Source: Psychromonas aquimarina ATCC BAA-1526 (lineage in GTDB: Bacteria > Pseudomonadota > Gammaproteobacteria > Enterobacterales > Psychromonadaceae). From it: a stretch of 64,000 nt of DNA. The notes under the pieces are model-generated. The model made no database searches. It saw nothing but the letters and a program-made list of their open reading frames with translations, and was not told the DNA's origin. The stretch is from NCBI RefSeq assembly GCF_000428725.1, contig NZ_AUAM01000024.1, positions 1-64,000 of the forward strand. Reading direction: 5' to 3'. The translations under genes and the position numbers were made by a program. Within the stretch, counting starts at the first letter, position 1. Every line of letters begins with the position of its first letter. This document shows positions 1 to 64,000 of this stretch, piece after piece.

Positions 1-57
1 CATAAAGGCAAAGGCGGTAAACATCATAAACGCCAGACTTTTGCGCAGCTGGATTAA
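1..57 (+). CDS. C-terminal fragment of an unknown basic protein
   Basis: An open frame enters from the left edge and ends at TAA 55-57. The 18 visible residues are rich in Gly, Lys and His and end QTFAQLD. Such basic tails occur on RNA helicases and pseudouridine synthases, but too little is visible to name the protein. A hairpin with a modest T run follows at 111-130, which supports a gene ending here. Confidence 0.5.
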   Translation, partial: HKGKGGKHHKRQTFAQLD

Positions 58-110
58 AACAGCGATGAACTGCCGCAGCTGTAAAACAAGGTTACTCACT
101 TAATCAGTAT

Positions 111-137
111 AAGGCGCTTTCAGCGCCTTATATGTTT
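111..137 (+). terminator. Rho-independent terminator candidate
   Basis: Perfect stem AAGGCGCT/AGCGCCTT with a three-base loop, followed by a modest T-rich stretch (ATGTTTTG). It lies just after the gene fragment that enters from the left edge. Confidence 0.6.
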
Positions 138-181
138 TGTGCTTATGGCGCAAAAGTCTGTTGCACTACAGGCGTTCTTTT

Positions 182-625
182 TTATTTATCGAAATTAATA
201 ATATTTTTAAAATGCTTTTTCTTGGTCAGCAGAAAGTCTACATCGGGTGGAAAATCTTTATTTGATTTGGCATGTTTCATCATATCGAATATTTTAAATT
301 CGGTTAATACGGCAAACTGATAGCTTTGGAAATCACCATTAGCCTGTAAAGTAGGATCAAAATATAAATCCCCTTTTTTGATAATAGCATGGTCGACCAG
401 AGGATCTTCGCAGCGGTAACCCAGCACATATCTTTCACCGTGGTGAAATATGACGTTCATATAACTGTTGTAGAAGCTTTCACCTTCTTTGCTGGTACTC
501 TTTTCTAATGCCTCATTTGGCATTGCACTAACTGTCACAATGCGAATGTTCTGCGCTTTAAAATTTAAATCTGTCAGCTGCTGCTGAATCTGTTCAGGGG
601 GAAGTTGTTTCACTTTTAATACCAT
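182..625 (-). CDS. hypothetical protein, 147 aa
   Basis: I do not recognise the family. The product is soluble with no signal peptide or membrane segment. It has a polar Gln-rich N-terminus (about residues 5-25), a mixed middle containing HHGERYVLGYRCEDP, and a basic C-terminus rich in Lys. The start at 625 has only a weak ribosome site. It is transcribed toward the left edge and is not tightly linked to atl, which lies about 100 bp upstream in the same direction. Coding-like composition and length make it a likely real gene, but no function can be assigned. Confidence 0.6.
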   Translation of the reverse strand: MVLKVKQLPPEQIQQQLTDLNFKAQNIRIVTVSAMPNEALEKSTSKEGESFYNSYMNVIFHHGERYVLGYRCEDPLVDHAIIKKGDLYFDPTLQANGDFQSYQFAVLTEFKIFDMMKHAKSNKDFPPDVDFLLTKKKHFKNIINFDK

Positions 626-728
626 TTATTCAATAAAATCACGTTTATTATACATCGAACTTGTTAAAAGGCATCGTTGTTCATTTCCTGCTGCCTCTAG
701 AGTGTATTTTCAGCGCAGAGGTTTGTGT

Positions 729-1031
729 TTATTCGACCAGCAGGGTGCGGAACTGCTGGATTTTACCTTCTGCAGAAACGCTGATCCCTTCATTTTCCAG
801 CAGGGTTTTCTGACGCAGAAAAGCCTCTCCAGTTAATGATATCTGTCCCTGCGAGTTAACCACTCTAAACCAGGGCAGTTTAGTATCTTTAGGCAGACGG
901 GCAAGAATTTTTCCGACGTGGCGGGAGTGATTAGGATAACCGGCAGCTTTGGAAAGGCGCCCGTAGGTGGTTAATTTTCCCGCAGGAATGTAATAAAGAA
1001 TAGTAAATAAGCTTTGTTCAAATTCATTCAT
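729..1031 (-). CDS. atl: alkyltransferase-like DNA-binding protein (Atl/YbaZ type)
   Basis: Compact MGMT-fold protein of 100 aa. The frame contains the DNA-binding stretch TTYGRLSKAAG and the family signature, but the methyl-acceptor motif PCHRV of true O6-alkylguanine transferases reads PWFRVV here, so Trp replaces the reactive Cys. Family knowledge: such proteins cannot remove alkyl groups; they bind O6-alkylguanine, flip it and flag it for nucleotide excision repair. The frame opens at a TTG at 1043, but the ATG at 1031 has GGAA spaced seven bases upstream and is preferred. Confident as a family call. Confidence 0.88.
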   Translation of the reverse strand: MNEFEQSLFTILYYIPAGKLTTYGRLSKAAGYPNHSRHVGKILARLPKDTKLPWFRVVNSQGQISLTGEAFLRQKTLLENEGISVSAEGKIQQFRTLLVE

Positions 1032-1055
1032 TTGAATTTCCAACCGTTGTAAGAA

Positions 1056-1802
1056 TCAAAAACCGTACTCTTTTAATATTTTATCATAGGTGCCGTCTTG
1101 TTTAATGGCTGCTAAGCCCAGGTTAAAGGCATCAATTATCTTTTCTTTGTCTGGATTCTGCCGGGAGATCATCAGGTGAATTGCTGAAACCTGCAGAGGC
1201 GGCTGAATAAATACGATCTCATCAAGTGTGTGTGTTGACATGGCTGCCACTTCGTAGCGAAAAACGTCAAAAGAGATTGATATCATATCAATTCGTTTTT
1301 TAAATAGTTTACGTACATTTAATATCTGGTTAGTTGCGCCTTTTTTATTAAGATAATCTGCCTGATCAAACTCTTCGCTATTGGCCCAGCCCCGGCTGAC
1401 TCCTATTGTATATGGAATTAAGTCCTGCAGTTTTGTGTAGTGTTCTAGCCCCAATGATTTCAGGGCGACCAGGCCGACACGGATATCATAAATAGGATCA
1501 CTGTATAAATAAGTTCTGTTCCGTTCGTTTGTATAATAAGCCCCCATCAGCACATCTGATATACCGTTTTCAACTTCTTTTAGTGCGCGTTTCCAGGGAA
1601 TAAATTTCACTGATGAGTCAATACTGGAACGCTGAAATGCGGCTTTTACTATGACGGTTATAACGCCGTTATCGGGCATTTCTGAACCGTAAAAAGGAGC
1701 CCAGTCGACAGTGACCATGCTTAATTCTTTCGCATTAAGCGTCGCAAAACAGGAGAAAAACATGAAAGTAACCAGCTGCAGTGTACAGAGTATGCGTTTC
1801 AT
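1056..1802 (-). CDS. periplasmic solute-binding protein, family 3
   Basis: 248 aa with a classical signal peptide (MKR, hydrophobic core to about residue 20, cleavage near LNA-KE). The rest resembles the amino-acid-type binding proteins (SBP_bac_3): an early TVDWAPFYGSEMPDNG segment, then the WKRALKEVENGISDVLMGAYYTNER region typical of the family, and a C-terminal DGTYDKILKEYGF end. No permease or ATPase lies next to it, so it may serve a remote transporter or act as an orphan sensor-like protein. GGAG lies seven bases before the ATG. The ligand cannot be inferred; neighbour gltS (glutamate) is separated by a terminator. Confidence 0.82.
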   Translation of the reverse strand: MKRILCTLQLVTFMFFSCFATLNAKELSMVTVDWAPFYGSEMPDNGVITVIVKAAFQRSSIDSSVKFIPWKRALKEVENGISDVLMGAYYTNERNRTYLYSDPIYDIRVGLVALKSLGLEHYTKLQDLIPYTIGVSRGWANSEEFDQADYLNKKGATNQILNVRKLFKKRIDMISISFDVFRYEVAAMSTHTLDEIVFIQPPLQVSAIHLMISRQNPDKEKIIDAFNLGLAAIKQDGTYDKILKEYGF

Positions 1803-1911
1803 TTTATTTCTCCGCGATGCTTGAAATGTATTACTGATTATAGAGCATAGGTTTTATTTTGATGTCGGGCGGAGAAAATAGAGTTAGTTTTAAAGTGAGT
1901 TTAGAGAAATA

Positions 1912-1938
1912 AAAAAGGTGCATTAAGCACCTTTTTAG
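1912..1938. terminator. bidirectional terminator
   Basis: Stem AAAAAGGTGC/GCACCTTTTT with loop ATTAA, giving A and T runs on both sides. It sits just past the end of gltS (minus strand) and separates it from the solute-binding protein gene. Confidence 0.8.
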
Positions 1939-1953
1939 TTGAGAAAAGCTGTC

Positions 1954-3177
1954 TTAAGCAACAAAAGCGATATAACCCTGCAGGATAATTAAGTTCGTCA
2001 TATCAATAAAGAACGCCCCGACAATAGGAACCACCATAAAGGCCTGCGGCGAAGGACCGTTCCGTGAAACTAATGCGCCCATATTCATTACCGCTGTAGG
2101 TGTGGCTCCCATACCAAAACCACAGTGACCGCCGGCAATAACTGCTGAATTGTAATTACTGCCCATTACTTTAAAGGTAATAAAATAGGTAAAAGCACCA
2201 AGAACGATAGTCTGACAGATTAAAATGGCCAGCAGCGGCAGGGCAAGTTCAAATATTTCCCAGAGTTTTAAGCTCATTAAAGCCATTGATAAAAACAGCG
2301 ATAATGAAACAGTGCCTAAAATATCCACGGTTTCTGCATTTACTTTATAGGTCTTAGTCGATTCAGTAAGATTGGTGATAATTACCCCGATAAATAAAGC
2401 GTAAACAAAGTCAGGGATCTTCAGGAACTTAATATCAAAGCTGTCAATAAGCTCTTTAAAGTATTTTGCGCCGACGATACAGATCAGCATGATAAACAGT
2501 GTCTCGGTTATCTTTTTTGCACAGACTTTATCTTCTTCTAACTGATTATAGGTAACCAGTTCAGGATGCGTTTCATGGTGATTTGCCCCTTTACCAAACT
2601 CAGACTCTAAGCCTTTTTTATTAATCAAACGCTGTGCTACCGGGCCTCCGATAATGCCGCCCATAACTAAACCAAATGTCGCCGCCGCCATTGCAAATTC
2701 TAAGGTCTGCAGACCGTAGTCTTCGGCAAAAGTCTGTGACCAGGCTACACCCGTTCCGTGACCGCCGGATAAAGTAATCGAGCCGGCAATTAAGCCTAAT
2801 AGGGGATCCAGCCCTAGACTGCCGGCCAGAGTCACACCTACACCGTTCTGAATAATGATATACAGCGAGGCGATACCTAAAAACAGAAAAACTTTTGTGC
2901 CGCCTTGAGCTAAAAGTTTGAAGCTGGCCGCCAGGCCGATGGTGCTGAAAAACAAAAGCATAAAGGTATTTTGTAAAGGCAGGTGAAAGGCAATCGTTGT
3001 GCCCTGCTGATGAAGAATCGTTATTAGTATGGCTACAACTAATCCGCCCAGAATGGGTTCCGGGATATTAAACTGGGCAAGTTTAGGTGCGCAGGCATTG
3101 ATTAAGCGCCCGATAAAGAGCACCAGAATGGCTATTATCAAAGATTCGATAGCCCCGACTTCTATTATATTTTCCAT
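1954..3177 (-). CDS. gltS: sodium/glutamate symporter GltS
   Basis: 407 aa, about ten to twelve membrane segments, close to the E. coli GltS length. It shows the two inverted-repeat glycine-rich re-entrant regions expected of the family: GSITLSGGHGTGVAWSQTF in the first half (about residues 130-150) and AVIAGGHCGFGMGATPTAVM in the second (about 345-365). Known role: Na+-driven uptake of L-glutamate across the inner membrane. A charged cytoplasmic loop (about 190-220) separates the halves. It neighbours gltBD but on the opposite strand, so it is not co-transcribed; the pairing makes sense for glutamate supply. Confidence 0.95.
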   Translation of the reverse strand: MENIIEVGAIESLIIAILVLFIGRLINACAPKLAQFNIPEPILGGLVVAILITILHQQGTTIAFHLPLQNTFMLLFFSTIGLAASFKLLAQGGTKVFLFLGIASLYIIIQNGVGVTLAGSLGLDPLLGLIAGSITLSGGHGTGVAWSQTFAEDYGLQTLEFAMAAATFGLVMGGIIGGPVAQRLINKKGLESEFGKGANHHETHPELVTYNQLEEDKVCAKKITETLFIMLICIVGAKYFKELIDSFDIKFLKIPDFVYALFIGVIITNLTESTKTYKVNAETVDILGTVSLSLFLSMALMSLKLWEIFELALPLLAILICQTIVLGAFTYFITFKVMGSNYNSAVIAGGHCGFGMGATPTAVMNMGALVSRNGPSPQAFMVVPIVGAFFIDMTNLIILQGYIAFVA

Positions 3178-3610
3178 ATTGTTATATCTCTATCTGCTGT
3201 GAGATGAGTCTCTTATGTTGTTTTAATTTCAGCTGCTATTGTATGCATTTTATCTGCATATCTCATAGAAATAATTTGCAACTGCTTGTTTGTTAAACAA
3301 TTAACACCAGCCTTTGATTGTTATTTAAACATGACGGGTAATTTCTGTGCACTGCTTTTCTGGTTTGTCCGGAATTTTTGAGAGAGCGGTTGAGCATAAT
3401 AAGTTCCATTAACAGGAGATAGAACGGCTTATTTGTGAACGGTTTTTTGCAGGGAATTATCTGTTTGTGGTTTTTATGAGCTCTTATCTGCTGTTTTGTG
3501 GTGTTTATTTGCTGATTATTTCCTGAAATTGGTATTAATTATGCTTCCTCTTATTTATGACTTAAAAGCGGCAGAAAACCGTCGTTTTTTTACCCGTATC
3601 GGAGGCTGTT
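3178..3610. other. intergenic region between gltS and a small membrane ORF
   Basis: AT-rich, about 430 bp, carrying the promoters of the divergently read gltS and the small gene at 3611. An imperfect palindrome around TTGTTTGTTAAACAATTAAC near 3285-3305 could be an operator. I see no gene or clear repeat in it. Confidence 0.5.
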
Positions 3611-3811
3611 ATGTCAAGAGGTCATAAAGTACATCAGGTTGATCGTGTGGTGATTGCCGCTATTGGACTGCTAAGTATCTTAAGTGAAGGCTGGTTATCC
3701 GACGTTTTAGTAATGCTTTCTATGCTGCTTTGGTTATGGCTGCCGGAATGGGAAAGTGTATTATTAAAAGTGTATATTAAAGAGAATAAAACTTCGGGTA
3801 AAACGAATTAA
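3611..3811 (+). CDS. small membrane protein, 66 aa, unknown
   Basis: A good ribosome site (GGAGG, five bases before ATG) precedes a 66-codon frame. The product has a short polar head (MSRGHKVHQVDR), a hydrophobic stretch from about residue 13 to 45 (LLSILSEGWLSDVLVMLSML then LWLWLPEW), which could be one or two membrane helices, and a basic tail. No family is recognised. It stands alone between gltS and the gltB leader. Confidence 0.5.
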   Translation: MSRGHKVHQVDRVVIAAIGLLSILSEGWLSDVLVMLSMLLWLWLPEWESVLLKVYIKENKTSGKTN

Positions 3812-4305
3812 TATTCATGTTTTTGATGATTTATACCCCTGATATTCCCCTTTTTATATCAAACTTATCTCTTTTTGTGTGACTATTCATCTCTTATAGA
3901 TCAATCTGTGCCTGCTTTTTGAACAGAAAAGTAATGTTAAAACATATGGGTAGCAGGTTCTCCGGGTGTTACAAGCTATTAACAACTATTAGCGCCCGGT
4001 CAAATTAAGAAAATTGGATTTTATGCGCCTTAAACGGTAGAATACGCATAAAATTACGCCTGTTGTGTGGAAGAAATAGTGTATAAGCCCTGTGCTTATA
4101 CGGATGCTATGCGCGTCATTTCTTGCTAAGGAAGTTTTCTAAAAGTGCATTTTTGCCCCAAAAGGTAGTTTCCTTTACAAAAAAGTAAAACCTAATTGCC
4201 TGTTTTTTTGTTTATGCAAATTTACAGGTCGTGTATAGCACTTCGAAAACGTAGATCTAAAACAGTAACTCTTATTTTTACTGTTTTATCTTGAAGGACA
4301 TGTTT
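3812..4305 (+). promoter_or_regulatory. gltB upstream region and structured leader
   Basis: About 490 bp without a gene. It holds an 8-bp perfect hairpin at 4081-4101 (GTATAAGC/GCTTATAC), followed by a larger fold at 4128-4175 whose outer arms are AAGGAA/TTCCTT and whose inner arms are TTTT/AAAA. The structured part sits about 130-225 bases before the gltB start, so it could be a transcribed leader or a protein-binding region. Known gltBD regulation in enterics involves Lrp and nitrogen control; no matching site is identified with confidence. Confidence 0.4.
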
Positions 4306-7300
4306 ATGACTAATAAAGAGCAAAACGCTCACGGCCTATATGTGCCAGAGATGGAACATGATGCCTGTGGTATCGGCTTCGTGGCACACTTAAAAAACAG
4401 CAAGTCACATCAAATTGTGACCCAGGCATTAGATATGCTTGCACGAATGGAGCACCGCGGCGGTCAAGGCTGCGATCCATGCAGTGGTGACGGTGCTGGT
4501 ATTTTGTTACAGAAACCGCATGAGTTTTTAGTGACCGAAGCATTAAAAGTCGGGATCACCTTACCCAAGTTTGATCAATATGGTGTAGGTACCGTTCTCT
4601 TCCCTAAAGATGCGAATCAGCGTAAAGAATGTCGTGATATTTTAGCACGTACTGCTGATCGTTTAGGTCTTGAAGTTATTGGTTACCGTGTTCTTCCTAC
4701 CGACAATTCAATGATCGGTGCAGATCCGCTAAGCAGTGAGCCGCAGTTTGAACATATGTTTGTAACCGGCGGTGCGGATATGGATCCGGCTGTATTAGAG
4801 CGTAAATTATTTATTTTACGTAACTACTCTACGCGTATCTGTCTGCAGTCTGTATCTGGTATCGAAGACAACTTCTATATCAATACCTTCTCTTACAAAA
4901 CTATCGTATATAAAGGTCAGCTGACTACCGAGCAGGTACCTCAGTATTTCCTGGATTTACAAAATCCAAGCATGGTAACAGCACTTGCACTTGTGCATTC
5001 CCGCTTCTCTACCAATACGTTCCCGCGCTGGCGTTTAGCGCAGCCTTTCCGCTACATTGCGCATAACGGCGAAATCAATACTGTCCGTGGTAATATCAAC
5101 TGGATGAAGGCTCGTGAAGCGCTTCTCGAAGCTGAGTTCTTTACCCGCGGCGAACTTGATATGTTAATGCCTATCTGTACTGAAGGTATGTCTGATTCTG
5201 CAAGCTTTGATATGGCACTGGAACTGCTGGTTCTTTCCGGACGCAGCCTGCCGCATGCATTAATGATGATGATTCCTGAAGCTTGGCAGGAAAATGAGAA
5301 CATGGATAAAACCCGCCGTGCTTTCTACCAGTATCATGCCAACCTTATGGAACCTTGGGACGGCCCGGCTTCTGTATGTTTCACCGATGGTGTACAGGTT
5401 GGGGCAACGCTTGACCGTAACGGTCTGCGTCCATCGCGTTACTGTGTAACCAAAGACGACTTCCTGATCATGGCATCAGAAAGCGGTGTGGTTAAAATTG
5501 AGCCGGAAAATATTAAACTTCGCGGCCGTCTGCAGCCGGGACGTATCTTTGTTGCGGATCTGGAACAGGGCCGCATCATTTCAGATAATGAAGTGAAAGA
5601 CTCTATTGCAGCACAGCAGCCGTACGAAACCTGGTTAGCTGATAACTTAGTTAAGCTGGAAGATCAGCCGGCCGCCTTAGAGCGTAATCTACAGCCTAAT
5701 GACGGTCATTTTTTAAGACGCCTGCAGGCATTCGGCGTAAGCTCGGAAGAAGTGAGCGAAATTATACTTCCGATGTTCAGGGACGCGAAAGAGCCGTTAG
5801 GTGCAATGGGGGCCGACTGGCCGCTTGCTGTACTTTCTCATCAGTCGCAGCATCTTTCTCATTACTTTAAACAGCTGTTTGCGCAGGTAACTAACCCGCC
5901 GATCGATCCGATCCGTGAGCGTATGGTTATGTCGCTGAAGACTTATTTAGGTAAAGATCAGAATTTATTATCTGAAACGCCTGAACATTGTCATAAAGTT
6001 GAACTTGAGTCTCCAGTATTAAGTAATGCTGAGCTTGAAAAAATTAATGCCTTAGACGATAAACATCTGCAGGCTAAAACCTTAGATACCCTGTTCCTGG
6101 GGACGGGTGAAAAAGGTAAATTAGCCAAATCACTGGATCGTATCTGTCGTTATGCTGAAGATGCAATTCATGACGGTTACTCGATCATTATCCTTTCTGA
6201 CCGTAACGCAACCTCTGATCATGCACCGATTCCGGCAATGCTGGTAACGGGCGCGGTTCACCATTACTTAATCAAGCGCGGCCTGCGTGCTATGTGTGAC
6301 TTAGTAGTGGAAACCGGTGACGTACGTGAAACACATCACTTTGCAACGGTAATCGGTTACGGCGCATCTGCTGTAAATGCTTACTTAATCGAAGAGATGA
6401 TTGTTGATTTACAAACGAAAAAACGTCTTCCGGCTGAAAGATCAGTAGCAGATGTTTTTGCTTCCTATAAAGCGGCAATTGATGCGGGTCTGTTAAAAAT
6501 ATTCTCGAAAATGGGGATCTCTACGATTCAGTCATACCAGGGCGCACAGATTTTTGAAGCGCTGGGTATCAGTAAATCAGTGGTTGATAAGTACTTCAAA
6601 GGTACTGTGACACGTATTCAAGGTTTAAGCATTGATGATATCGCGGCTGAAATTCTAGTACGCCACCGCTTTGCCTACCCGTTACGGGAAGTGCCGGTAA
6701 CGCGTTTAGATGTTGGCGGTGTTTACCAGTGGAAACAGCGTGGTGAAAAACACCTGTTTAACCCGACAACAATTTCACTGCTGCAGGAATCTACGCGTAA
6801 TAAAGATTACGAGCAGTTCAAAGAGTATGCAGCTACTGTTGATGCACAGGGTGATGATGCTGCAACACTGCGTAGTCAGTTTGAATTTGTGCCGAGTGCT
6901 GAAGGTCCGATTTCAATTGATGAGGTTGAGTCCTCGGAAAATATCTTAAAACGCTTTGCCACAGGTGCAATGAGCTTTGGTTCTATCTCCCATGAAGCGC
7001 ACTCAACGTTAGCTATTGCTATGAACCGTATCGGTGCGAAATCTAACTCAGGTGAAGGTGGTGAAGATCCGGCGCGTTTCCTGCCGAAAGATAACGGTGA
7101 CTGGGAACGTTCGGCAATCAAGCAGGTTGCATCGGGCCGTTTCGGTGTAACCTCTTACTACCTGACCAATGCCGCTGAAATTCAGATTAAAATGGCACAG
7201 GGTGCTAAACCCGGTGAAGGCGGTCAGTTACCTGGTCATAAAGTTGATGACTGGATCGGCCGTACTCGTCACTCGACTCCGGGCGTAGGTCTAATTTCTC

Positions 7301-8823
7301 CGCCGCCGCATCATGATATCTACTCAATCGAAGATTTAGCACAGCTGATCTACGACCTGAAAAACGCCAACCGTAAAGGCCGCGTTAACGTTAAGTTAGT
7401 ATCTGAAGCTGGTGTCGGGACAATCGCCTCTGGTGTTTGTAAAGCAAAAGCAGATGTTGTACTTATCGCCGGTTTTGACGGCGGAACAGGTGCATCACCG
7501 ATTTCTTCAATTCGTCATGCAGGTTTACCTTGGGAACTGGGTTTAGCTGAGACGCATCAGACACTGCTGAAAAACGGCCTGCGTAACCGTATCGTTGTTC
7601 AGGCTGACGGTCAGATGAAAACGCCGCGCGACTTAACGGTTGCCGCGTTATTAGGTGCTGAAGAGTGGGGCGTTGCAACAGCCGCGCTGGTTGTTGAAGG
7701 CTGTATTATGATGCGTAAGTGTCATTTAAATACCTGCCCTGTCGGTATCGCAACACAAAATAAAACCCTTCGTGAGCGTTTTGACGGTCGTGTTGAAGAT
7801 GTTGTTACCCTGTTCCAGTACTTAGTACAGGGCATGCGTGAAAACATGGCTGCGCTGGGTTACCGAAGCATTAATGAAATGGTCGGCCAGACACAAAGCC
7901 TGAAAGTGCGTGAAGATATCAAGCACTGGAAATACAAAAACTTAGATTTAAGAACTGTATTATTCAAAGAAGCGCCTAAAGCTGAAGACGGTACCTTTAA
8001 TCAGACCGGCCAGAATCATAACCTGGAAGCAGTATTAGATAGAAAACTGATTGAGGCAGCTAAACCTGCGCTTGAAAACGGTGCAGCGGTTTCTGCCGAG
8101 TTTGACATTGTTAATACTGATCGAAGCTGCGGTACTATGCTGTCTAATGAGATTTCTAAGGTCTATAACGACCAGGGACTGCCTCAGCCTATGCAGGTTA
8201 AATTTAACGGTAGTGCGGGTCAGTCATTCGGCTGTTTCCTGACTAAAGGCGTTGAGTTTACTGTTGAAGGTGATGCTAACGATTACTGGGGGAAAGGTTT
8301 ATCTGGTGGTCAGATTGTTGTTTATCCGCATAGAAACTCAGATATTGTTGCCAAAGACAATATTATTGTCGGTAACGTATGTTTCTACGGGGCAACATCC
8401 GGTCAGTCATATATTAACGGTATGGCTGGTGAGCGTTTCTGTGTACGTAACTCCGGCGCAGAAGTGGTTGTTGAAGGTGTTGGTGACCACGGTTGTGAAT
8501 ATATGACCGGTGGTATTACTATTATCTTAGGGGCAACCGGACGTAACTTTGCCGCCGGCATGAGCGGCGGTACTGCTTATGTATGGAACAGAGACGGCTT
8601 ATTCGAAAGTAACTGTAATATGGAACTGGTTGACCTGGATCCGCTTGAGCAGGAAGATAAAGATCTTCTTATTGCTAAGGTAAATAAACATTTAGCATTA
8701 ACTGAATCAAATGTTGCTGCTGAATTCTTAGCGGATGTTGAAGCAAGCCTGGCGCAAATGGTTAAAGTAATGCCGCGTGATTACAAAGCAGTATTAGCTG
8801 CGCGTAAGAAAGGAGATATCTAA
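4306..8823 (+). CDS. gltB: glutamate synthase (NADPH) large subunit
   Basis: About 1505 aa from ATG 4306, which has AAGGA seven bases upstream; the upstream TTG at 4291 overlaps that site and is rejected. Domain order is that of GltB: class-II glutaminase amidotransferase starting at Cys21 (CGIGFVAH, the nucleophile after removal of a short propeptide), central domain, FMN/synthase domain (GAMSFGSIS, GEGGEDPARF), the 3Fe-4S cysteines (CIMMRKCHLNTCPVG), and the GXGXG C-terminal beta-helix. It converts glutamine and 2-oxoglutarate to two glutamates with electrons from GltD. It overlaps gltD by one base (TAATG), indicating translational coupling. Confidence 0.98.
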   Translation: MTNKEQNAHGLYVPEMEHDACGIGFVAHLKNSKSHQIVTQALDMLARMEHRGGQGCDPCSGDGAGILLQKPHEFLVTEALKVGITLPKFDQYGVGTVLFPKDANQRKECRDILARTADRLGLEVIGYRVLPTDNSMIGADPLSSEPQFEHMFVTGGADMDPAVLERKLFILRNYSTRICLQSVSGIEDNFYINTFSYKTIVYKGQLTTEQVPQYFLDLQNPSMVTALALVHSRFSTNTFPRWRLAQPFRYIAHNGEINTVRGNINWMKAREALLEAEFFTRGELDMLMPICTEGMSDSASFDMALELLVLSGRSLPHALMMMIPEAWQENENMDKTRRAFYQYHANLMEPWDGPASVCFTDGVQVGATLDRNGLRPSRYCVTKDDFLIMASESGVVKIEPENIKLRGRLQPGRIFVADLEQGRIISDNEVKDSIAAQQPYETWLADNLVKLEDQPAALERNLQPNDGHFLRRLQAFGVSSEEVSEIILPMFRDAKEPLGAMGADWPLAVLSHQSQHLSHYFKQLFAQVTNPPIDPIRERMVMSLKTYLGKDQNLLSETPEHCHKVELESPVLSNAELEKINALDDKHLQAKTLDTLFLGTGEKGKLAKSLDRICRYAEDAIHDGYSIIILSDRNATSDHAPIPAMLVTGAVHHYLIKRGLRAMCDLVVETGDVRETHHFATVIGYGASAVNAYLIEEMIVDLQTKKRLPAERSVADVFASYKAAIDAGLLKIFSKMGISTIQSYQGAQIFEALGISKSVVDKYFKGTVTRIQGLSIDDIAAEILVRHRFAYPLREVPVTRLDVGGVYQWKQRGEKHLFNPTTISLLQESTRNKDYEQFKEYAATVDAQGDDAATLRSQFEFVPSAEGPISIDEVESSENILKRFATGAMSFGSISHEAHSTLAIAMNRIGAKSNSGEGGEDPARFLPKDNGDWERSAIKQVASGRFGVTSYYLTNAAEIQIKMAQGAKPGEGGQLPGHKVDDWIGRTRHSTPGVGLISPPPHHDIYSIEDLAQLIYDLKNANRKGRVNVKLVSEAGVGTIASGVCKAKADVVLIAGFDGGTGASPISSIRHAGLPWELGLAETHQTLLKNGLRNRIVVQADGQMKTPRDLTVAALLGAEEWGVATAALVVEGCIMMRKCHLNTCPVGIATQNKTLRERFDGRVEDVVTLFQYLVQGMRENMAALGYRSINEMVGQTQSLKVREDIKHWKYKNLDLRTVLFKEAPKAEDGTFNQTGQNHNLEAVLDRKLIEAAKPALENGAAVSAEFDIVNTDRSCGTMLSNEISKVYNDQGLPQPMQVKFNGSAGQSFGCFLTKGVEFTVEGDANDYWGKGLSGGQIVVYPHRNSDIVAKDNIIVGNVCFYGATSGQSYINGMAGERFCVRNSGAEVVVEGVGDHGCEYMTGGITIILGATGRNFAAGMSGGTAYVWNRDGLFESNCNMELVDLDPLEQEDKDLLIAKVNKHLALTESNVAAEFLADVEASLAQMVKVMPRDYKAVLAARKKGDI

Positions 8824-10292
8824 TGGGTAAGCCAACGGGATTTTTAGAATTAGGTCGTGAACTGCCGGGTAAACTTCCGGTAGCTGAGCGTCTGAAAAAT
8901 AACAAAGAGTTTGTACAAAACGATGAGTTTGGTAAGAAAATCAGCGACCAGGCTTCACGTTGTATGGACTGTGGTGTGCCTTTCTGTCACAACGGTTGTC
9001 CGATTGGTAATATCATTCCTGAATTTAATGATGCGGTTTTCCGTGAAAGCTGGTTAGAAGCCTGGGAAATCCTAAGTTCTACTAATAACTTTCCTGAGTT
9101 CACCGGACGTGTTTGTCCGGCTCCCTGTGAAAGTTCATGTGTGCTGGGTATTAATCAGGATCCGATCACTATATGTAATATTGAAAAAACTATCGTTGAA
9201 AAAGCTTATGAACTGGGTTACGTACAGCCGAAAATACCAACGGCACGTACCGGTAAAACCATTGCCATTATCGGCAGCGGTCCAGCCGGGCTGGCGGCTG
9301 CTGAGCAGTTAAACAGTGCCGGCCATACGGTAACTGTTTACGAGCGGGATGAAAAAATCGGCGGTTTAATACGTTTTGGTATTCCAGACTTTAAACTAGG
9401 TATGGACGTTATCGATCGTAAAGTTGCGGTAATGGAAGCTGCCGGTATTAAGATGGTTGTGAATGCGCATATCGGTGTTGATTTTGATGCCAAAGAGCTG
9501 CGCAAGCAGTTTGATGTCGTGCTGCTGACCGGCGGCTCTACAGTGCCGCGTGATCTGCCGATTCCCGGCCGTGATCTTAAAGGTGTTCATTTTGCTATGG
9601 AATTCCTTAGTCAGAATAACCGTCGTGCAAATAATATGGATCTTAAAACTGAAGAAATTCATGCTCAAGATGACCATGTTATTGTTATCGGCGGCGGTGA
9701 TACCGGCTCTGACTGTGTAGGTACTTCAAACCGTCATGGCGCAGCCAGCGTGACTCAGGTGGAAATCATGCCGATTCCGCCGGAGCAGCGTACTGTGAAT
9801 ATGCCTTGGCCTTCATACCCGATGATCTTAAAAACCACTACTTCCCATGAAGAAGGCGTAGATCGTCACTGGTCTATTTTAACCAAAGAGTTCATCGGTG
9901 ATGAAAACGGCTGTGTTAAAGAGCTGGTGATTGCCGATATTGAGTGGGAAAAAGAACAGCCTGGACAGCGCCCTGGTTTTAAAGAAATTGAAGGCAGTGT
10001 ACGTACGGTTCCTTGTACAAAAGCATTTTTAGCCATGGGCTTTTTACACCCAGAGCCAGGCGGTGTTTTAGCGCAGCTTGAAATCGCTTTAGATGAGCGC
10101 GGCAATGTGGAAACAGATGATTTCCAGACCAGTCAGAAAGGTGTATTTGCCGCCGGTGATATGCGTACCGGTCAGTCACTGATTGTTCGTTGTATTAATG
10201 AAGGTCGTGAAGCGTCCCGTGCTATTGATGCATATTTAATGGGCTCTTCTAACCTGGAAGCAATGGCTGATTCATTAATGTTATCCAAGTAA
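8823..10292 (+). CDS. gltD: glutamate synthase (NADPH) small subunit
   Basis: 489 aa. An N-terminal ferredoxin-like region has two cysteine clusters (CMDCGVPFCHNGCP and CPAPCESSC) for 4Fe-4S centres. FAD and NADPH dinucleotide folds follow, marked by AIIGSGPAGLAAAEQL (about residue 150) and VIVIGGGDTGSDC (about residue 285), and then the C-terminal AAGDMRTGQSL flavin motif. It passes NADPH electrons to GltB. The start codon overlaps the gltB stop. It is full length and has no oddities. Confidence 0.97.
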   Translation: MGKPTGFLELGRELPGKLPVAERLKNNKEFVQNDEFGKKISDQASRCMDCGVPFCHNGCPIGNIIPEFNDAVFRESWLEAWEILSSTNNFPEFTGRVCPAPCESSCVLGINQDPITICNIEKTIVEKAYELGYVQPKIPTARTGKTIAIIGSGPAGLAAAEQLNSAGHTVTVYERDEKIGGLIRFGIPDFKLGMDVIDRKVAVMEAAGIKMVVNAHIGVDFDAKELRKQFDVVLLTGGSTVPRDLPIPGRDLKGVHFAMEFLSQNNRRANNMDLKTEEIHAQDDHVIVIGGGDTGSDCVGTSNRHGAASVTQVEIMPIPPEQRTVNMPWPSYPMILKTTTSHEEGVDRHWSILTKEFIGDENGCVKELVIADIEWEKEQPGQRPGFKEIEGSVRTVPCTKAFLAMGFLHPEPGGVLAQLEIALDERGNVETDDFQTSQKGVFAAGDMRTGQSLIVRCINEGREASRAIDAYLMGSSNLEAMADSLMLSK

Positions 10293-10397
10293 TATTACAA
10301 TTTATTGCTTTTTGTTTGCAGAACAATGATACAAATTGTACCTAAGTAACTGGTGGTAATAGCCTTTTATTAGTACATTGTGCATTAGTTAATAACA

Positions 10398-10435
10398 AGC
10401 CTCCTCTCTTTTTAAGAGTAGGGGGCTTTTCTTTT
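10398..10435 (+). terminator. terminator after gltBD
   Basis: Hairpin with arms AGCCTCCTCTCTT and AAGAGTAGGGGGCT (one mismatch and one bulge), then TTTTCTTTT. It separates gltD from the NhaC-type gene 20 bp further on. Confidence 0.7.
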
Positions 10436-10454
10436 AAGATACAAGGTAAAGTAA

Positions 10455-12023
10455 ATGACGTTAGTTGATTTCACAACTTCCTCTCTGTCGGTATTACCGG
10501 CATTAATTGCACTGGGTTTAGCTATCATAACCCGTCGAGTTTTAATCTCGTTAGGATTGGGTATTATCTTCGGTGCACTGCTGTTAACGGATTTCTCTCT
10601 GTTAGAGTCAGGTAAATATATCTTTAATACCGTTAAAGGTGTTGTTATTGAAGACGGCGGCATTAACAGCTGGAATATGAGTATTGTGGCATTCTTAGTA
10701 TTACTGGGAATGATGACCGCACTGCTGACACTTTCCGGCGGCACGCGCGCGTTTGCTGACTGGGCTCTGGAACATATTAAAGATAAACGCGGCGCATCTT
10801 ACCTGGCGGCGTTTTTAGGTGTATTTATCTTTATTGATGACTACTTTAACAGTTTAGCTGTCGGCTCTATTTCACGTCCGGTGACCGACAGGTTCGGTGT
10901 GTCTCGTTCAAAACTTGCTTATATTCTTGATTCTACGGCGGCACCTATGTGTATTCTAATGCCGGTTTCAAGCTGGGGGGCATACATCATGACTATTATC
11001 GGCGGTATTCTGCTTAGTCATGGTATTGCAGATTACTCTGCACTGGGCGCTTATGTGCGTCTTATCCCGATGAACTTTTATGCGCTGTTTACTCTGCTGA
11101 TGGTGTTTGCTGTTATCTGGTTTAAGCTGGATATCGGCCTGATGAAAGAGCACGAAACAAAAGCTGAAGCGCGCCTTAATAAGTCTAAGCAGGAAGAGGA
11201 AGAGCATGTTGATCTGCATGATGAATTTGGTGTTGAGGAAAGCGAGCACGGTAAGGTAAGTGATCTTATTTTCCCTATTACCAGCCTGATTTTAGCCACA
11301 CTATTTTTTATGCTGTATACGGGTAATCAGGCGTTGAGCAGCAGCGAACTGCCGTTTTCTGTATTAGGTGCCTTTGAAAATACTGATGTAGGTAAATCGC
11401 TTTGTTACGGTGCTCTGGTAGGACTGGCACTTTCTTTATTCATAGTATTCAAGCAGAAACTGGCGCCGAAGTTAATCGGCAAAGCATTGTGGATTGGTGC
11501 CCGCTCTATGTTCGGCGCAATAATTATTCTGTTCTTTGCCTGGTCAATCGGTAGTGTTATCGGTGATATGAAAACCGGTGCGTATCTGTCTTCATTAGTA
11601 CAGGGTAATATCGGTTTACACTGGCTGCCGGTAATTTTATTTGTATTGTCTGGTTTAATGGCGTTTTCAACGGGTACTTCCTGGGGAACATTCGGTATTA
11701 TGCTGCCGATTGCCGGTGATATGGCGGCTGCTTCCGACATCAGTTTAATGCTGCCTGTGTTAAGTGCGGTGTTAGCCGGTTCAGTATTCGGCGATCACTG
11801 TTCACCAATTTCAGATACAACTATTCTGTCGTCAACGGGCGCACGCTGTAAGCATATTGATCACGTTGCAACACAGCTGCCGTACGCATTATCTATGGCT
11901 GCTGTGTCTAGTGTGGGTTTTGTAGTGTTAGGCTTTAGCGGTTCTGTGCTTATGTCACTGGCTGCTTCTTTAGCTGCATTCAGTGTGGTGATCGTTATTA
12001 TGAAGATGCTGTCAAAAAGATAG
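10455..12023 (+). CDS. NhaC-family Na+/H+ antiporter
   Basis: 522 aa, about twelve hydrophobic segments, inner-membrane protein. Family features visible are FIFIDDYFNSLAVGSISRPV (about 115-135), the STAAPMCILMPVSSWGAY segment, and in the second half FSTGTSWGTFGIMLPIAG and VFGDHCSPISDTTILSS, all typical of NhaC-type antiporters. A long acidic, Lys/Glu-rich cytoplasmic loop (about 232-268) is present. Role: Na+ extrusion in exchange for protons, fitting a marine lifestyle. It lies between two terminators and so is monocistronic. Substrate preference within the family cannot be told from sequence. Confidence 0.9.
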   Translation: MTLVDFTTSSLSVLPALIALGLAIITRRVLISLGLGIIFGALLLTDFSLLESGKYIFNTVKGVVIEDGGINSWNMSIVAFLVLLGMMTALLTLSGGTRAFADWALEHIKDKRGASYLAAFLGVFIFIDDYFNSLAVGSISRPVTDRFGVSRSKLAYILDSTAAPMCILMPVSSWGAYIMTIIGGILLSHGIADYSALGAYVRLIPMNFYALFTLLMVFAVIWFKLDIGLMKEHETKAEARLNKSKQEEEEHVDLHDEFGVEESEHGKVSDLIFPITSLILATLFFMLYTGNQALSSSELPFSVLGAFENTDVGKSLCYGALVGLALSLFIVFKQKLAPKLIGKALWIGARSMFGAIIILFFAWSIGSVIGDMKTGAYLSSLVQGNIGLHWLPVILFVLSGLMAFSTGTSWGTFGIMLPIAGDMAAASDISLMLPVLSAVLAGSVFGDHCSPISDTTILSSTGARCKHIDHVATQLPYALSMAAVSSVGFVVLGFSGSVLMSLAASLAAFSVVIVIMKMLSKR

Positions 12024-12044
12024 TTCTGATAAAACTAGCCATTC

Positions 12045-12073
12045 AAAAAACCAGCCTTGTGCTGGTTTTTTTG
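12045..12073 (+). terminator. terminator after the NhaC gene
   Basis: Stem CCAGC/GCTGG with loop CTTGT, A run before and seven Ts after, about 25 bp past the NhaC-type stop codon. Confidence 0.8.
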
Positions 12074-12155
12074 TATTAAATCCCTAATACCAATTTCACT
12101 TAAGATCACGTAAACTACGCGCTTAATTTTTGACCCCTTATTTTTCAGGTGAACC

Positions 12156-13766
12156 ATGATACGTCTCAACCAAGTTAAATTACCACTAGATCACAGCGAT
12201 GATGCCTTGCAGAAATTTGTTTTAGATAAATTATCAGTTTCTAAGCAGCAGTTAGTGGATATCCATGTATTTAAACGTGGTTATGATGCGCGTAAACGTA
12301 ATGTTATTACTTTGATTTATACGCTTGATATCACACTGGAAAATGTGGGCGAAGAGAAGATATTAAAACGTTTTGAAAAAGATCAGAACGTGCGGGTTTC
12401 TCCTGATACTACCTATAAATATGTAACGCAGGCCCCTGCGGATTTAAGTGAACGCCCGGTTGTGATCGGTATGGGGCCATGCGGTTTATTTACCGGTTTA
12501 ATTCTTGCGCAGATGGGCTTTAAGCCGATTATCTTAGAGCGCGGTAAATCGGTTCATGAACGTTCCAAAGACACTTTCCGTTTCTGGCGTAAAGGTGAAT
12601 TAAACACTGAATCAAACGTACAGTTCGGCGAAGGCGGCGCGGGTACTTTCTCCGATGGTAAATTATACAGCCAGGTGAAAGATCCGGGTTTCTTAGGCCT
12701 GAAAGTTAAACAGGAATTTGTGGCTGCCGGCGCACCTGCGGAGATCATTTACGTCAGTAAACCGCATATTGGTACTTTTAAGCTGGTTACTATGGTTGAG
12801 CGTATGCGCCGTAAAATTATTGAACTAGGCGGTGAGATCCGTTTTGAAACGCGTGTTGAAGAGATCAATATAGAAGATAATCAGGTGACCGGCGTGACCC
12901 TGAACGGCGGTGAAGTGATTAATTCTAAACATGTAACACTGGCTATTGGGCATAGCGCACGTGATACGGTGCAGATGCTCCACGACAAAGGTGTGCACCT
13001 GGAAGCGCAGTCTTTCTCGGTCGGTTTCCGAATTGAACATAAACAGGCAATGATTGATAAATGCCGCTTTGGTATTAATGCCGGTCACCCTATTTTAGGT
13101 GCCGCTGACTACAAATTAGTGCATCACTGTAAAAACGGGCGCAGCGTTTATAGTTTCTGTATGTGTCCCGGCGGTGTGGTGGTTGCCGCTACCTCAGAAA
13201 AAGAAGCGGTGGTGACTAACGGCATGAGCCAGTATTCGCGCAGCGAACGTAATGCTAACAGTGCGATTGTGGTGGGTATCTCGCCAAGTGATTTTGACAA
13301 CGATCCGCTGCAGGGCATTGCACTGCAGCGCAAATTAGAGCGTAATGCTTATATCCTAGGCGGCAGTAACTATGATGCTCCTGCGCAGCGTGTAGGCGAC
13401 TTCCTAGCTGCTCAAGATGCAAAACCATTCGGCCCTATTGAGCCTTCTTACAAACCGAATGTTAAAATGACCGATTTAAGCACCAGTCTGCCTGATTTTG
13501 CCATTGATGCAATTCGTGAAGCACTGCCGGCCTTTGATAAAAAGATCCGCGGTTTTGCGACAGCCGATGCCATGCTTACCGGTGTTGAAACCCGTACCTC
13601 GTCACCGGTGCAGATAAAACGCGGCCGGGATTATCAGAGCATCAATACTAAAGGTTTATATCCAGGCGGTGAAGGTGCCGGTTATGCTGGAGGTATTTTA
13701 TCTGCAGGAATCGACGGTATTAAAATTGCTGAAGCAGTTGCTGTGGATATGCTTAAAACCTGTTAA
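12156..13766 (+). CDS. NAD(P)/FAD-dependent oxidoreductase
   Basis: 536 aa. An N-terminal domain (about residues 1-95) precedes a Rossmann FAD-binding motif VIGMGPCGLFTGLILAQMG (about 102-120), followed by FGEGGAGTFSDGKLYSQVKD, which is typical of a widespread family of uncharacterised FAD-dependent dehydrogenases. The C-terminal GEGAGYAGGILSAGIDG is the flavin-contact end of the fold. The reaction and substrate are unknown. It has its own upstream region after a terminator and faces the convergent diguanylate cyclase. Full length by comparison with family members I know; function left open. Confidence 0.85.
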   Translation: MIRLNQVKLPLDHSDDALQKFVLDKLSVSKQQLVDIHVFKRGYDARKRNVITLIYTLDITLENVGEEKILKRFEKDQNVRVSPDTTYKYVTQAPADLSERPVVIGMGPCGLFTGLILAQMGFKPIILERGKSVHERSKDTFRFWRKGELNTESNVQFGEGGAGTFSDGKLYSQVKDPGFLGLKVKQEFVAAGAPAEIIYVSKPHIGTFKLVTMVERMRRKIIELGGEIRFETRVEEINIEDNQVTGVTLNGGEVINSKHVTLAIGHSARDTVQMLHDKGVHLEAQSFSVGFRIEHKQAMIDKCRFGINAGHPILGAADYKLVHHCKNGRSVYSFCMCPGGVVVAATSEKEAVVTNGMSQYSRSERNANSAIVVGISPSDFDNDPLQGIALQRKLERNAYILGGSNYDAPAQRVGDFLAAQDAKPFGPIEPSYKPNVKMTDLSTSLPDFAIDAIREALPAFDKKIRGFATADAMLTGVETRTSSPVQIKRGRDYQSINTKGLYPGGEGAGYAGGILSAGIDGIKIAEAVAVDMLKTC

Positions 13767-13799
13767 ACCTAATAAAAACAGAATAGTTATTTCGGTTTT

Positions 13800-16085
13800 T
13801 TATAACTTTTTCTGCAGTCCGGATTTTTCTTCTTCACTGAGATCCTGATAAGAAAAATGCCGTCCTTTGCCTAAGTTTTTGGCTTTGTAAAGGGCGGTAT
13901 CGGCATGATGAATAAATTCTTCTAAACTCAGCGCATCCTGCGGCGAGATGGAAACCCCGATAGTTACACTAATGCTGATGCATTCTCCGTCAATAAACAT
14001 AGGTTTTGATATTGCATCAATTATCTTTTGCGCCGGAGTAAGTACATCAAAACGGTCGTTTACACTATTCACTATAACGGCAAATTCATCGCCGCCTAAA
14101 CGTGCGGTCAGATCTGAGCAGCGTACGGTATTGAGCAGGCGCTGAGCTACTTTCTGCAGTACTTTATCGCCCATATTATGACCCAGAGTATCGTTAACCG
14201 GTTTAAAGTTATCTAAATCAAGCAGCAGTAAACCAACACTTAACTGCAGGCGGTGTTTGACATCTAATGCATGCTGCAGTTCGCGGTTAAAATGACGCCG
14301 GTTAGCCAGATTGGTTAACGGATCGGTCAGCACCAGATGCTGGATCTCCTCTTCATCTTTTTTTCGCTGGGTTATATCGCGGATCACCGCTGTGTATTTA
14401 ATTTCACCTTGAAACTCTGACTGACCTAAAAAGACTTCAACAGGAAATGTTGTGCCGTTGGCGCGTTTAAGTAGCTGTTCCCGTCCGCTGATATCTGCGG
14501 AGCCTCGCTGGGGGGCAAAATGCTCGCTGATTATGTGCTTGTCTGCAGAGCTATGGTCTTCCTGCATAAGTACTGTAATGTTTTGATTGAACAGCTCATC
14601 TTCACTGTAACCAAGCATCATTTCAGCTGCGGTATTAATACTCTCAATATAACCATAGCGGCTGGTGGTGATAATCGCATCATGCACTGTATTTAAGATG
14701 GTATTGATTCTACGCTGACTTTCTAAGGCATTTTTTCTATCGTTATCGGCATTTTTCTGTAATTCAATTAAATGATTTGCAAGTGTTAATGCCTGATCGG
14801 TTTTCTGCTCACTTTTAGCCTGCAGCTCTTTAATCTCTTCCAGCTGCCTTAACGTCGTTAAGTTCATTTTTGTCAGTAATTTCTGGCTGCTGCGCCGTTT
14901 TCTTTCATGATGTTTAAAAATACGGATTGAGCGGATCATCTGTTTGATTTCATATATCTGATCAGGATGAAATACAACTTCCTTACGGCGGTGATAGCGG
15001 GCTTGTGAAACCATGGACTGGGTGACTTTCTGTATCGGCAGGATCACTTTCTTAAACATGATGTAACTGAAAAACAGCAGGGTAACAATGCATAAAAACA
15101 TGACTGCCTGAATGAGCTCCTTGATACCGTCCTGTATTGAATGAATCTGTTCTCCGACATTAAAAATTTTGCTTTTCAGTTCTATTTCAATGCGTTGTTC
15201 CAGTATCTTCAGTGCTTTCAGCGCTTTATTATCTAAGCTTTGCGAGTGACTAAGATCAATTATTTCACGTGCTGTCACAGGTCTCTTGAGGTTGTTTAAC
15301 AGAGCCTGATAATGGTTAATCGTCTGTTGAAAAGTATTTAATGCCAGCTCCTCTTCGGCGGCAAGGTCCATGTTTAAATACTTTTCAATATTAATAAGCA
15401 GTAAATTAATTTTCTGCTGAGCCTTAACAGCATAAGAGTTATCACCGCGTATTTGTAAATTTTTTATATGGTGGATCAGGCCGCCGTAGCCTAACTGAGC
15501 AATTATTTCAGTATACAGGCCGAATTTATCATTCTGAACAGAATAGCTTATTTTATCCTGGTGATTAATTTTTCGGTTGTTCTGCTCAAGTACACTTAAG
15601 CCGCGCAGTGCGGGCTGGTTATTAATGCTTAGAAAGGAGTCTATTTTTTTTATTGAGCTGTTTTCCTGAAACAAGGGCTGCAGCAGGTTAACTTTTTTCT
15701 GATAGTTTCTGACTACTGTCTGGATGTCGTTAAGTGCGTAACGTTCAGCATGGCTTAACTGAAAAGAAAGGTAGAGTTTTATAATGGCTTCGACCTGATG
15801 AATATCTTCTTTAATGCTCTGCAGATCTTCAGGATTATTATTAATAATGGAATTTTTTAATTTGTGGATCATTCCTCCGTAACCGAGAAAAGAGCGGATG
15901 GAATTTTCTAAATTAATTTTTTCTGACTGTTCAACCTGTACTTCATCCCACAACTGCTGAATTTTAAATACGTTATCTTTAATTGTCAGCATACTTGCCA
16001 CTTGAATCAGCGTCATTATCAGGATCAGTGAAATAAGCAGAAAACTAATGAATTTGAGAGTAATATGGCGAGATATTGAATTCAT
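13800..16085 (-). CDS. membrane-bound diguanylate cyclase with PAS domain
   Basis: 761 aa from ATG 16085, chosen because AAAGGGA lies just upstream; the longer frame to 16145 lacks such a site. Order: membrane segment (about 10-33), a long helical periplasmic sensor region (about 35-330) in which two similar halves can be seen (each with GYGGLIHxxKN-like or GYGGMIHKLKN), second membrane segment (about 333-355), coiled coil, PAS domain (about 460-580), and GGDEF domain. The active-site GGDEF is intact at about 664-668, with an inhibitory RCSD I-site five residues before. It should synthesise c-di-GMP and be feedback controlled. The sensed signal is unknown. Confidence 0.93.
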   Translation of the reverse strand: MNSISRHITLKFISFLLISLILIMTLIQVASMLTIKDNVFKIQQLWDEVQVEQSEKINLENSIRSFLGYGGMIHKLKNSIINNNPEDLQSIKEDIHQVEAIIKLYLSFQLSHAERYALNDIQTVVRNYQKKVNLLQPLFQENSSIKKIDSFLSINNQPALRGLSVLEQNNRKINHQDKISYSVQNDKFGLYTEIIAQLGYGGLIHHIKNLQIRGDNSYAVKAQQKINLLLINIEKYLNMDLAAEEELALNTFQQTINHYQALLNNLKRPVTAREIIDLSHSQSLDNKALKALKILEQRIEIELKSKIFNVGEQIHSIQDGIKELIQAVMFLCIVTLLFFSYIMFKKVILPIQKVTQSMVSQARYHRRKEVVFHPDQIYEIKQMIRSIRIFKHHERKRRSSQKLLTKMNLTTLRQLEEIKELQAKSEQKTDQALTLANHLIELQKNADNDRKNALESQRRINTILNTVHDAIITTSRYGYIESINTAAEMMLGYSEDELFNQNITVLMQEDHSSADKHIISEHFAPQRGSADISGREQLLKRANGTTFPVEVFLGQSEFQGEIKYTAVIRDITQRKKDEEEIQHLVLTDPLTNLANRRHFNRELQHALDVKHRLQLSVGLLLLDLDNFKPVNDTLGHNMGDKVLQKVAQRLLNTVRCSDLTARLGGDEFAVIVNSVNDRFDVLTPAQKIIDAISKPMFIDGECISISVTIGVSISPQDALSLEEFIHHADTALYKAKNLGKGRHFSYQDLSEEEKSGLQKKL

Positions 16086-16216
16086 AAAAATCCCTTTATG
16101 ATACGTCTTAAAAATAGTCGCTGCTATTATTTTTGTAAAACACATAAAGGGAAATCATGGTAAAAACGGCGGTTAGTTAACACTCTATTCTTTTTAATTT
16201 TAAATTAGGAATAAAT

Positions 16217-17146
16217 ATGAAAATTGTATTATTAGATGCATTAACTCTCGGGGATACGGATTTATCTGCTTTAGATAATCTTGGTCAGCTGACAACTTAC
16301 GCAACGACATCCAGTGAGCAAAGATTACAGCATATTGCCGACAGTGATGTGATTATTACTAATAAAGTTATCATTGACAAAGCTGTTATACAGGCAAATC
16401 CGCAGCTGAAATTAATCTGTATTGCAGCAACCGGGACGAATAATGTTGATCTGGCAGCCGCTATCGATGCGGGGGTGGCAGTGAAAAATGTATCGGGTTA
16501 TTCCACAGAGAGTGTCGCACAGTCAACTTTTGCAATGCTCTTTCAGTTAATACATCAAAGCCGTTATTATGATAATTACACCCAGTCAAAGGCCTGGTGT
16601 GAAAGTCCTGTTTTTACCCATATCAGCAGTCCGTTTTCAGAAATAAAAGGCAAACGCTGGGGCATTATCGGCATGGGGGCGATTGGTCAGCGGGTTGCTG
16701 AAATCGCCGGCGTGTTCGGCTGCAGTGTCTGTTATTACTCAACGTCCGGCAAAAACAGTCAGCAGCCTTACCAGCAGGCTGATTTATCTGAATTACTAAG
16801 CAGCTGCGATATTATTACTATTCATGCACCGCTTAACGGGCAGACAGAAAATCTGATTGATGAGCAGGCCTTAAAGTTAGTTCGACAAGGTACTGTTATT
16901 CTTAACTTAGGGCGCGGAGACATTATTAATGAAGCGGCTATGGCAGAGGCAATTGACGAGTATGGGATTTATCACGGTACGGATGTATTAGCTGTCGAGC
17001 CGATGGAGAGCAGTCATCCCTATTTTTCTGTTAAGCAGCAGTCACGTTTATTAATAACACCGCATACTGCCTGGGCTAGTTCTCAGGCACGTCAGACACT
17101 CGTTAAAACTATTGTTAATAATATAAACAGTTTTAATATTTCGTGA
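16217..17146 (+). CDS. D-2-hydroxyacid dehydrogenase (glycerate dehydrogenase-like)
   Basis: 309 aa, the length usual for the family. NAD-binding motif GIIGMGAIGQRVAEIAG (about 150-166) and the catalytic triad are visible: Arg in LNLGRGDIIN, Glu in DVLAVEPM, and His in TPHTAWAS. It reduces a 2-oxo acid or oxidises a D-2-hydroxy acid, with overall resemblance to HprA-type hydroxypyruvate/glycerate dehydrogenases. Substrate choice is inferred, so no symbol is given. AGGA precedes the ATG. It reads divergently from the diguanylate cyclase and ends at a strong terminator. Confidence 0.9.
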   Translation: MKIVLLDALTLGDTDLSALDNLGQLTTYATTSSEQRLQHIADSDVIITNKVIIDKAVIQANPQLKLICIAATGTNNVDLAAAIDAGVAVKNVSGYSTESVAQSTFAMLFQLIHQSRYYDNYTQSKAWCESPVFTHISSPFSEIKGKRWGIIGMGAIGQRVAEIAGVFGCSVCYYSTSGKNSQQPYQQADLSELLSSCDIITIHAPLNGQTENLIDEQALKLVRQGTVILNLGRGDIINEAAMAEAIDEYGIYHGTDVLAVEPMESSHPYFSVKQQSRLLITPHTAWASSQARQTLVKTIVNNINSFNIS

Positions 17147-17160
17147 TTAAAAATGTAAAA

Positions 17161-17192
17161 AAAAGCCCTTCAGAAAAGAGAAGGGCTTTTTT
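17161..17192 (+). terminator. strong bidirectional terminator
   Basis: Stem AAAAGCCCTTC/GAAGGGCTTTT with loop AGAAAAGA, followed by Ts. It lies between the dehydrogenase and the convergent exported-protein gene. Confidence 0.88.
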
Positions 17193-17256
17193 ACTATATT
17201 ACTTTCCGGTTGTTAAGCCGGAATAAAATTAGTTTTAATAACAATAAAGGCGGTGC

Positions 17257-18984
17257 TTATTCAGGTGCCTTGTTATTCATATATGAATCAAAAACTAATC
17301 CCTGGTCGTTGATATCAAAGCCCATTTTCATTCGTGCATCGTAATCAATTAGAAACATAGCTTCTTCCGGCATAGGTTCGCCGCTTAATTCTGCTGCTGT
17401 GACAATCGGTGCAAATGTTTTCTTAAAATCAAATGAAAAGTTATAAATACCATTTTGACTTAATTTTTCCGTGCTTAGATTTTCCGCCGCTTTTTTACCT
17501 TTTTCTCCATTATAGATAACTAAATGATTACCCTTTATGGCTAGTTTAGGTGCGATATTTAACTGTGCCGGAATTGGGAATATTCCGCCTAGTTCGACCG
17601 GCTGACTGGTGCTGCTCAGCTGAATATGCTGAAATTCAGGACTGAACATCTTCACTGAATTAAATAACAGTTCAGGGTTGTCCGAGGAGATAGTAAACAG
17701 GGCATCTAAGTTTTCAATCATGGGCTGGTCATTGATCTGGCTTATGGTGTAATCAAGTACAGCTGCACCGATTCCCTTGACACCATTAGCTACATTCGCC
17801 CCCATACTGAGCATACCGATAGATTCACCGGACTGGCTTATCTCTGCCTGCAGCTCTGCCAAAGGCGCACAGGTATAACTCGGGGTCTGCAGATCGCTCC
17901 AGATATCGGTTAGAGAGCCGGCTAACAGACTGACATCGATTCCCAGTCCCATAGCGAACACATTGTTTTCAATATCCGCGGTGTACTCTGGAATATAACC
18001 ACGAATTGTTTTTAATGCATTTAAGACTGCCTGGTTTTTGCTTTCCACTATGGTGGCCATTTCCATGGTAGATTCATTTTTATTAATATCTAAATGAGTA
18101 TAGCCAAATACCGTGCGCGGCCAGTTTTCTGCTATGCCGGCGAAGTCTGCAGCACACTCTGGTGTTTGAATGTCAGCCAGAGGCCTTTCTTCATCGAAAT
18201 AAGCTGCTAGAGAGGTAAGCTGACGAGCCAGCTGATTGCCGTCACTGGTGGTCAGGCCCTTGATGATTTCAATATGATTGATAAAAGCGAGACTTGACTG
18301 GTCAAAGTTATACTTTTTAATTGTCTGCTCAATAACACCTGAGTTTGCCAGAGAATTTTCAACCGGAGTTAAACCCAGTGCGGTGCTTAATAATGTCTGA
18401 TCATTGTAGGAAGTATTCAGAGTCAGGGTCAGCAGCCCTTTATCCTGAGCAATGATTAATTCAACTTTCTGCTCGTCTGTATCATCACTTAACTGATATG
18501 CGCGGTAGTTTACTGTCTGAAGCGTACCCTTAGTGTGGGTGAAGCCTGATTCTAATTCGCTTTTGTCTAATAGATCCCAGACAGCCTGCGGATTTTCTAC
18601 CTCAATCTTCAGTACCGGCATTAAACCTAAAGTATAAAAATAGGCACGCAGCTCTTCAGGGAAACCGAATGTTTTTATCAGCAGATCTGCATCTTTAAGA
18701 CTGTCTTGATAAGTTTTAAAAATATTCAGAAAGAAGTTAACTTTTGCTGTGCTGTCTGTATATAACTCAGCGAACATCTCATCACTGTTTGGAGTGGAAG
18801 TGACGGGAGCGGATGCAAGGTAGTCTTTGAGCGGAAATGGTTCAAGCTGTCCGGTAAAAATCGGCGTATCAGCTGGAACATAGTCGAGTACGTTATACGC
18901 AGTAGATGCGTTGTGCTGGTTTATAAAATAGGCGCCGGCGGCTCCGGCGGCTGCTACGGCTGCTATGATTAATGCTTTTTTCAA
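17257..18984 (-). CDS. exported or membrane-anchored protein of unknown function
   Basis: 575 aa starting at TTG 18984, supported by an excellent GGAGGG six bases upstream. The N-terminus is a short basic, Ala/Gly-rich hydrophobic segment (KKALIIAAVAAAGAAGAYF), so the protein is secreted or held by a signal anchor. The rest is periplasmic-type sequence beginning YVPADTPIFTGQL, reminiscent of DUF3352-like proteins, though I am not sure of the family. There are no recognisable catalytic motifs. Only two cysteines are seen (ECAADF and YTCAPL). It is flanked by terminators and appears monocistronic. Confidence 0.75.
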   Translation of the reverse strand: MKKALIIAAVAAAGAAGAYFINQHNASTAYNVLDYVPADTPIFTGQLEPFPLKDYLASAPVTSTPNSDEMFAELYTDSTAKVNFFLNIFKTYQDSLKDADLLIKTFGFPEELRAYFYTLGLMPVLKIEVENPQAVWDLLDKSELESGFTHTKGTLQTVNYRAYQLSDDTDEQKVELIIAQDKGLLTLTLNTSYNDQTLLSTALGLTPVENSLANSGVIEQTIKKYNFDQSSLAFINHIEIIKGLTTSDGNQLARQLTSLAAYFDEERPLADIQTPECAADFAGIAENWPRTVFGYTHLDINKNESTMEMATIVESKNQAVLNALKTIRGYIPEYTADIENNVFAMGLGIDVSLLAGSLTDIWSDLQTPSYTCAPLAELQAEISQSGESIGMLSMGANVANGVKGIGAAVLDYTISQINDQPMIENLDALFTISSDNPELLFNSVKMFSPEFQHIQLSSTSQPVELGGIFPIPAQLNIAPKLAIKGNHLVIYNGEKGKKAAENLSTEKLSQNGIYNFSFDFKKTFAPIVTAAELSGEPMPEEAMFLIDYDARMKMGFDINDQGLVFDSYMNNKAPE

Positions 18985-19158
18985 GTGATTCCCTCCAGTA
19001 GGTAATAGTAATGCCGGCCTGATTCTTTTATTAGCCTCTCTGCGAGCAGGGCTTGATTACGCTGCGGCAGAATTATTTTACCTAAAAGGCAGTTAATGGC
19101 TATTTAAAAGTTATATTTATATGATTTTCTATTGTGCCGTCACTATTTAAGCGCCTGT

Positions 19159-19947
19159 TTAAGGCTTTGTTGGAGTATAACGCAGATCCTTGAGATTAAA
19201 CCCTAGTTGGATCTGTTTTTTTAATGTCACCAGCTGTCTGGCGAGTAATGCTTGTTTTTGTGATGCCTGCAGCTTAGTTAAACGTTTATCTTGTTGATTC
19301 TCTGGCTGTTTAAACATGTTGTCTAAGCAGTTAAACTGCTGCAGCAGTGCTAATGCTCCTTTTGCTCCGATTCCTTCTACGCCTTTGATGGCACTGCTGG
19401 AAATACCGCTGATCGCCCAGTAGTCACATAACTGCCCGACAGATAAACCCATTTTATTTAATACTCTCTGCTGATCGGTATAACTGTTGGTAAAGTAATC
19501 ATAAATAACAATTTGTGAATTAAGCAGCTGGTAGAAACCTTTATCAGTAGAAACAATAATGCATCGTTGTTTTTTCTGGGCGACTTTATCTGCAAGGGTG
19601 GCGATTAAATCATCTGCTTCGTCGGTTTCTGTTACTAACGAGTCTACGCCTAATTCAAAAAACAGATCCTGGAGCTGATTTAAGCTTTGTTTTAACAGCT
19701 CAGGAACGGGTTTTCGCCCCTGTTTATATTCAGGGTAAATCTGATGGCGCCAGCTTGGAGCATGATTATCAAAAACACAGATAACATGGCTGGGCTGATG
19801 TATCTGCAGTAGTTTTTTCAGCGCATTACATGCAGTCGTCTGCGCTGCAAGCACGGCTGCCTGCGTCTGGCCAAGCTGTTTTTCTTGTACAGCGTAGATA
19901 CGGCGGATAAGGTTCATCGCATCGATAATTAATAGGGTAGATGTCAT
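19159..19947 (-). CDS. xni: flap endonuclease Xni (ExoIX)
   Basis: 262 aa from ATG 19947; the frame extends further upstream but family members begin with a short residue run into LLIIDAMNLIRR, as here. It has the 5'-3' exonuclease/FEN fold: DAMN near the start, CVFDN, the acidic metal cluster ETDEADDLIATLA, VSTDKGFYQL, and the helix-3-turn GVEGIGAKGALALLQQF. It cuts 5' flaps at branched DNA and lacks polymerase domains. It follows ppnN, a neighbour relationship also seen in enterics. The start has a weak ribosome site. Confidence 0.9.
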   Translation of the reverse strand: MTSTLLIIDAMNLIRRIYAVQEKQLGQTQAAVLAAQTTACNALKKLLQIHQPSHVICVFDNHAPSWRHQIYPEYKQGRKPVPELLKQSLNQLQDLFFELGVDSLVTETDEADDLIATLADKVAQKKQRCIIVSTDKGFYQLLNSQIVIYDYFTNSYTDQQRVLNKMGLSVGQLCDYWAISGISSSAIKGVEGIGAKGALALLQQFNCLDNMFKQPENQQDKRLTKLQASQKQALLARQLVTLKKQIQLGFNLKDLRYTPTKP

Positions 19948-20010
19948 GTCAGCAGATAATCTTATTAGCAAAGGAGAGCGTATTATAAGCCTGTACAAGC
20001 GCATTTCAAC

Positions 20011-20050
20011 AAAGAATAAAAACGGTCTGAACTGTTATGCCCAGACCGTA
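20011..20050 (-). terminator. terminator after ppnN
   Basis: On the minus strand, stem ACGGTCTG/CAGACCGT with a 12-base loop followed by TTTTTATTC. It lies 10 bp past the ppnN stop and before xni, so xni has partly independent expression. Confidence 0.7.
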
Positions 20051-20059
20051 AATAAAGTT

Positions 20060-21412
20060 TTAACTGATAATTTTATAACAGGGAGTATAAACCGTGCCGG
20101 GAAGTTTCATGCGTCCCTGTTCGATAAAACTTTCTAATAAACTGTCAACTTTTTTCATCAGTACTTTTTCTCCTTTAATCTCAAAGGGGCCGAACTCTTC
20201 AATGGATTTAATACCGTCATCTTTAACATTACCACCGACTATACCGGAAAAAACACGGCGTAAATTAGAAGCCAGCTGCTCAGTCGGCTGTTCACTATTC
20301 AGTACTAAGCTGGACATATTTTCATGGTTAGGAACAAACGGCTGCTGGAAAGGCTCGTCAATTTTCAGAGACCAGTTATATGAAAAAGCATCACCGATTG
20401 CACGCCGGTATTCAGTTACTTTGGTCATCGATTTTTTAACTGTCTGCGCCACTAAAGCAGCATCAGCAATAATAATCTGATAGTGCTGGCGCGCGTCTTC
20501 ACCAAGAGTATCTCTGATAAACTGATCGATAGCCTGAAAATAAGTTCTGCTGTTTTCCGGCCCGGTTAAAATAATAGGCAGCGGCTGACGTTTATTTTCG
20601 GGATGCATCATGATTCCCAGAATATAAAGTAGTTCTTCCGCCGTTCCCGGACCTCCCGGGAAAATAACTACGCTGTGAGCAATGCGCACAAAACCTTCAA
20701 GGCGTTTTTCAATATCGGGTAATATAACTAACTCATTAACAATTGGGTTCGGCGGTTCGGCTGCTATGATGCCCGGTTCGGTAAGGCCGATATAACGTCC
20801 GCCGCTTACCCGCTGTTTAGCATGGCCGATTGTTGCCCCTTTCATGGGGCCTTCCATTGCCCCCGGGCCGCAGCCTGTACATATATTGAGCGCTCTGAGT
20901 CCCAGCTGACTGCCGACTTCGCGTGTATAGTAAAATTCCTCATTATTGATTGAGTGCCCGCCCCAGCAGACTACAACATTAGGCTCACCGCCTGGTTTGA
21001 GAATATTGGCATTGCGCAGAATTGAAAAAACTAAACTGGTGATCTGTTCGCTGTCATTATCATTATGCTCCGGAATACGCAGCTGTGAATTTACATAAAG
21101 CAGATCGCGTAAAACGGAAAAAAGATGTTCTTGAATACCTGTGATCAGCTCCCCGTCAATAAATGCTTCCTCCGGGGGGTTATGCAGTTCAATTTTTACG
21201 CCTCTTTCCTGATGTAATACATTAATATCAAATGTTTTGTATTTTTCTAAAATTTCTTTACTGCTGTCGGTATGGCTGCCGCAGTTAAGGACTGCCAGAG
21301 AGCAGTTGCGAAACAGGTGGTAAATATCGGATGTTGCGCTTTCTTTTAACTGATTAACTTCAAGTTGAGATAATAAAGCCATGCTGCCGACCGGATTGAT
21401 GCTGGTTATCAT
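20060..21412 (-). CDS. ppnN: pyrimidine/purine nucleotide 5'-monophosphate nucleosidase
   Basis: 450 aa from ATG 21412, which is preceded by AAGGAGA; the frame to 21481 is longer but unneeded. The start [19 protein letters not shown] matches the conserved beginning of PpnN (YgdH). The LOG-like core carries [20 protein letters not shown] and [15 protein letters not shown], the nucleotide-binding and catalytic motifs. Known role: hydrolyses nucleoside monophosphates to base and ribose 5-phosphate, modulated by (p)ppGpp. Enteric genomes keep ppnN near queF, syd and xni, and the same neighbours occur here. Full length. Confidence 0.94.
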
Positions 21413-21595
21413 AGGCTCTCCTTGCCGCGAATTTGGAATAAAGAGAATGCCGGATTGAGTGTTTAGAAGCTTTATAACCACAGAACGGGTTTATAGAGGA
21501 TTGAATAGCAACACAGCATTTCTAACTTATTATTATATAAGCATAATATAGATATACAGAGTTGCCATTATATTTTCAGGCGGCCTGGGACAGGA

Positions 21596-23053
21596 CTATT
21601 GTTTTTCGAAACAGATAACTTGATTGCGGCCGCTGCTCTTGGCATGATAAAGCGCCTGATCCGCCCGTTCAAAGGCACTGTCAATATCATCTCCCGGACT
21701 GAAAATTGTACTTCCGACAGAAATGGAAATGCTGATATTGTTCTTTTTAAATTTAAACGGAATTGTTTTTATTATCCTGCACAGTTTTTCAAGGGTGATT
21801 TGAGCTTGTTCTTTGTTTATTTCCGGCAGTAGAACTGCAAACTCTTCGCCGCCGTAGCGGGCAATAAAGTCGGTATTACGCAGTGATTTCTGTAGTGTCT
21901 GGGCAATCACATTAAGGACTTTATCTCCTGCTAAATGCCCGAAACTGTCATTGATGGATTTAAATTTATCAATATCGATTATGGCGATATTAAGCGAGTG
22001 TTGATAACGCTGGTAGCGGGTAAACTCAATCTGAATACGTTCGCTCCAGGCCGCCCGGTTAGGAATCTTGGTTAAAAAATCAACATGCAGCTGCTTACTC
22101 TGCTGCTTCAGGGTCTGCTGATAATTTTTTGTTTCGTTCTGCAGCTCTTTTATCTCTCTTACCATACCTTGAAAGCGCTGCCGGACTTGTACTTCTTTCT
22201 GCTCTTCTTTGGCATTAATCATCTGCTCCACATTTTCGACATATGAGAAAATATGTTTTCTTAGTGCATCTAGATCCGTTGCGGTTTCAGTCTCTTTTTT
22301 AAGCTGAGCAGATTTTTTCTGAATTGATTTAACGCAGTTATCCTGCTCGGCAAATGTTATTTCAGCCTGCTTGATATTATTGGAGAAATTTAGATAAAAC
22401 TGGGTAAGGCTGTCATTCAGCGTGTATAGAAAGTGACGGGACGAGCGTCGTTCTTCACGTGTGCTGTCGATAATAATGGCAATAATTGTTAAACAGTACT
22501 GCGGCAGTTCAAGCGGGTTAGTTTCATCGGCTATTTTTCTACGAATGACATCGAGTTGTTTTACATGCGGCTGTGCAATATCCAGATCCAGAATCAGCTG
22601 CTGTAATTCATCACAAACTTCTGAAAATTCCGGCGGAGCACCTGTACTGTTAGTATTTTTGTTTTTATCTAACTCAATAACAACCCGCTGGTATATTTTA
22701 ATGATATTGGTGAGTTCAGCGTGGTGCTCTGATATTAAATAGGGCTGCTGGATATGCTTTGACTGTTCAATTTTTTCATTAACGGCATCTGATAGACCTG
22801 ACAGCTTCTGCAGCTGCAGCTGTGACTGAGTAACAATTAAACGCCCTTCAGGAAGACTCTCTTCAATTGAAGGAGTGCATTCTTGTAACCGCTCCGTACA
22901 CTCTTCATACAGTTCGTTGATAGCTGTATCCGAAGGTGTATTGTGCAGTTTTTTTAAAAAGCTTAACTGATACTTGTCAAATGCTTTATCTTGTCGGGCA
23001 GTTCTTTTTAATAACTGTTGTAGTAGCTTTAGAACAGCTATCGGGGGAGTCAT
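21596..23053 (-). CDS. diguanylate cyclase, cytoplasmic
   Basis: 485 aa. The N-terminal two thirds are helical and coiled-coil-like with no membrane segment (about residues 1-310). The C-terminal GGDEF domain has the active motif GGEEF at about 401-405 and an I-site RNTD at 392-395, so activity and product inhibition are both predicted. The domain begins with DFLTKIPNRAAW, the usual linker into the catalytic fold. It lies between ppnN and the TPR/degenerate-GGDEF gene on the same strand and may share a transcript with the latter (about 90 bp apart). The input signal is unknown. Confidence 0.92.
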   Translation of the reverse strand: MTPPIAVLKLLQQLLKRTARQDKAFDKYQLSFLKKLHNTPSDTAINELYEECTERLQECTPSIEESLPEGRLIVTQSQLQLQKLSGLSDAVNEKIEQSKHIQQPYLISEHHAELTNIIKIYQRVVIELDKNKNTNSTGAPPEFSEVCDELQQLILDLDIAQPHVKQLDVIRRKIADETNPLELPQYCLTIIAIIIDSTREERRSSRHFLYTLNDSLTQFYLNFSNNIKQAEITFAEQDNCVKSIQKKSAQLKKETETATDLDALRKHIFSYVENVEQMINAKEEQKEVQVRQRFQGMVREIKELQNETKNYQQTLKQQSKQLHVDFLTKIPNRAAWSERIQIEFTRYQRYQHSLNIAIIDIDKFKSINDSFGHLAGDKVLNVIAQTLQKSLRNTDFIARYGGEEFAVLLPEINKEQAQITLEKLCRIIKTIPFKFKKNNISISISVGSTIFSPGDDIDSAFERADQALYHAKSSGRNQVICFEKQ

Positions 23054-23145
23054 ATGATTATTCCATTTTAATTTTTATGCTATGAATTATTATTAACTTT
23101 AGCAGGGAGTGCAAGTCTGCCTTTGAAAATATCATAAAAAATGGG

Positions 23146-25386
23146 TTACTTATCGAGTTCTGGCCATTTAATTATATGATCATTGTGGCTGCTGTTAATT
23201 TTGACTATGCCCTTTTTGATAGCAGTCTGGCCTAACAGCCACAAATCACCGTCAAAAAATGCAGGCTGCAGATTATCGATTGCGTACAGCTCAACCCAGC
23301 TGCTTTGTTTCTTAGACTCGCGAATCTGACTTGCCCCGAAAAGCGCTAAGCTGCTTAAATTTAAAATGCGGGTCGGGTTGATGGCGCGGCTGGCATTATT
23401 TAAGAACGGGAATGCCACCAGGCCGATAGAAATAGACTTCTGCAGATTATGTCTTTCTGTAAAAGAGTTGAAAAACTGTTCTATTTTCTGTGCAAACCGG
23501 GCCGCGTTGTGATGGATTTTCTGTTCGCTGACAAAGAGTATCTGGTTATCCCTGATTTGGAAAATTCCCACGCTGCTGCCGAAATATATCTGCAGTGCTT
23601 CACCGAGTTTCTGTTCAATTTTATCAGCGGCCAGGATACCGAACAGCTCATTTAAACCGCTTAAAAACGGTACATTTACCAAAGCATAAAAGAGCGGATC
23701 ACCGCGGTAAAAGTAATTGAAGTGGTTGCTGTCAGTCTGTTGCGACGGCAGTTTGGTACGAAGGTGACATGCCAGTTTCTGCCGCGACAGGGTATTCTGT
23801 TCTTTGAGTTTTTTATTCTTAATTAAAGTATAAAAAAGTGCACATGCAGCCAGGGTAAACAGTGCAAACAAGCTGTATGTAAAGGCCTGAAAACGGTTGC
23901 TGCTTTTCTGCAGTTCGCTGTTTATATTTTCTAACTGCTGCTGCTGCTGTGTTTGTTCAAACAGCTGCAGCTGCTCTGTGATCTGCAGCTGCTGTAATCT
24001 GAATAAGCGTTCTTTTATGCGGTTCTGCAGTGAATGGAAATTTTTAAAGTGCAGAATAGCCTGTTCATGATTACCGGTTATCTCATAACTTAATGCCAGC
24101 ATTTCAAAGGCTTTTACACGTAGAGAGTGATACTTTTCAGTTGACAGATATAATACCTTTTCCAGCTGTAAAATAGCTAATGCAGGATCATCATTGACAA
24201 TGTTTAACTGCGCGAGCATAAGCAGGCTTTCTATCTGCTGCCGGGGTTTATTCAGCTGGGTAAAGTGGTAGCGGGCATTTTGTAAATATTTTTGTGCTAA
24301 TTCTAAGTCTTTCTTTCTGGTCTGTTCATTATTACTGGTTGCGTAGGTCTGCCCTAACTCAAGAAAAACATGTGCGAGTAAATCACTTTTACTTTTGTTC
24401 TGAACTAACTCCAGCGCATTAAACAGGTAGATTAAAGCCTGATTATTTTCTTTGTTCTTACGTTTTAAAATGGCTATCTGGATTAAGCTGTCCGCCTGTT
24501 TTATGGTGTTTTTGGTGGTCATATACAGCTCAACACGCTGACTGGCAAAATCGATGGCTCTGCTGAATCTGTGTTTCTGTTGATACATATCCGCAATGCG
24601 GCTTTTTACTTCTCCGCTTAACTTTGTAAAGCCTTGTTTATCAGAGAGTTTATTAGCAGACATTAAATATGAAATTGCCAGGCGCTGCTGATTGATCTGT
24701 TCATAATAAATACCGTAATAATATGCCAGCCAGGCCTGCAGCCTATTATTCGGATTAGTTTTTAATAATTCTTTGGCTTTTTCCAGAGCAATATTAGCGT
24801 CGCGATACTGGTTGTTTTCTATAGATAATTTACTGATTGTAAACAGCAGGTTAATGGACAGAGCTGTTGAGCCGTTAAAAGGTGACTGCTGAATTTTCTG
24901 CAGTGCTTCGTGCAGTGCCGCCAGTAAGTATTGATTATTAAACTGCGGTCGTTCTTCCTGTGGGACTTCAAGAGCCAGGATATTTAATGTTCGTATATGC
25001 GCAGTGAATACATTTGATTTGCGGAGCAGGGGAGTTAATAACTGCAGGGCCTGTGGGTACTCTTCAATCTGGGCATAGCAGTATGCCATTAACTGGGTTG
25101 GAAAAACGTAGTTTATCTGTGCCGTGCTGCTTTTCTGCACATCAGTTTCCGTCAGTCCTTCAGGTAAATCCAGAGCGCCGGCCGGGTTTTTATCCGAATT
25201 TTTTACTTTGAGGTAGAGGCTGGTTTTTTCGATGCAGTAATTCGGTGCGCTGAAACGTGCTTGAAAAGCGTCTTTCAGCGATACGGGAACTTTTGCATTA
25301 CTCAGCTGCTGTGCGAAACCTGCATGACTGAGCAGCACGGCTGCAGATATTAGAGCCGTGCGAATGTATAAACCAATATATTTCAT
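23146..25386 (-). CDS. TPR-repeat membrane protein with degenerate GGDEF domain
   Basis: 746 aa. A signal peptide (to about residue 25) is followed by a long periplasmic array of TPR-like helical repeats (about 90-460), a Gln-rich coiled coil (about 470-500), one membrane segment (about 510-530) and a cytoplasmic domain laid out like GGDEF. At the catalytic loop the sequence reads RDNQILF (about 612) instead of GGDEF, so cyclase activity is not expected. It may bind nucleotide or partners or sense peptides. It lies directly upstream of the active cyclase on the same strand, suggesting a sensor-effector pair. Family resemblance is inferred. Confidence 0.8.
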   Translation of the reverse strand: MKYIGLYIRTALISAAVLLSHAGFAQQLSNAKVPVSLKDAFQARFSAPNYCIEKTSLYLKVKNSDKNPAGALDLPEGLTETDVQKSSTAQINYVFPTQLMAYCYAQIEEYPQALQLLTPLLRKSNVFTAHIRTLNILALEVPQEERPQFNNQYLLAALHEALQKIQQSPFNGSTALSINLLFTISKLSIENNQYRDANIALEKAKELLKTNPNNRLQAWLAYYYGIYYEQINQQRLAISYLMSANKLSDKQGFTKLSGEVKSRIADMYQQKHRFSRAIDFASQRVELYMTTKNTIKQADSLIQIAILKRKNKENNQALIYLFNALELVQNKSKSDLLAHVFLELGQTYATSNNEQTRKKDLELAQKYLQNARYHFTQLNKPRQQIESLLMLAQLNIVNDDPALAILQLEKVLYLSTEKYHSLRVKAFEMLALSYEITGNHEQAILHFKNFHSLQNRIKERLFRLQQLQITEQLQLFEQTQQQQQLENINSELQKSSNRFQAFTYSLFALFTLAACALFYTLIKNKKLKEQNTLSRQKLACHLRTKLPSQQTDSNHFNYFYRGDPLFYALVNVPFLSGLNELFGILAADKIEQKLGEALQIYFGSSVGIFQIRDNQILFVSEQKIHHNAARFAQKIEQFFNSFTERHNLQKSISIGLVAFPFLNNASRAINPTRILNLSSLALFGASQIRESKKQSSWVELYAIDNLQPAFFDGDLWLLGQTAIKKGIVKINSSHNDHIIKWPELDK

Positions 25387-25398
25387 AAAATCCGGTTG

Positions 25399-26256
25399 TT
25401 ACTGTCGAAGCAGGCGAACATTATTAATAGTGTCACTTTCTTGTGTTGCGCGCAGCGGGTTGATATCTAAACCGCCTCGGCGAGTATAACGTGCGTATAC
25501 AGAAAGCGAATCAATTTGTGCGAATTTCATGAGGTCACAATAGATTCGTTCTACACACTGCTCATGAAATTCATTATGCTGGCGGAAGGAGATGAGATAG
25601 CGCAGCAGTTTTTCTCTGTCTAATTTTTTACCTGTATAGCTGATTTCAACACTTCCCCAGTCCGGCTGACTGGTAATTAAACAGTTCGATTTTAACAGGT
25701 GTGAATATAAGGTTTCTGTGACTGTTTCTGTCGAACTGATATCCTGCAGGTAGCTGGTGGTAAGCTGATAGTTATCAATTTCGATGTCCAGATCATCAAT
25801 ACAGTGACCATTAAAAGTGCCCAGTCTATCGGCAAACTGATCTAAGCTGCCGTTCAGCTCGACACAAACCGTTTTGTTTGCACATTTAGAAAGGTCTGCC
25901 GCTAATACTTTCTGTACTTCATCTAGTGAGGTAAATTTAGTCTGATTAAAACTGTTTAAATATAATTTAAATGACTTTGATTCGATTAAATTGTCACTGT
26001 CGTACGGAACTTTCACTACACCGGTAGCAGCAACCGGTTTTCCTTTGCTGTTTAACCAGGAAAGTTCGTAAATATTCCATAAATCAAAACCGACAAAAGG
26101 CAGGTTATCGGCACTAAGCTGTAATTCATTGCGGTTTAGACTGCGCGGAACACCTTGAAGTAATGTGCCGTCGTATACACTTTTGTATTCAGTTTTTTGA
26201 CCAAGAGAAAGGTTTTTAAGTGCATCATCCTGATCGTAGAGTGGTTTATTATTCAT
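25399..26256 (-). CDS. queF: NADPH-dependent 7-cyano-7-deazaguanine reductase
   Basis: 285 aa, the length of the long bimodular (YqcD-type) QueF. It has the family motif [12 protein letters not shown] (about 92-103) for NADPH binding, and in the C-terminal half the catalytic Cys192 and Asp199 within [11 protein letters not shown]. It reduces preQ0 to preQ1 in queuosine biosynthesis in the cytoplasm. The stop codon is only about 12 bp from the TPR gene start, so the two may be co-transcribed. It reads divergently from syd, the same arrangement known in enterics. Confidence 0.95.
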
Positions 26257-26348
26257 ATTTTTAACTTTTCATTTTATTTAAACAAGACAAGTGGTTTTGA
26301 GTCAGTACAATATAACTATTGTAACCAAACTATAGAAATATTCGAGCA

Positions 26349-26903
26349 ATGAATCATACTACTGAAACACAATTATTCGATCTTTTGGCACGCCATCAGG
26401 CGCTCTGGCAGGAAAAAAAACAGTCATTACCGCAGCAGAACTTTGATCCTGAATGGATTTCACCCTGTCAGGTCGGTGAAGTGCAGGGGGGGAAAATTGA
26501 GTGGAGTGCATTAAAGCGTTCGGACGCTGTTGATCTTAGTAATATTGAACAGGCATTAGAAATAAAGCTGCACTCGAGTATTGTTGACTTGTTCTGCTCC
26601 GCCTACAGCGACTGTTTGCCCTGTATGTTTCAGGATCATCCTATTGAGTTGATCCAGGTCTGGAATGAGGATGACTTTAAACTGCTGCAGGAGAATATGA
26701 TTGCACACTTTATGATGCAGAAACGCTTAAACAAACCTGCTTCTATGTTTATTGCCAGCTGCAGTGATGAGATGCAGATTGTTTCGATATTAAATGAAAC
26801 GGGGCAGGTACAGTTAGAAACTCTAGGTAAGGGGCAGGAAGCCGTTTTAGCGGAAAACGTAGCTGATTTCTTAACGCAGCTGCAGCCGGTTATTGTGGAG
26901 TAA
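26349..26903 (+). CDS. syd: SecY-interacting protein Syd
   Basis: 184 aa, typical length. Recognisable parts are WISPCQVGEVQGGKIEWSAL near residues 37-56 and a central acidic segment around LHSSIVDLFCSAYSDCLP. Syd is a peripheral cytoplasmic protein that binds SecY and is thought to check the quality of the translocon. It reads divergently from queF across about 90 bp, matching enteric synteny. The ribosome site is weak. Confidence 0.9.
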   Translation: MNHTTETQLFDLLARHQALWQEKKQSLPQQNFDPEWISPCQVGEVQGGKIEWSALKRSDAVDLSNIEQALEIKLHSSIVDLFCSAYSDCLPCMFQDHPIELIQVWNEDDFKLLQENMIAHFMMQKRLNKPASMFIASCSDEMQIVSILNETGQVQLETLGKGQEAVLAENVADFLTQLQPVIVE

Positions 26904-26996
26904 TTTTTCCCTGCCGGCAGTTAATAACTTTTTTTTAACATAGAAATTAACCCGCGGCAGGTTTACAATAGCCCATCAAATTTAAGGAGCCTAATC

Positions 26997-27260
26997 ATGT
27001 TTAACCCTCAAAAACTAGAAGAGATCGCCAAACAGATCAGTGAGGCGATGCCGGCTGGTGTTAAAAGCTTCGGTGAAGAAGCGGATCGTAAAATCAAGCA
27101 AATATTACAGGCGAAGCTGGGTAAACTGGATATGGTCAGCCGCGAAGAGTTTGATGTGCAGACACATGTACTGCTGCGGACGCGTGAGAAATTAGCTGAA
27201 ATGGAAGCTAAGTTCGCTGAACTTGAAAAGAAATTAGATCAAAAGAGTATTGAGAAATAA
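26997..27260 (+). CDS. ubiK: ubiquinone biosynthesis accessory factor UbiK
   Basis: 87 aa. It starts [19 protein letters not shown], which is diagnostic of the YqiC/BMFP family, and ends in a Glu/Lys-rich coiled coil (about 50-85) used for trimerisation. UbiK binds UbiJ and lipids and supports the late aerobic steps of ubiquinone synthesis. AAGGAG precedes the ATG. The following DUF2750 gene starts 2 bp after its stop, so the two form an operon. Confidence 0.92.
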
Positions 27261-27261
27261 T

Positions 27262-27645
27262 ATGAAAGAACAGTATTTAAAAAATGCGGAAATGTTTGTT
27301 GAACAGGCTGTTAAACAAGATGAACTGTTTGGCCTGTTTGATGAGAATGAAGGCTGGGCAAACTGTCATGCCCACGATAATAAAGATGCCGCCGCAGTAT
27401 ATCTTTTCTGGTCTGAGCCTGCACTGGCAAAAAAACTGCAGAATGAAGAGTGGACTAATTATAAAGTTGAAGCGATTTCGCTTTCTGTGTTTTTAGAATC
27501 CTGGTTAGACGGTATGCAGAAAGAGCATGTTTTTGCCGGTGTTAACTGGGATGAGAATTTATACGGTTTAGAGATTGAAGCTATGGTATTAAAGAATTCT
27601 TTAATCGAAAAAACTCAGGAATTAAGCAGACAGGATTCTGAATAG
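27262..27645 (+). CDS. DUF2750 family protein
   Basis: 127 aa from ATG 27262; the frame opens upstream inside ubiK at a TTG but the ATG is preferred. The small acidic soluble protein fits the DUF2750 pattern: early FDENEGWANC, then VYLFWSEPALAKK, and GMQKEHVFAGVNWDENLYGLEI near the end. Function is unknown for the family. It follows ubiK directly and is closed by a strong terminator. Confidence 0.82.
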   Translation: MKEQYLKNAEMFVEQAVKQDELFGLFDENEGWANCHAHDNKDAAAVYLFWSEPALAKKLQNEEWTNYKVEAISLSVFLESWLDGMQKEHVFAGVNWDENLYGLEIEAMVLKNSLIEKTQELSRQDSE

Positions 27646-27678
27646 TTTTATTTAATAAACAATAAACAGCCTCTATAA

Positions 27679-27716
27679 AAAAGCCCGCTAAGTAAATTTA
27701 GCGGGCTTTTTGTTTG
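27679..27716. terminator. bidirectional terminator
   Basis: Stem AAAAGCCCGCTAA/TTAGCGGGCTTTT with A and T runs on each side. It lies between the convergent DUF2750 gene and rraB. Confidence 0.9.
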
Positions 27717-27731
27717 TGCATATAAATGTGT

Positions 27732-28097
27732 TTACTCTTCCGGGTAAGTGCCCCAGCCGTCGTAATCAATAGAAAAAGAGTGCGCTAATGTAAGCAGTTT
27801 TTCCACATCTTCCATAATGGCTTCTTCATCTAAATTCATTTCGATAACCACATCAAAACTGAGAATAATTGAGCCGTCTTCAAGCTCTAACTCTTCCGGG
27901 TCGGTTACTTCGTAGCCTTTTTTAAAGCAGGCTACAGCAGCTTTTTCTAAGACATCAAAATCACCGCAGGAAAGGTGATGTTCAATCATATAAACGGCAT
28001 CCGGATTACTGCCGTCTTCTAAGATTGCTTCAACGATTTCTTCTGTTTCTTCACGAAACTCTTCTATTAACTCTTTTAAATCTACTGTTTGTTCCAT
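27732..28097 (-). CDS. rraB: regulator of ribonuclease E activity B
   Basis: 121 aa. Strong match to the RraB pattern: EDGSNPDAVYMIEHHLSCGD, then KAAVACFKKGYEVTDPEELE and the end DYDGWGTYPEE. RraB binds RNase E and changes degradosome composition and mRNA decay. The acidic C-terminal tail of the E. coli protein, after the GWGTY motif, is missing here; the protein ends at that motif. It is read in the same direction as parC-plsC, about 30 bp after plsC, so it probably belongs to that transcript. Confidence 0.93.
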   Translation of the reverse strand: MEQTVDLKELIEEFREETEEIVEAILEDGSNPDAVYMIEHHLSCGDFDVLEKAAVACFKKGYEVTDPEELELEDGSIILSFDVVIEMNLDEEAIMEDVEKLLTLAHSFSIDYDGWGTYPEE

Positions 28098-28124
28098 TAT
28101 TTATTCCTATTCAGCAAAGCAGTA

Positions 28125-28868
28125 TTAACCGCAGCAGTCAGTATTGTTATCAGGGCGTTTTGCTTCTTTATTCAGCTGGTCGTATTTTTCCAGCATTATC
28201 GCATAAGAGTCGTTCATTAAGCGGCGGATTTCACGCTTTTTATATAAAGTAATATCAATCGGTTCGAGCATTTCTACAATCACCTCACCGTTATCCCAGC
28301 GGTTTAGTTTTACCTGCCCATGGGTGTCTGAAACAACTACAGGTACAACATTCACTCCCGCCTGTAATGCGGTATGAAATGCGCCCATTTTAAAGGGCAT
28401 TAATCCACGCCCGCGGCTGCGTGTGCCTTCCGGAAAAATCCATACACCGATATTTTTTGAACGCATCTGTTCAGCTACATCGGTAATGGTATTTTTGGAT
28501 TTACTTTTATTATCACGGTCAATAAGAATATTACCGGTTAACCAGTAAATAATGCCGAAGAAAGGTATCCACACTAAACTTTTCTTACCGATTGTTACTG
28601 AGCCTGGCTGTACCGATGCCGTTGTTGTTACCATATCGTAGTTATTCTGATGGTTGGCAATATATACAACCGAGCCGTTATCTTTAGCACCTTCCGGAAT
28701 ACGTACGGTAACCTTTAAACCTAAAATACGCGACATTTTGCTGAACAGCATAGCAAAATGGTAAGTGTTTTTCGGGTTGCGCGGGCTGAGCAGGCAGTAA
28801 AAAATAGAATACACACTCATCAGAATAACGCTGGCAATCACTAAGACTGCACGAATAATAAATAACAT
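28125..28868 (-). CDS. plsC: 1-acyl-sn-glycerol-3-phosphate acyltransferase
   Basis: 247 aa. An N-terminal membrane segment (about 3-25) is followed by the acyltransferase motifs: NHQNNYD (HX4D, about 73-79), the substrate motif FPEGTRSRG (about 145-153) and VVPVVVS. It makes phosphatidic acid from lysophosphatidic acid at the inner membrane. It lies 15 bp after parC, the same pairing as in enterics. The C-terminus ends in a Cys-Cys-Gly tail, which is unremarkable. Confidence 0.93.
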   Translation of the reverse strand: MLFIIRAVLVIASVILMSVYSIFYCLLSPRNPKNTYHFAMLFSKMSRILGLKVTVRIPEGAKDNGSVVYIANHQNNYDMVTTTASVQPGSVTIGKKSLVWIPFFGIIYWLTGNILIDRDNKSKSKNTITDVAEQMRSKNIGVWIFPEGTRSRGRGLMPFKMGAFHTALQAGVNVVPVVVSDTHGQVKLNRWDNGEVIVEMLEPIDITLYKKREIRRLMNDSYAIMLEKYDQLNKEAKRPDNNTDCCG

Positions 28869-28883
28869 AATGTTAAGTTCTCT

Positions 28884-31151
28884 TTAGTTTTCTTGTTCTG
28901 GAACGATCACTTCAACTTTATCAACACGCTGCAGTCCGCGCGGCAGCTTGTTACCGCGGCGGCCTCGTTCAGCCTGATAATGTGCTAAATCACTCGCTTT
29001 TAAAGTTAATTTACGCTTACCTGCATGCAGTGTTACAGAGGCTGCCGCCGGCACAATGCGCAGCATAGTAACAAACTCTTCACGTTTAGTCGCTTTTGCC
29101 GACATTATGTTGATCATTTTATTACCCTTACCTTTGCTCAGGTTAGGTAAACTGTTCACTGGGAAGAGCAGCATGCGCCCTTCGTTGCTGATGGTTAAGC
29201 ATAAGTCGTCATCGCTTTCGCTGACTTTCTGCGGCGCCATTAACTGCGCATTTTCAGTAAGATTGATCAGTGCCTTACCATTTTTATTACGGCTGTTTAT
29301 ATCACTGAATTTAGCAATAAAGCCGTAACCATGGTCACTGCTGATAATATACTTGTCATTATCTTCGCCCATCAGTGCACAGACAAAAGGTACGTTTTCA
29401 TTCTGATTAAAGCGGCCGGTTAAAGGCTCTCCTTGAGAACGGGCTGACGGCAGTGAATGCGCGTCTAATGAATAAGCGCGCCCGGAACTGTCGATAAAGA
29501 TACAGCTCTGATTACTTCTGCCCTGTGTACTGGTGAGGTATTCATCCCCGGCTTTGTAGCTTAATGCCTGTGCGTCAATATCATGCCCCTTGGCTGAGCG
29601 AACCCAGCCCTGGCTGGACAATACTATGGTGACGGCTTCACTGGGCATCAGCTCTTTTTCGGTTAAGGCTTTTGCTTCAATGCGCTCGATCAGCGGTGAG
29701 CGGCGGTCATCTCCATACTTTTCTGCATCAGCTTTGAGTTCTTTTTTCACCAGTGTTTTTAAACGTCGTTCTGAGCCTAATAACAGTTCTAGTTTTTTCT
29801 GCTCGGCGCTTAACTCATCCATTTCGCCGCGGATCTGAATCTCTTCTAACTTAGCTAACTGGCGCAGTTTAATTTCTAAAATTGCATGTGCCTGTATATC
29901 TGAGAGTCCGAAACGCGACATAAGCTCTGCTTTAGCATTGTCATAGGTACGGATAATCTCGATAACTTCATCGATATTAAGGTAGGCTGCTAGCAGGCCT
30001 TCTAATATATGCAGACGAGCTAAAATTTTATCCAGGCGGAACTGTAAGCGGCGGCGCACCGTATCAGTACGGTAAATTAACCATTCATTTAATATCTTAA
30101 CTAAACCTTTTACCTGCGGACGTTTATCTAAGCCGAGCATATTAAGGTTAACTTTATGGTTTACTTCTAAATCGGTGGAAGCAAACAGGTGATGCATTAA
30201 GGCTTCAATATCAATACGGTTGGAGCGCGGCACAATAACCAGACGGGTTGGGTTGTCACGATCTGATTCATCGCGTAAATCAGCAACCATAGGCAGTTTT
30301 TTATCCTGCATCTGTTTGGCGATTTCTCTCAGTATTTTACCTCCGGAAACACGGTGAGGCAGCGCATTGATAACGATTTCACCGTTTTCAATCTGATATA
30401 CCGCACGGCTCTTAAAACTGCCGCGTCCGGTTTCATAAATCTTTTTAATTTCACGGTTCGGCGTGATGATTTCAGCTTCCGTCGGATAGTCCGGGCCCTG
30501 CACAAATTCCATTAAATCATTAAGCCCTGCTTTCGGGTTGTCCAGCAGATGGATACAGGCATTGGCCACTTCGCGGGCATTATGCGGCGGAATATCCGTG
30601 GCCATACCAACGGCAATACCAGTAATGCCGTTTAATAAAATATGCGGTAAACGTGCCGGTAACAGCTCCGGTTCTTTGATGGTGCCGTCAAAGTTAGGTT
30701 TCCAGTCGATGGTGCCCTGGCCGATTTCAGAAAGTAATAATTCTGAAAAGGGTGATAAACGGGATTCGGTATAACGCATAGCGGCGAATGATTTCGGATC
30801 GTCCGGTGCCCCCCAGTTACCCTGACCGTCAATTAACGGGTAGCGGTAGGAGAAGGGCTGCGCCATTAACACCATAGCTTCATAACAGGCACTGTCGCCG
30901 TGCGGATGATATTTACCTAATACATCACCAACTGTACGGGCTGATTTTTTGTGTTTGGATAATGCGGATAAACCAAGTTCTGACATTGCATAAACAATAC
31001 GGCGCTGTACGGGTTTCAGACCATCACTAATATGCGGCAGAGCGCGGTCCATGATGACATACATGGAATAGTTGAGGTAAGCGTCTTCGGTAAATTTAGC
31101 CAGAGGAAGTTGTTCTACGCCCTCTAAGCTTAAATCTAGTACATCACTCAT
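28884..31151 (-). CDS. parC: DNA topoisomerase IV subunit A
   Basis: 755 aa, full length. The winged-helix/tower region has [14 protein letters not shown] and the catalytic Tyr in [12 protein letters not shown] (about residue 124). The C-terminal beta-pinwheel region follows. The quinolone-determining positions equivalent to Ser80 and Glu84 of E. coli are the sensitive types (GDSACYE). With ParE it decatenates daughter chromosomes. The partner gene is not in the window. Start ATG 31151 has AAGGT upstream. It heads the parC-plsC-rraB transcript. Confidence 0.97.
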
Positions 31152-31300
31152 GTTTAATGACCTTGTTTATCTTATGATAGAAAAGGAGGGAGTATAACGT
31201 AATTAACGAGTTACGAAAAATTGCGAAATCAATTTTGAGGGGGATATATGCCTAATCAGCCGGAATATGCTGAAATCTTTATATTCCGGCTGTTTTTATC

Positions 31301-31333
31301 AAAAGCTCAGCATTTTCAGCATGCGGCTGAGCT
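31301..31333 (-). terminator. terminator after the SLC13 carrier
   Basis: On the minus strand, arms GCTCAGC/GCTGAGC with a 14-base loop, followed by TTTTGAT. It lies just past the carrier stop. A second, AT-rich inverted repeat sits beyond it at 31257-31292. Confidence 0.6.
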
Positions 31334-31350
31334 CTCTGAGGAAGTTTTAT

Positions 31351-32739
31351 TTAAGCCCAGAATACCCAGGAAAACAGCGTTAACACTGCAATACAGGAAA
31401 GATTCAGGTAAATACCGATGCGCATCATCTCTGACTGTTTAATATGACCGCTGGCAAATACAATCGCATTCGGCGGCGTAGCAACGGGCAGCATAAAGGC
31501 GCATGATGCACTGATACCGATAACGACCGATAAAACAATCGGCGAGACACCGAGTACTTCAGCCACACTGGCAAATACCGGAATAAGCAGAGCCGCACTT
31601 GCTGTATTACTGGCAAATTCAGTTAAAAATACCACAAAAGCAACCACAGCCAGGATAGTCAGCAGTATGCCGACGTGTGATAAAATTACGCTGAGACTTT
31701 CAGCCAGGAAGATACTGGTACCTGTCACTTTTAATATATTACTTAAGCAGATACCGCCGCCGAATAACAGCAGTACGCCCCAGTCTGTGGTTTTTTCAAT
31801 ATCTTTCCAATGAACGACCCGGGCAAAACTGACCAGCACAATTGCCAGCAGGGCAACTAAAGTGTCAAATTTGGCTAATCCGCCGAGCATCTTATTAATC
31901 GGCACACTGAATATCCATAAAAATACGGTTAAAGCGAAAATAGCCAGCGTGACGATTTTACCTTTATCCCACTTAATCGGCTCATGGTTTAACTCAAAGA
32001 CTTCATTTAGGTTTGGTTTTAATAACAGGTAGAGTATGCTGACTGCCATCGGCAGCAGTATCAAAGTAACCGGTACGCCGAAAGCCATCCATTCGGTAAA
32101 GCTTAAGTTTGATTCTGCCGCTGCAATTGCATTCGGCGGGCTGCCGACTATGGTTGCAATGCCGCCGATACTGGCGCAGTAGGCGATGCCTAATAATACA
32201 AACACATAGGTATTGTGGCCGGTTTTGGCGTTGACCTTGCTTAAAATACCCAGGATCAGCGGCAGCATCATTGCAGTTGTTGCTGTATTACTGATCCACA
32301 TGGAAAGACCTGCTGTTACGCCGAACAACATAAATACCGCAGCACTCATCCGTCCCCTGGCTAATACCAGCACCTGATCGGCTATCACCTTATCCAGCTC
32401 CTGGCGGTGCAGTGCGGCCGCCAGTGCAAAACCGCCTAAAAATAAAAATATAATCGGGTTAGAAAAGCTGGAAAGTGCAGCCTGGGTATCAAATACTCCG
32501 GATACAACGGCTAATATAGGGATGAAAAGAGCAGTAATACTGACGTGCATCGCTTCTGTTAACCATAATATAGCGATAAATAAAAGTATGCACAGGCCCA
32601 TTACCACCTCTTTTTCAAAAGGTAAATAACGATATAAAAGAGCAAACAAAATAATATCGCAGAGAATGATAATACTGTTTCTATTAACCAGCCATTCGGT
32701 TGTATTGGTAGGTAGAGGTGCGGTCTTGTTAAGGGGCAT
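31351..32739 (-). CDS. SLC13/DASS-family anion:Na+ symporter
   Basis: 462 aa from ATG 32739 (GGAG lies seven to eight bases upstream); an ATG 12 bases earlier overlaps that site. About eleven to twelve membrane segments. The family signature is clear in two places: [12 protein letters not shown] (about 150-162) and, in the second half, [16 protein letters not shown], with [12 protein letters not shown] near the end. These SNT motifs bind Na+ and the carboxylate or sulfate. The substrate (dicarboxylate, citrate or sulfate) cannot be settled from sequence. Monocistronic, ended by its own hairpin. Confidence 0.9.
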
Positions 32740-33117
32740 AATTAACTCCATTCGAGAGAAAAATAATACAGCTTTTTTTAATTAGTTTTTTATTTTTACA
32801 GAGCCGCCGGTATTAATTGAAATTGATTATTTCAGCGCTCTCAGCTTCGGCGAATTTCTTTCCGCGCAGGGCTTTTTACTGTCTTTACTATTTGAGATGT
32901 AAAGGAATTGTCTGCAACCCTGTTAAAGCATAGTTGCATATAATGTTGTCAAAAAGTCAAATTGTTGTTAAAAACGTTAGATAGATCCCAATGGCTGATA
33001 AAAACTAAGATCAGGGATGATTTGTGACTAAAACAGCGAGGGCAGTATTAATTTTAAGCAGTTAGGTTGAGTAGAACTAATATGCTGCCGGGCTGACTGG
33101 ACTTGGAGCTGCAGCTA
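32740..33117. other. intergenic region upstream of the SLC13 gene
   Basis: About 380 bp without a gene, between the minus-strand carrier and the hemL terminator. AT-rich, containing TATAAT-like boxes near 32939. It should hold the carrier's promoter. No repeat or credible ORF is seen. Confidence 0.5.
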
Positions 33118-33149
33118 TAAAAAAACCACTGTTCAGTGGTTTTTTATTT
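33118..33149 (-). terminator. terminator after hemL
   Basis: Near-perfect stem AAAAACCACTG/CAGTGGTTTTT, with an A run and a T run. It lies about 25 bp past the hemL stop and could work in both directions. Confidence 0.85.
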
Positions 33150-33171
33150 ATTTCGCTTAGAAAAAACAGTT

Positions 33172-34449
33172 TTACAGGGCTGCAAATGCTTTTTTAGCCG
33201 CTGTCAGAGTATCTTCAATATCCTGTTCGCTATGTGCCAGGGATAAAAATCCAGCCTCAAAAGCAGACGGTGCAAGATAAACTCCCTGCTCTAGCATCAA
33301 GTGGAAGAATTTTTTAAATTTATCCACATCACAGGCGCAGACCTGTGCAAAGTTAGTAACCTGACTTTCTTCAGTAAAGAAGAATCCGAACATGCCGCCC
33401 GCATAATTAACCGCTAATGCCACACCTTCTTCTTCGGCTGCTTTTTTCAGGCCGAGTGCGAGTTTTTCGGTTTTCTCTGCAAGTCGTGCATATTCTGGTG
33501 TATCCAGCGCAGTTAAAGCCGCTAGTCCCGCATGCATTGCAATCGGGTTGCCCGAGAGAGTACCGGCCTGATAAACAGGACCTGTCGGTGCTATATGCTT
33601 CATCACTTGTGCTGAGCCGCCGAACGCGCCGACCGGCATACCGCCGCCGATCACTTTACCAAGGGTGGTCAGATCCGGTTTCACATCATAATAAGCCTGT
33701 GCGCCGCCGAGCGCGACGCGGAACCCGGTCATTACTTCATCTAAAATCAGTAATGAAGCATTTTCATCACAAATCTGACGTAATCCCTGTAAAAATCCGG
33801 GGGCTGGTGGAATACAGTTCATATTACCGGCAACGGGCTCAACAATAATACAGGCGATCTGATCTTTATATTCAGCAAAAAGCTTCTCTACCGATTCAAG
33901 ATCGTTATAATCTGCCGTTAAGGTATGTTTTGCAAAATCGGCGGGAATACCCGGAGAGCTCGGCTGGCCTAGGGTTAATGCGCCGGAACCGGCTTTTACT
34001 AACAGTGAGTCTGCATGACCGTGGTAGCAGCCTTCAAATTTTAATATTTTATCGCGGTTTGTATAACCGCGTGCCAGACGAATAGCACTCATGGTGGCTT
34101 CTGTTCCTGAGCTGACCATCCGCAGCTGTTCCATTGACGGAACCAGGCTTTTTACTTTTTCTGCCATCGCAATTTCAATTTCAGTGGGAGCACCAAAACT
34201 TAAACCGTTTTCAGCCGCCGCTATTACGGCCGCTTTAATATCCGGATGATTATGACCAAGAATCATCGGCCCCCAGGAGCCGACATAGTCGATATACTGC
34301 TTTTTATCTGCATCATAAATATAAGCATCCTGCGCTCTTTCAATAAACAGCGGACCGCCTCCGACACCGTTGAACGCTCGAACGGGAGAGTTAACACCAC
34401 CGGGAATGATTGCTTGTGCTTGAGCGAATAGCTCGTTAGATCTGCTCAT
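33172..34449 (-). CDS. hemL: glutamate-1-semialdehyde 2,1-aminomutase
   Basis: 425 aa from ATG 34449 with AGGA just upstream; the longer frame to 34530 would add 27 unrelated residues. It begins [20 protein letters not shown] as in HemL. PLP-enzyme motifs include [16 protein letters not shown] (phosphate binding), LDEVMTGFR, and Lys265 in [10 protein letters not shown], the Schiff-base lysine at the same number as in E. coli. It makes 5-aminolevulinate for haem synthesis. It is divergent from clcA, an order conserved in enterics (hemL-clcA-erpA-yadS). Confidence 0.96.
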
Positions 34450-34669
34450 GGAAGTCCTATTAATTAACAGTTTAAGGTGAAAAGGCAATATGAAAAGCCA
34501 ATATACCAGACTCTCTTGTTCGATAAACATTGCTAATTATATTTTTTATCAATGTTTTTTGAACTGTATCATGTTAATTTGACTTGTAGTTTTTGTATAA
34601 TCATGGTCTTTTGTTGCCTGCCGACAAACTTCCTCTCTCTGACTGACATTAAAAGTTGTTTTTATTTGT

Positions 34670-36082
34670 ATGAATAGAAGTATCCCATTATTTTTTCTGA
34701 GTAATTTTAAACGTTTTATCGACCGCTTTTTTACCCGTAAAAGCAGTGCGCTGCTTATCTGGTTATCGGTATTTATCGGTATCTTAGCCGGGATAATGTC
34801 GGCACTGTTTGATCACGGTATTGTCTGGGTCAGTGAGTTTCGACTGGAGTTTATAAGCAGCTACAGTGATTCGCAGGTTCCCCTGTGGCTGATTGCTGTT
34901 CCGGTTTCATCGCTAATGGCGGGACTGGCTTTTTATATTACTCATAAATTTGCGCCTGAAGCCGGCGGCAGCGGTATTCCGGAAATTGAAGGGGCGATGG
35001 AGGGCATGCGCCCGGTGCGCTGGAAGCGGGTAATTCCGGTTAAATTCTTTGGCGGTTTGTTAGCTCTAGGCAGCGGTATGGCACTGGGAAGAGAAGGGCC
35101 TTCGGTGCAGTTGGGGGCAAATGTCGGGCGAATGATTTCTGATCTTTTTAAAGTGAACAAAGTTGACAGTCAGGCTTTACTGGCAGCCGGTGCAGCCGGC
35201 GGTCTGGCGGCTGCATTTAATGCACCGCTGGCCGGTATTATGTTTGTTATCGAAGAGATGCGTTCACAGTTTAACTACAGCTTAACTTCGACTAAAAGTG
35301 TGTTTATGAGCGCCGTGATGGCGACTATAGTGATGCGCCTGATCACTGATCAGGATGCTGTGGTCAAGGTTACCTATTATTCACATCCGGACTTATTATC
35401 CTTATGGTTATACCTGCTCCTGGGGTTCTGTTTCGGGGTGATCGGTATTTTATTTAATAAAATGATCCTGGCGACTCAGGATATGTTTCTGTTTGTTCAT
35501 AAAAACCAGCGCTGGCGTTTTGTTGCTGTCGGCCTGTTTTTAGGGGCCGCTTTTGGTGCTTTATCTGTGATTGAACCTGATCTGGCTTTCAGCGGTCTGT
35601 CACTTATTCCTAACGTAGAGGGCGGGCACTACCTTGCCGGCGGTTTACTGGTTATCTTCCTGTTTCGAATTCTGACCACACTGCTGAGTTTCGGTTCCGG
35701 TGCACCCGGCGGCGTTTTTGCACCGACTTTAGCTCTGGGAACACTATTCGGCATGCTGTTTGGTCTGGCCGCTCACGCGCTGTTTCCTGAGATAGTGACA
35801 GAAGCAGGCACCTTTGCTATTGCCGGTATGGGCGGGTTATTTGCCGCCACAGTACGTGCACCGATTACCGGAATTTTACTGGTTATTGAGATGACCAGTA
35901 ATTATGAAATGATTTTACCCTTAATTGTAACCTGTTTAGGTGCGACTATGGTTGCTCAGTCCCTTGGCGGGCGCCCTATATATACGCAGTTATTAGAACG
36001 GACTATGAGACTGTCTATGCGTCAGAAGCGTCAGGAGCAGACACGTAAAGCTATGTTCCGTGTATCGCAGAAAGATAAATAG
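34670..36082 (+). CDS. clcA: ClC-type H+/Cl- exchange transporter
   Basis: 470 aa, full length. Selectivity-filter motifs are GGSGIPEIEGA (about 99-109), GREGPSVQ (about 140-147) and GSGAPGGVFAP. The gating Glu142 and the internal proton-path Glu196 (FVIEEMRSQF) are both present, as is the Tyr in GGRPIYTQLLERT, so it should be a proton-coupled exchanger rather than a channel. Known role: acid resistance and charge balance. The ribosome site is weak. The last 46 bp, including the stop, are copied again 90 bp downstream, which is odd. Confidence 0.95.
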   Translation: MNRSIPLFFLSNFKRFIDRFFTRKSSALLIWLSVFIGILAGIMSALFDHGIVWVSEFRLEFISSYSDSQVPLWLIAVPVSSLMAGLAFYITHKFAPEAGGSGIPEIEGAMEGMRPVRWKRVIPVKFFGGLLALGSGMALGREGPSVQLGANVGRMISDLFKVNKVDSQALLAAGAAGGLAAAFNAPLAGIMFVIEEMRSQFNYSLTSTKSVFMSAVMATIVMRLITDQDAVVKVTYYSHPDLLSLWLYLLLGFCFGVIGILFNKMILATQDMFLFVHKNQRWRFVAVGLFLGAAFGALSVIEPDLAFSGLSLIPNVEGGHYLAGGLLVIFLFRILTTLLSFGSGAPGGVFAPTLALGTLFGMLFGLAAHALFPEIVTEAGTFAIAGMGGLFAATVRAPITGILLVIEMTSNYEMILPLIVTCLGATMVAQSLGGRPIYTQLLERTMRLSMRQKRQEQTRKAMFRVSQKDK

Positions 36083-36172
36083 CAGGCTCGTACGGTGAGC
36101 TGCCGCGCGGCGTAGAAAGGTAAACAGCAGACACGTAAAGCAATGTTCCGTGTATCGCAGAAAGATAAATAG
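36037..36172 (+). repeat. direct repeat of the clcA 3' end
   Basis: Bases 36037-36082 (last 15 clcA codons plus TAG) recur at 36127-36172 with a single mismatch (T to A). The offset is 90 bp, a multiple of three. Sequence just before each copy is also partly alike, so the duplicated block may once have been longer. The second copy lies outside the gene and ahead of the broken coiled-coil gene. Confidence 0.9.
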
Positions 36173-36197
36173 TATTTTCACTGCTTAAAGGTGTTTA

Positions 36198-37052
36198 ATG
36201 AAACGCTTAAAAAATAGTTTTATAAAATGGCTGCTTACTGCCGTGCTGTGTTTATTACTTGGTTTTTTGCTGGGTAAGTTTAAGCAGGATATACTGCAGG
36301 GCTCTTTAAGCGCAGTGAAAATAGAACTGCAGAGCATGCAGGTTGAAAAAGTAGAGCAAGTTAAACAGATTGCGCATCTGCAGGCGCAGCGCCAGACTGA
36401 TCAGCAGACTATTACATCTTTAACTCAGGAAAATAAAAAACTTAATGAAGCGTTGAGGCTGTAGAATAACTCATTTTTTATAAACTTTGGAAAATGTACG
36501 ATTTTAACTTGTTGTTTTAAATGACAATAAAAACACGAGAAAGTATGTTTTTTCTGAAAATGGAGAAATTCTACAGCCTCGTTAAATGCAGTCTCAAATA
36601 AGTTGTATTTTTATGAGCGGGTACTTGCACCGGAGCTGGAAGTCTCAGGAGTAAAAGTTCACTCATTTACTGTTGTTGAAGATTTTGAAGCTGGACGCTG
36701 GGATTACGAACTGGTATTAATGCAGGCGCAGAAAGGACGGCGTTTTTTAAACGGGCGCCTGGAAATATCTTTTTCCGTTTCAGATCAGCAGGAGCTTAAA
36801 CGTATTTCTTTAAAAGAATTGAGCGACAAGGTTCCGTCTGGTTTTAAGTTCAGGTATTTTCAGACAATAAAAGGTACATTTAAACTGCCGGCGAATATAA
36901 CGGTTGATGAAGTTATCATCGATCTTAAGGTCAAGGGCGATCGCTGGTATAAAGCACAGCAGTTAGAACAGCGTTATGACTGGCGGGCATTAATCGAAAA
37001 AGATGCTGCTGATTTTACTGAGTTTGATAAACCTGTACCTGCTGGTAATTAA
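36198..37052 (+). pseudogene. DUF6776-like membrane coiled-coil protein, split by a small insertion
   Basis: The 5' part (36198-36464) encodes a membrane segment (about residues 11-26) and a Gln/Glu-rich coiled coil, then stops at TAG. The 3' part (to 37052) encodes YFYERVLAPELEVSG and a beta-rich domain, but opens only at a TTG without a ribosome site. Between them lies a 126-bp element with inverted ends and a 3-bp duplication. Removing 129 bp (element plus one GTT) joins the halves in frame through LNEALNAVSNKLYFYERV, giving 241 aa. A gene of this type between clcA and erpA fits related marine genomes from memory. The 3' half shows no further damage, so inactivation looks recent. Confidence 0.85.
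36455..36580. mobile_element. 126-bp miniature inverted-repeat element (MITE-like)
   Basis: The ends are inverted repeats: GAGGCTGTAGAAT on the left and its exact complement on the right, extending to 16 of 18 positions (both then reach CTC). The flanks are GTT at 36452-36454 and GTT at 36581-36583, a 3-bp target duplication. The inside is AT-rich with no coding frame, so it would need a transposase in trans. The end sequence and 3-bp duplication recall IS5-group elements, but that is inference from memory. Confidence 0.85.
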
Positions 37053-37152
37053 TTACAGCAGCGCATATTTTGAGAATGATTTTTCTTATACTTGAACTAA
37101 TTAGTCAGGTATTGGATAATATTACACTGTTTATATATTTTTAGAGGTTACC

Positions 37153-37503
37153 ATGACATCCGAAGTCGAAATGGCATTGCCAATTTATTTTAGCGACAAC
37201 GCTGCAGATAAAGTAAAGGGGCTGATAGCCGAAGAAGAAAACCCTGCATTAAAATTACGTGTTTACGTAACCGGCGGCGGTTGTTCAGGGTTCCAGTACG
37301 GCTTCACTTTTGATGAAAAGGTTAATGAAGGTGATACCCTGATTGAAAAGAACGGTGTGACTTTATTAGTCGATTCAATGAGCCTGCAGTACCTGATCGG
37401 CGGTACAGTGGATTATGTTGACGGTCTGGAAGGTTCGCGTTTTTTTGTTAATAATCCTAATGCCACAGCAACCTGCGGCTGCGGTTCGTCATTTTCTATA
37501 TAA
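37153..37503 (+). CDS. erpA: iron-sulfur cluster insertion protein ErpA
   Basis: 116 aa A-type carrier. The three cluster ligands are Cys44 ([11 protein letters not shown]), Cys108 and Cys110 (CGCGSSFSI at the end). It delivers Fe-S clusters to apo-enzymes such as those of the isoprenoid pathway. GAGGT lies before the ATG. It follows the broken DUF6776-like gene by about 100 bp and so probably has, or shares, a promoter in the 37053-37152 gap. Full length. Confidence 0.97.
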
Positions 37504-37670
37504 CTGCCGCGCTTAATTTTGTGAAGTTTTCGTTATTATAAAGGGCTTCACAAACTTCTTTTTCTTAAAAATCCCGTCCAAATAACAGTTATTATCCTTT
37601 TAACTCGCATCAAACTTACTTTCCTATAACATAAGATATTAATTATTTTATTATTTGTTGAGGTCTGTTC

Positions 37671-38750
37671 ATGCCTGCTCGTATCTCCAACTATTTTTTA
37701 TTACGTCCCTATTGGCTGGCGATTATTATCAGTCTGCTGCTTATCTTATGGATGCTTTCCTCTCCTGAGGCAGAGCCGCTGCAGGCGGAACAACATTCAA
37801 TAAAAGAGCAGATCCTGCCTAAGGTGCAGACTACCCGTTTTACACCGGAAAAAATGACCAAGTCTTTAACCTTGTATGGTAAAAGTGAAGCTAACAGCCG
37901 TGCTGTTATTCGTGCCGAAGTGGCGGGTAAAATCGTTGCGATTACCACTAAAAAAGGCCTTCGGGTTAAACGCGGTCAGGCTTTGCTTAATATTGAAAAA
38001 AATGAACTGCCGTTCCGTCTGGAGCAGGCGCAGGCATTATTAGATGAGCGTTCATTAAATTATAAAGCGGTTAAATCGTTAAATGATAAAGGTCTGCAGG
38101 GACGAGCCCGCCTGGCGGAGATGAAGAGTCTGTTACTGGCTGCCAGAACTGATGTAGAGCAGCTGCAGCTGAAACTTGCGCGCACAAAAGTCACAGCGCC
38201 GTTTTCCGGTATTCTGCAGGAGCAGTTTGCTGAAAAAGGGGATTACCTGCAGGTTGGAGATTCTGTATTCAGCCTGGAAAATATTGACCCTATTGTTATT
38301 CGCGGTGATGCTACCGAACATTATGTTAGTCAGCTGACACTCGGGCAGAGTATTTCGGCAACACTGCTGTCCGGTGAAGTAATTTCCGGGAAAATAACTT
38401 ACATTGCATCGATGGCGGACAGTAAAAGCAGCACTTTCCGTATTGAAGCTGAGTTTGCCAACCCGGAATTGAAAATTTTCTCCGGTATCAGCGCAAAACT
38501 GTCAATCCCTCTTTATCCCGTTGAAGCCATTTATATTTCACCGTCGGCATTAGCCATGGACGGCGAGGGGAATCTAGGGGTTAAGTTAGTTGAGCAGGGG
38601 ACCGTGGTATTTAAAGCGATAAAGCTTGTTGAAGCTGATAATAACGGCGCCTGGTTATCTGGATTTGCAGGTGAGGTAGATATTATTACGCTCGGACAGG
38701 GGTTTGTAAAACCCGGTGACCCTGTACAGGCAGTAGCTGCGGAGAAATAA
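37671..38750 (+). CDS. RND efflux periplasmic adaptor (membrane fusion protein)
   Basis: 359 aa. One N-terminal membrane anchor (about 14-29) is followed by a periplasmic part: lipoyl-like halves (VIRAEVAGKIVAITTKKGLRV and KVTAPFSGILQEQFAEKGDYL), a helical hairpin between them (about 110-170), and beta-barrel and membrane-proximal domains. It links the inner-membrane RND pump downstream to an outer-membrane channel. The hairpin is of modest length. No outer-membrane factor or regulator is adjacent. The substrate is unknown. The gene pair lies between erpA and yadS. Confidence 0.92.
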   Translation: MPARISNYFLLRPYWLAIIISLLLILWMLSSPEAEPLQAEQHSIKEQILPKVQTTRFTPEKMTKSLTLYGKSEANSRAVIRAEVAGKIVAITTKKGLRVKRGQALLNIEKNELPFRLEQAQALLDERSLNYKAVKSLNDKGLQGRARLAEMKSLLLAARTDVEQLQLKLARTKVTAPFSGILQEQFAEKGDYLQVGDSVFSLENIDPIVIRGDATEHYVSQLTLGQSISATLLSGEVISGKITYIASMADSKSSTFRIEAEFANPELKIFSGISAKLSIPLYPVEAIYISPSALAMDGEGNLGVKLVEQGTVVFKAIKLVEADNNGAWLSGFAGEVDIITLGQGFVKPGDPVQAVAAEK

Positions 38751-38752
38751 TC

Positions 38753-38812
38753 ATGGCAAGGCTTGTATTAAAAGTGCGCAATTTCATGCTGGATACTGAA
38801 ACGGAGAGATAA
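38753..38812 (+). CDS. possible 19-residue ORF between adaptor and pump genes
   Basis: ATG 38753 has GGAG eight bases upstream, and its TAA falls two bases before the pump's ATG. The product would be MARLVLKVRNFMLDTETER, with no known similarity. It may simply couple translation of the two genes, or be chance. Its own 3' end carries the ribosome site of the pump gene. Confidence 0.3.
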   Translation: MARLVLKVRNFMLDTETER

Positions 38813-38814
38813 TT

Positions 38815-41800
38815 ATGCGGACGGTTATTGAAGGATCATTAATGCGCAAGCGTGCCGTATTGATGCTGCTGGCTTTTTTATTAACAGCAGGATTAGCCGC
38901 ATATATCAATATTCCCAAAGAAGCGGATCCGGATGTTCCTATTCCGGTTATTTATGTTTCCGTCAGCCATGAAGGTATTTCACCCGAAGATGCCGAGCGT
39001 CTGCTGCTTCGTCCCCTGGAGCAGAAGTTACGCGGTCTTGAAGGTATCAAGGAGATGAAGTCGACAGCCAGCTCCGGGCATGCATCGGTTGTTATTGAAT
39101 TTTATATTGATGTTGATATAAAAAATGCACTGATAGATGTGCGTGAAGAGGTTAACCAGGCTAAAGGCGAGCTGCCGCAGGACAGTGATGATCCGATTGT
39201 TAAACAGGTCACCCTGGCCAGTGAAAATCCGGCTGTTACTATTCTGCTGTCGGGCAGTGCACCGGAGCGCGCTTTGATTACCCTGGCCCGAAGCATGCAG
39301 GATAAACTTGAAGGTTTGGCGGAAATTTTAGAGGTCAATATCGGCGGCGACCGTGAAGATATGGTGGAGATTTTAGTTGATCCGCTGCTGATGGAAAGTT
39401 ATCAGCTCAATATGACTGATATTTATAATCTTATTTCGCGTAATAACCGTCTTGTTGCCGCCGGGACTATGGATACCGGCAAAGGACGTTTTCCTATTAA
39501 GGTACCTTCGGTATTTTCAAGTGTAAAAGATGTGATGTCTATGCCGATTAAAGTCTCGGGTGATAAAGTGATTACCTTTGCTGATGTGGCAAAAATCCGC
39601 CGTACTTTCAAAGATCCATCTAGTTTTGTGCGGGTAAACGGTCTGCCGACGGTCTCATTGGAGGTGGTCAAACGTCCGGGTGAAAATATCATCCATACTG
39701 TGGATAAAGTGAAAGCACTGATCGCAGAAAATCAGACCTTCTGGCCGAATAATATTCAGGTCAGTTATGCCGGAGACAGCTCTAAAGATGTAAAAACCAT
39801 GCTTAATGATCTGCAGAACAATGTATTAAGTGCCGTTCTGTTAGTGGTGATTGTGATTATTGCAATTTTAGGTATGCGCAGTGCCGCCTTGGTTGGAATT
39901 GCAATTCCAGGATCCTTTCTCACCGGGATTCTGGTGTTATGGGTATTCGGTATAACGGTAAATATTGTGGTTTTGTTTGCACTGATTATGGCTGTCGGTA
40001 TGTTAGTTGACGGTGCCATTGTGGTGACTGAGTTTGCTGACCGGGAAATGAGTGCCGGCGTAAAACGGCATAAGGCGTATTTAGATGCTGCTAAACGTAT
40101 GGCGTGGCCGATTATTGCCTCCACGGCAACGACCCTGGCGGCCTTTGCGCCGTTATTATTCTGGCCGGGCATTACCGGTGAGTTTATGAAGTATCTGCCG
40201 CTGACCTTAATTGCAACTTTAACAGCATCACTGCTGATGGCGCTGGTTTTTATTCCTGTTTTAGGCAGCGTTTTCGGTAAAGCTCGAGTACTGAGTAAAA
40301 GAGAAAAAAACAATGCAGTGGCTGCTGAAAAGGGGGACCTGTTTACTCTGACCGGCTTTAGCGGTTTATATGTAAGAACGCTTAACGGTGCACTTAAAAG
40401 TCCGTGGTTAGTTCTGCTGCTGGCTTCTATTATTGCCGTTTCCGGAGTGATGCTGTTTAAGAAGTCTAATTTAGGTGTGGAGTTTTTTCCTGAAGTTGAG
40501 CCTCCTGGAATCAATGTTAAAGTGCGTTCTTACGGTGATTTTTCTGTTTATGAGCAGGACGATATTATGTCTTCCATTGAACAGAAAATATTACCGCTAA
40601 GCGATGAAATCGATACCCTGTATGTAAAAACGGGAGACTCTTCCGGCGAGATTGTCGGCAGCATGCGTATTAATTTACGAGACTGGCAGGATAGACGTAG
40701 TGCCGATCAGATTATTGCTGATATTCAGGCGCGTACCGAAAATATGCCCGGCGTTGAAATTGAACTGAAAAAAGATCAGGCCGGTCCGCCGACGGGTAAA
40801 GCGCTGCAGATTGAAATTGGTTCCCGCTACCCGGAGCTGCTCCAGGCCGCTGCGGATAAGCTGCATCATGCTCTGCAGCAGAAACCTTATTTTATCAATA
40901 TTGAAGACGACGGAGAAAAACCCGGGGTGGAGTGGCAGTTTAAAATTAACCGTGCAGATGCCGCCCGTTACGGCGCCGATGCTACCCTGTTAGGCAGCAG
41001 CGTGCAGTTTTTAACTAATGGACTTATGTTAGGTACTTATCGACCCGATGATGTTGATGATGAGTTAGATATTCGAGTCCGTTATCCGGAAAGTGAACGC
41101 AGTTTAAGTAAACTGGCTGAGCTGCGTTTACAAACTGCCTCCGGGCAGGTACCGGTAAGTAATTTTGTTGACTTGTCAGCTTCGCCGAAAAAGGCGGCCA
41201 TTAAAAAGGTAGACGGGCGTATTGTTATGACGGTTAGTGCGGATCTGGCGCCCGATTATAATTTAAGTAAGATTTTACCTGAGCTTAAAAAAGAGTTTCC
41301 TGACTTAGGTTTAGATCCCCGTGTCAGCTTAAATATAAGAGGGCAGAATGAAGATGAACAGGAGGCCGCCGCCTTTTTAGAAAAAGCATTTGTGGTGGCA
41401 CTGGCAGTTATGGCACTGATTCTACTGCTGCAGTTTAACTCTTTTTATCAGTCGTTTCTGATTTTAAGCGCGGTTATCTTTTCAACTGCCGGTGTATTTA
41501 TCGGACTGTTTTTAACTCAGAGTGCTTTTGGTATTGTGATGTCCGGTATTGGAGTTATCACCCTTGCCGGCATAGTGGTTAATAACAATATCGTTTTAAT
41601 TGATACTTATAATGTATTAAAAGCAAAAGGTTCGAATACTAGAGAGGCGATATTAAGAACCGGGGCGCAGCGTATTCGTCCGGTATTAATGACCACAGTA
41701 ACAACCATTCTCGGGTTAATGCCGATGGTATTAAAAGTTAACCTGGATTTCTTTGCGCGCACTGTTGAGTTTGGTGCGCCGTCGACTCAGTGGTGGGCAC

Positions 41801-41961
41801 AGCTTGCCACAGCCGTTGCCGGCGGGTTGGCATTTGCGACCCTGCTGACCCTGGTTTTAACACCTTGTCTGTTAATGATCGGAGCAAATACAAATGTCTG
41901 GTTTCGTGCGCTCCGAAGGCAAAGAGCCGCTAAAAGGGCTGAACAGCTAAGCAGCGCCTAA
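38815..41961 (+). CDS. RND-family efflux pump inner-membrane subunit
   Basis: 1048 aa, about twelve membrane segments and two large periplasmic loops, typical length. The permease has AVGMLVDGAIVVTEFADRE in TM4 and VITLAGIVVNNNIVLIDTYN in TM10. In AcrB these sites carry Asp-Asp and a Lys of the proton relay; here the second Asp is Gly and the Lys is Asn, so the relay differs. Other visible segments are IPKEADPDVPIPVIYVSV near residue 30 and LGVEFFPEVEPPGINV after TM7. The last 23 codons form the first unit of a 78-bp tandem array that continues beyond the stop. Confidence 0.94.
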   Translation: MRTVIEGSLMRKRAVLMLLAFLLTAGLAAYINIPKEADPDVPIPVIYVSVSHEGISPEDAERLLLRPLEQKLRGLEGIKEMKSTASSGHASVVIEFYIDVDIKNALIDVREEVNQAKGELPQDSDDPIVKQVTLASENPAVTILLSGSAPERALITLARSMQDKLEGLAEILEVNIGGDREDMVEILVDPLLMESYQLNMTDIYNLISRNNRLVAAGTMDTGKGRFPIKVPSVFSSVKDVMSMPIKVSGDKVITFADVAKIRRTFKDPSSFVRVNGLPTVSLEVVKRPGENIIHTVDKVKALIAENQTFWPNNIQVSYAGDSSKDVKTMLNDLQNNVLSAVLLVVIVIIAILGMRSAALVGIAIPGSFLTGILVLWVFGITVNIVVLFALIMAVGMLVDGAIVVTEFADREMSAGVKRHKAYLDAAKRMAWPIIASTATTLAAFAPLLFWPGITGEFMKYLPLTLIATLTASLLMALVFIPVLGSVFGKARVLSKREKNNAVAAEKGDLFTLTGFSGLYVRTLNGALKSPWLVLLLASIIAVSGVMLFKKSNLGVEFFPEVEPPGINVKVRSYGDFSVYEQDDIMSSIEQKILPLSDEIDTLYVKTGDSSGEIVGSMRINLRDWQDRRSADQIIADIQARTENMPGVEIELKKDQAGPPTGKALQIEIGSRYPELLQAAADKLHHALQQKPYFINIEDDGEKPGVEWQFKINRADAARYGADATLLGSSVQFLTNGLMLGTYRPDDVDDELDIRVRYPESERSLSKLAELRLQTASGQVPVSNFVDLSASPKKAAIKKVDGRIVMTVSADLAPDYNLSKILPELKKEFPDLGLDPRVSLNIRGQNEDEQEAAAFLEKAFVVALAVMALILLLQFNSFYQSFLILSAVIFSTAGVFIGLFLTQSAFGIVMSGIGVITLAGIVVNNNIVLIDTYNVLKAKGSNTREAILRTGAQRIRPVLMTTVTTILGLMPMVLKVNLDFFARTVEFGAPSTQWWAQLATAVAGGLAFATLLTLVLTPCLLMIGANTNVWFRALRRQRAAKRAEQLSSA

Positions 41962-42475
41962 ATAAGAACAAACGTCTGGTTTCGTGCGCTCCGAAGGCGA
42001 AGAGCCGCTAAAAGGGCTGAACAGCTAAGCAGCGCCTAAATAAATACAAACGTCTGGTTTCGTGCGTTGAGAAGGCGAAGAACTGTTAACAAGGCTGCAC
42101 AGCTAAGCAGCGCCTAAATAAATACAAGCATCTGATTTCGTGCGCTCCGAAGGCGAAGAGCCGCTAAAAGGGCTGAACAGCTAAGCAGCGCCTAAATAAA
42201 TACAAGCATCTGGCTTCGTGCGTTGAGAAGGCGAAGAGCCGCTAAAAGGGGTGAACAGCTAAGCAGCGCCTAAATAAATACAAACGTCTGGTTTCGTGCG
42301 CTCCGAAGGCGAAGAGCCGCTAAAAGGGCTGAACAGCTAAGCGGAGCCTGAATAAACACAACTGCCGTCTGGTTTCGTGCGTTGAGAAGGCGAAGAACTG
42401 TTAAGGAGGCTGCACAGCTAAGCGGAGCCTAAATAAACACAGCAGCTGTCTGGTTTGCGGAGCTGAAAAGTCGTA
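41890..42475 (+). repeat. tandem array of a 78-bp unit, about 7.5 copies
   Basis: Units start at 41890, 41968, 42046, 42124, 42202, 42280 and 42358, with a worn partial copy from about 42439. Each is 78 bp (26 codons; the seventh is 81) and starts with ACAAACGTCTGGTTTCGTGC or a close variant. The first lies inside the RND gene (codons 1026-1048, stop and two more codons). Two versions, GCTCCGAAGGCGAAGAGCCG and GTTGAGAAGGCGAAGAACTG, alternate in later copies, suggesting growth in pairs. Every copy keeps the frame and ends at TAA or an equivalent. No terminator follows inside the units. Confidence 0.95.
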
Positions 42476-42517
42476 GAAAAGCACAGAAAACAGCAGATTT
42501 TGTTTCACAATAATGAT

Positions 42518-42543
42518 CCGCCCGGCAGAGGCTGCCCGGGCGG
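42518..42543. other. GC-rich hairpin upstream of yadS
   Basis: Arms CCGCCCGG/CCCGGGCGG around a short loop in an otherwise AT-rich spacer. No T run follows, so it is not a clear intrinsic terminator. It could be a boundary of the repeat array or a Rho-type stop. Confidence 0.5.
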
Positions 42544-42616
42544 CTTGAAGATAATCCGTATTTCCGGCACTCTGTTGCATTATCTCTTCTTTAATGTAGC
42601 GAGCTGGTGAATATTA

Positions 42617-43243
42617 ATGCTGAATAAATTTATCTATATTTCCGATATGATCGGCACCGTTTCATGTGCGGTATCTGGTGTGTTAGTGGCCACTCGCTTA
42701 CGTATGGACCCTTTTGGTATTCTGGTACTTGCCGGGGTGACGGCTATCGGAGGCGGCAGCGTTCGCGATATGCTGATGGGCGCTACGCCGGTTTTCTGGA
42801 TTATTGATAATAACTATATTTATGTCATTTTAATTACCGCACTGCTGGCGGTTTTATGGCAGCATCGAATTCATCGTTTTCCCCCTTTTTTATTACCGGT
42901 TTTTGATGCATTCGGTCTGGCTGTTTTCACTGTTGTCGGGGCAGAAAAAGCCCTGGGTCTTGGTTTCAGCTGGCCGGTTGTGATTGTTATGGGCTGCATT
43001 ACCGGCGTTGTCGGCGGTATGATCCGAGATATATTAGGCGGCCAGATCCCTTTTGTACTGCAGAAAGAAATTTATGCTACGGCTTCAATTTTAGGAGCGG
43101 TTTTATATGTAGTCTGCGACTATCTGCAGGCAGATACCATTACAGCGATGAGTATAGCGATACTGGGTACTTTATCACTGCGTCTTTCTGCGATGCACTG
43201 GCACCTGTCTTTACCTGTATTCACTTCGGACAGAAAAACGTAA
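42617..43243 (+). CDS. yadS: TRIC-family membrane protein (UPF0126)
   Basis: 208 aa with about seven membrane segments. The two halves carry repeats of the family signature: GVTAIGGGSVRDMLMGATP (about 39-57) and CITGVVGGMIRDILGGQIP (about 133-151). Bacterial TRIC homologues form trimeric cation channels; the role in bacteria is not settled. In enterics yadS sits with erpA, clcA and hemL, so the RND pair and repeat array separate it from that group here. It converges on the rhodanese gene. Confidence 0.9.
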   Translation: MLNKFIYISDMIGTVSCAVSGVLVATRLRMDPFGILVLAGVTAIGGGSVRDMLMGATPVFWIIDNNYIYVILITALLAVLWQHRIHRFPPFLLPVFDAFGLAVFTVVGAEKALGLGFSWPVVIVMGCITGVVGGMIRDILGGQIPFVLQKEIYATASILGAVLYVVCDYLQADTITAMSIAILGTLSLRLSAMHWHLSLPVFTSDRKT

Positions 43244-43260
43244 AGTAGCTTTTCTGTCCG
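43227..43260. terminator. inverted repeat between convergent genes
   Basis: Arms CGGACAGAAAA/TTTTCTGTCCG overlap the yadS stop region and face the rhodanese gene. There is no clear T run, so termination is possible but uncertain. Confidence 0.4.
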
Positions 43261-43281
43261 GACAAACAAGTATAAAGGTCG

Positions 43282-43674
43282 TTACTGGGGAGTGCTGATC
43301 AGCGGGTAGTTTAGTTCCTGCCACAGCAGCATATGACCGTCTAAATCACTAAGATGTTTAAAGCCTTTATTTTTTAAAATATCTGCAGCGACCTGTGCCC
43401 GTCTTCCAGAGCGGCAGTAAATCACTATTTCCTGCTCCTTATAATCCTTTATTTTCTGCATTTGATTAAGCAGCTGATCATAGGGAATATTTACTGCTCC
43501 CTGGATATGACCCTGTGTAAACTCACGTGCTGTACGCACATCAAGAAGAATAGGCGCCTGCTGTTTTTTTATCTGTTCAAGCAGCGCGCTGGGCTCAATC
43601 TGCATTACTTTTGACTGGGCAAACAGACTGCACAGTAATAAAGGAATGATTTTAATTGTGTCGCTAAGTTTCAT
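43282..43674 (-). CDS. periplasmic rhodanese-like protein
   Basis: 130 aa from ATG 43674 (GAGGGA upstream; the ATG at 43686 lacks one). A signal peptide ends near LFAQSK. The single rhodanese domain carries DVRTAREFTQGHIQGAVNIP and the loop YCRSGRRAQ with the active Cys. It may transfer sulfur or act in redox chemistry in the periplasm. Function is not specific. It is the only gene on its strand here. Confidence 0.85.
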   Translation of the reverse strand: MKLSDTIKIIPLLLCSLFAQSKVMQIEPSALLEQIKKQQAPILLDVRTAREFTQGHIQGAVNIPYDQLLNQMQKIKDYKEQEIVIYCRSGRRAQVAADILKNKGFKHLSDLDGHMLLWQELNYPLISTPQ

Positions 43675-43922
43675 GTTGTCCCTCATTTAAATGATTATTT
43701 AAAAAATGTTAACTGTATTAGCCGCTAATTTTAATTTGATGCGCCTATATCCGGGCAAATTTATTAATAAGTAATAGGCTTATAACTGTATCTGCAGATT
43801 GTATTGTTATATTTTCAGGTTTGACTTTATGTTCAATATTAGCTGCAGGGCCTGGTAAATTATATATTAACGGCTCTGTTGTATGAGCAGGGCCAGATTA
43901 TCATGAATATTCGGAGTAAATT

Positions 43923-45974
43923 ATGTTTTCTACTTCACACGGAAGTCCTGATAAATTAGGTGTAACTTATACTGCTCAGGGGGCAAATTTTTGTATGTAT
44001 GCCCGTCTTGCCGAATCAATTGAGCTTCTCTTTTTTGACCATAAAGATGCCTTGAAACCCAGTTATACTTTTAAGCTTTCAGATGTTGATAACCGTACTG
44101 CATATTACTGGCATATTTTTATTAGTGATGTAAAACCTGGTCAGCTCTACGGTTTTCGCGTGAACGGCCCGTACCGTCCGCATTTAGGCTCAAAATTTTC
44201 GCCCGAGAAAGTTTTACTGGATCCCTATGGTTTATTAGTTGAACGTGGTGATAACTTTTCCCGCAGCGCCGCTATTGGAAAGGGCTCAAATGTTGCTAAG
44301 TGTTTAAAAAGTGTCGTTGTTGATATTGATGATTATGACTGGGAAGACGATCTACATCCGCGTCATTCTTTTGCAAGCAGTGTAATCTACGAAATGCATG
44401 TCGGTGGTTTTACCCGTCATAAGAGTTCCGGCCTTGCCAAAAATAAACGCGGCACCTATGCCGGGCTGATAGAAAAAATACCTTACCTGAAAGAACTTGG
44501 TGTTACTGCGGTTGAGTTAATGCCGGTGCATCAGTTTGATCCCAGTGAACATCATGCCGGACTGGTTAATTACTGGGGCTACAGTCCGTTGTCATTTTTC
44601 TCTGCGCATCGCGAATACAGTTCGGATAAATCGGTACTCGGCCCGGTGAATGAATTTCGCGATATGGTCAAAGCTCTGCATAAAGCCGACATTGAAGTGA
44701 TTCTAGATGTGGTTTACAACCATACCGCAGAAGGCGGAGAGGGAGGGCCGAGCTTTTCACATCGAGGTTTTGACAGCAGTGTTTATTATATTTTATCGGA
44801 AGATAAACAGCACTATATGAATTTCAGCGGCTGCGGTAATACGCTTAATGGAACACATTCAGTGGTCAGGCGTATGATTATTGACAGCCTGCACTTCTGG
44901 GTGGAAAAGATGCATGTTGACGGTTTCCGTTTCGATTTAGCATCAATCTTATCCCGCGATGAGCTGGGTAAACCTATGATCAGTCCGCCGACATTATGGA
45001 GTATCGATACGGATCCTACTCTTTCGCCGGTTAAACTGATTGCGGAAGCGTGGGATGCCGGCGGCTTGTATCAGGTGGGCAGTTTAGCCGGACAGCGCTG
45101 GCGGGAGTGGAACGGTCATTTTCGTGATGATGTCAGACGCTTTGTACGCGGTGATAAAGGCATGGTCAGTAAGTTTGTTTCCCGCCTGATCGGCAGCCCG
45201 GATATTTATGGTGCACATAATTATGAGCCTGAAAAGTCGGTTAATTTTATTACCTGCCATGACGGTTTTACCCTTAATGACTTAGTCAGCTACAACAATA
45301 AACACAATCTGGCGAATGGAGAAGATAACCGTGACGGTTGCGATCATAATTTCAGCTGGAATCATGGAATTGAAGGACCGACCGATGACCCTGAGATAAC
45401 GCGCTTACGTCTGCAGCAGATGAAAAATATGCTCGCAATCACCCTGATGTCATTAGGTACGCCGATGATTTTAATGGGAGATGAAGTCGGGCATTCGCAG
45501 AAAGGTAATAATAATGGTTACTGTCAGGATAATCCGGAGTTCTGGTTTGACTGGCAGAAAGTTAAAAAAAACCAGGATCTGTTCCGTTTTACTAAGGCGT
45601 TAATTGAGCAGCGGACCCTTAAGGCGAAAGATAGTAATACAGTTTATCGTTATTCTCTGCATGATATTGTTCAGAAATCTGAACTGCGCTGGCATGGTCT
45701 TAACGTTAACCAGCCTGACTGGAGTGATGCTTCTCATGCGATTGCCATGGAAAGCCGTCACCCGCATTCACCGGGTGTGACCTATGTAGTTTTTAATGCT
45801 TTCTGGAAACCTTTGACTTTTAACCTGCCTAAATCACCAAGCGGTAAATGGCTGCGTATTGTTGATACTTCTTTAACCGGCGGACTGGATATTCATATAG
45901 AGGGAGACAAGGAGCAGTGGTTCTATAGTGAATATATTGTGCAGCCTCGCTCTGTGGTAATTTTGGTTGGATAA
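43923..45974 (+). CDS. glgX: glycogen debranching enzyme GlgX
   Basis: 683 aa. An N-terminal CBM48-type domain (about 1-150) is followed by a GH13 catalytic barrel with the expected regions: DVVYNHTAEG (about 260), GFRFDLASIL (nucleophile Asp), EAWD (general acid Glu) and CHDGFTLND. It removes alpha-1,6 branches from phosphorylase-trimmed glycogen in the cytoplasm. It lies upstream of argA with a 55-bp gap. The window also has pgm and glgP, in separate places. Full length. Confidence 0.94.
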   Translation: MFSTSHGSPDKLGVTYTAQGANFCMYARLAESIELLFFDHKDALKPSYTFKLSDVDNRTAYYWHIFISDVKPGQLYGFRVNGPYRPHLGSKFSPEKVLLDPYGLLVERGDNFSRSAAIGKGSNVAKCLKSVVVDIDDYDWEDDLHPRHSFASSVIYEMHVGGFTRHKSSGLAKNKRGTYAGLIEKIPYLKELGVTAVELMPVHQFDPSEHHAGLVNYWGYSPLSFFSAHREYSSDKSVLGPVNEFRDMVKALHKADIEVILDVVYNHTAEGGEGGPSFSHRGFDSSVYYILSEDKQHYMNFSGCGNTLNGTHSVVRRMIIDSLHFWVEKMHVDGFRFDLASILSRDELGKPMISPPTLWSIDTDPTLSPVKLIAEAWDAGGLYQVGSLAGQRWREWNGHFRDDVRRFVRGDKGMVSKFVSRLIGSPDIYGAHNYEPEKSVNFITCHDGFTLNDLVSYNNKHNLANGEDNRDGCDHNFSWNHGIEGPTDDPEITRLRLQQMKNMLAITLMSLGTPMILMGDEVGHSQKGNNNGYCQDNPEFWFDWQKVKKNQDLFRFTKALIEQRTLKAKDSNTVYRYSLHDIVQKSELRWHGLNVNQPDWSDASHAIAMESRHPHSPGVTYVVFNAFWKPLTFNLPKSPSGKWLRIVDTSLTGGLDIHIEGDKEQWFYSEYIVQPRSVVILVG

Positions 45975-46029
45975 GTGACAACTTATTGATAAAGTAAAAC
46001 AAAGGGGTATGTCTGATACAGGAAAATAA

Positions 46030-47364
46030 ATGCAAGTTGTTAAAGATTCTACGCAGTTAGTTAACTGGTTCCGCAGTTCGGCACCTTATATCAATGCTCA
46101 CCGCCATAAGACCTTTGTATTAATGGTCGGCGGTGAGGCATTAGAAACCGATAATTTCCAGCATATTATTAACGATATTGCGCTTCTGAACAGTTTGGGC
46201 GTTAAGCTTGTTCTGGTGCACGGCGTACGTCCGCAGATCCAGAAACAACTGGATAGGCATGGTCACAGCAGTCAGTTTCACCATGATCTGCGTATCACAG
46301 ATGATCAGAGCCTAATGCTGATTAAACAGGCGGTCGGTGCGGTGCAGATTGAATTACAAGCTCGTCTGTCGATGGGCTTAGCAAATTCTCCGATGCAGGG
46401 AGCCAGTATACGCACTGTTATCAGCAACGTGGTTACAGCGCAGCCGATCGGTGTTAAAGACGGCGTTGATTACTGTCATGCGGGCAAGGTCAGAAAGATC
46501 GATGTTGACGGTATTAAAGCTCAGTTAGAGTCAGGGGCAATTCCGGTTATTTCTCCACTTGGTTTTTCAGTGACTGGAGAAGTATTTAACCTGTTAGCCG
46601 AAGAGGTGGCGACGCAGGTCGCTATTGGTTTAAATGCCGATAAATTGATTGGTTTCTGCTCTAATACCGGGGTATTAGATGCTCAGGGGCGGGTGATTTC
46701 TGAGCTTTTACCGGAGCAGGCACAGTATCATATCGATCAGCTGGAAGCAGAGGACGGAGAAGCATCCGGAACACTACGCTTTTTACGTGCTGCCGTTGCC
46801 GCCTGTAAAGCTGATGTTACCCGCAGTCATTTGATTAGTTATTACCAGGAAGGTGCGCTGCTTAAAGAGCTGTTTACCCGTGACGGCGTTGGTTCGCAGA
46901 TTGTGAAAGAGAGTTATGAACGCATTCGAACTGCAACTATTGATGATATCGGCGGTTTGTTAGAGCTTATTGAACCGCTTGAAAAACAGGGCATCTTAGT
47001 TAAACGTTCGCGCGAACTTTTAGAAAATGAGATTGAGCATTTTCAGATTGTTGAGCGTGACGGTATGGTCATAGGCTGTGCCGCATTATATCCTTTTAAA
47101 GATGAAAAAATGGGCGAACTGGCATGTTTAGTCAGTCATCCTAAGTATCGGCGCAGTGCAAGAGCTGACAATTTAGTCGAGCATGTCGAGCGTAAAGCCA
47201 GAGAGCTTGGTTTAGATGCGGTGTTTGTATTAACCACGCAGAGTATTCACTGGTTTAGAGAGCGCGGCTTTGACTTTGTTGATATTAATGATTTACCGAC
47301 AGCTAAAAAAGAGATGTACAACCTTAAGCGCAATTCAAAAGTACTGCTGCGCAAAATCCGCTAA
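46030..47364 (+). CDS. argA: N-acetylglutamate synthase
   Basis: 444 aa, as in E. coli ArgA. The N-terminal amino-acid kinase-like domain (about 20-290) has VLMVGGEALE and LVLVHGVRPQIQKQL; the C-terminal GNAT domain (about 300-444) has ACLVSHPKYRRSARADNLVEH. It catalyses the first step of arginine synthesis, acetyl transfer to glutamate. AGGA precedes the ATG. The TRAP binding protein gene begins only 28 bp downstream and may share its transcript. Confidence 0.96.
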   Translation: MQVVKDSTQLVNWFRSSAPYINAHRHKTFVLMVGGEALETDNFQHIINDIALLNSLGVKLVLVHGVRPQIQKQLDRHGHSSQFHHDLRITDDQSLMLIKQAVGAVQIELQARLSMGLANSPMQGASIRTVISNVVTAQPIGVKDGVDYCHAGKVRKIDVDGIKAQLESGAIPVISPLGFSVTGEVFNLLAEEVATQVAIGLNADKLIGFCSNTGVLDAQGRVISELLPEQAQYHIDQLEAEDGEASGTLRFLRAAVAACKADVTRSHLISYYQEGALLKELFTRDGVGSQIVKESYERIRTATIDDIGGLLELIEPLEKQGILVKRSRELLENEIEHFQIVERDGMVIGCAALYPFKDEKMGELACLVSHPKYRRSARADNLVEHVERKARELGLDAVFVLTTQSIHWFRERGFDFVDINDLPTAKKEMYNLKRNSKVLLRKIR

Positions 47365-47392
47365 ATTGTGATTATCACCGGAGGCCTTACAT

Positions 47393-48391
47393 ATGAAGGA
47401 ACATGTGAACATGCAGCTGCCGAGAAAGTTATTTAAAACAGTAAGTTTAAGCTGTTTTCTGTTTTTTTTCTCCTTACCTTATGCGCTGGCTGAGACACAA
47501 TATGTGACTATCGGTACCGGCAGCATAACCGGTGTTTATTATCCGACCGGCGGGGCAGTCTGTCATCTAATTAATGAAATAAAAGACAGTGAAAAAATTC
47601 ACTGTGAAATTAAAAGTACTCCGGGCTCTATTTATAACTTAGCAGGGATCCGCTCGGGAGAACTGGATCTCGGGGTTGTTCAGTCTGACTGGCAGTATCA
47701 TGCTTACAGCGGCACCAGCAGATACGCAGAGCAGGGCAAGTTTTTTACATTACGTTCACTGTTTTCAGTACATGCAGAGCCTTTTACTGTATTAGCCCGG
47801 GCTGATGCAAATGTTAATCATTTTGAAGATTTATTAGGGAAACGTATCAATATCGGCTCACCGCGTTCCGGGCAGCGGGCGACAATGGATATGCTGCTGG
47901 ATCTTTACGGCTGGAAACTGCAGGATTTTGCAGCTGTTTCCGAGCTCAACCCCAGCGAGCAGGCTAAAGCTTTGTGTGATGATAAAGTCGATGCGATAAT
48001 TTATGTTGTCGGCCATCCTAACAGTTCTATTAAAGAAGCTTCGGGTGCCTGTCAAACTAAACTGGTTAATGTCTCCGGGGATAAAATTTCCTCTTTGATA
48101 AATACCAGGAGCTATTATCGTAATGCGGTCATTCCTGGAGGAATGTACCGGGGCAGTGACCAGGATACTACTACTTTTGGTGTAGGGGCGACTATTGTAA
48201 CTACGACACTGCTGCCTGAAGAGGCCGCTTATAATCTAGTCAAAGCTGTATTTGAAAATCATGGCCTGTTTGTACAGCTTCACCCGGCTTTCCAGGACTT
48301 AAATAAAAACGGTATGGTTAGTGACTCCTTAACCGCTCCCCTGCATCCCGGCGCGGTTCGTTATTATAAAGAAGCCGGATTAATGAAGTAA
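47393..48391 (+). CDS. TAXI-type TRAP transporter binding protein (first)
   Basis: 332 aa with a signal peptide (to about residue 33, ALAETQ). The mature part begins YVTIGTGSITGVYYPTGGAVC, the hallmark of the TAXI family, and contains VVQSDWQYHAYSGTS. GGAGG lies eight bases before the ATG. It binds a ligand in the periplasm for a TRAP carrier. It is a clear paralogue of the next gene. Four cysteines are visible in the mature part, some of them possibly disulfide-paired. The ligand is unknown. Only 28 bp follow argA. Confidence 0.93.
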   Translation: MKEHVNMQLPRKLFKTVSLSCFLFFFSLPYALAETQYVTIGTGSITGVYYPTGGAVCHLINEIKDSEKIHCEIKSTPGSIYNLAGIRSGELDLGVVQSDWQYHAYSGTSRYAEQGKFFTLRSLFSVHAEPFTVLARADANVNHFEDLLGKRINIGSPRSGQRATMDMLLDLYGWKLQDFAAVSELNPSEQAKALCDDKVDAIIYVVGHPNSSIKEASGACQTKLVNVSGDKISSLINTRSYYRNAVIPGGMYRGSDQDTTTFGVGATIVTTTLLPEEAAYNLVKAVFENHGLFVQLHPAFQDLNKNGMVSDSLTAPLHPGAVRYYKEAGLMK

Positions 48392-48411
48392 ATTCTCCTC
48401 TGAAAATTATT

Positions 48412-48442
48412 AATCACCTGCATTATGCAGGTGATTATTTCG
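48412..48442 (+). terminator. possible weak terminator between binding proteins
   Basis: Perfect stem AATCACCTGCA/TGCAGGTGATT with loop TTA about 20 bp after the first TAXI gene. Only a short T-rich tail (ATTTC) follows, so it may act as an RNA-stabilising hairpin rather than a stop. Confidence 0.45.
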
Positions 48443-48602
48443 CCATAATTGAACTGCCTCGATCCCAGTTTCAAGCAAAGAAACTTGCCTAGAGCCGATA
48501 AAATCGCCATACTGCGCGATTACTTTTGACCATATACACATATCGTCAACTAAAAATGTAGGGATCCACGTTGTACAAGTGGTTTGTTTATAAAAGGGAA
48601 TA

Positions 48603-49568
48603 ATGATGAATAAGATCTTTAAAAGCTCACTCCTGGGCGCATTAGTTTTATCGACTACGATAGCAGCTGCTGCAGAGCAAAAATTTGTGACAATCGGTAC
48701 AGGCGGACAAACAGGCGTGTATTACGTTGTCGGTCAGTCTATTTGTAAACTGGTTAACCGCGGCATTAAAGATCACAATATCAAATGTAATGCACCTTCT
48801 ACAGGCGGCTCTGTTGCTAATATCAATGCAATCGGTGCAGGCGAGCAGGATATGGGCGTTGCCCAGTCTGACTGGCAGTTCCACGCCTATAACGGTACCA
48901 GCAAATTTGAAGGTAAAGGTAATAAAGAACTGCGTGCGTTATTCTCAGTTCACCCTGAACCGTTCACTTTAGTTGTACGTGCTGATGCCGGCATTAACAG
49001 TTTTGATGATTTAAAAAATAAACGTGTCAATGTTGGTAATCCCGGTTCAGGTACACGCGGTACAATGGAAGTTGTAATGGCCGCCAAGAAGTTAGCAATG
49101 AAAGACTTCAGCCTTAAATCAGAACTAAAAGCCGCTGAAATGTCAGCTGCCTTATGTGATAACAACTTAGATGCGATTACTTATACAGCTGGTCATCCGT
49201 CTGGTGCGATTAAAGAAGCAAGTGTATCCTGTGCCTCTAAAATTGCTCCGGTTACCGGCCCTGAAGTTGATAAACTGATTGCTGATTTCCCTTTCTATGC
49301 TCCGGCAGTTATTCCGGGTGGCATGTACAAAGGTACAGATCAGGATGTTAAGACTTTTGGTGTAGCCGCGACATTTGTCAGCTCAACTAACACAGATGAT
49401 GAAACTGTTTATCAGGTTGTTAAAGCGGTATTTGATAATTTCAAACGTTTCAAAAAATTACACCCTGCATTTGCTCACTTAAGTGAGAAAGATATGATCA
49501 GCAACGCATTATCTGCGCCTCTGCATGACGGTGCCGTTAAATATTACAAAGAACGCGGCTGGATGTAA
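48603..49568 (+). CDS. TAXI-type TRAP transporter binding protein (second)
   Basis: 321 aa with a signal peptide (to about residue 23, TIAAAAEQ). The mature part starts FVTIGTGGQTGVYYVVGQSIC. It is collinear with the first TAXI protein (QSDWQFHAYNGTS, AVIPGGMYKGTDQD shared). Two ATGs occur in a row at 48603 and 48606. Its promoter probably lies in the 210-bp spacer upstream. It is followed by the permease gene after a hairpin, so it should be made in excess over the permease, as usual in TRAP operons. Confidence 0.94.
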   Translation: MMNKIFKSSLLGALVLSTTIAAAAEQKFVTIGTGGQTGVYYVVGQSICKLVNRGIKDHNIKCNAPSTGGSVANINAIGAGEQDMGVAQSDWQFHAYNGTSKFEGKGNKELRALFSVHPEPFTLVVRADAGINSFDDLKNKRVNVGNPGSGTRGTMEVVMAAKKLAMKDFSLKSELKAAEMSAALCDNNLDAITYTAGHPSGAIKEASVSCASKIAPVTGPEVDKLIADFPFYAPAVIPGGMYKGTDQDVKTFGVAATFVSSTNTDDETVYQVVKAVFDNFKRFKKLHPAFAHLSEKDMISNALSAPLHDGAVKYYKERGWM

Positions 49569-49616
49569 TTCTTCCTCAAATTTATCTGCCTGACCTGGTT
49601 CGGGCATAGTAATAGC

Positions 49617-49650
49617 AAAGGCAGCTGATGATTCACTGCCTTTTGTCTTT
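49617..49650 (+). terminator. attenuator-like hairpin before the TRAP permease
   Basis: Stem AAAGGCAG/CTGCCTTT followed by TGTCTTTT, between the second binding protein and the permease. Partial termination here would lower permease expression relative to the binding protein. Confidence 0.65.
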
Positions 49651-49671
49651 TCAGTAAATATAGAAGTTTTT

Positions 49672-52293
49672 ATGCGCGAAACAATACATATAATGGATGA
49701 AAATGAGCTTCAGGAGCTCGTTGAACAAACAGAAACCGGCGGGCGTCATGTAGTCGGCGGAGTTAAAAAGTTAATCACAGTGACTGCGATTGCCTGGTCT
49801 TTATTCCAGCTTTATTTCTCTTCTCCTGTGCCTTTTATTTTCCAGCAGTTTATTAATGACCTCGGATTAAACCTGACAGTTGTATTTGATGATACCAAAG
49901 CACGATCTATTCATTTAGCTTTTGCACTGTTTCTGGCATTTTTATCTTATCCTGCGTTTAAAAACTCTAACAAAGCTATTGTCCCGATCGGAGACTGGAT
50001 TTTAGCTTTGTTAGGGGGATTTTTAGGCGCATATTATTTTATTTTTTATGACGGCATTGTACAGCGGGTTGGTATTCCTAGTAAGATGGATATTTTTGCC
50101 GGTGTAGCTGGTATCTTAATACTGCTGGAAGCCACACGAAGAAGTCTCGGCGCTCCATTAGCTGTCATTGCACTGATTTTCTTGTCGTTTAACTTTATGG
50201 GCCCGAATTTACCGCAGCTGCTTGCCCATAATGCCAATAAGATAACCACCATAGTTAACCAGCAGTGGATCACCACTGAAGGGGTCTTTGGTATTGCACT
50301 TGGCGTATCCACCAAGTTTGTATTTTTATTTGTACTGTTCGGGGCGCTTTTAGATAAAGCCGGTGCTGGTAATTACTTTATTAAAACCGCCTTTTCTTTA
50401 CTTGGACATTTACGAGGCGGTCCGGCTAAAGCCGCTGTTATTGCATCGGGGCTGACAGGTTTAATTTCCGGTTCATCAATTGCAAATGTTGTTACAACCG
50501 GCACCTTTACTATTCCGATGATGAAAAAAGTCGGTTTTACCTCTGAAAAAGCCGGTGCAGTTGAAGTTGCCTCTTCAGTTAACGGGCAGATCATGCCGCC
50601 GGTAATGGGCGCGGCCGCTTTCTTAATGGTTGAATATGTCGGTATTACTTATTTTGAAGTGGTTAAACACGCAATAATACCGGCACTTATTTCCTATATC
50701 GCACTGGTTTATATTGTTCATTTAGAAGCTATGAAAGCCGGTATGCACGGTTTAGAAAGAGCTAAACAGCCGCCGGCTCTGCTGATTCGTTTACGCAACA
50801 GCGCATTGATTGTTTTCTCCTTCTGCCTGCTGTCACTGCTTGTTTATTACGGCCTAGGCTGGATTAAATCCTTTGCCGGAGAAGCGTCGCTTTATGTGAT
50901 TGCATTCTTAATTACACTGGCATATATCGCTATTGCTTACTGGTGTGCCAAGTTTCCAGAGCTTGAACTGGAAGATGCTAACGAGCCGATCGTTCATCTG
51001 CCGCCGGTAAAAGAAACGGTGAATTCAGGTCTGCATTTTTTATTACCTGTGGTTGTTTTAATCTGGTGTTTAATGATTGAGCGCCTTTCTCCAGGGACAT
51101 CTGCCTTCTGGGGAACAACGGTATTGGTTATTATTCTACTGACTCAGAAAGCCCTGTTTGCTTATTTTCGAGGTGATCGTAATTTAGCCGCACAGCTGAA
51201 AGCAGGGGTTAATGATCTCTTTGAAGGTTTGGAGATCGGTGCTAAGAATATGGTCAGCATCGGTATTGCCACTGCTACAGCTGGTATTATAGTTGGTGTG
51301 GTTGCATTAACTAATGTTGGTGCGCCTCTGGCCGATATTGTTGAGATAATTTCAGGCGGTAATATTTTATTAATGCTGATTTTTGTTGGTATGTTAAGCC
51401 TGATTTTAGGTATGGGACTGCCGACTACCGCAAACTATATTGTTGTTTCATCGCTGCTAGCCTCGGTTATTGTGGAAGTAGGGCAGCAGAACGGTCTGAT
51501 TGTACCGTTAATTGCGGTGCACCTGTTTGTATTTTATTTCGGAATTATGGCTGATGTAACGCCTCCAGTCGGGCTGGCCTCTTTTGCCGCTGCTGCTATT
51601 TCCGGCGGCAAGCCGATTAAAACCAGTGTTATTGCATTCTTTTACAGTCTGCGTACCGCTATTTTACCTTTCCTGTTTATTTTCAATACGGATCTGCTGT
51701 TAATTGATGTGAGCTGGATGCAGGGGATCGGGGTATTTATTATCGCCACCGTGGCTATTCTTATTTTTACCGCGGCGACGCAGAAATACTTTTTCGATGA
51801 CTGCAGCTGGCTGGAGGTGATGGTTATGCTGCTGATTGCATTTGCGCTGTTCCGTCCGGCTTATTTTATGGAAAAGATATCTCCGACTTACGTGAAAATT
51901 GAACCTTATAACCTTGTTTCCGAGCTTCAGCATACGCACAGTACACGTGATATGAAAATGCAGGTTAGCGGTTTAAGTGATATCGGCGAGCCTGTGACCT
52001 TTTATGTTCACCTGCCGATACAGGGTGAATCAGGTGAAGAACGTTTAAGTAATATGGGACTAACCCTGATAGATAATGACGGAAGCATGATTATTGATGA
52101 TGTTGCTTTTGACAGTCCGGCTGCTGCTATGGGCCTTGACTGGGATCAGAAAATATTAGCGGTGGAGATGCCCGTAGAAGGCGCTCTGGCCAAAGAGTGG
52201 TTATATATTCCGGCTCTGCTGATGTTATGGGGAATTGCCCTGATTCAGATCCGCCGCCGTAAAGCGATGATACTTAAATTAGCGATGGATTAA
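49672..52293 (+). CDS. TRAP transporter fused permease (DctQM type)
   Basis: 873 aa, about sixteen to twenty membrane segments. The N-terminal quarter resembles the small DctQ-like subunit; the rest is the large DctM-like subunit, with conserved stretches such as GLISGSSIANVVTTGTFTIP and ILGMGLPTTANYIV. A C-terminal DUF3394-like segment (about 730-860) contains a PDZ-like IIDDVAFDSPAAAMGLDWDQ. It carries an organic acid with Na+. It works with the two TAXI proteins upstream. A strong terminator follows. Confidence 0.93.
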   Translation: MRETIHIMDENELQELVEQTETGGRHVVGGVKKLITVTAIAWSLFQLYFSSPVPFIFQQFINDLGLNLTVVFDDTKARSIHLAFALFLAFLSYPAFKNSNKAIVPIGDWILALLGGFLGAYYFIFYDGIVQRVGIPSKMDIFAGVAGILILLEATRRSLGAPLAVIALIFLSFNFMGPNLPQLLAHNANKITTIVNQQWITTEGVFGIALGVSTKFVFLFVLFGALLDKAGAGNYFIKTAFSLLGHLRGGPAKAAVIASGLTGLISGSSIANVVTTGTFTIPMMKKVGFTSEKAGAVEVASSVNGQIMPPVMGAAAFLMVEYVGITYFEVVKHAIIPALISYIALVYIVHLEAMKAGMHGLERAKQPPALLIRLRNSALIVFSFCLLSLLVYYGLGWIKSFAGEASLYVIAFLITLAYIAIAYWCAKFPELELEDANEPIVHLPPVKETVNSGLHFLLPVVVLIWCLMIERLSPGTSAFWGTTVLVIILLTQKALFAYFRGDRNLAAQLKAGVNDLFEGLEIGAKNMVSIGIATATAGIIVGVVALTNVGAPLADIVEIISGGNILLMLIFVGMLSLILGMGLPTTANYIVVSSLLASVIVEVGQQNGLIVPLIAVHLFVFYFGIMADVTPPVGLASFAAAAISGGKPIKTSVIAFFYSLRTAILPFLFIFNTDLLLIDVSWMQGIGVFIIATVAILIFTAATQKYFFDDCSWLEVMVMLLIAFALFRPAYFMEKISPTYVKIEPYNLVSELQHTHSTRDMKMQVSGLSDIGEPVTFYVHLPIQGESGEERLSNMGLTLIDNDGSMIIDDVAFDSPAAAMGLDWDQKILAVEMPVEGALAKEWLYIPALLMLWGIALIQIRRRKAMILKLAMD

Positions 52294-52352
52294 TGTCAAG
52301 CAGGTGAGCATTGTTGAGTGTTTTCCTGCTGGCTCTAAATTCTAAGCATAAA

Positions 52353-52393
52353 AAAAGCCCCGTTTACAACTGAGTGTAAACGGGGCTTTTTAT
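52353..52393. terminator. strong bidirectional terminator
   Basis: Stem AAAAGCCCCGTTTACA/TGTAAACGGGGCTTTT with loop ACTGAG. It separates the TRAP operon from convergent fur. Confidence 0.92.
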
Positions 52394-52418
52394 TTAGACT
52401 GCGCTGCGGCTATAAAAG

Positions 52419-52844
52419 CTATTTATGCTTACAGATACCGTCAACAGGTTCACCGTACAGGTAAAGGCTGTGGTTAGTAAGTTTGATACCATATTTTTCA
52501 GCAATCAGTTTTTGTTGTTTTTCAATTAATTCATCATTAAATTCGATTACTTCACCGCATTTCAGGCAGACCAGGTGGTCGTGATGATCCTGATTAGCAA
52601 GTTCAAATACTGATTTGCCGCCTTCAAAGTGATGACGGGTAACAATACCTGCATCATCAAACTGGTTTAATACGCGATAAACCGTTGCAACACCAACTTC
52701 ATCTCCCTGCTCGAGCAATTTCTTATAAAGATCTTCAGCACTGATATGCTGGTTCTCTGACAGTTGAAGCAGACGTAAAATTTTAACACGCGGTGAAGTT
52801 ATTTTTAATCCGGCTTCTTTTAATGCATCGTTTTCTAAAGACAT
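52419..52844 (-). CDS. fur: ferric uptake regulator
   Basis: 141 aa, slightly shorter than E. coli Fur because the His-rich tail is absent. A winged-helix DNA-binding half (about 1-80) with VATVYRVLNQFDDAGIV is followed by the dimer/metal half with HHDHLVCLKCG (His87-His90, Cys93, Cys96) and an end GICKHK. It represses iron-uptake genes when bound to Fe2+. It follows fldA by about 30 bp, the same order as in enterics. Confidence 0.96.
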   Translation of the reverse strand: MSLENDALKEAGLKITSPRVKILRLLQLSENQHISAEDLYKKLLEQGDEVGVATVYRVLNQFDDAGIVTRHHFEGGKSVFELANQDHHDHLVCLKCGEVIEFNDELIEKQQKLIAEKYGIKLTNHSLYLYGEPVDGICKHK

Positions 52845-52875
52845 GATGGTTCCCTACGGTTTAACTGTCTGTGGT

Positions 52876-53403
52876 TCAGTCGGCAAGTTCTGCCAGGCAC
52901 ATTTCATTGTAAATCTGTTCAGCCCAGGCTTTTACGCGTGATGCTGTTAATTCCGGCTGACGATCTTCATCGATACCAAGGCCGATAAAGTTGTTGTCGT
53001 CTACCAGTGCTTTTGATGCTTCAAATTCGTAACCTTCAGTTGACCAGTTACCAACAATGACAGCACCTTTACTCTCTACTATATCACCAAGCTGGCCCAT
53101 CGCATCAAGGAAGTATTCTGCATAATCTTCCTGATCGCCGCAGCCGAAAATAGCAACTAATTTATCGGTAAAATCAATATCTTCTAAATCAGGGAAGAAA
53201 TCATCCCAGTCACACTGTGCTTCACCGTAATACCAGGTAGGAATGCCGAATAAAAGTAAGCTGTATTCAGCAATCTCTTCTTTGCTGCTTTTAGCAATGT
53301 CTTTTACTTCAACTAGATTTTTACCAAGTTCTTTCTGCAGCATTTTAGCAACAGCTTCAGTGTTGCCAGTGTCACTACCAAAAAAAATACCTACACTTGT
53401 CAT
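52876..53403 (-). CDS. fldA: flavodoxin I
   Basis: 175 aa long-chain flavodoxin. The FMN phosphate loop is FGSDTGNTEAVAKML (about 8-22); WYYGEAQCDWDDF and GCGDQEDYAEYF are the loops flanking the isoalloxazine. It is a low-potential electron carrier replacing ferredoxin in low iron. It belongs to the ybfE-fldA-fur cluster and probably shares a transcript with fur. Full length. Confidence 0.96.
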   Translation of the reverse strand: MTSVGIFFGSDTGNTEAVAKMLQKELGKNLVEVKDIAKSSKEEIAEYSLLLFGIPTWYYGEAQCDWDDFFPDLEDIDFTDKLVAIFGCGDQEDYAEYFLDAMGQLGDIVESKGAVIVGNWSTEGYEFEASKALVDDNNFIGLGIDEDRQPELTASRVKAWAEQIYNEMCLAELAD

Positions 53404-53423
53404 ACTTGTATACCTTGTATTAA

Positions 53424-53693
53424 TTAATTTAACTGTGCGTTAAGCAGCTGATTAATCAGCTCACCGCGACTGATATCTTGTTCTTTTGACAGCTTGTTGA
53501 GTATTTCAAACAACTGACTGTCGACTTTTAATTCAATACGTTTTAAACCTTTCTGCTTATCTCGCTGTATCTGTTTCTGCTTATTGATTTTAAGCTGTAC
53601 TTGACGAGAATGCGGATTGCTTTTAGGCCTGCCGGGACGTACCTCATCAGCAAAAAGATCGTGGGTAATACGATCAAATGATTCTTTTGCCAT
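53424..53693 (-). CDS. ybfE: YbfE family protein (LexA-regulated in E. coli)
   Basis: 89 aa. Basic N-terminal half (DEVRPGRPKSNPHSRQVQLK) and a C-terminal ribbon-helix-helix-like segment (IELKVDSQLFEILNKLSKE). The E. coli homologue is in the LexA regulon; no convincing CTGT-N8-ACAG box is seen upstream here. It probably binds DNA, but its role is unknown. It lies about 20 bp before fldA. Confidence 0.88.
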   Translation of the reverse strand: MAKESFDRITHDLFADEVRPGRPKSNPHSRQVQLKINKQKQIQRDKQKGLKRIELKVDSQLFEILNKLSKEQDISRGELINQLLNAQLN

Positions 53694-53735
53694 TCTTCTA
53701 CCTAAAAGTATTTGTTTAATTTGTAGTTAGATGCA

Positions 53736-53972
53736 CTAGATTGTTTCTGTGCTGATCCAGACTATTTCGATAACTGCTTTGGATATAAAACCGATGCAGC
53801 CGAAAAACAGGACTGCCCATACGACATTACGCCCGAATTTAGGCACATTACCGCGTTTTAATACATCTTGAATGGAGAGGCCTATCAGCAGAAAAAGCAG
53901 CAGATAAAAACCATACAGGCCGATTGTTTCAATTTGTTCAGTATATTCTTGCAACATAAAAACCAGCTTCAT
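53736..53972 (-). CDS. DUF2788 small membrane protein
   Basis: 78 aa with two membrane segments (about 19-34 and 52-70) separated by a basic loop (QDVLKRGNVPKFGRN), matching the DUF2788 pattern. Function is unknown. An alternative start is the Met at residue 6; neither has a good ribosome site. It lies between ybfF and ybfE on the same strand, as in several marine relatives by memory. Confidence 0.8.
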   Translation of the reverse strand: MKLVFMLQEYTEQIETIGLYGFYLLLFLLIGLSIQDVLKRGNVPKFGRNVVWAVLFFGCIGFISKAVIEIVWISTETI

Positions 53973-54100
53973 TCAAAAAAGAGGAATATAGCATATCCCC
54001 AAACAACTTGAAATGCAGATTCAGAGTAATGTTTAACAAGTATTTGTCGTTAAAATGCGCTGAAACTCGACTTTTTAAGCCGCCTGGCTATAAAACTCTG

Positions 54101-54883
54101 CTAATTAAAAAACTGACTGACCAGGCGGTTAAATGTTTTTGCTTTTTCAGCGTGCAGCCAATGTCCTGTATTATCAATTACTTTTGCTTTTGCTTTAGGA
54201 AAATAGCGTAAAATATCAGCCTGATTTTCTGGAAGAATATAATCAGATTTTGCACCTTTAATAAACAGTATTTCTTTATTAAATATATTTTCCGAAGGCT
54301 GCCAGCCTCTTATTGACGGATAATTTTCCCGCATGGCCGTTAAATTAAACTGCAGCTGGTAACCATCCTGCTTCTTTTGTAATGATTTAAGTAGAAACTG
54401 GCGAATCTCCGGAGTTTGTACATATTCACTAAGGAGCTTTTCGGCTGCTTGTCTGCTTTCTATATGCTGCTCGGCAACAAGCTGCAGACCCGCAAAAACA
54501 TCACTGTGCTTATCGGGATAATTAACTGGTGCGATATCTGCGATAACAATCTTGTTGATCCTCTGCGGATGCAGCAGAGCACAAGTCATGGCTACCTTGC
54601 CGCCCATCGAATGCCCGACAATTGAAAATGATTCAATATTAAGAAAATCTGCCAGCTCAAAAATATCTTCAGCCATTTCCTGATAGGACATACCGGCACA
54701 ATGGGGGCTCTTTCCGTGGTTACGCAGGTCGACATTGACCGTGTGGTGGGTCTTGTTCAGGGTTTTGGCTAATAGAGCTAGATTTGATAAACTGCCGAAT
54801 AATCCGTGAATGATAAAAACAACCTCACATTTTTGATCACTTTCATTTAAAGCTGTTTGTTTTTGTTGGTAATTAAGTAGCAT
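54101..54883 (-). CDS. ybfF: alpha/beta-hydrolase (YbfF esterase)
   Basis: 260 aa. Oxyanion region HGLFGSLSN (about 31-39), nucleophile elbow GHSMGGKVA and the catalytic His in TGHWLHAEK near the end are all visible. The E. coli homologue is a thioesterase/esterase for acyl-CoA-like substrates. It is divergent from seqA, as in enterics, but a 266-bp fold-back element now occupies much of the shared upstream region. Confidence 0.92.
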   Translation of the reverse strand: MLLNYQQKQTALNESDQKCEVVFIIHGLFGSLSNLALLAKTLNKTHHTVNVDLRNHGKSPHCAGMSYQEMAEDIFELADFLNIESFSIVGHSMGGKVAMTCALLHPQRINKIVIADIAPVNYPDKHSDVFAGLQLVAEQHIESRQAAEKLLSEYVQTPEIRQFLLKSLQKKQDGYQLQFNLTAMRENYPSIRGWQPSENIFNKEILFIKGAKSDYILPENQADILRYFPKAKAKVIDNTGHWLHAEKAKTFNRLVSQFFN

Positions 54884-54915
54884 AAGATTCGATTTTAAGT
54901 GAAAATATAATACTT

Positions 54916-55181
54916 AGTACCTTAACATAAAAGTTTTGAACGATTCAGCGGGATTTTAAATTGTCAAATACAAGGCATTTGCTTGAAGACATAGTTGTTC
55001 TATGTCGAAAACAAATAACGCAGTAGTTGGCTATTTAAAACCCGCCCAGAGGGAGCTCACCTGGCAAGTGAGCACTGCGTTACTTTAATTTGAAAGGCAT
55101 CAGGCCTTCCTAAAATAAAGTGCCTTGTGCTGACTCACCAGGTGAACTCTGAATCAATCAAAATCTCTGTGTTAAGGTACT
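54916..55181. mobile_element. 266-bp fold-back (MITE-like) element upstream of seqA
   Basis: The ends are a perfect 12-bp inverted repeat, AGTACCTTAACA at 54916-54927 and TGTTAAGGTACT at 55170-55181. Inside, further inverted pairs occur: GACATAG/CTATGTC around 54985-55003, an imperfect 19-bp pair ending in CCCGC near 54947 and 55045, and CACCTGG/CCAGGTG in the right half. No ORF of note. I recall similar sequences dispersed in marine gammaproteobacteria, but this is unverified. A TA lies inside each end, so a TA duplication is possible. Confidence 0.75.
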
Positions 55182-55383
55182 CTATTTATCGAATTACATA
55201 TGTCAGAACTCAAGCATAATCTGTGCTGAGTTTAACATAGTTGTTACATTGACAGTATTTTCCCAATATGAACAGTGTTAATGAGACTTATCGAAAGAGT
55301 GTGATTGTAATGTCACAGACAGGTTGTCTTATTAGCGTGCCTATTAAACGTCAATGGTTATGTAAAAAGCGAATGGTGAAAGA

Positions 55384-55995
55384 ATGAAACAAATTGAAAT
55401 AGAAGACGACCTTTATAAATATATTCTGACTAATATAGAGGCTTTTGGTGAAACACCTTCACAAATACTGCGTCGATTACTTTCTCTGCCGGCCGCTGAT
55501 GAAAATAATACACTGCAGCAGGGCTGCGCAGAAAAGTCTGAGCCTGTTGTTTCTGTTCCTGAAAATGAGATTAAAGCTAATCCCCCTGCGGCAGCTCACA
55601 CTTCTGCATCTTCGTTAAGTGAACCGCTTGCACATGGTGTGGAAGTTTTATTTGATAGTGAGGTTTTTAAATTAGAATCCGTCGTGACTAATAAGTTTAT
55701 GATGATGCTGACAGCGATGTATTACGAAAATAAAGACCGTTTTGTAGAGGCCGCTGAAAAAACCAAAGGGCGTACCCGTGATTATTTAGGACAAAATTTA
55801 TCTGCATTATTAGCATCAGACAACCAGGAAGAGCTTGCTTTATTTAAAGCCAGCAAACCTCGTGCAATTCCTAATACCCCGTTTTGGGTGATTACAAATG
55901 CCAACACCGGCAGAAAACGCATTATTTTAACCCAGATGATGGCTTGTATGGGATACCCGCATCATCTCATTGAACGTATAAAAGAAGAAATTTAA
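55384..55995 (+). CDS. seqA: negative modulator of replication initiation SeqA
   Basis: 203 aa (E. coli has 181). The N-terminal oligomerisation part starts MKQIEIEDDLYKYILTNIE and includes GETPSQILRRLL; the C-terminal DNA-binding domain includes NTPFWVITNANTGRKRIIL and a closing GYPHHLIERIKEEI. The extra length lies in the linker (about 37-80), which is rich in Ala, Pro and Glu. It binds hemimethylated GATC to block premature re-initiation and is followed by pgm, as in enterics. Confidence 0.95.
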   Translation: MKQIEIEDDLYKYILTNIEAFGETPSQILRRLLSLPAADENNTLQQGCAEKSEPVVSVPENEIKANPPAAAHTSASSLSEPLAHGVEVLFDSEVFKLESVVTNKFMMMLTAMYYENKDRFVEAAEKTKGRTRDYLGQNLSALLASDNQEELALFKASKPRAIPNTPFWVITNANTGRKRIILTQMMACMGYPHHLIERIKEEI

Positions 55996-56083
55996 TATAT
56001 AACATTTTTAACAAGTTACATGATTATCTAGTAAGCATATTTATAGAAACATTTTTATTTATATTTTTGAGGTAGTAACAATT

Positions 56084-57736
56084 ATGGCAATTCATCCACG
56101 CGCGGGTAAAACTGCACAAGCAAGTGATTTAGTAGATATTCCAAAGCTGGTATCAGCTTATTATATCAATATTCCCGATGTGAGCATTGCAAGTGAACAG
56201 GTAGCATTCGGTACTTCAGGGCATCGAGGCTGTTCATTTAAGAACGCTTTTACTGAGCTGCATATCTTAGCAATCAGCCAGGCATTAGCTGAATATCGTA
56301 TTGAGCAGGGATATACAGGACCGATGTTTATCGGTAAAGATACACATGCTTTGTCTGAGCCGGCTTTTGCTTCTGCAGTGCAGGTGCTTGTTGCTAACGG
56401 CATTAAAGTGATTGTGCAGGCAGGCGGCGGTTATACACCTACTCCGGTTATTTCTCATGCTATTCTGCAGTACAACAATGAAAACCCTGATAATTTAGCT
56501 GACGGTATTGTGATCACTCCTTCACATAATCCACCGGAAGACGGCGGCTTTAAATACAACCCGCCAAACGGCGGTCCGGCAGACAGCGATGTAACTAAAA
56601 TTATCCAGGATCGTGCGAATCAGATTTTAGATGACCAGTTTGATGATATTAAGCAGTGGGACTTCTCTGAAGCAATGGAGTCTGAGTTTGTTGAAGAGTA
56701 TGACTACGTCCAGCCTTATGTTAATGATCTTAAAAACGTACTTAATGTAGAAGCAATTGCAGAAGCGGGTATCAAAATTGGTGTTGATACATTAGGCGGT
56801 TCAGGTGTGGCGTACTGGCCAGTGATTGCTAAGACCTATGGTTTAGATATTGAAGTGGTTAATGACCGTGTTGATCCTACTTTCTCTTTTATGACCCTGG
56901 ATAAAGACGGGAAAATCCGTATGGATTGTTCTTCTCCTTATGCAATGGCGAGTTTAATCGAACTTAAAGACAAGTTTGATGTTGCCATTGCCAACGATCC
57001 TGATTACGACCGTCATGGTATTGTGACTAAAAGCTCTGGTCTGTTAAACCCTAACCATTACCTGGCTGTGGCAATTAACTACCTGTTTAAGCACAGAACA
57101 GACTGGCCTGAAAATGCAATTGTCGGCAAAACTCTGGTTTCAAGTTCAATGATCGACCGTGTTGTGGTTGAGCTTGAGCGTGAAATGTCAGAAGTACCGG
57201 TTGGTTTTAAATGGTTTGTTGACGGCCTTTATGAAGGTAAATTTGGTTTCGGCGGAGAAGAAAGTGCCGGAGCATCATTCCTGCGTAAAGACGGAACAGT
57301 ATGGAGCACAGATAAAGACGGTATTATTTTAGCGCTGCTGGCAGCTGAAATTATTGCTGTAACAGGTAAAGATCCAGGTGAACATTACGCTGAATTTACT
57401 GAAAAATTCGGTTCTCCTATTTATCAGCGTTTTGATGCACCGGCAACACCGGAACAGAAAGCGGTACTGGCAAACTTAAGCCCGGAAATGGTTGAAGCTG
57501 AAACATTAGCCGGAGAAAGAATCACAGCAAAACTGACTCATGCATCGGGCAACGGTGCTGCTATCGGCGGTTTGAAAGTGACAACTGAAAACGGCTGGTT
57601 TGCTGCTCGTCCGTCTGGTACAGAGAATATCTACAAAATTTACTCTGAATCATTTATCGGTGCAGAGCATATTGCTGAAATACAGAAAGAAGCACAAGAG
57701 ATTGTTGCTCAGGCATTTGCTAAAGCCGGTTTATAG
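56084..57736 (+). CDS. pgm: alpha-D-glucose phosphomutase
   Basis: 550 aa. The active-site Ser is in [19 protein letters not shown] (about 145-163). The metal loop [10 protein letters not shown] and the sugar-binding [10 protein letters not shown] are present, and the C-terminal phosphate loop is [14 protein letters not shown]. It interconverts glucose 1- and 6-phosphate, linking glycogen to glycolysis. GAGGT lies ten bases upstream. It follows seqA by about 90 bp and ends at a perfect terminator. Confidence 0.96.
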
Positions 57737-57769
57737 AAACCGCTTAAAAACAGTTTTATAAACAAGTAG

Positions 57770-57799
57770 AGCGAAGGTTAATAACCTTCGCTTTTTTTA
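57770..57799 (+). terminator. terminator after pgm
   Basis: Perfect stem AGCGAAGGTT/AACCTTCGCT with loop AAT and seven Ts. Confidence 0.92.
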
Positions 57800-58429
57800 T
57801 GCGCTAAATATTGTTGTTTAGTTATTCTATTTTTTAATTTCTCCTTTTTGTTCCCATTAAAGTTCATATTTTAAAGCGCCTGTAAGCAGAGTTATCTACT
57901 GATCTGTATCAATATATGATGCTTTTTTTAAATGACTTTTTTCTCTTATTTTAGCCCGTCTCAGCTGCTGCATTCTTCTAAAGAAATGCTTTATGTGCTA
58001 AATAGTGTGATCTTGGTCATAATTTGTTATGCAGGAAATTTCACACTGCGCCTGGTTACTTTTAGTGCAAAGATCGTCTACCCCCTGGCTACGCCCGCAC
58101 GAAAGTTTTTACTGTATATATAAAGGGTTACAGCAGTTTGTTAGGCTTTTTCCGAGATGATAAAAGCACTGTAATCTCTTTTGATTAATAATTATTTCAA
58201 AGGGGGGGGGCGTAGAAAAAAGGAGGGTGACGATTTATTCAGCGGGTACTATTGTTTAGCTACATTTTTAAAGTTAATAAACAAAGACTTGAGGAAAATG
58301 TAAAGAATCACAAATTAGTGGTAATTGAATGATCTTTATACTAAGTTGATTATTCAACTCTAACAGCTGCAAATCATCAAGTTGATGAAATTGCGCTATT
58401 TATTAAATATATGGAAATGTAGGTGTCTC
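57800..58429 (+). promoter_or_regulatory. upstream region of glgP
   Basis: About 630 bp without a convincing gene; a 63-codon frame at 57932 lacks a ribosome site. It holds a candidate CRP site at 58006, a run of nine G at 58202-58210, and an inverted repeat GCAAATCATCAA/TTGATGAAATTGC at 58369-58394, about 35 bases before the glgP start, which could be an operator or leader hairpin. The glgP promoter should lie inside this region. Confidence 0.5.
58006..58021 (+). promoter_or_regulatory. candidate CRP-binding site
   Basis: TGTGATCTTGGTCATA matches the TGTGA-N6-TCACA consensus with one change in the second half. It lies about 410 bp before the glgP start, which is far, so its target is uncertain. 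Confidence 0.4.
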
Positions 58430-60982
58430 ATGGCGACTAAAACGAATCAAGCAAAAGCAACTGTAAAGAAAACCGCAGTGAAAAAAACAGCTGCGAAGAA
58501 ATCAAGTGCCGCGAAGGCGACCGAGCATGAAGCTCCAGTGTTTGTTGACTGCACCAGTGAAGAAATGCAGAAGGCAATTGTTGAGCGTTTACATAAAGGC
58601 TTAGGTACGGACAGCGAGAAAGCGAACAACAAAGCATGGTGGAATGCTACGTGTTACGCTGTTAATGAAGTCGTTTTTGACAAACTGACAAAAACTCAGC
58701 AGAACCACGCAGGAAAAGACGTACGTTCAGTAAACTACTTATCTCTTGAATTTTTAATGGGTCGTTTACTTTCAAACAACCTGCATAACCTAGAGCTGTT
58801 CAAAGTAGCCGAAGAAGCATTAAAAGGCCTAGGTAAAGACTTATATGAAATCTGCGATGAAGAACCAGATATGGCACTTGGTAACGGTGGTCTTGGCCGT
58901 CTTGCCGCATGTTTCATCGATTCATTAGCAACACTTGGTTACCCTGCAATTGGTTACGGTATCCATTATGAACATGGTTTATTTGCACAGTCATTCCAGG
59001 ACGGCCGTCAGATTGAGCGTCCGGATACATGGCGTGAATACGGTAACCCTTGGGAAATCTGTCGTCCAGAATCTGTTCAGCATGTTCCTCTATATGGTTA
59101 TGTTGAAACTGTTTTTGATGAAGAAGGCGGTTCACATAAAGTATGGCATGCCGGTCAGAAACTTAAGGGTGTGCCATGGGATGTGCCGATTGTAGGTTAC
59201 GGTGCTAAAACAGTTAATATTTTACGTCTATGGGAAAGCCGTGCCGATGAAGCGTTCGACTGGGACGTATTTAATGCAGGTGGTTATGTTGATGCTCAGG
59301 CAGAAAAATCACAAGCAGAAACTGTTTCAAAAGTATTATACCCGAATGATGAAACTTCAGAAGGTAAAGAGTTACGTTTAGTTCAGCAGTACTTCTTCTG
59401 TGCTTGTTCAGTTAAAGATATTCTACGCCGCTTTAAACGTGCGAATAATGACTGGACTAAACTGGCAGAGAAAGTTGCGATTCAGTTAAATGATACGCAC
59501 CCGACAATCGCTATTCCTGAATTAATGCGCATCTTAGTTGATGAAGAACGTCTGTCTTGGGACTTCGCATGGGAACTTTGTCAAAAAGTATTTGCATACA
59601 CAAACCACACTCTACTGCCTGAAGCACTAGAAAAATGGTCTGTAAGCCTGTTTGAAAAAGTATTACCTCGTCACCTTGAGATCATTTACGAAATCAACCG
59701 TCAGTTCTTAAACCTGGTTGAAGAGAAATGGCCTGGTGATGATCAGAAAAAAGTTAAGCTTTCTATCATTGAAGAAGAAGGTGAGCGTAAAGTTCGCATG
59801 GCAAACCTATGTGTTGTTTCATCTTACAAAGTAAACGGTGTTGCTGCCGTGCACTCTGAACTGGTTAAAACTGATCTGTTCCCTGAGTTCCACGAGCTGT
59901 ACCCGACTAAACTAGTTAACGTGACAAACGGTGTTACACCACGCCGCTGGTTAAAAGCATGTAACCCTAAACTTGCTTCACTATACGATGACGAAGTGGG
60001 CGCTGACTGGGTTGTTAACCTTGATAAACTACGCGGTGTATTACCTAAAGCACAAGATGTTGCGCTGCAGAAACGCTTTATGGATATCAAGAAAGACAAT
60101 AAACTTGAATTAGCTAAAATCATCAAAGATCTGACTGGTGTTGAAGTTTCTGCTGATGCAATCTTTGATATTCAAATCAAACGTCTGCACGAGTACAAGC
60201 GTCAGCAGCTGAATATGATTCATATTTTAACGCTGTACAAACGTCTGTTAGACAACCCTGATTACGATATGGTTCCACGTGTATTTGTATTCGGCGCGAA
60301 AGCGGCACCGGGTTACCATATGGCTAAACAGATTATTTACGCACTAAACAAAATTGCTGATAAAGTAAATAACGATGCCCGCGTTAAAGGTAAACTGAAA
60401 GTTGTATTCTTACCAAACTACCGTGTTTCACTTGCTGAGAAACTATTCCCGGCGGCAGATATCTCTGAGCAGATTTCAACTGCGGGTCTAGAAGCATCTG
60501 GTACTGGTAATATGAAATTCGCAATCAACGGTGCATTAACTGTTGGTACTATGGACGGCGCGAATATCGAAATGGCAGAAGAGATTGGTGCTGAGCACAT
60601 GTTTATCTTCGGTCTAAGTGTTGCAGAAGTGAAAGAGCTGAAGGAAAGCGGTTATAAACCTTATGACTACTACTACGCTAACCCTGAGTTAAAAGCAGTA
60701 TTAGACTGGTTAGATTCTGACTTCTTTACACCGGGACACCCAGGTGCATTATCAGACATCAAACGCACTCTGCTTGAAGGCGGTGACGAGTATTTATGTC
60801 TAGCTGATTACGCATCATACTGTAAAGCACATCAGGATATTGATGAGACTTACCGTAACAAGTCACTATGGGCTGAGAAAGTAATTCTTAACTCTGGTGC
60901 TATGGGTAAATTTAACTCAGACCGTTCAATTGAAGATTACGCAAACACTATCTGGGACTTAGAAAAGTACCCGTTAGCTTAA
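58430..60982 (+). CDS. glgP: glycogen phosphorylase with Lys/Ala-rich N-terminal tail
   Basis: 850 aa from ATG 58430 (AGGTG just upstream); the earlier ATG at 58382 lacks a site. The catalytic core is complete: [52 protein letters not shown] and the PLP lysine in [20 protein letters not shown]. It releases glucose 1-phosphate from glycogen. Residues 1-35 form a tail absent from E. coli GlgP: KKTA repeats ([19 protein letters not shown]) like those of histone-H1-type bacterial proteins. A perfect terminator follows. Confidence 0.96.
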
Positions 60983-61005
60983 TATTCTCTTAAACAGTTA
61001 AACTT

Positions 61006-61039
61006 AAAAGGCGATAATTAATTATCGCCTTTTTTTTTG
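61006..61039 (+). terminator. terminator after glgP
   Basis: Perfect stem AAAAGGCGATAATT/AATTATCGCCTTTT followed by extra Ts. Confidence 0.92.
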
Positions 61040-61079
61040 CTTAAAGCGCAGTATAATCAGTAGCATATTTTGTTTAGTT

Positions 61080-61241
61080 ATACCAAATCCGATAATTATC
61101 TACTCATTTATGCTGGCTAAAATGAATGCTAGCTTCGTTATTGATTTTGTAATTAGAACAACTAGTTACTGCAATCAATGCCTTGCTTTCATCCATTTTT
61201 CCTAAGCCTAAACAGATCACCCAATTAACGGAATTGGTATT
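61080..61241. mobile_element. about 160-bp fold-back (MITE-like) element
   Basis: Ends are inverted repeats, ATACCAAATCCGATAATT on the left and, read in complement, ATACCAATTCCGTTAATT on the right (about 16 of 18 equal). The interior is also an imperfect inverted repeat (AAAATGAATG.. against ..CATCCATTTT) around a central TAGAACAACTA. TA precedes CCAA at both ends, fitting a TA target duplication. It has no ORF. Confidence 0.6.
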
Positions 61242-61270
61242 ATTTATTTTATACGACCGGGGAGGTTGTT

Positions 61271-61567
61271 ATGTCTCAAGATAAAAATACAGATGATGTA
61301 TGTGAAGCGTGCGGAACTATTGTTGAACTAGGCAGTGTTATTGCTGAAGATGATACTGTGCTGGTATTACCTTTTAGCGGTGCAGATCAGCAGAGTGTTG
61401 ACCTGCTTGCACAAAAGTATATTGATGCGGCAGCGGAGCGTTTTGCAACGGTACAGGTAAGTAAAAAAGAAACTGCTGCTGAAAGTGGTGTGAGCTGTGA
61501 AGTTTCACTGCAGTTTGAATGTACTGCTGAGAAACTGATTTTTGAAATGGGTCTAAGTGCTATTTAA
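61271..61567 (+). CDS. YfcZ/YiiS family (DUF406) protein
   Basis: 98 aa behind an excellent GGGGAGG site. Small acidic protein with an early CEACGTIVELGSVI and a C-terminal FECTAEKLIFEMGLSAI that matches the YfcZ/YiiS family end. Function unknown. It lies between the fold-back element and a terminator, so it appears monocistronic. The CxxC pair could bind metal, but that is only inferred. Confidence 0.82.
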   Translation: MSQDKNTDDVCEACGTIVELGSVIAEDDTVLVLPFSGADQQSVDLLAQKYIDAAAERFATVQVSKKETAAESGVSCEVSLQFECTAEKLIFEMGLSAI

Positions 61568-61613
61568 GTCTTTACCTTATCTAATGCGGCCGTATTAAAT
61601 TCTGCGCCGTCAC

Positions 61614-61646
61614 AAAAGAGTCTGCACTGCAGGCTCTTTTTTTTTG
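61614..61646 (+). terminator. terminator after the DUF406 gene
   Basis: Stem AAAGAGTCTGCA/CTGCAGGCTCTTT with one wobble, then eight or more Ts. Confidence 0.82.
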
Positions 61647-61732
61647 CCTGTTATTAAACTTAATTTCTTCTTTTCCAGCTTAAAGGTTTATACTACGCAT
61701 TTGAAACTTTAATTTACTTTTTGGAGAATGCT

Positions 61733-63052
61733 TTGCTCATTGATGATTTACCCGTTGACCGCCGTTTAATTATTTCACTATCTCACTTGGGATTTACTGA
61801 AACGACACAAATTCAAGCGGATGCGATTCCAATTGCTGTTGCAGGAAAAGATTTACTGGCATCATCAAAAACGGGTTCGGGTAAAACTCTGGCATTTTTA
61901 CTTCCGGCAATGCAGCGTGTTTTAAAAACGCGTGCGCTGACTAAGCGTGATCCGCGTGTATTAATTCTAACGCCGACACGTGAGCTGGCCAAACAAGTTT
62001 ATTCGCAGCTGCGCTTACTAGTGGCTAATACCAGTTTAAAATCAACCTTAGTATTAGGTGGTGAGAACTTTAACGATCAGGTTAAAGCGCTGGATAAAGA
62101 CCCGCATTTTGTTGTCGGCACACCGGGACGAATCGTGGATCATCTTAAAAAAGGTTTATTACACCTTCATGGTTTAGAGCTGTTAATCTTAGATGAAGCG
62201 GATCGTATGCTGGATTTAGGTTTTGCGGAGCAGTTAAAAGCGATTAATGAAGAAGCAAACCACAGATTACGCCAGACACTGCTGTTCTCTGCAACGCTTG
62301 GTCATGCCGAAGTGAATGAGTTTGCCGGTGAATTATTAAAAGCACCGGTGCGGATCGCCGTTGGTGAAGAAAACCAGCAGCACAGTGAGATATCACAGCG
62401 TTTTTACCTTGCCGATAATTTAAATCAGAAAGAAAAGTTACTGTTTCATTTTGTAAAAAATGAAAGTGCCAAACAGATTATTATCTTCACCGCGACCCGT
62501 AAAGATACTGAGCGTTTAAGTGAAGTATTAACTGAAAAAGGTTTCGATACAGCGGCTCTGCATGGTGACTTAACACAGAGTAGTCGTAATAAAATAATGG
62601 ATTCATTTTCACGCGGTAAAGAGAAGGTACTGGTAACAACGGATATCGCTTCCCGCGGCCTGGATCTGCTTAATGTCAGCCACGTTATCAACTTTGATAT
62701 ACCTAAGCATACCGAAGAGTATATCCACCGTATCGGCCGTACAGGCCGTGCTGGCGAGAAGGGCGATGCGATTTCAATTATCGGCCCTAAAGACTGGGTT
62801 AACTTTAAAAAAGTAGAAGAGTTTGTGCAGCAGCATATCAGCTTTGACCGTGTTGAAGGTATCAAACCAAAGTTTAAAGGTATTAAAGAGGTTATCGCAA
62901 AACCGGTTAAGAGTGCCTCCGCAGATCATACTGCTAAAAAGAAAGTGCTTAAGAAAAAGCCGAAAGCCAAAGCTGCTCCCAATAAAACCTTCCATGAAGC
63001 GAAAGATGTCGGTTTTGCGCCGATGCGCCGTAAAAAGAAAACTGAAGAGTAA
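61733..63052 (+). CDS. srmB: DEAD-box ATP-dependent RNA helicase, SrmB-like
   Basis: 439 aa from TTG 61733, where GGAG sits six bases upstream; a TTG at 61721 would overlap it. All helicase motifs are present: Q motif, SKTGSGKT (I), PTRELAKQ (Ia), TPGR (Ib), DEAD (II), SAT (III), TTDIASRGLDL (V) and HRIGRTGRAG (VI). The C-terminal tail is very basic and ends FAPMRRKKKTEE. SrmB helps early 50S assembly; assignment to SrmB rather than a relative such as RhlE is from overall resemblance and is not certain. Confidence 0.88.
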   Translation: MLIDDLPVDRRLIISLSHLGFTETTQIQADAIPIAVAGKDLLASSKTGSGKTLAFLLPAMQRVLKTRALTKRDPRVLILTPTRELAKQVYSQLRLLVANTSLKSTLVLGGENFNDQVKALDKDPHFVVGTPGRIVDHLKKGLLHLHGLELLILDEADRMLDLGFAEQLKAINEEANHRLRQTLLFSATLGHAEVNEFAGELLKAPVRIAVGEENQQHSEISQRFYLADNLNQKEKLLFHFVKNESAKQIIIFTATRKDTERLSEVLTEKGFDTAALHGDLTQSSRNKIMDSFSRGKEKVLVTTDIASRGLDLLNVSHVINFDIPKHTEEYIHRIGRTGRAGEKGDAISIIGPKDWVNFKKVEEFVQQHISFDRVEGIKPKFKGIKEVIAKPVKSASADHTAKKKVLKKKPKAKAAPNKTFHEAKDVGFAPMRRKKKTEE

Positions 63053-63054
63053 TA

Positions 63055-63091
63055 AAAAAGGCCGTTCAAGCTTAATTGAACGGCCTTTTTA
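63055..63091 (+). terminator. terminator after the helicase gene
   Basis: Near-perfect stem AAAAAGGCCGTTCAA/TTGAACGGCCTTTTT with a short loop. Confidence 0.92.
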
Positions 63092-63192
63092 CTAACCTTT
63101 TCTGGATTAAAACTGTGACTGTTATTGCTGATAAATAACCGGAATACCTGCCTTCACTATCCCAATTTTAATCACTAAGAGCGAACAGATAT

Positions 63193-63492
63193 TTATGCGA
63201 CGACTTTTGCTCTGTTCTCAAGATAATCTTCCACGGAATGCAGAAGAGCTTCATCGGCGACTTCTAAAATGTTAAACATCAGCCAGAGATGAGGATCATT
63301 GTCATACCAGCGGCGGCGGTTACAGTCGAAGGGGAACTCAAAAGCTTTCTCATAAGAAAGCAGGCTTAGGTCATGCTTCTTCACCAGATCTATTATCTCT
63401 TTTATAATAGGCTCCCTGACTTTCTGATGCATCTCTTTAAATTCATCCAGTTGTTTTTTTAAATTCGGATGTTTGTCATACCATCTGCTCAT
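63193..63492 (-). CDS. hypothetical protein with repeated RWYD motif
   Basis: 99 aa with a good AGGGA before the ATG. The sequence RWYDKHPNL at residues 3-11 recurs as RWYDNDPHL at about 61-69, suggesting an internal duplication. The rest is amphipathic helix (about 12-50) and an acidic end. I do not recognise a named family; I know only similar hypothetical proteins in other bacteria. Alone on its strand at the end of the window. Confidence 0.6.
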   Translation of the reverse strand: MSRWYDKHPNLKKQLDEFKEMHQKVREPIIKEIIDLVKKHDLSLLSYEKAFEFPFDCNRRRWYDNDPHLWLMFNILEVADEALLHSVEDYLENRAKVVA

Positions 63493-63973
63493 TATTTATT
63501 CCCTGTTTTTGGGACTATCTGTAGTGTTTTAAAACAGATAAAAAATGACCGGGCGAAGTTACCTTCTGTTATAGAAATGATCCAGTCACTGCTTGACGCT
63601 GCAAGATAAAAGCTTAGTAAGGATATTTCGAGTCTGTATTGAATGTAGTATAAAAAAGTATTTAAAGACTCTAGTTAGGCCACTTTTATCAAAAAAAGAT
63701 ATGTTTTAAAGTAGATTATAAATGAGCATCTTTTAGGCTCGGTTCTAGAAGGAGAACAAATATTGATAGCAGATGGACGAAATGTCCGGTTATTAAATAC
63801 AGATTCAGGCAGAAAATTGTCCTTTAAAGAAAACCGTGATCGACGGGCGCGGGCATAACTGTATGAATAACAGTGATGGAGACCCCGCCCCTGACATTAT
63901 TGAGTGGTAAGTATTTGATAAAAATAATGGAACGGTTTATTTTTTATTAGGAGTGATAAAAAAGGGGGTTGTT
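63493..63973 (+). promoter_or_regulatory. non-coding region with a possible short ORF and an RNA hairpin
   Basis: About 480 bp upstream of the last gene. AAGGAG at 63749-63754 is followed by TTG 63763 and a 31-codon frame to TAA 63858. Overlapping its end, 63845-63890 can fold into a long stem: outer arms GGGCG-GGG/CCCC-GCCC and inner arms CATAACTGT/ACAGTGATG. It could be a leader peptide with a structured RNA or chance. No known riboswitch class is recognised. Confidence 0.35.
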
Positions 63974-64000
63974 ATGGTAACCAATATCTTTGAAGAGATT
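63974..64000 (+). CDS. start of a gene running off the right edge
   Basis: ATG 63974 has GGGGG six bases upstream. Nine codons are visible (MVTNIFEEI) and the frame is still open at the end of the window. Too short to name. Confidence 0.6.

Follow-up and report, generated by a model that had tools for sequence, protein, structure and literature searches.

A 126-bp MITE sharing its ends with an IS1182-type insertion sequence interrupts a DUF6776 gene of Psychromonas aquimarina at a sequence resembling an integron attC 3' end

Introduction

In Psychromonas aquimarina ATCC BAA-1526, a gene between clcA and erpA is divided by a short segment with inverted-repeat ends. The locus raises the question of what this segment is, which protein moved it, and what directed it to this position. 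The DNA analyzed here, termed the window, is a stretch of 64,000 nucleotides (contig NZ_AUAM01000024.1, positions 1 to 64,000 of the forward strand). An earlier note on its sequence described the segment as a recently inserted, non-autonomous element. The reading favored here, with a probability of about 0.86, is that the segment is a 126-bp MITE moved in trans by an IS1182-type transposase that would favor the 3' end of integron attC sites, the window copy probably being an event outside the array at a look-alike of such a site. The attC preference of the element family and the off-array place of the window copy lie beyond the view of the earlier note.

The interrupted gene

The two gene fragments and their neighbors are arranged as follows.

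34670..36082, + strand: clcA, upstream neighbor (ClcA, 631.7 bits; cut-off, 350)
36198..36464, + strand: 5' fragment of the DUF6776 gene, an open reading frame of 88 codons ending with TAG at 36462-36464 inside the element
36588..37052, + strand: remaining 3' part of the DUF6776 gene, with an open frame up to the stop codon
37153..37503, + strand: erpA, downstream neighbor (ErpA, 193.2 bits; cut-off, 117)

The host gene is assigned to DUF6776, a Pfam family of unknown function, through its 3' part (E value, 5e-25). The first open reading frame is terminated by the TAG within the left end of the element. The host protein itself is truncated after 86 codons, with codon 86 completed by the first base of the element; a membrane-anchor-like N terminus and part of the coil are kept, and the 3' piece of the gene is without a start. 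Positions 36198 to 37052 comprise 855 bp, and the removal of 129 bp leaves 242 codons including the stop by hand calculation. The placement between clcA and erpA, the stop brought into the host frame, and the restored frame of 241 codons all agree with the earlier note. Taken by itself, the mutation in the window amounts to the simple loss of this DUF6776 gene.

The closest homologue, L028 in genome G016, is a single open frame. Aligned with this locus, the unaltered stretch of the window shows a single 129-bp gap at the element, which corresponds to the 126-bp element plus one target copy. The empty site contains the three-base target once, as ATT in place of GTT. The 5' and 3' pieces of the window are 75% and 82% identical to the matching parts of the G016 protein. 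The earlier note had proposed looking for a strain with an intact gene and a single GTT; a relative with an intact gene and a single target copy thus exists, and that copy reads ATT and not GTT.

The same comparison bears on whether this lineage simply has two genes here, with the 126 bp as a normal part of them, which the earlier note had named as the finding that would overturn its view. Both fragments are open and translatable in principle. The 3' piece is matched in 21 of 24 genomes of the genus (the own genome and 20 of 23 others), and in those 20 other genomes the gene is covered by single open frames of 239 to 266 aa; the match is stop-free in 19 of these homologues and contains a stop in one. 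No match to the 3' piece is found in the remaining 3 of the 23 (G004, G006, and G022). Together with the gap against G016 and the copies of the element at unrelated places, these single frames make the existence of two genes extremely improbable, and an insertion into one gene remains the favored explanation.

Two further observations concern the neighbors. The last 45 bp of clcA (36038-36082) recur with 1 difference at 36128-36172, which places a stray duplicate of the clcA tail just past the stop codon. A promoter-like match of its own precedes erpA at 37092-37120 (9/12), such matches being no commoner than in shuffled sequences.

The 126-bp element and its copies

The element and its borders consist of the following features.

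36452..36454, + strand: GTT on the left side, one of the two copies of the duplicated 3-bp target, which in G016 occurs a single time and reads ATT
36455..36580, + strand: MITE of 126 bp, from direct reading and a repeat search; its left end corresponds to the end that adjoins attC elsewhere
36455..36472, + strand: left terminal inverted repeat, GAGGCTGTAGAATAACTC, from the sequence
36563..36580, - strand: right terminal inverted repeat, GAGGCTGTAGAATTTCTC in minus-strand letters, identical to both ends of the insertion sequence in L151
36581..36583, + strand: GTT on the right side, the other copy of the duplicated target, from the sequence and the comparison with G016

The repeat search returns the element as pair I1, with arms at 36455-36484 and 36551-36580. 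The outer 18 bp of the left end and the opposite-strand letters of the right end are alike at 16 of 18 positions, and GTT stands on both sides, as first noted. The element resembles bacterial MITEs in its short size without room for a gene (126 bp, at most 42 codons, non-coding), in terminal inverted repeats common to a full insertion sequence (the 18 bp of the right end), in its many copies, and in the target duplication, evident from the empty site and from the paired GTT flanks that 42 of 54 distinct sites outside the window have (this set is defined below). It differs from bacterial MITEs in often lying exactly at attC in a fixed orientation.

Searches for other functions within the element gave little. 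Outward promoter matches are found on the + strand (9/12) and, across the right edge, on the - strand (10/12); this signal is no commoner than chance, as the whole stretch contains 3 such matches and shuffled sequences contain 3.0. No Rfam family reaches its gathering threshold in the ten loci of the own genome or in L119, L142, L143, and L167. The recurrence of the repeats between cassette-like genes suggested that they might be attC sites themselves. This was rejected, as the flanking GTT copies are direct and not inverted and the attC lies beside the element.

The own genome contains eight matches to the element including that in the window, the seven others being whole or partial. Four of the latter are full length, with identities of 99, 89, 82, and 75%. 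The copy on contig C100 and the window element differ in a single base out of 126; another C100 copy, which is cut off, shows 0 differences over 91. Given this near-identity the window insertion looks young, in line with the recent event proposed in the earlier note. Among 60 genomes, matches occur in 17: the own genome, 15 of the 23 others of the genus, and, among 36 genomes of the order's other families, a single one. In that last genome, G058, the matches (including L024) are short, covering ∼30 bp of the element end at 87 to 90% identity, and perhaps belong to a related element.

The autonomous partner

Relatives carry a full insertion sequence (IS) of ∼1.85 kb with the same ends as the MITE and a transposase of ∼510 aa. 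The copy in L151 measures 1847 bp, has identical ends of 18 bp, and contains one open reading frame of at least 100 aa (510 aa), an organization of a single long frame between terminal inverted repeats as found in the IS1182 family. Genome G023 contains six copies of the ∼1.85-kb element. The transposase matches the NCBIfam model transpos_IS1182 over residues 28 to 505 of 510 with 261.8 bits, just below the curated cut-off of 270. The Pfam families DDE_Tnp_1_6 (115.4 bits) and DUF772 (57.6 bits) are matched above their cut-offs, with further matches to Pfam DDE_Tnp_1 and, weakly, to NCBIfam IS5. MITE and IS have little in common beyond the outer ∼19 to 26 bp. Fifteen plasmid records stand among the matches listed, 3 of them at 65 to 75% identity and the other 12 at only 24 to 26%.

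In the own genome, the IS is represented by a frame-broken copy on contig C64 and by fragments truncated at the ends of contigs C17 and C65, as a collapsed repeat would give; an intact autonomous IS is not seen there. The earlier proposal of a non-autonomous element moved by a transposase elsewhere in the genome therefore stands with respect to the MITE, its further copies, and a full IS with the same ends, which is located in relatives, with pieces and no intact copy in the own genome.

Position of the copies at attC sites

Left flanks of other copies look attC-like, with the order ...TAACAAGG....CCGCTTAATGCGGCGTT, the element, and GTTA.... From the fetched loci, 59 attC-like sequences were gathered, and 17 of these, ending in GTTA and with no element behind them, were picked by hand for a covariance model. 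This model, R1, built from element-free sites, was searched over 78 loci. Adjacency was defined as an R1 match of at least 25 bits with its 3' end within 1 base of the element edge, and the test covered attC sites with the 3' end facing the element. Of 58 paired elements, 54 sites remain once the window element and the nested pairings L124 501, L150 698, and L171 439 are removed.

In this set, which is made up of elements with both ends, one-end elements being left out, and comes from loci picked by hand among the matches listed and not from a random sample, an R1 attC adjoins the element at 29 of 54 distinct sites outside the window. The proportion is 11 of 15 for elements above 1 kb and 18 of 39 for shorter ones. 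All 18 short attC-adjoining elements have the attC at the left end, in the same orientation as the window copy. In eight full elements with an intact long open reading frame and an adjacent attC, the attC is always on the side where the transposase gene has its 5' end. Hairpin energy as a test for attC was abandoned in favor of the covariance model as a weak discriminator: bottom-strand folds of the left flank reach z scores below -3 at 18 of 54 sites, compared to 2 of 54 right flanks and 6 of 150 control pieces.

The own genome encodes an integron integrase (454 bits) and contains 48 R1 matches. The element copies on C100 (2448), C23, and C1 and the IS end on C17 adjoin attC, and that on C6 does not. 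Pieces of a second, broken integron integrase are found at G000:C24:1715-2236, near attC matches at C24:396-837. Among the 24 genomes of the genus, 21 contain an integron integrase above the cut-off.

A check on unpicked sites used three one-contig genomes, G023, G006, and G011, whose elements are partly among the 54. These genomes hold 22, 20, and 14 R1 attC sites, respectively (56 in ∼11 Mb). A search for the end pattern with both ends gives 13 elements (9 in G023 and 2 each in G006 and G011), and 9 of the 13 adjoin an R1 match (6 of 9, 1 of 2, and 2 of 2, respectively). Two of the three exceptions in G023, L158 (761527-763372) and L159 (1299108-1300953) on G023:C1, have a common flank that is not attC, and ∼560 bp separate one of them from an integron integrase gene that starts at 1301511. 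The common flank and this distance suggest that these two IS copies may sit at attI. The third exception (3093600) lies elsewhere.

An ordinary MITE with a preference for no more than GTT or CGTTA would be tied to attC through survival, array insertions causing little damage, and not through targeting. In favor of this view, 25 of the 54 sites are without an adjacent R1 match of 25 bits; some of these copies, such as those in L162, L139, and L122, lie elsewhere by eye. The base-exact placement at the 29 sites, with the MITEs in one orientation, and the concentration of 9 of 13 elements on so few attC sites argue against it. Survival in a region does not account for one exact position and one orientation, and this alternative is considered improbable compared with targeting of the attC 3' end by the transposase.

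The target in the window

The target of the window copy can be described as one further feature.

36441..36454, + strand: attC 3'-end look-alike and presumed target, CTTAATGAAGCGTT, with the A standing behind the element

The core of this target, CTTAATGAAGCGTTA, has 1 mismatch to the consensus of the other sites, CTTAATG[A/C]GGCGTTA, over a 15-bp core that was chosen post hoc. A scan of both strands of the window gives 2457 GTT sites. None of them comes closer to this consensus than 2 mismatches, one has 3, and 13 have 4; the sole site with 2 mismatches is the occupied target itself, read with the G of the element next. By a 28-column matrix covering both flanks and derived from 44 GTT sites, the window target is equaled or exceeded in score by 11 of 127946 positions, so that it ranks as a good site but not as the top one by this longer measure, a point in favor of the ordinary MITE discussed above.

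Within the 64-kb window, R1 finds no attC at E values up to 10 with default filters. On the contig of the window, R1 matches come no nearer than a pair at C21:72299-72930, which lies beyond the window at a distance of ∼36 kb. The fold of the left flank is unremarkable (z score, -0.5). The orientation of the window copy fits the rule of the other copies. Judged from these sequence comparisons, the best reading is that the window insertion represents an off-target event at a look-alike outside the array, which suggests that the 3'-half sequence of an attC can suffice as a target without the hairpin.

The integron integrase IntI cuts between the G and the TT of its site, and the insertion of a cassette thus also leaves GTT on both sides. 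The 129-bp unit, made up of TT, the element, and G, could accordingly be an unusual mini-cassette placed by the integrase at a secondary GTT site; many copies are located exactly at such cassette joints, and the own genome encodes the enzyme. Against this, the flanks read GTT...GTT and not AAC...GTT, which leaves the unit without an R''/R' pair of its own, and no attC of its own is recognized by R1 in the window even at an E value of 10. The same ends also bound the 1.85-kb element with its own DDE-type transposase, and in G011 a full IS lies at attC, yet no integron integrase above the cut-off is found there. Placement by the integrase is accordingly held to be slightly less probable still than the survival of an ordinary MITE, and movement by the transposase is preferred.

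Related insertion sequences in other genera

Related IS were compared in ten named loci, all with a recognized left IS end (L178 to L185, L195, and L202). An attC lies at the transposase-start end in six of them: L178 (the same record as L154), L179 from Colwellia, L180 from an uncultured source, L182 from Pseudoalteromonas, L183 from Marinomonas, and L202 from P. piscicida. Two of the ten, L185 (Alteromonadaceae) and L195 (Catenovulum), have the attC at the other IS end, and two, L181 and L184, show no R1 attC at the edge, the flank of L181 being attC-like at its end by eye. In L197 (Catenovulum), in which the right end only is in view, an attC is found there. The orientation of the IS relative to attC is flipped in L185, L195, and L197, that is, in an Alteromonadaceae MAG and in Catenovulum. 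The left end is not found in L203 (Pseudoalteromonas), and no R1 match stands at its edge. The distant IS1182 controls L204 (Paraburkholderia) and L205 (Bernardetia) give no R1 match, R1 being built on marine sites and the control a weak one.

Comparison with known elements

The full element shares with the IS1182 family, of which IS1272 is a studied member, the transposase family matches and the terminal inverted repeats. Insertion at palindromes or stem-loops is reported for some IS1182 members, and IS1272 reportedly replaces its target inverted repeat or hairpin, with no target duplication (PMC5678879). The element described here differs in duplicating GTT and keeping its target.

Insertion at one end of attC is described in excerpts for the IS1111-attC group, which includes ISKpn4, ISPst6, and ISPa21 (PMC11187229, PMC11616780). 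These elements have a DEDD transposase, subterminal repeats, and an RNA-guided choice of target (PMC11187229). The element studied here likewise inserts at one attC end, as seen at the 29 sites, and differs in its IS1182-type protein, its terminal repeats, and its GTT duplication. Its transposase matches DDE_Tnp_1_6, DUF772, DDE_Tnp_1, IS1182, and weakly IS5 models in place of the DEDD transposase of IS110/IS1111. On these family assignments, the MITE/IS group works like the IS1111-attC group but is not a member of it.

Group IIC-attC introns are another type of mobile element found at attC, and they differ as retroelements with another mechanism. In L142, a group II intron 3' end at 527-601 adjoins the MITE (37.3 bits, below the gathering score of 40; E value, 4.3e-5). 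A tRNA origin considered for the odd left flanks of L119, L142, and L143 was dropped, the flank in L142 being this intron end. The order attC, reverse-transcriptase-like pieces, and MITE is seen at L207:1569-3735; the frames in L206 (near 3107) and L207 are taken by eye to be reverse transcriptase. Two kinds of attC-seeking elements thus seem to be stacked at one site in L207.

Among the titles and beginnings of abstracts listed in a literature survey, no report of attC targeting by IS1182-type elements was recognized. In the excerpts of the nearest papers naming IS1182 together with integrons or attC (PMC10057117, PMC9137128, and PMC9908598), no attC targeting by IS1182 is described: PMC10057117 describes IS1182 next to tet(E) in a "mobile gene cassette" without using the term attC, and the other two list IS1182 and no more. 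Attraction to attC is known for IS of the IS1111 group, and within this survey its occurrence in an IS1182-type element is the new part.

Proposed mechanism and implications

In the proposed mechanism, an IS1182-type transposase with its own ∼1.85-kb elements of the same ends would move the MITE in trans. This transposase would prefer the 3' end of the integron attC (R' box, ...GCGTT before A), joining the element behind GTT in a single orientation with duplication of GTT. The half-site L'/R' would be the feature recognized. The R' box has the consensus GTTRRRY. Read together, the left GTT and the GAGG at the start of the element would give GTTGAGG, which fits this consensus except for the last base. 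Owing to this GAGG, little of the upstream attC should be lost; the site may still function, and the element would ride at the head of the following cassette as its 5' end. The window copy would have landed outside the array, with the DUF6776 gene sequence mimicking an attC 3' end.

A wider reading is given slightly better than even odds. Here, a marine gammaproteobacterial clade of IS1182-type elements would have become specific for attC, and perhaps for attI, as in the two G023 copies, independently of IS1111. The transposase would read L'/R' in double-stranded form and rebuild the R' box, and IS and MITE would ride as cassette 5' ends without disabling the cassettes. The off-target copy in the window would then be a sign that the half-site suffices without a hairpin.

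If this is true, targeting of cassette joints by IS1182-type elements represents a second solution to life in arrays, unrelated to that of the RNA-guided IS1111 elements. The nearly intact upstream attC suggests that the element hitch-hikes with cassettes and does not break them. The element spreads a repeated sequence through the arrays, which could recombine. The off-target copy in a gene of the core region is a natural experiment on what the transposase recognizes.
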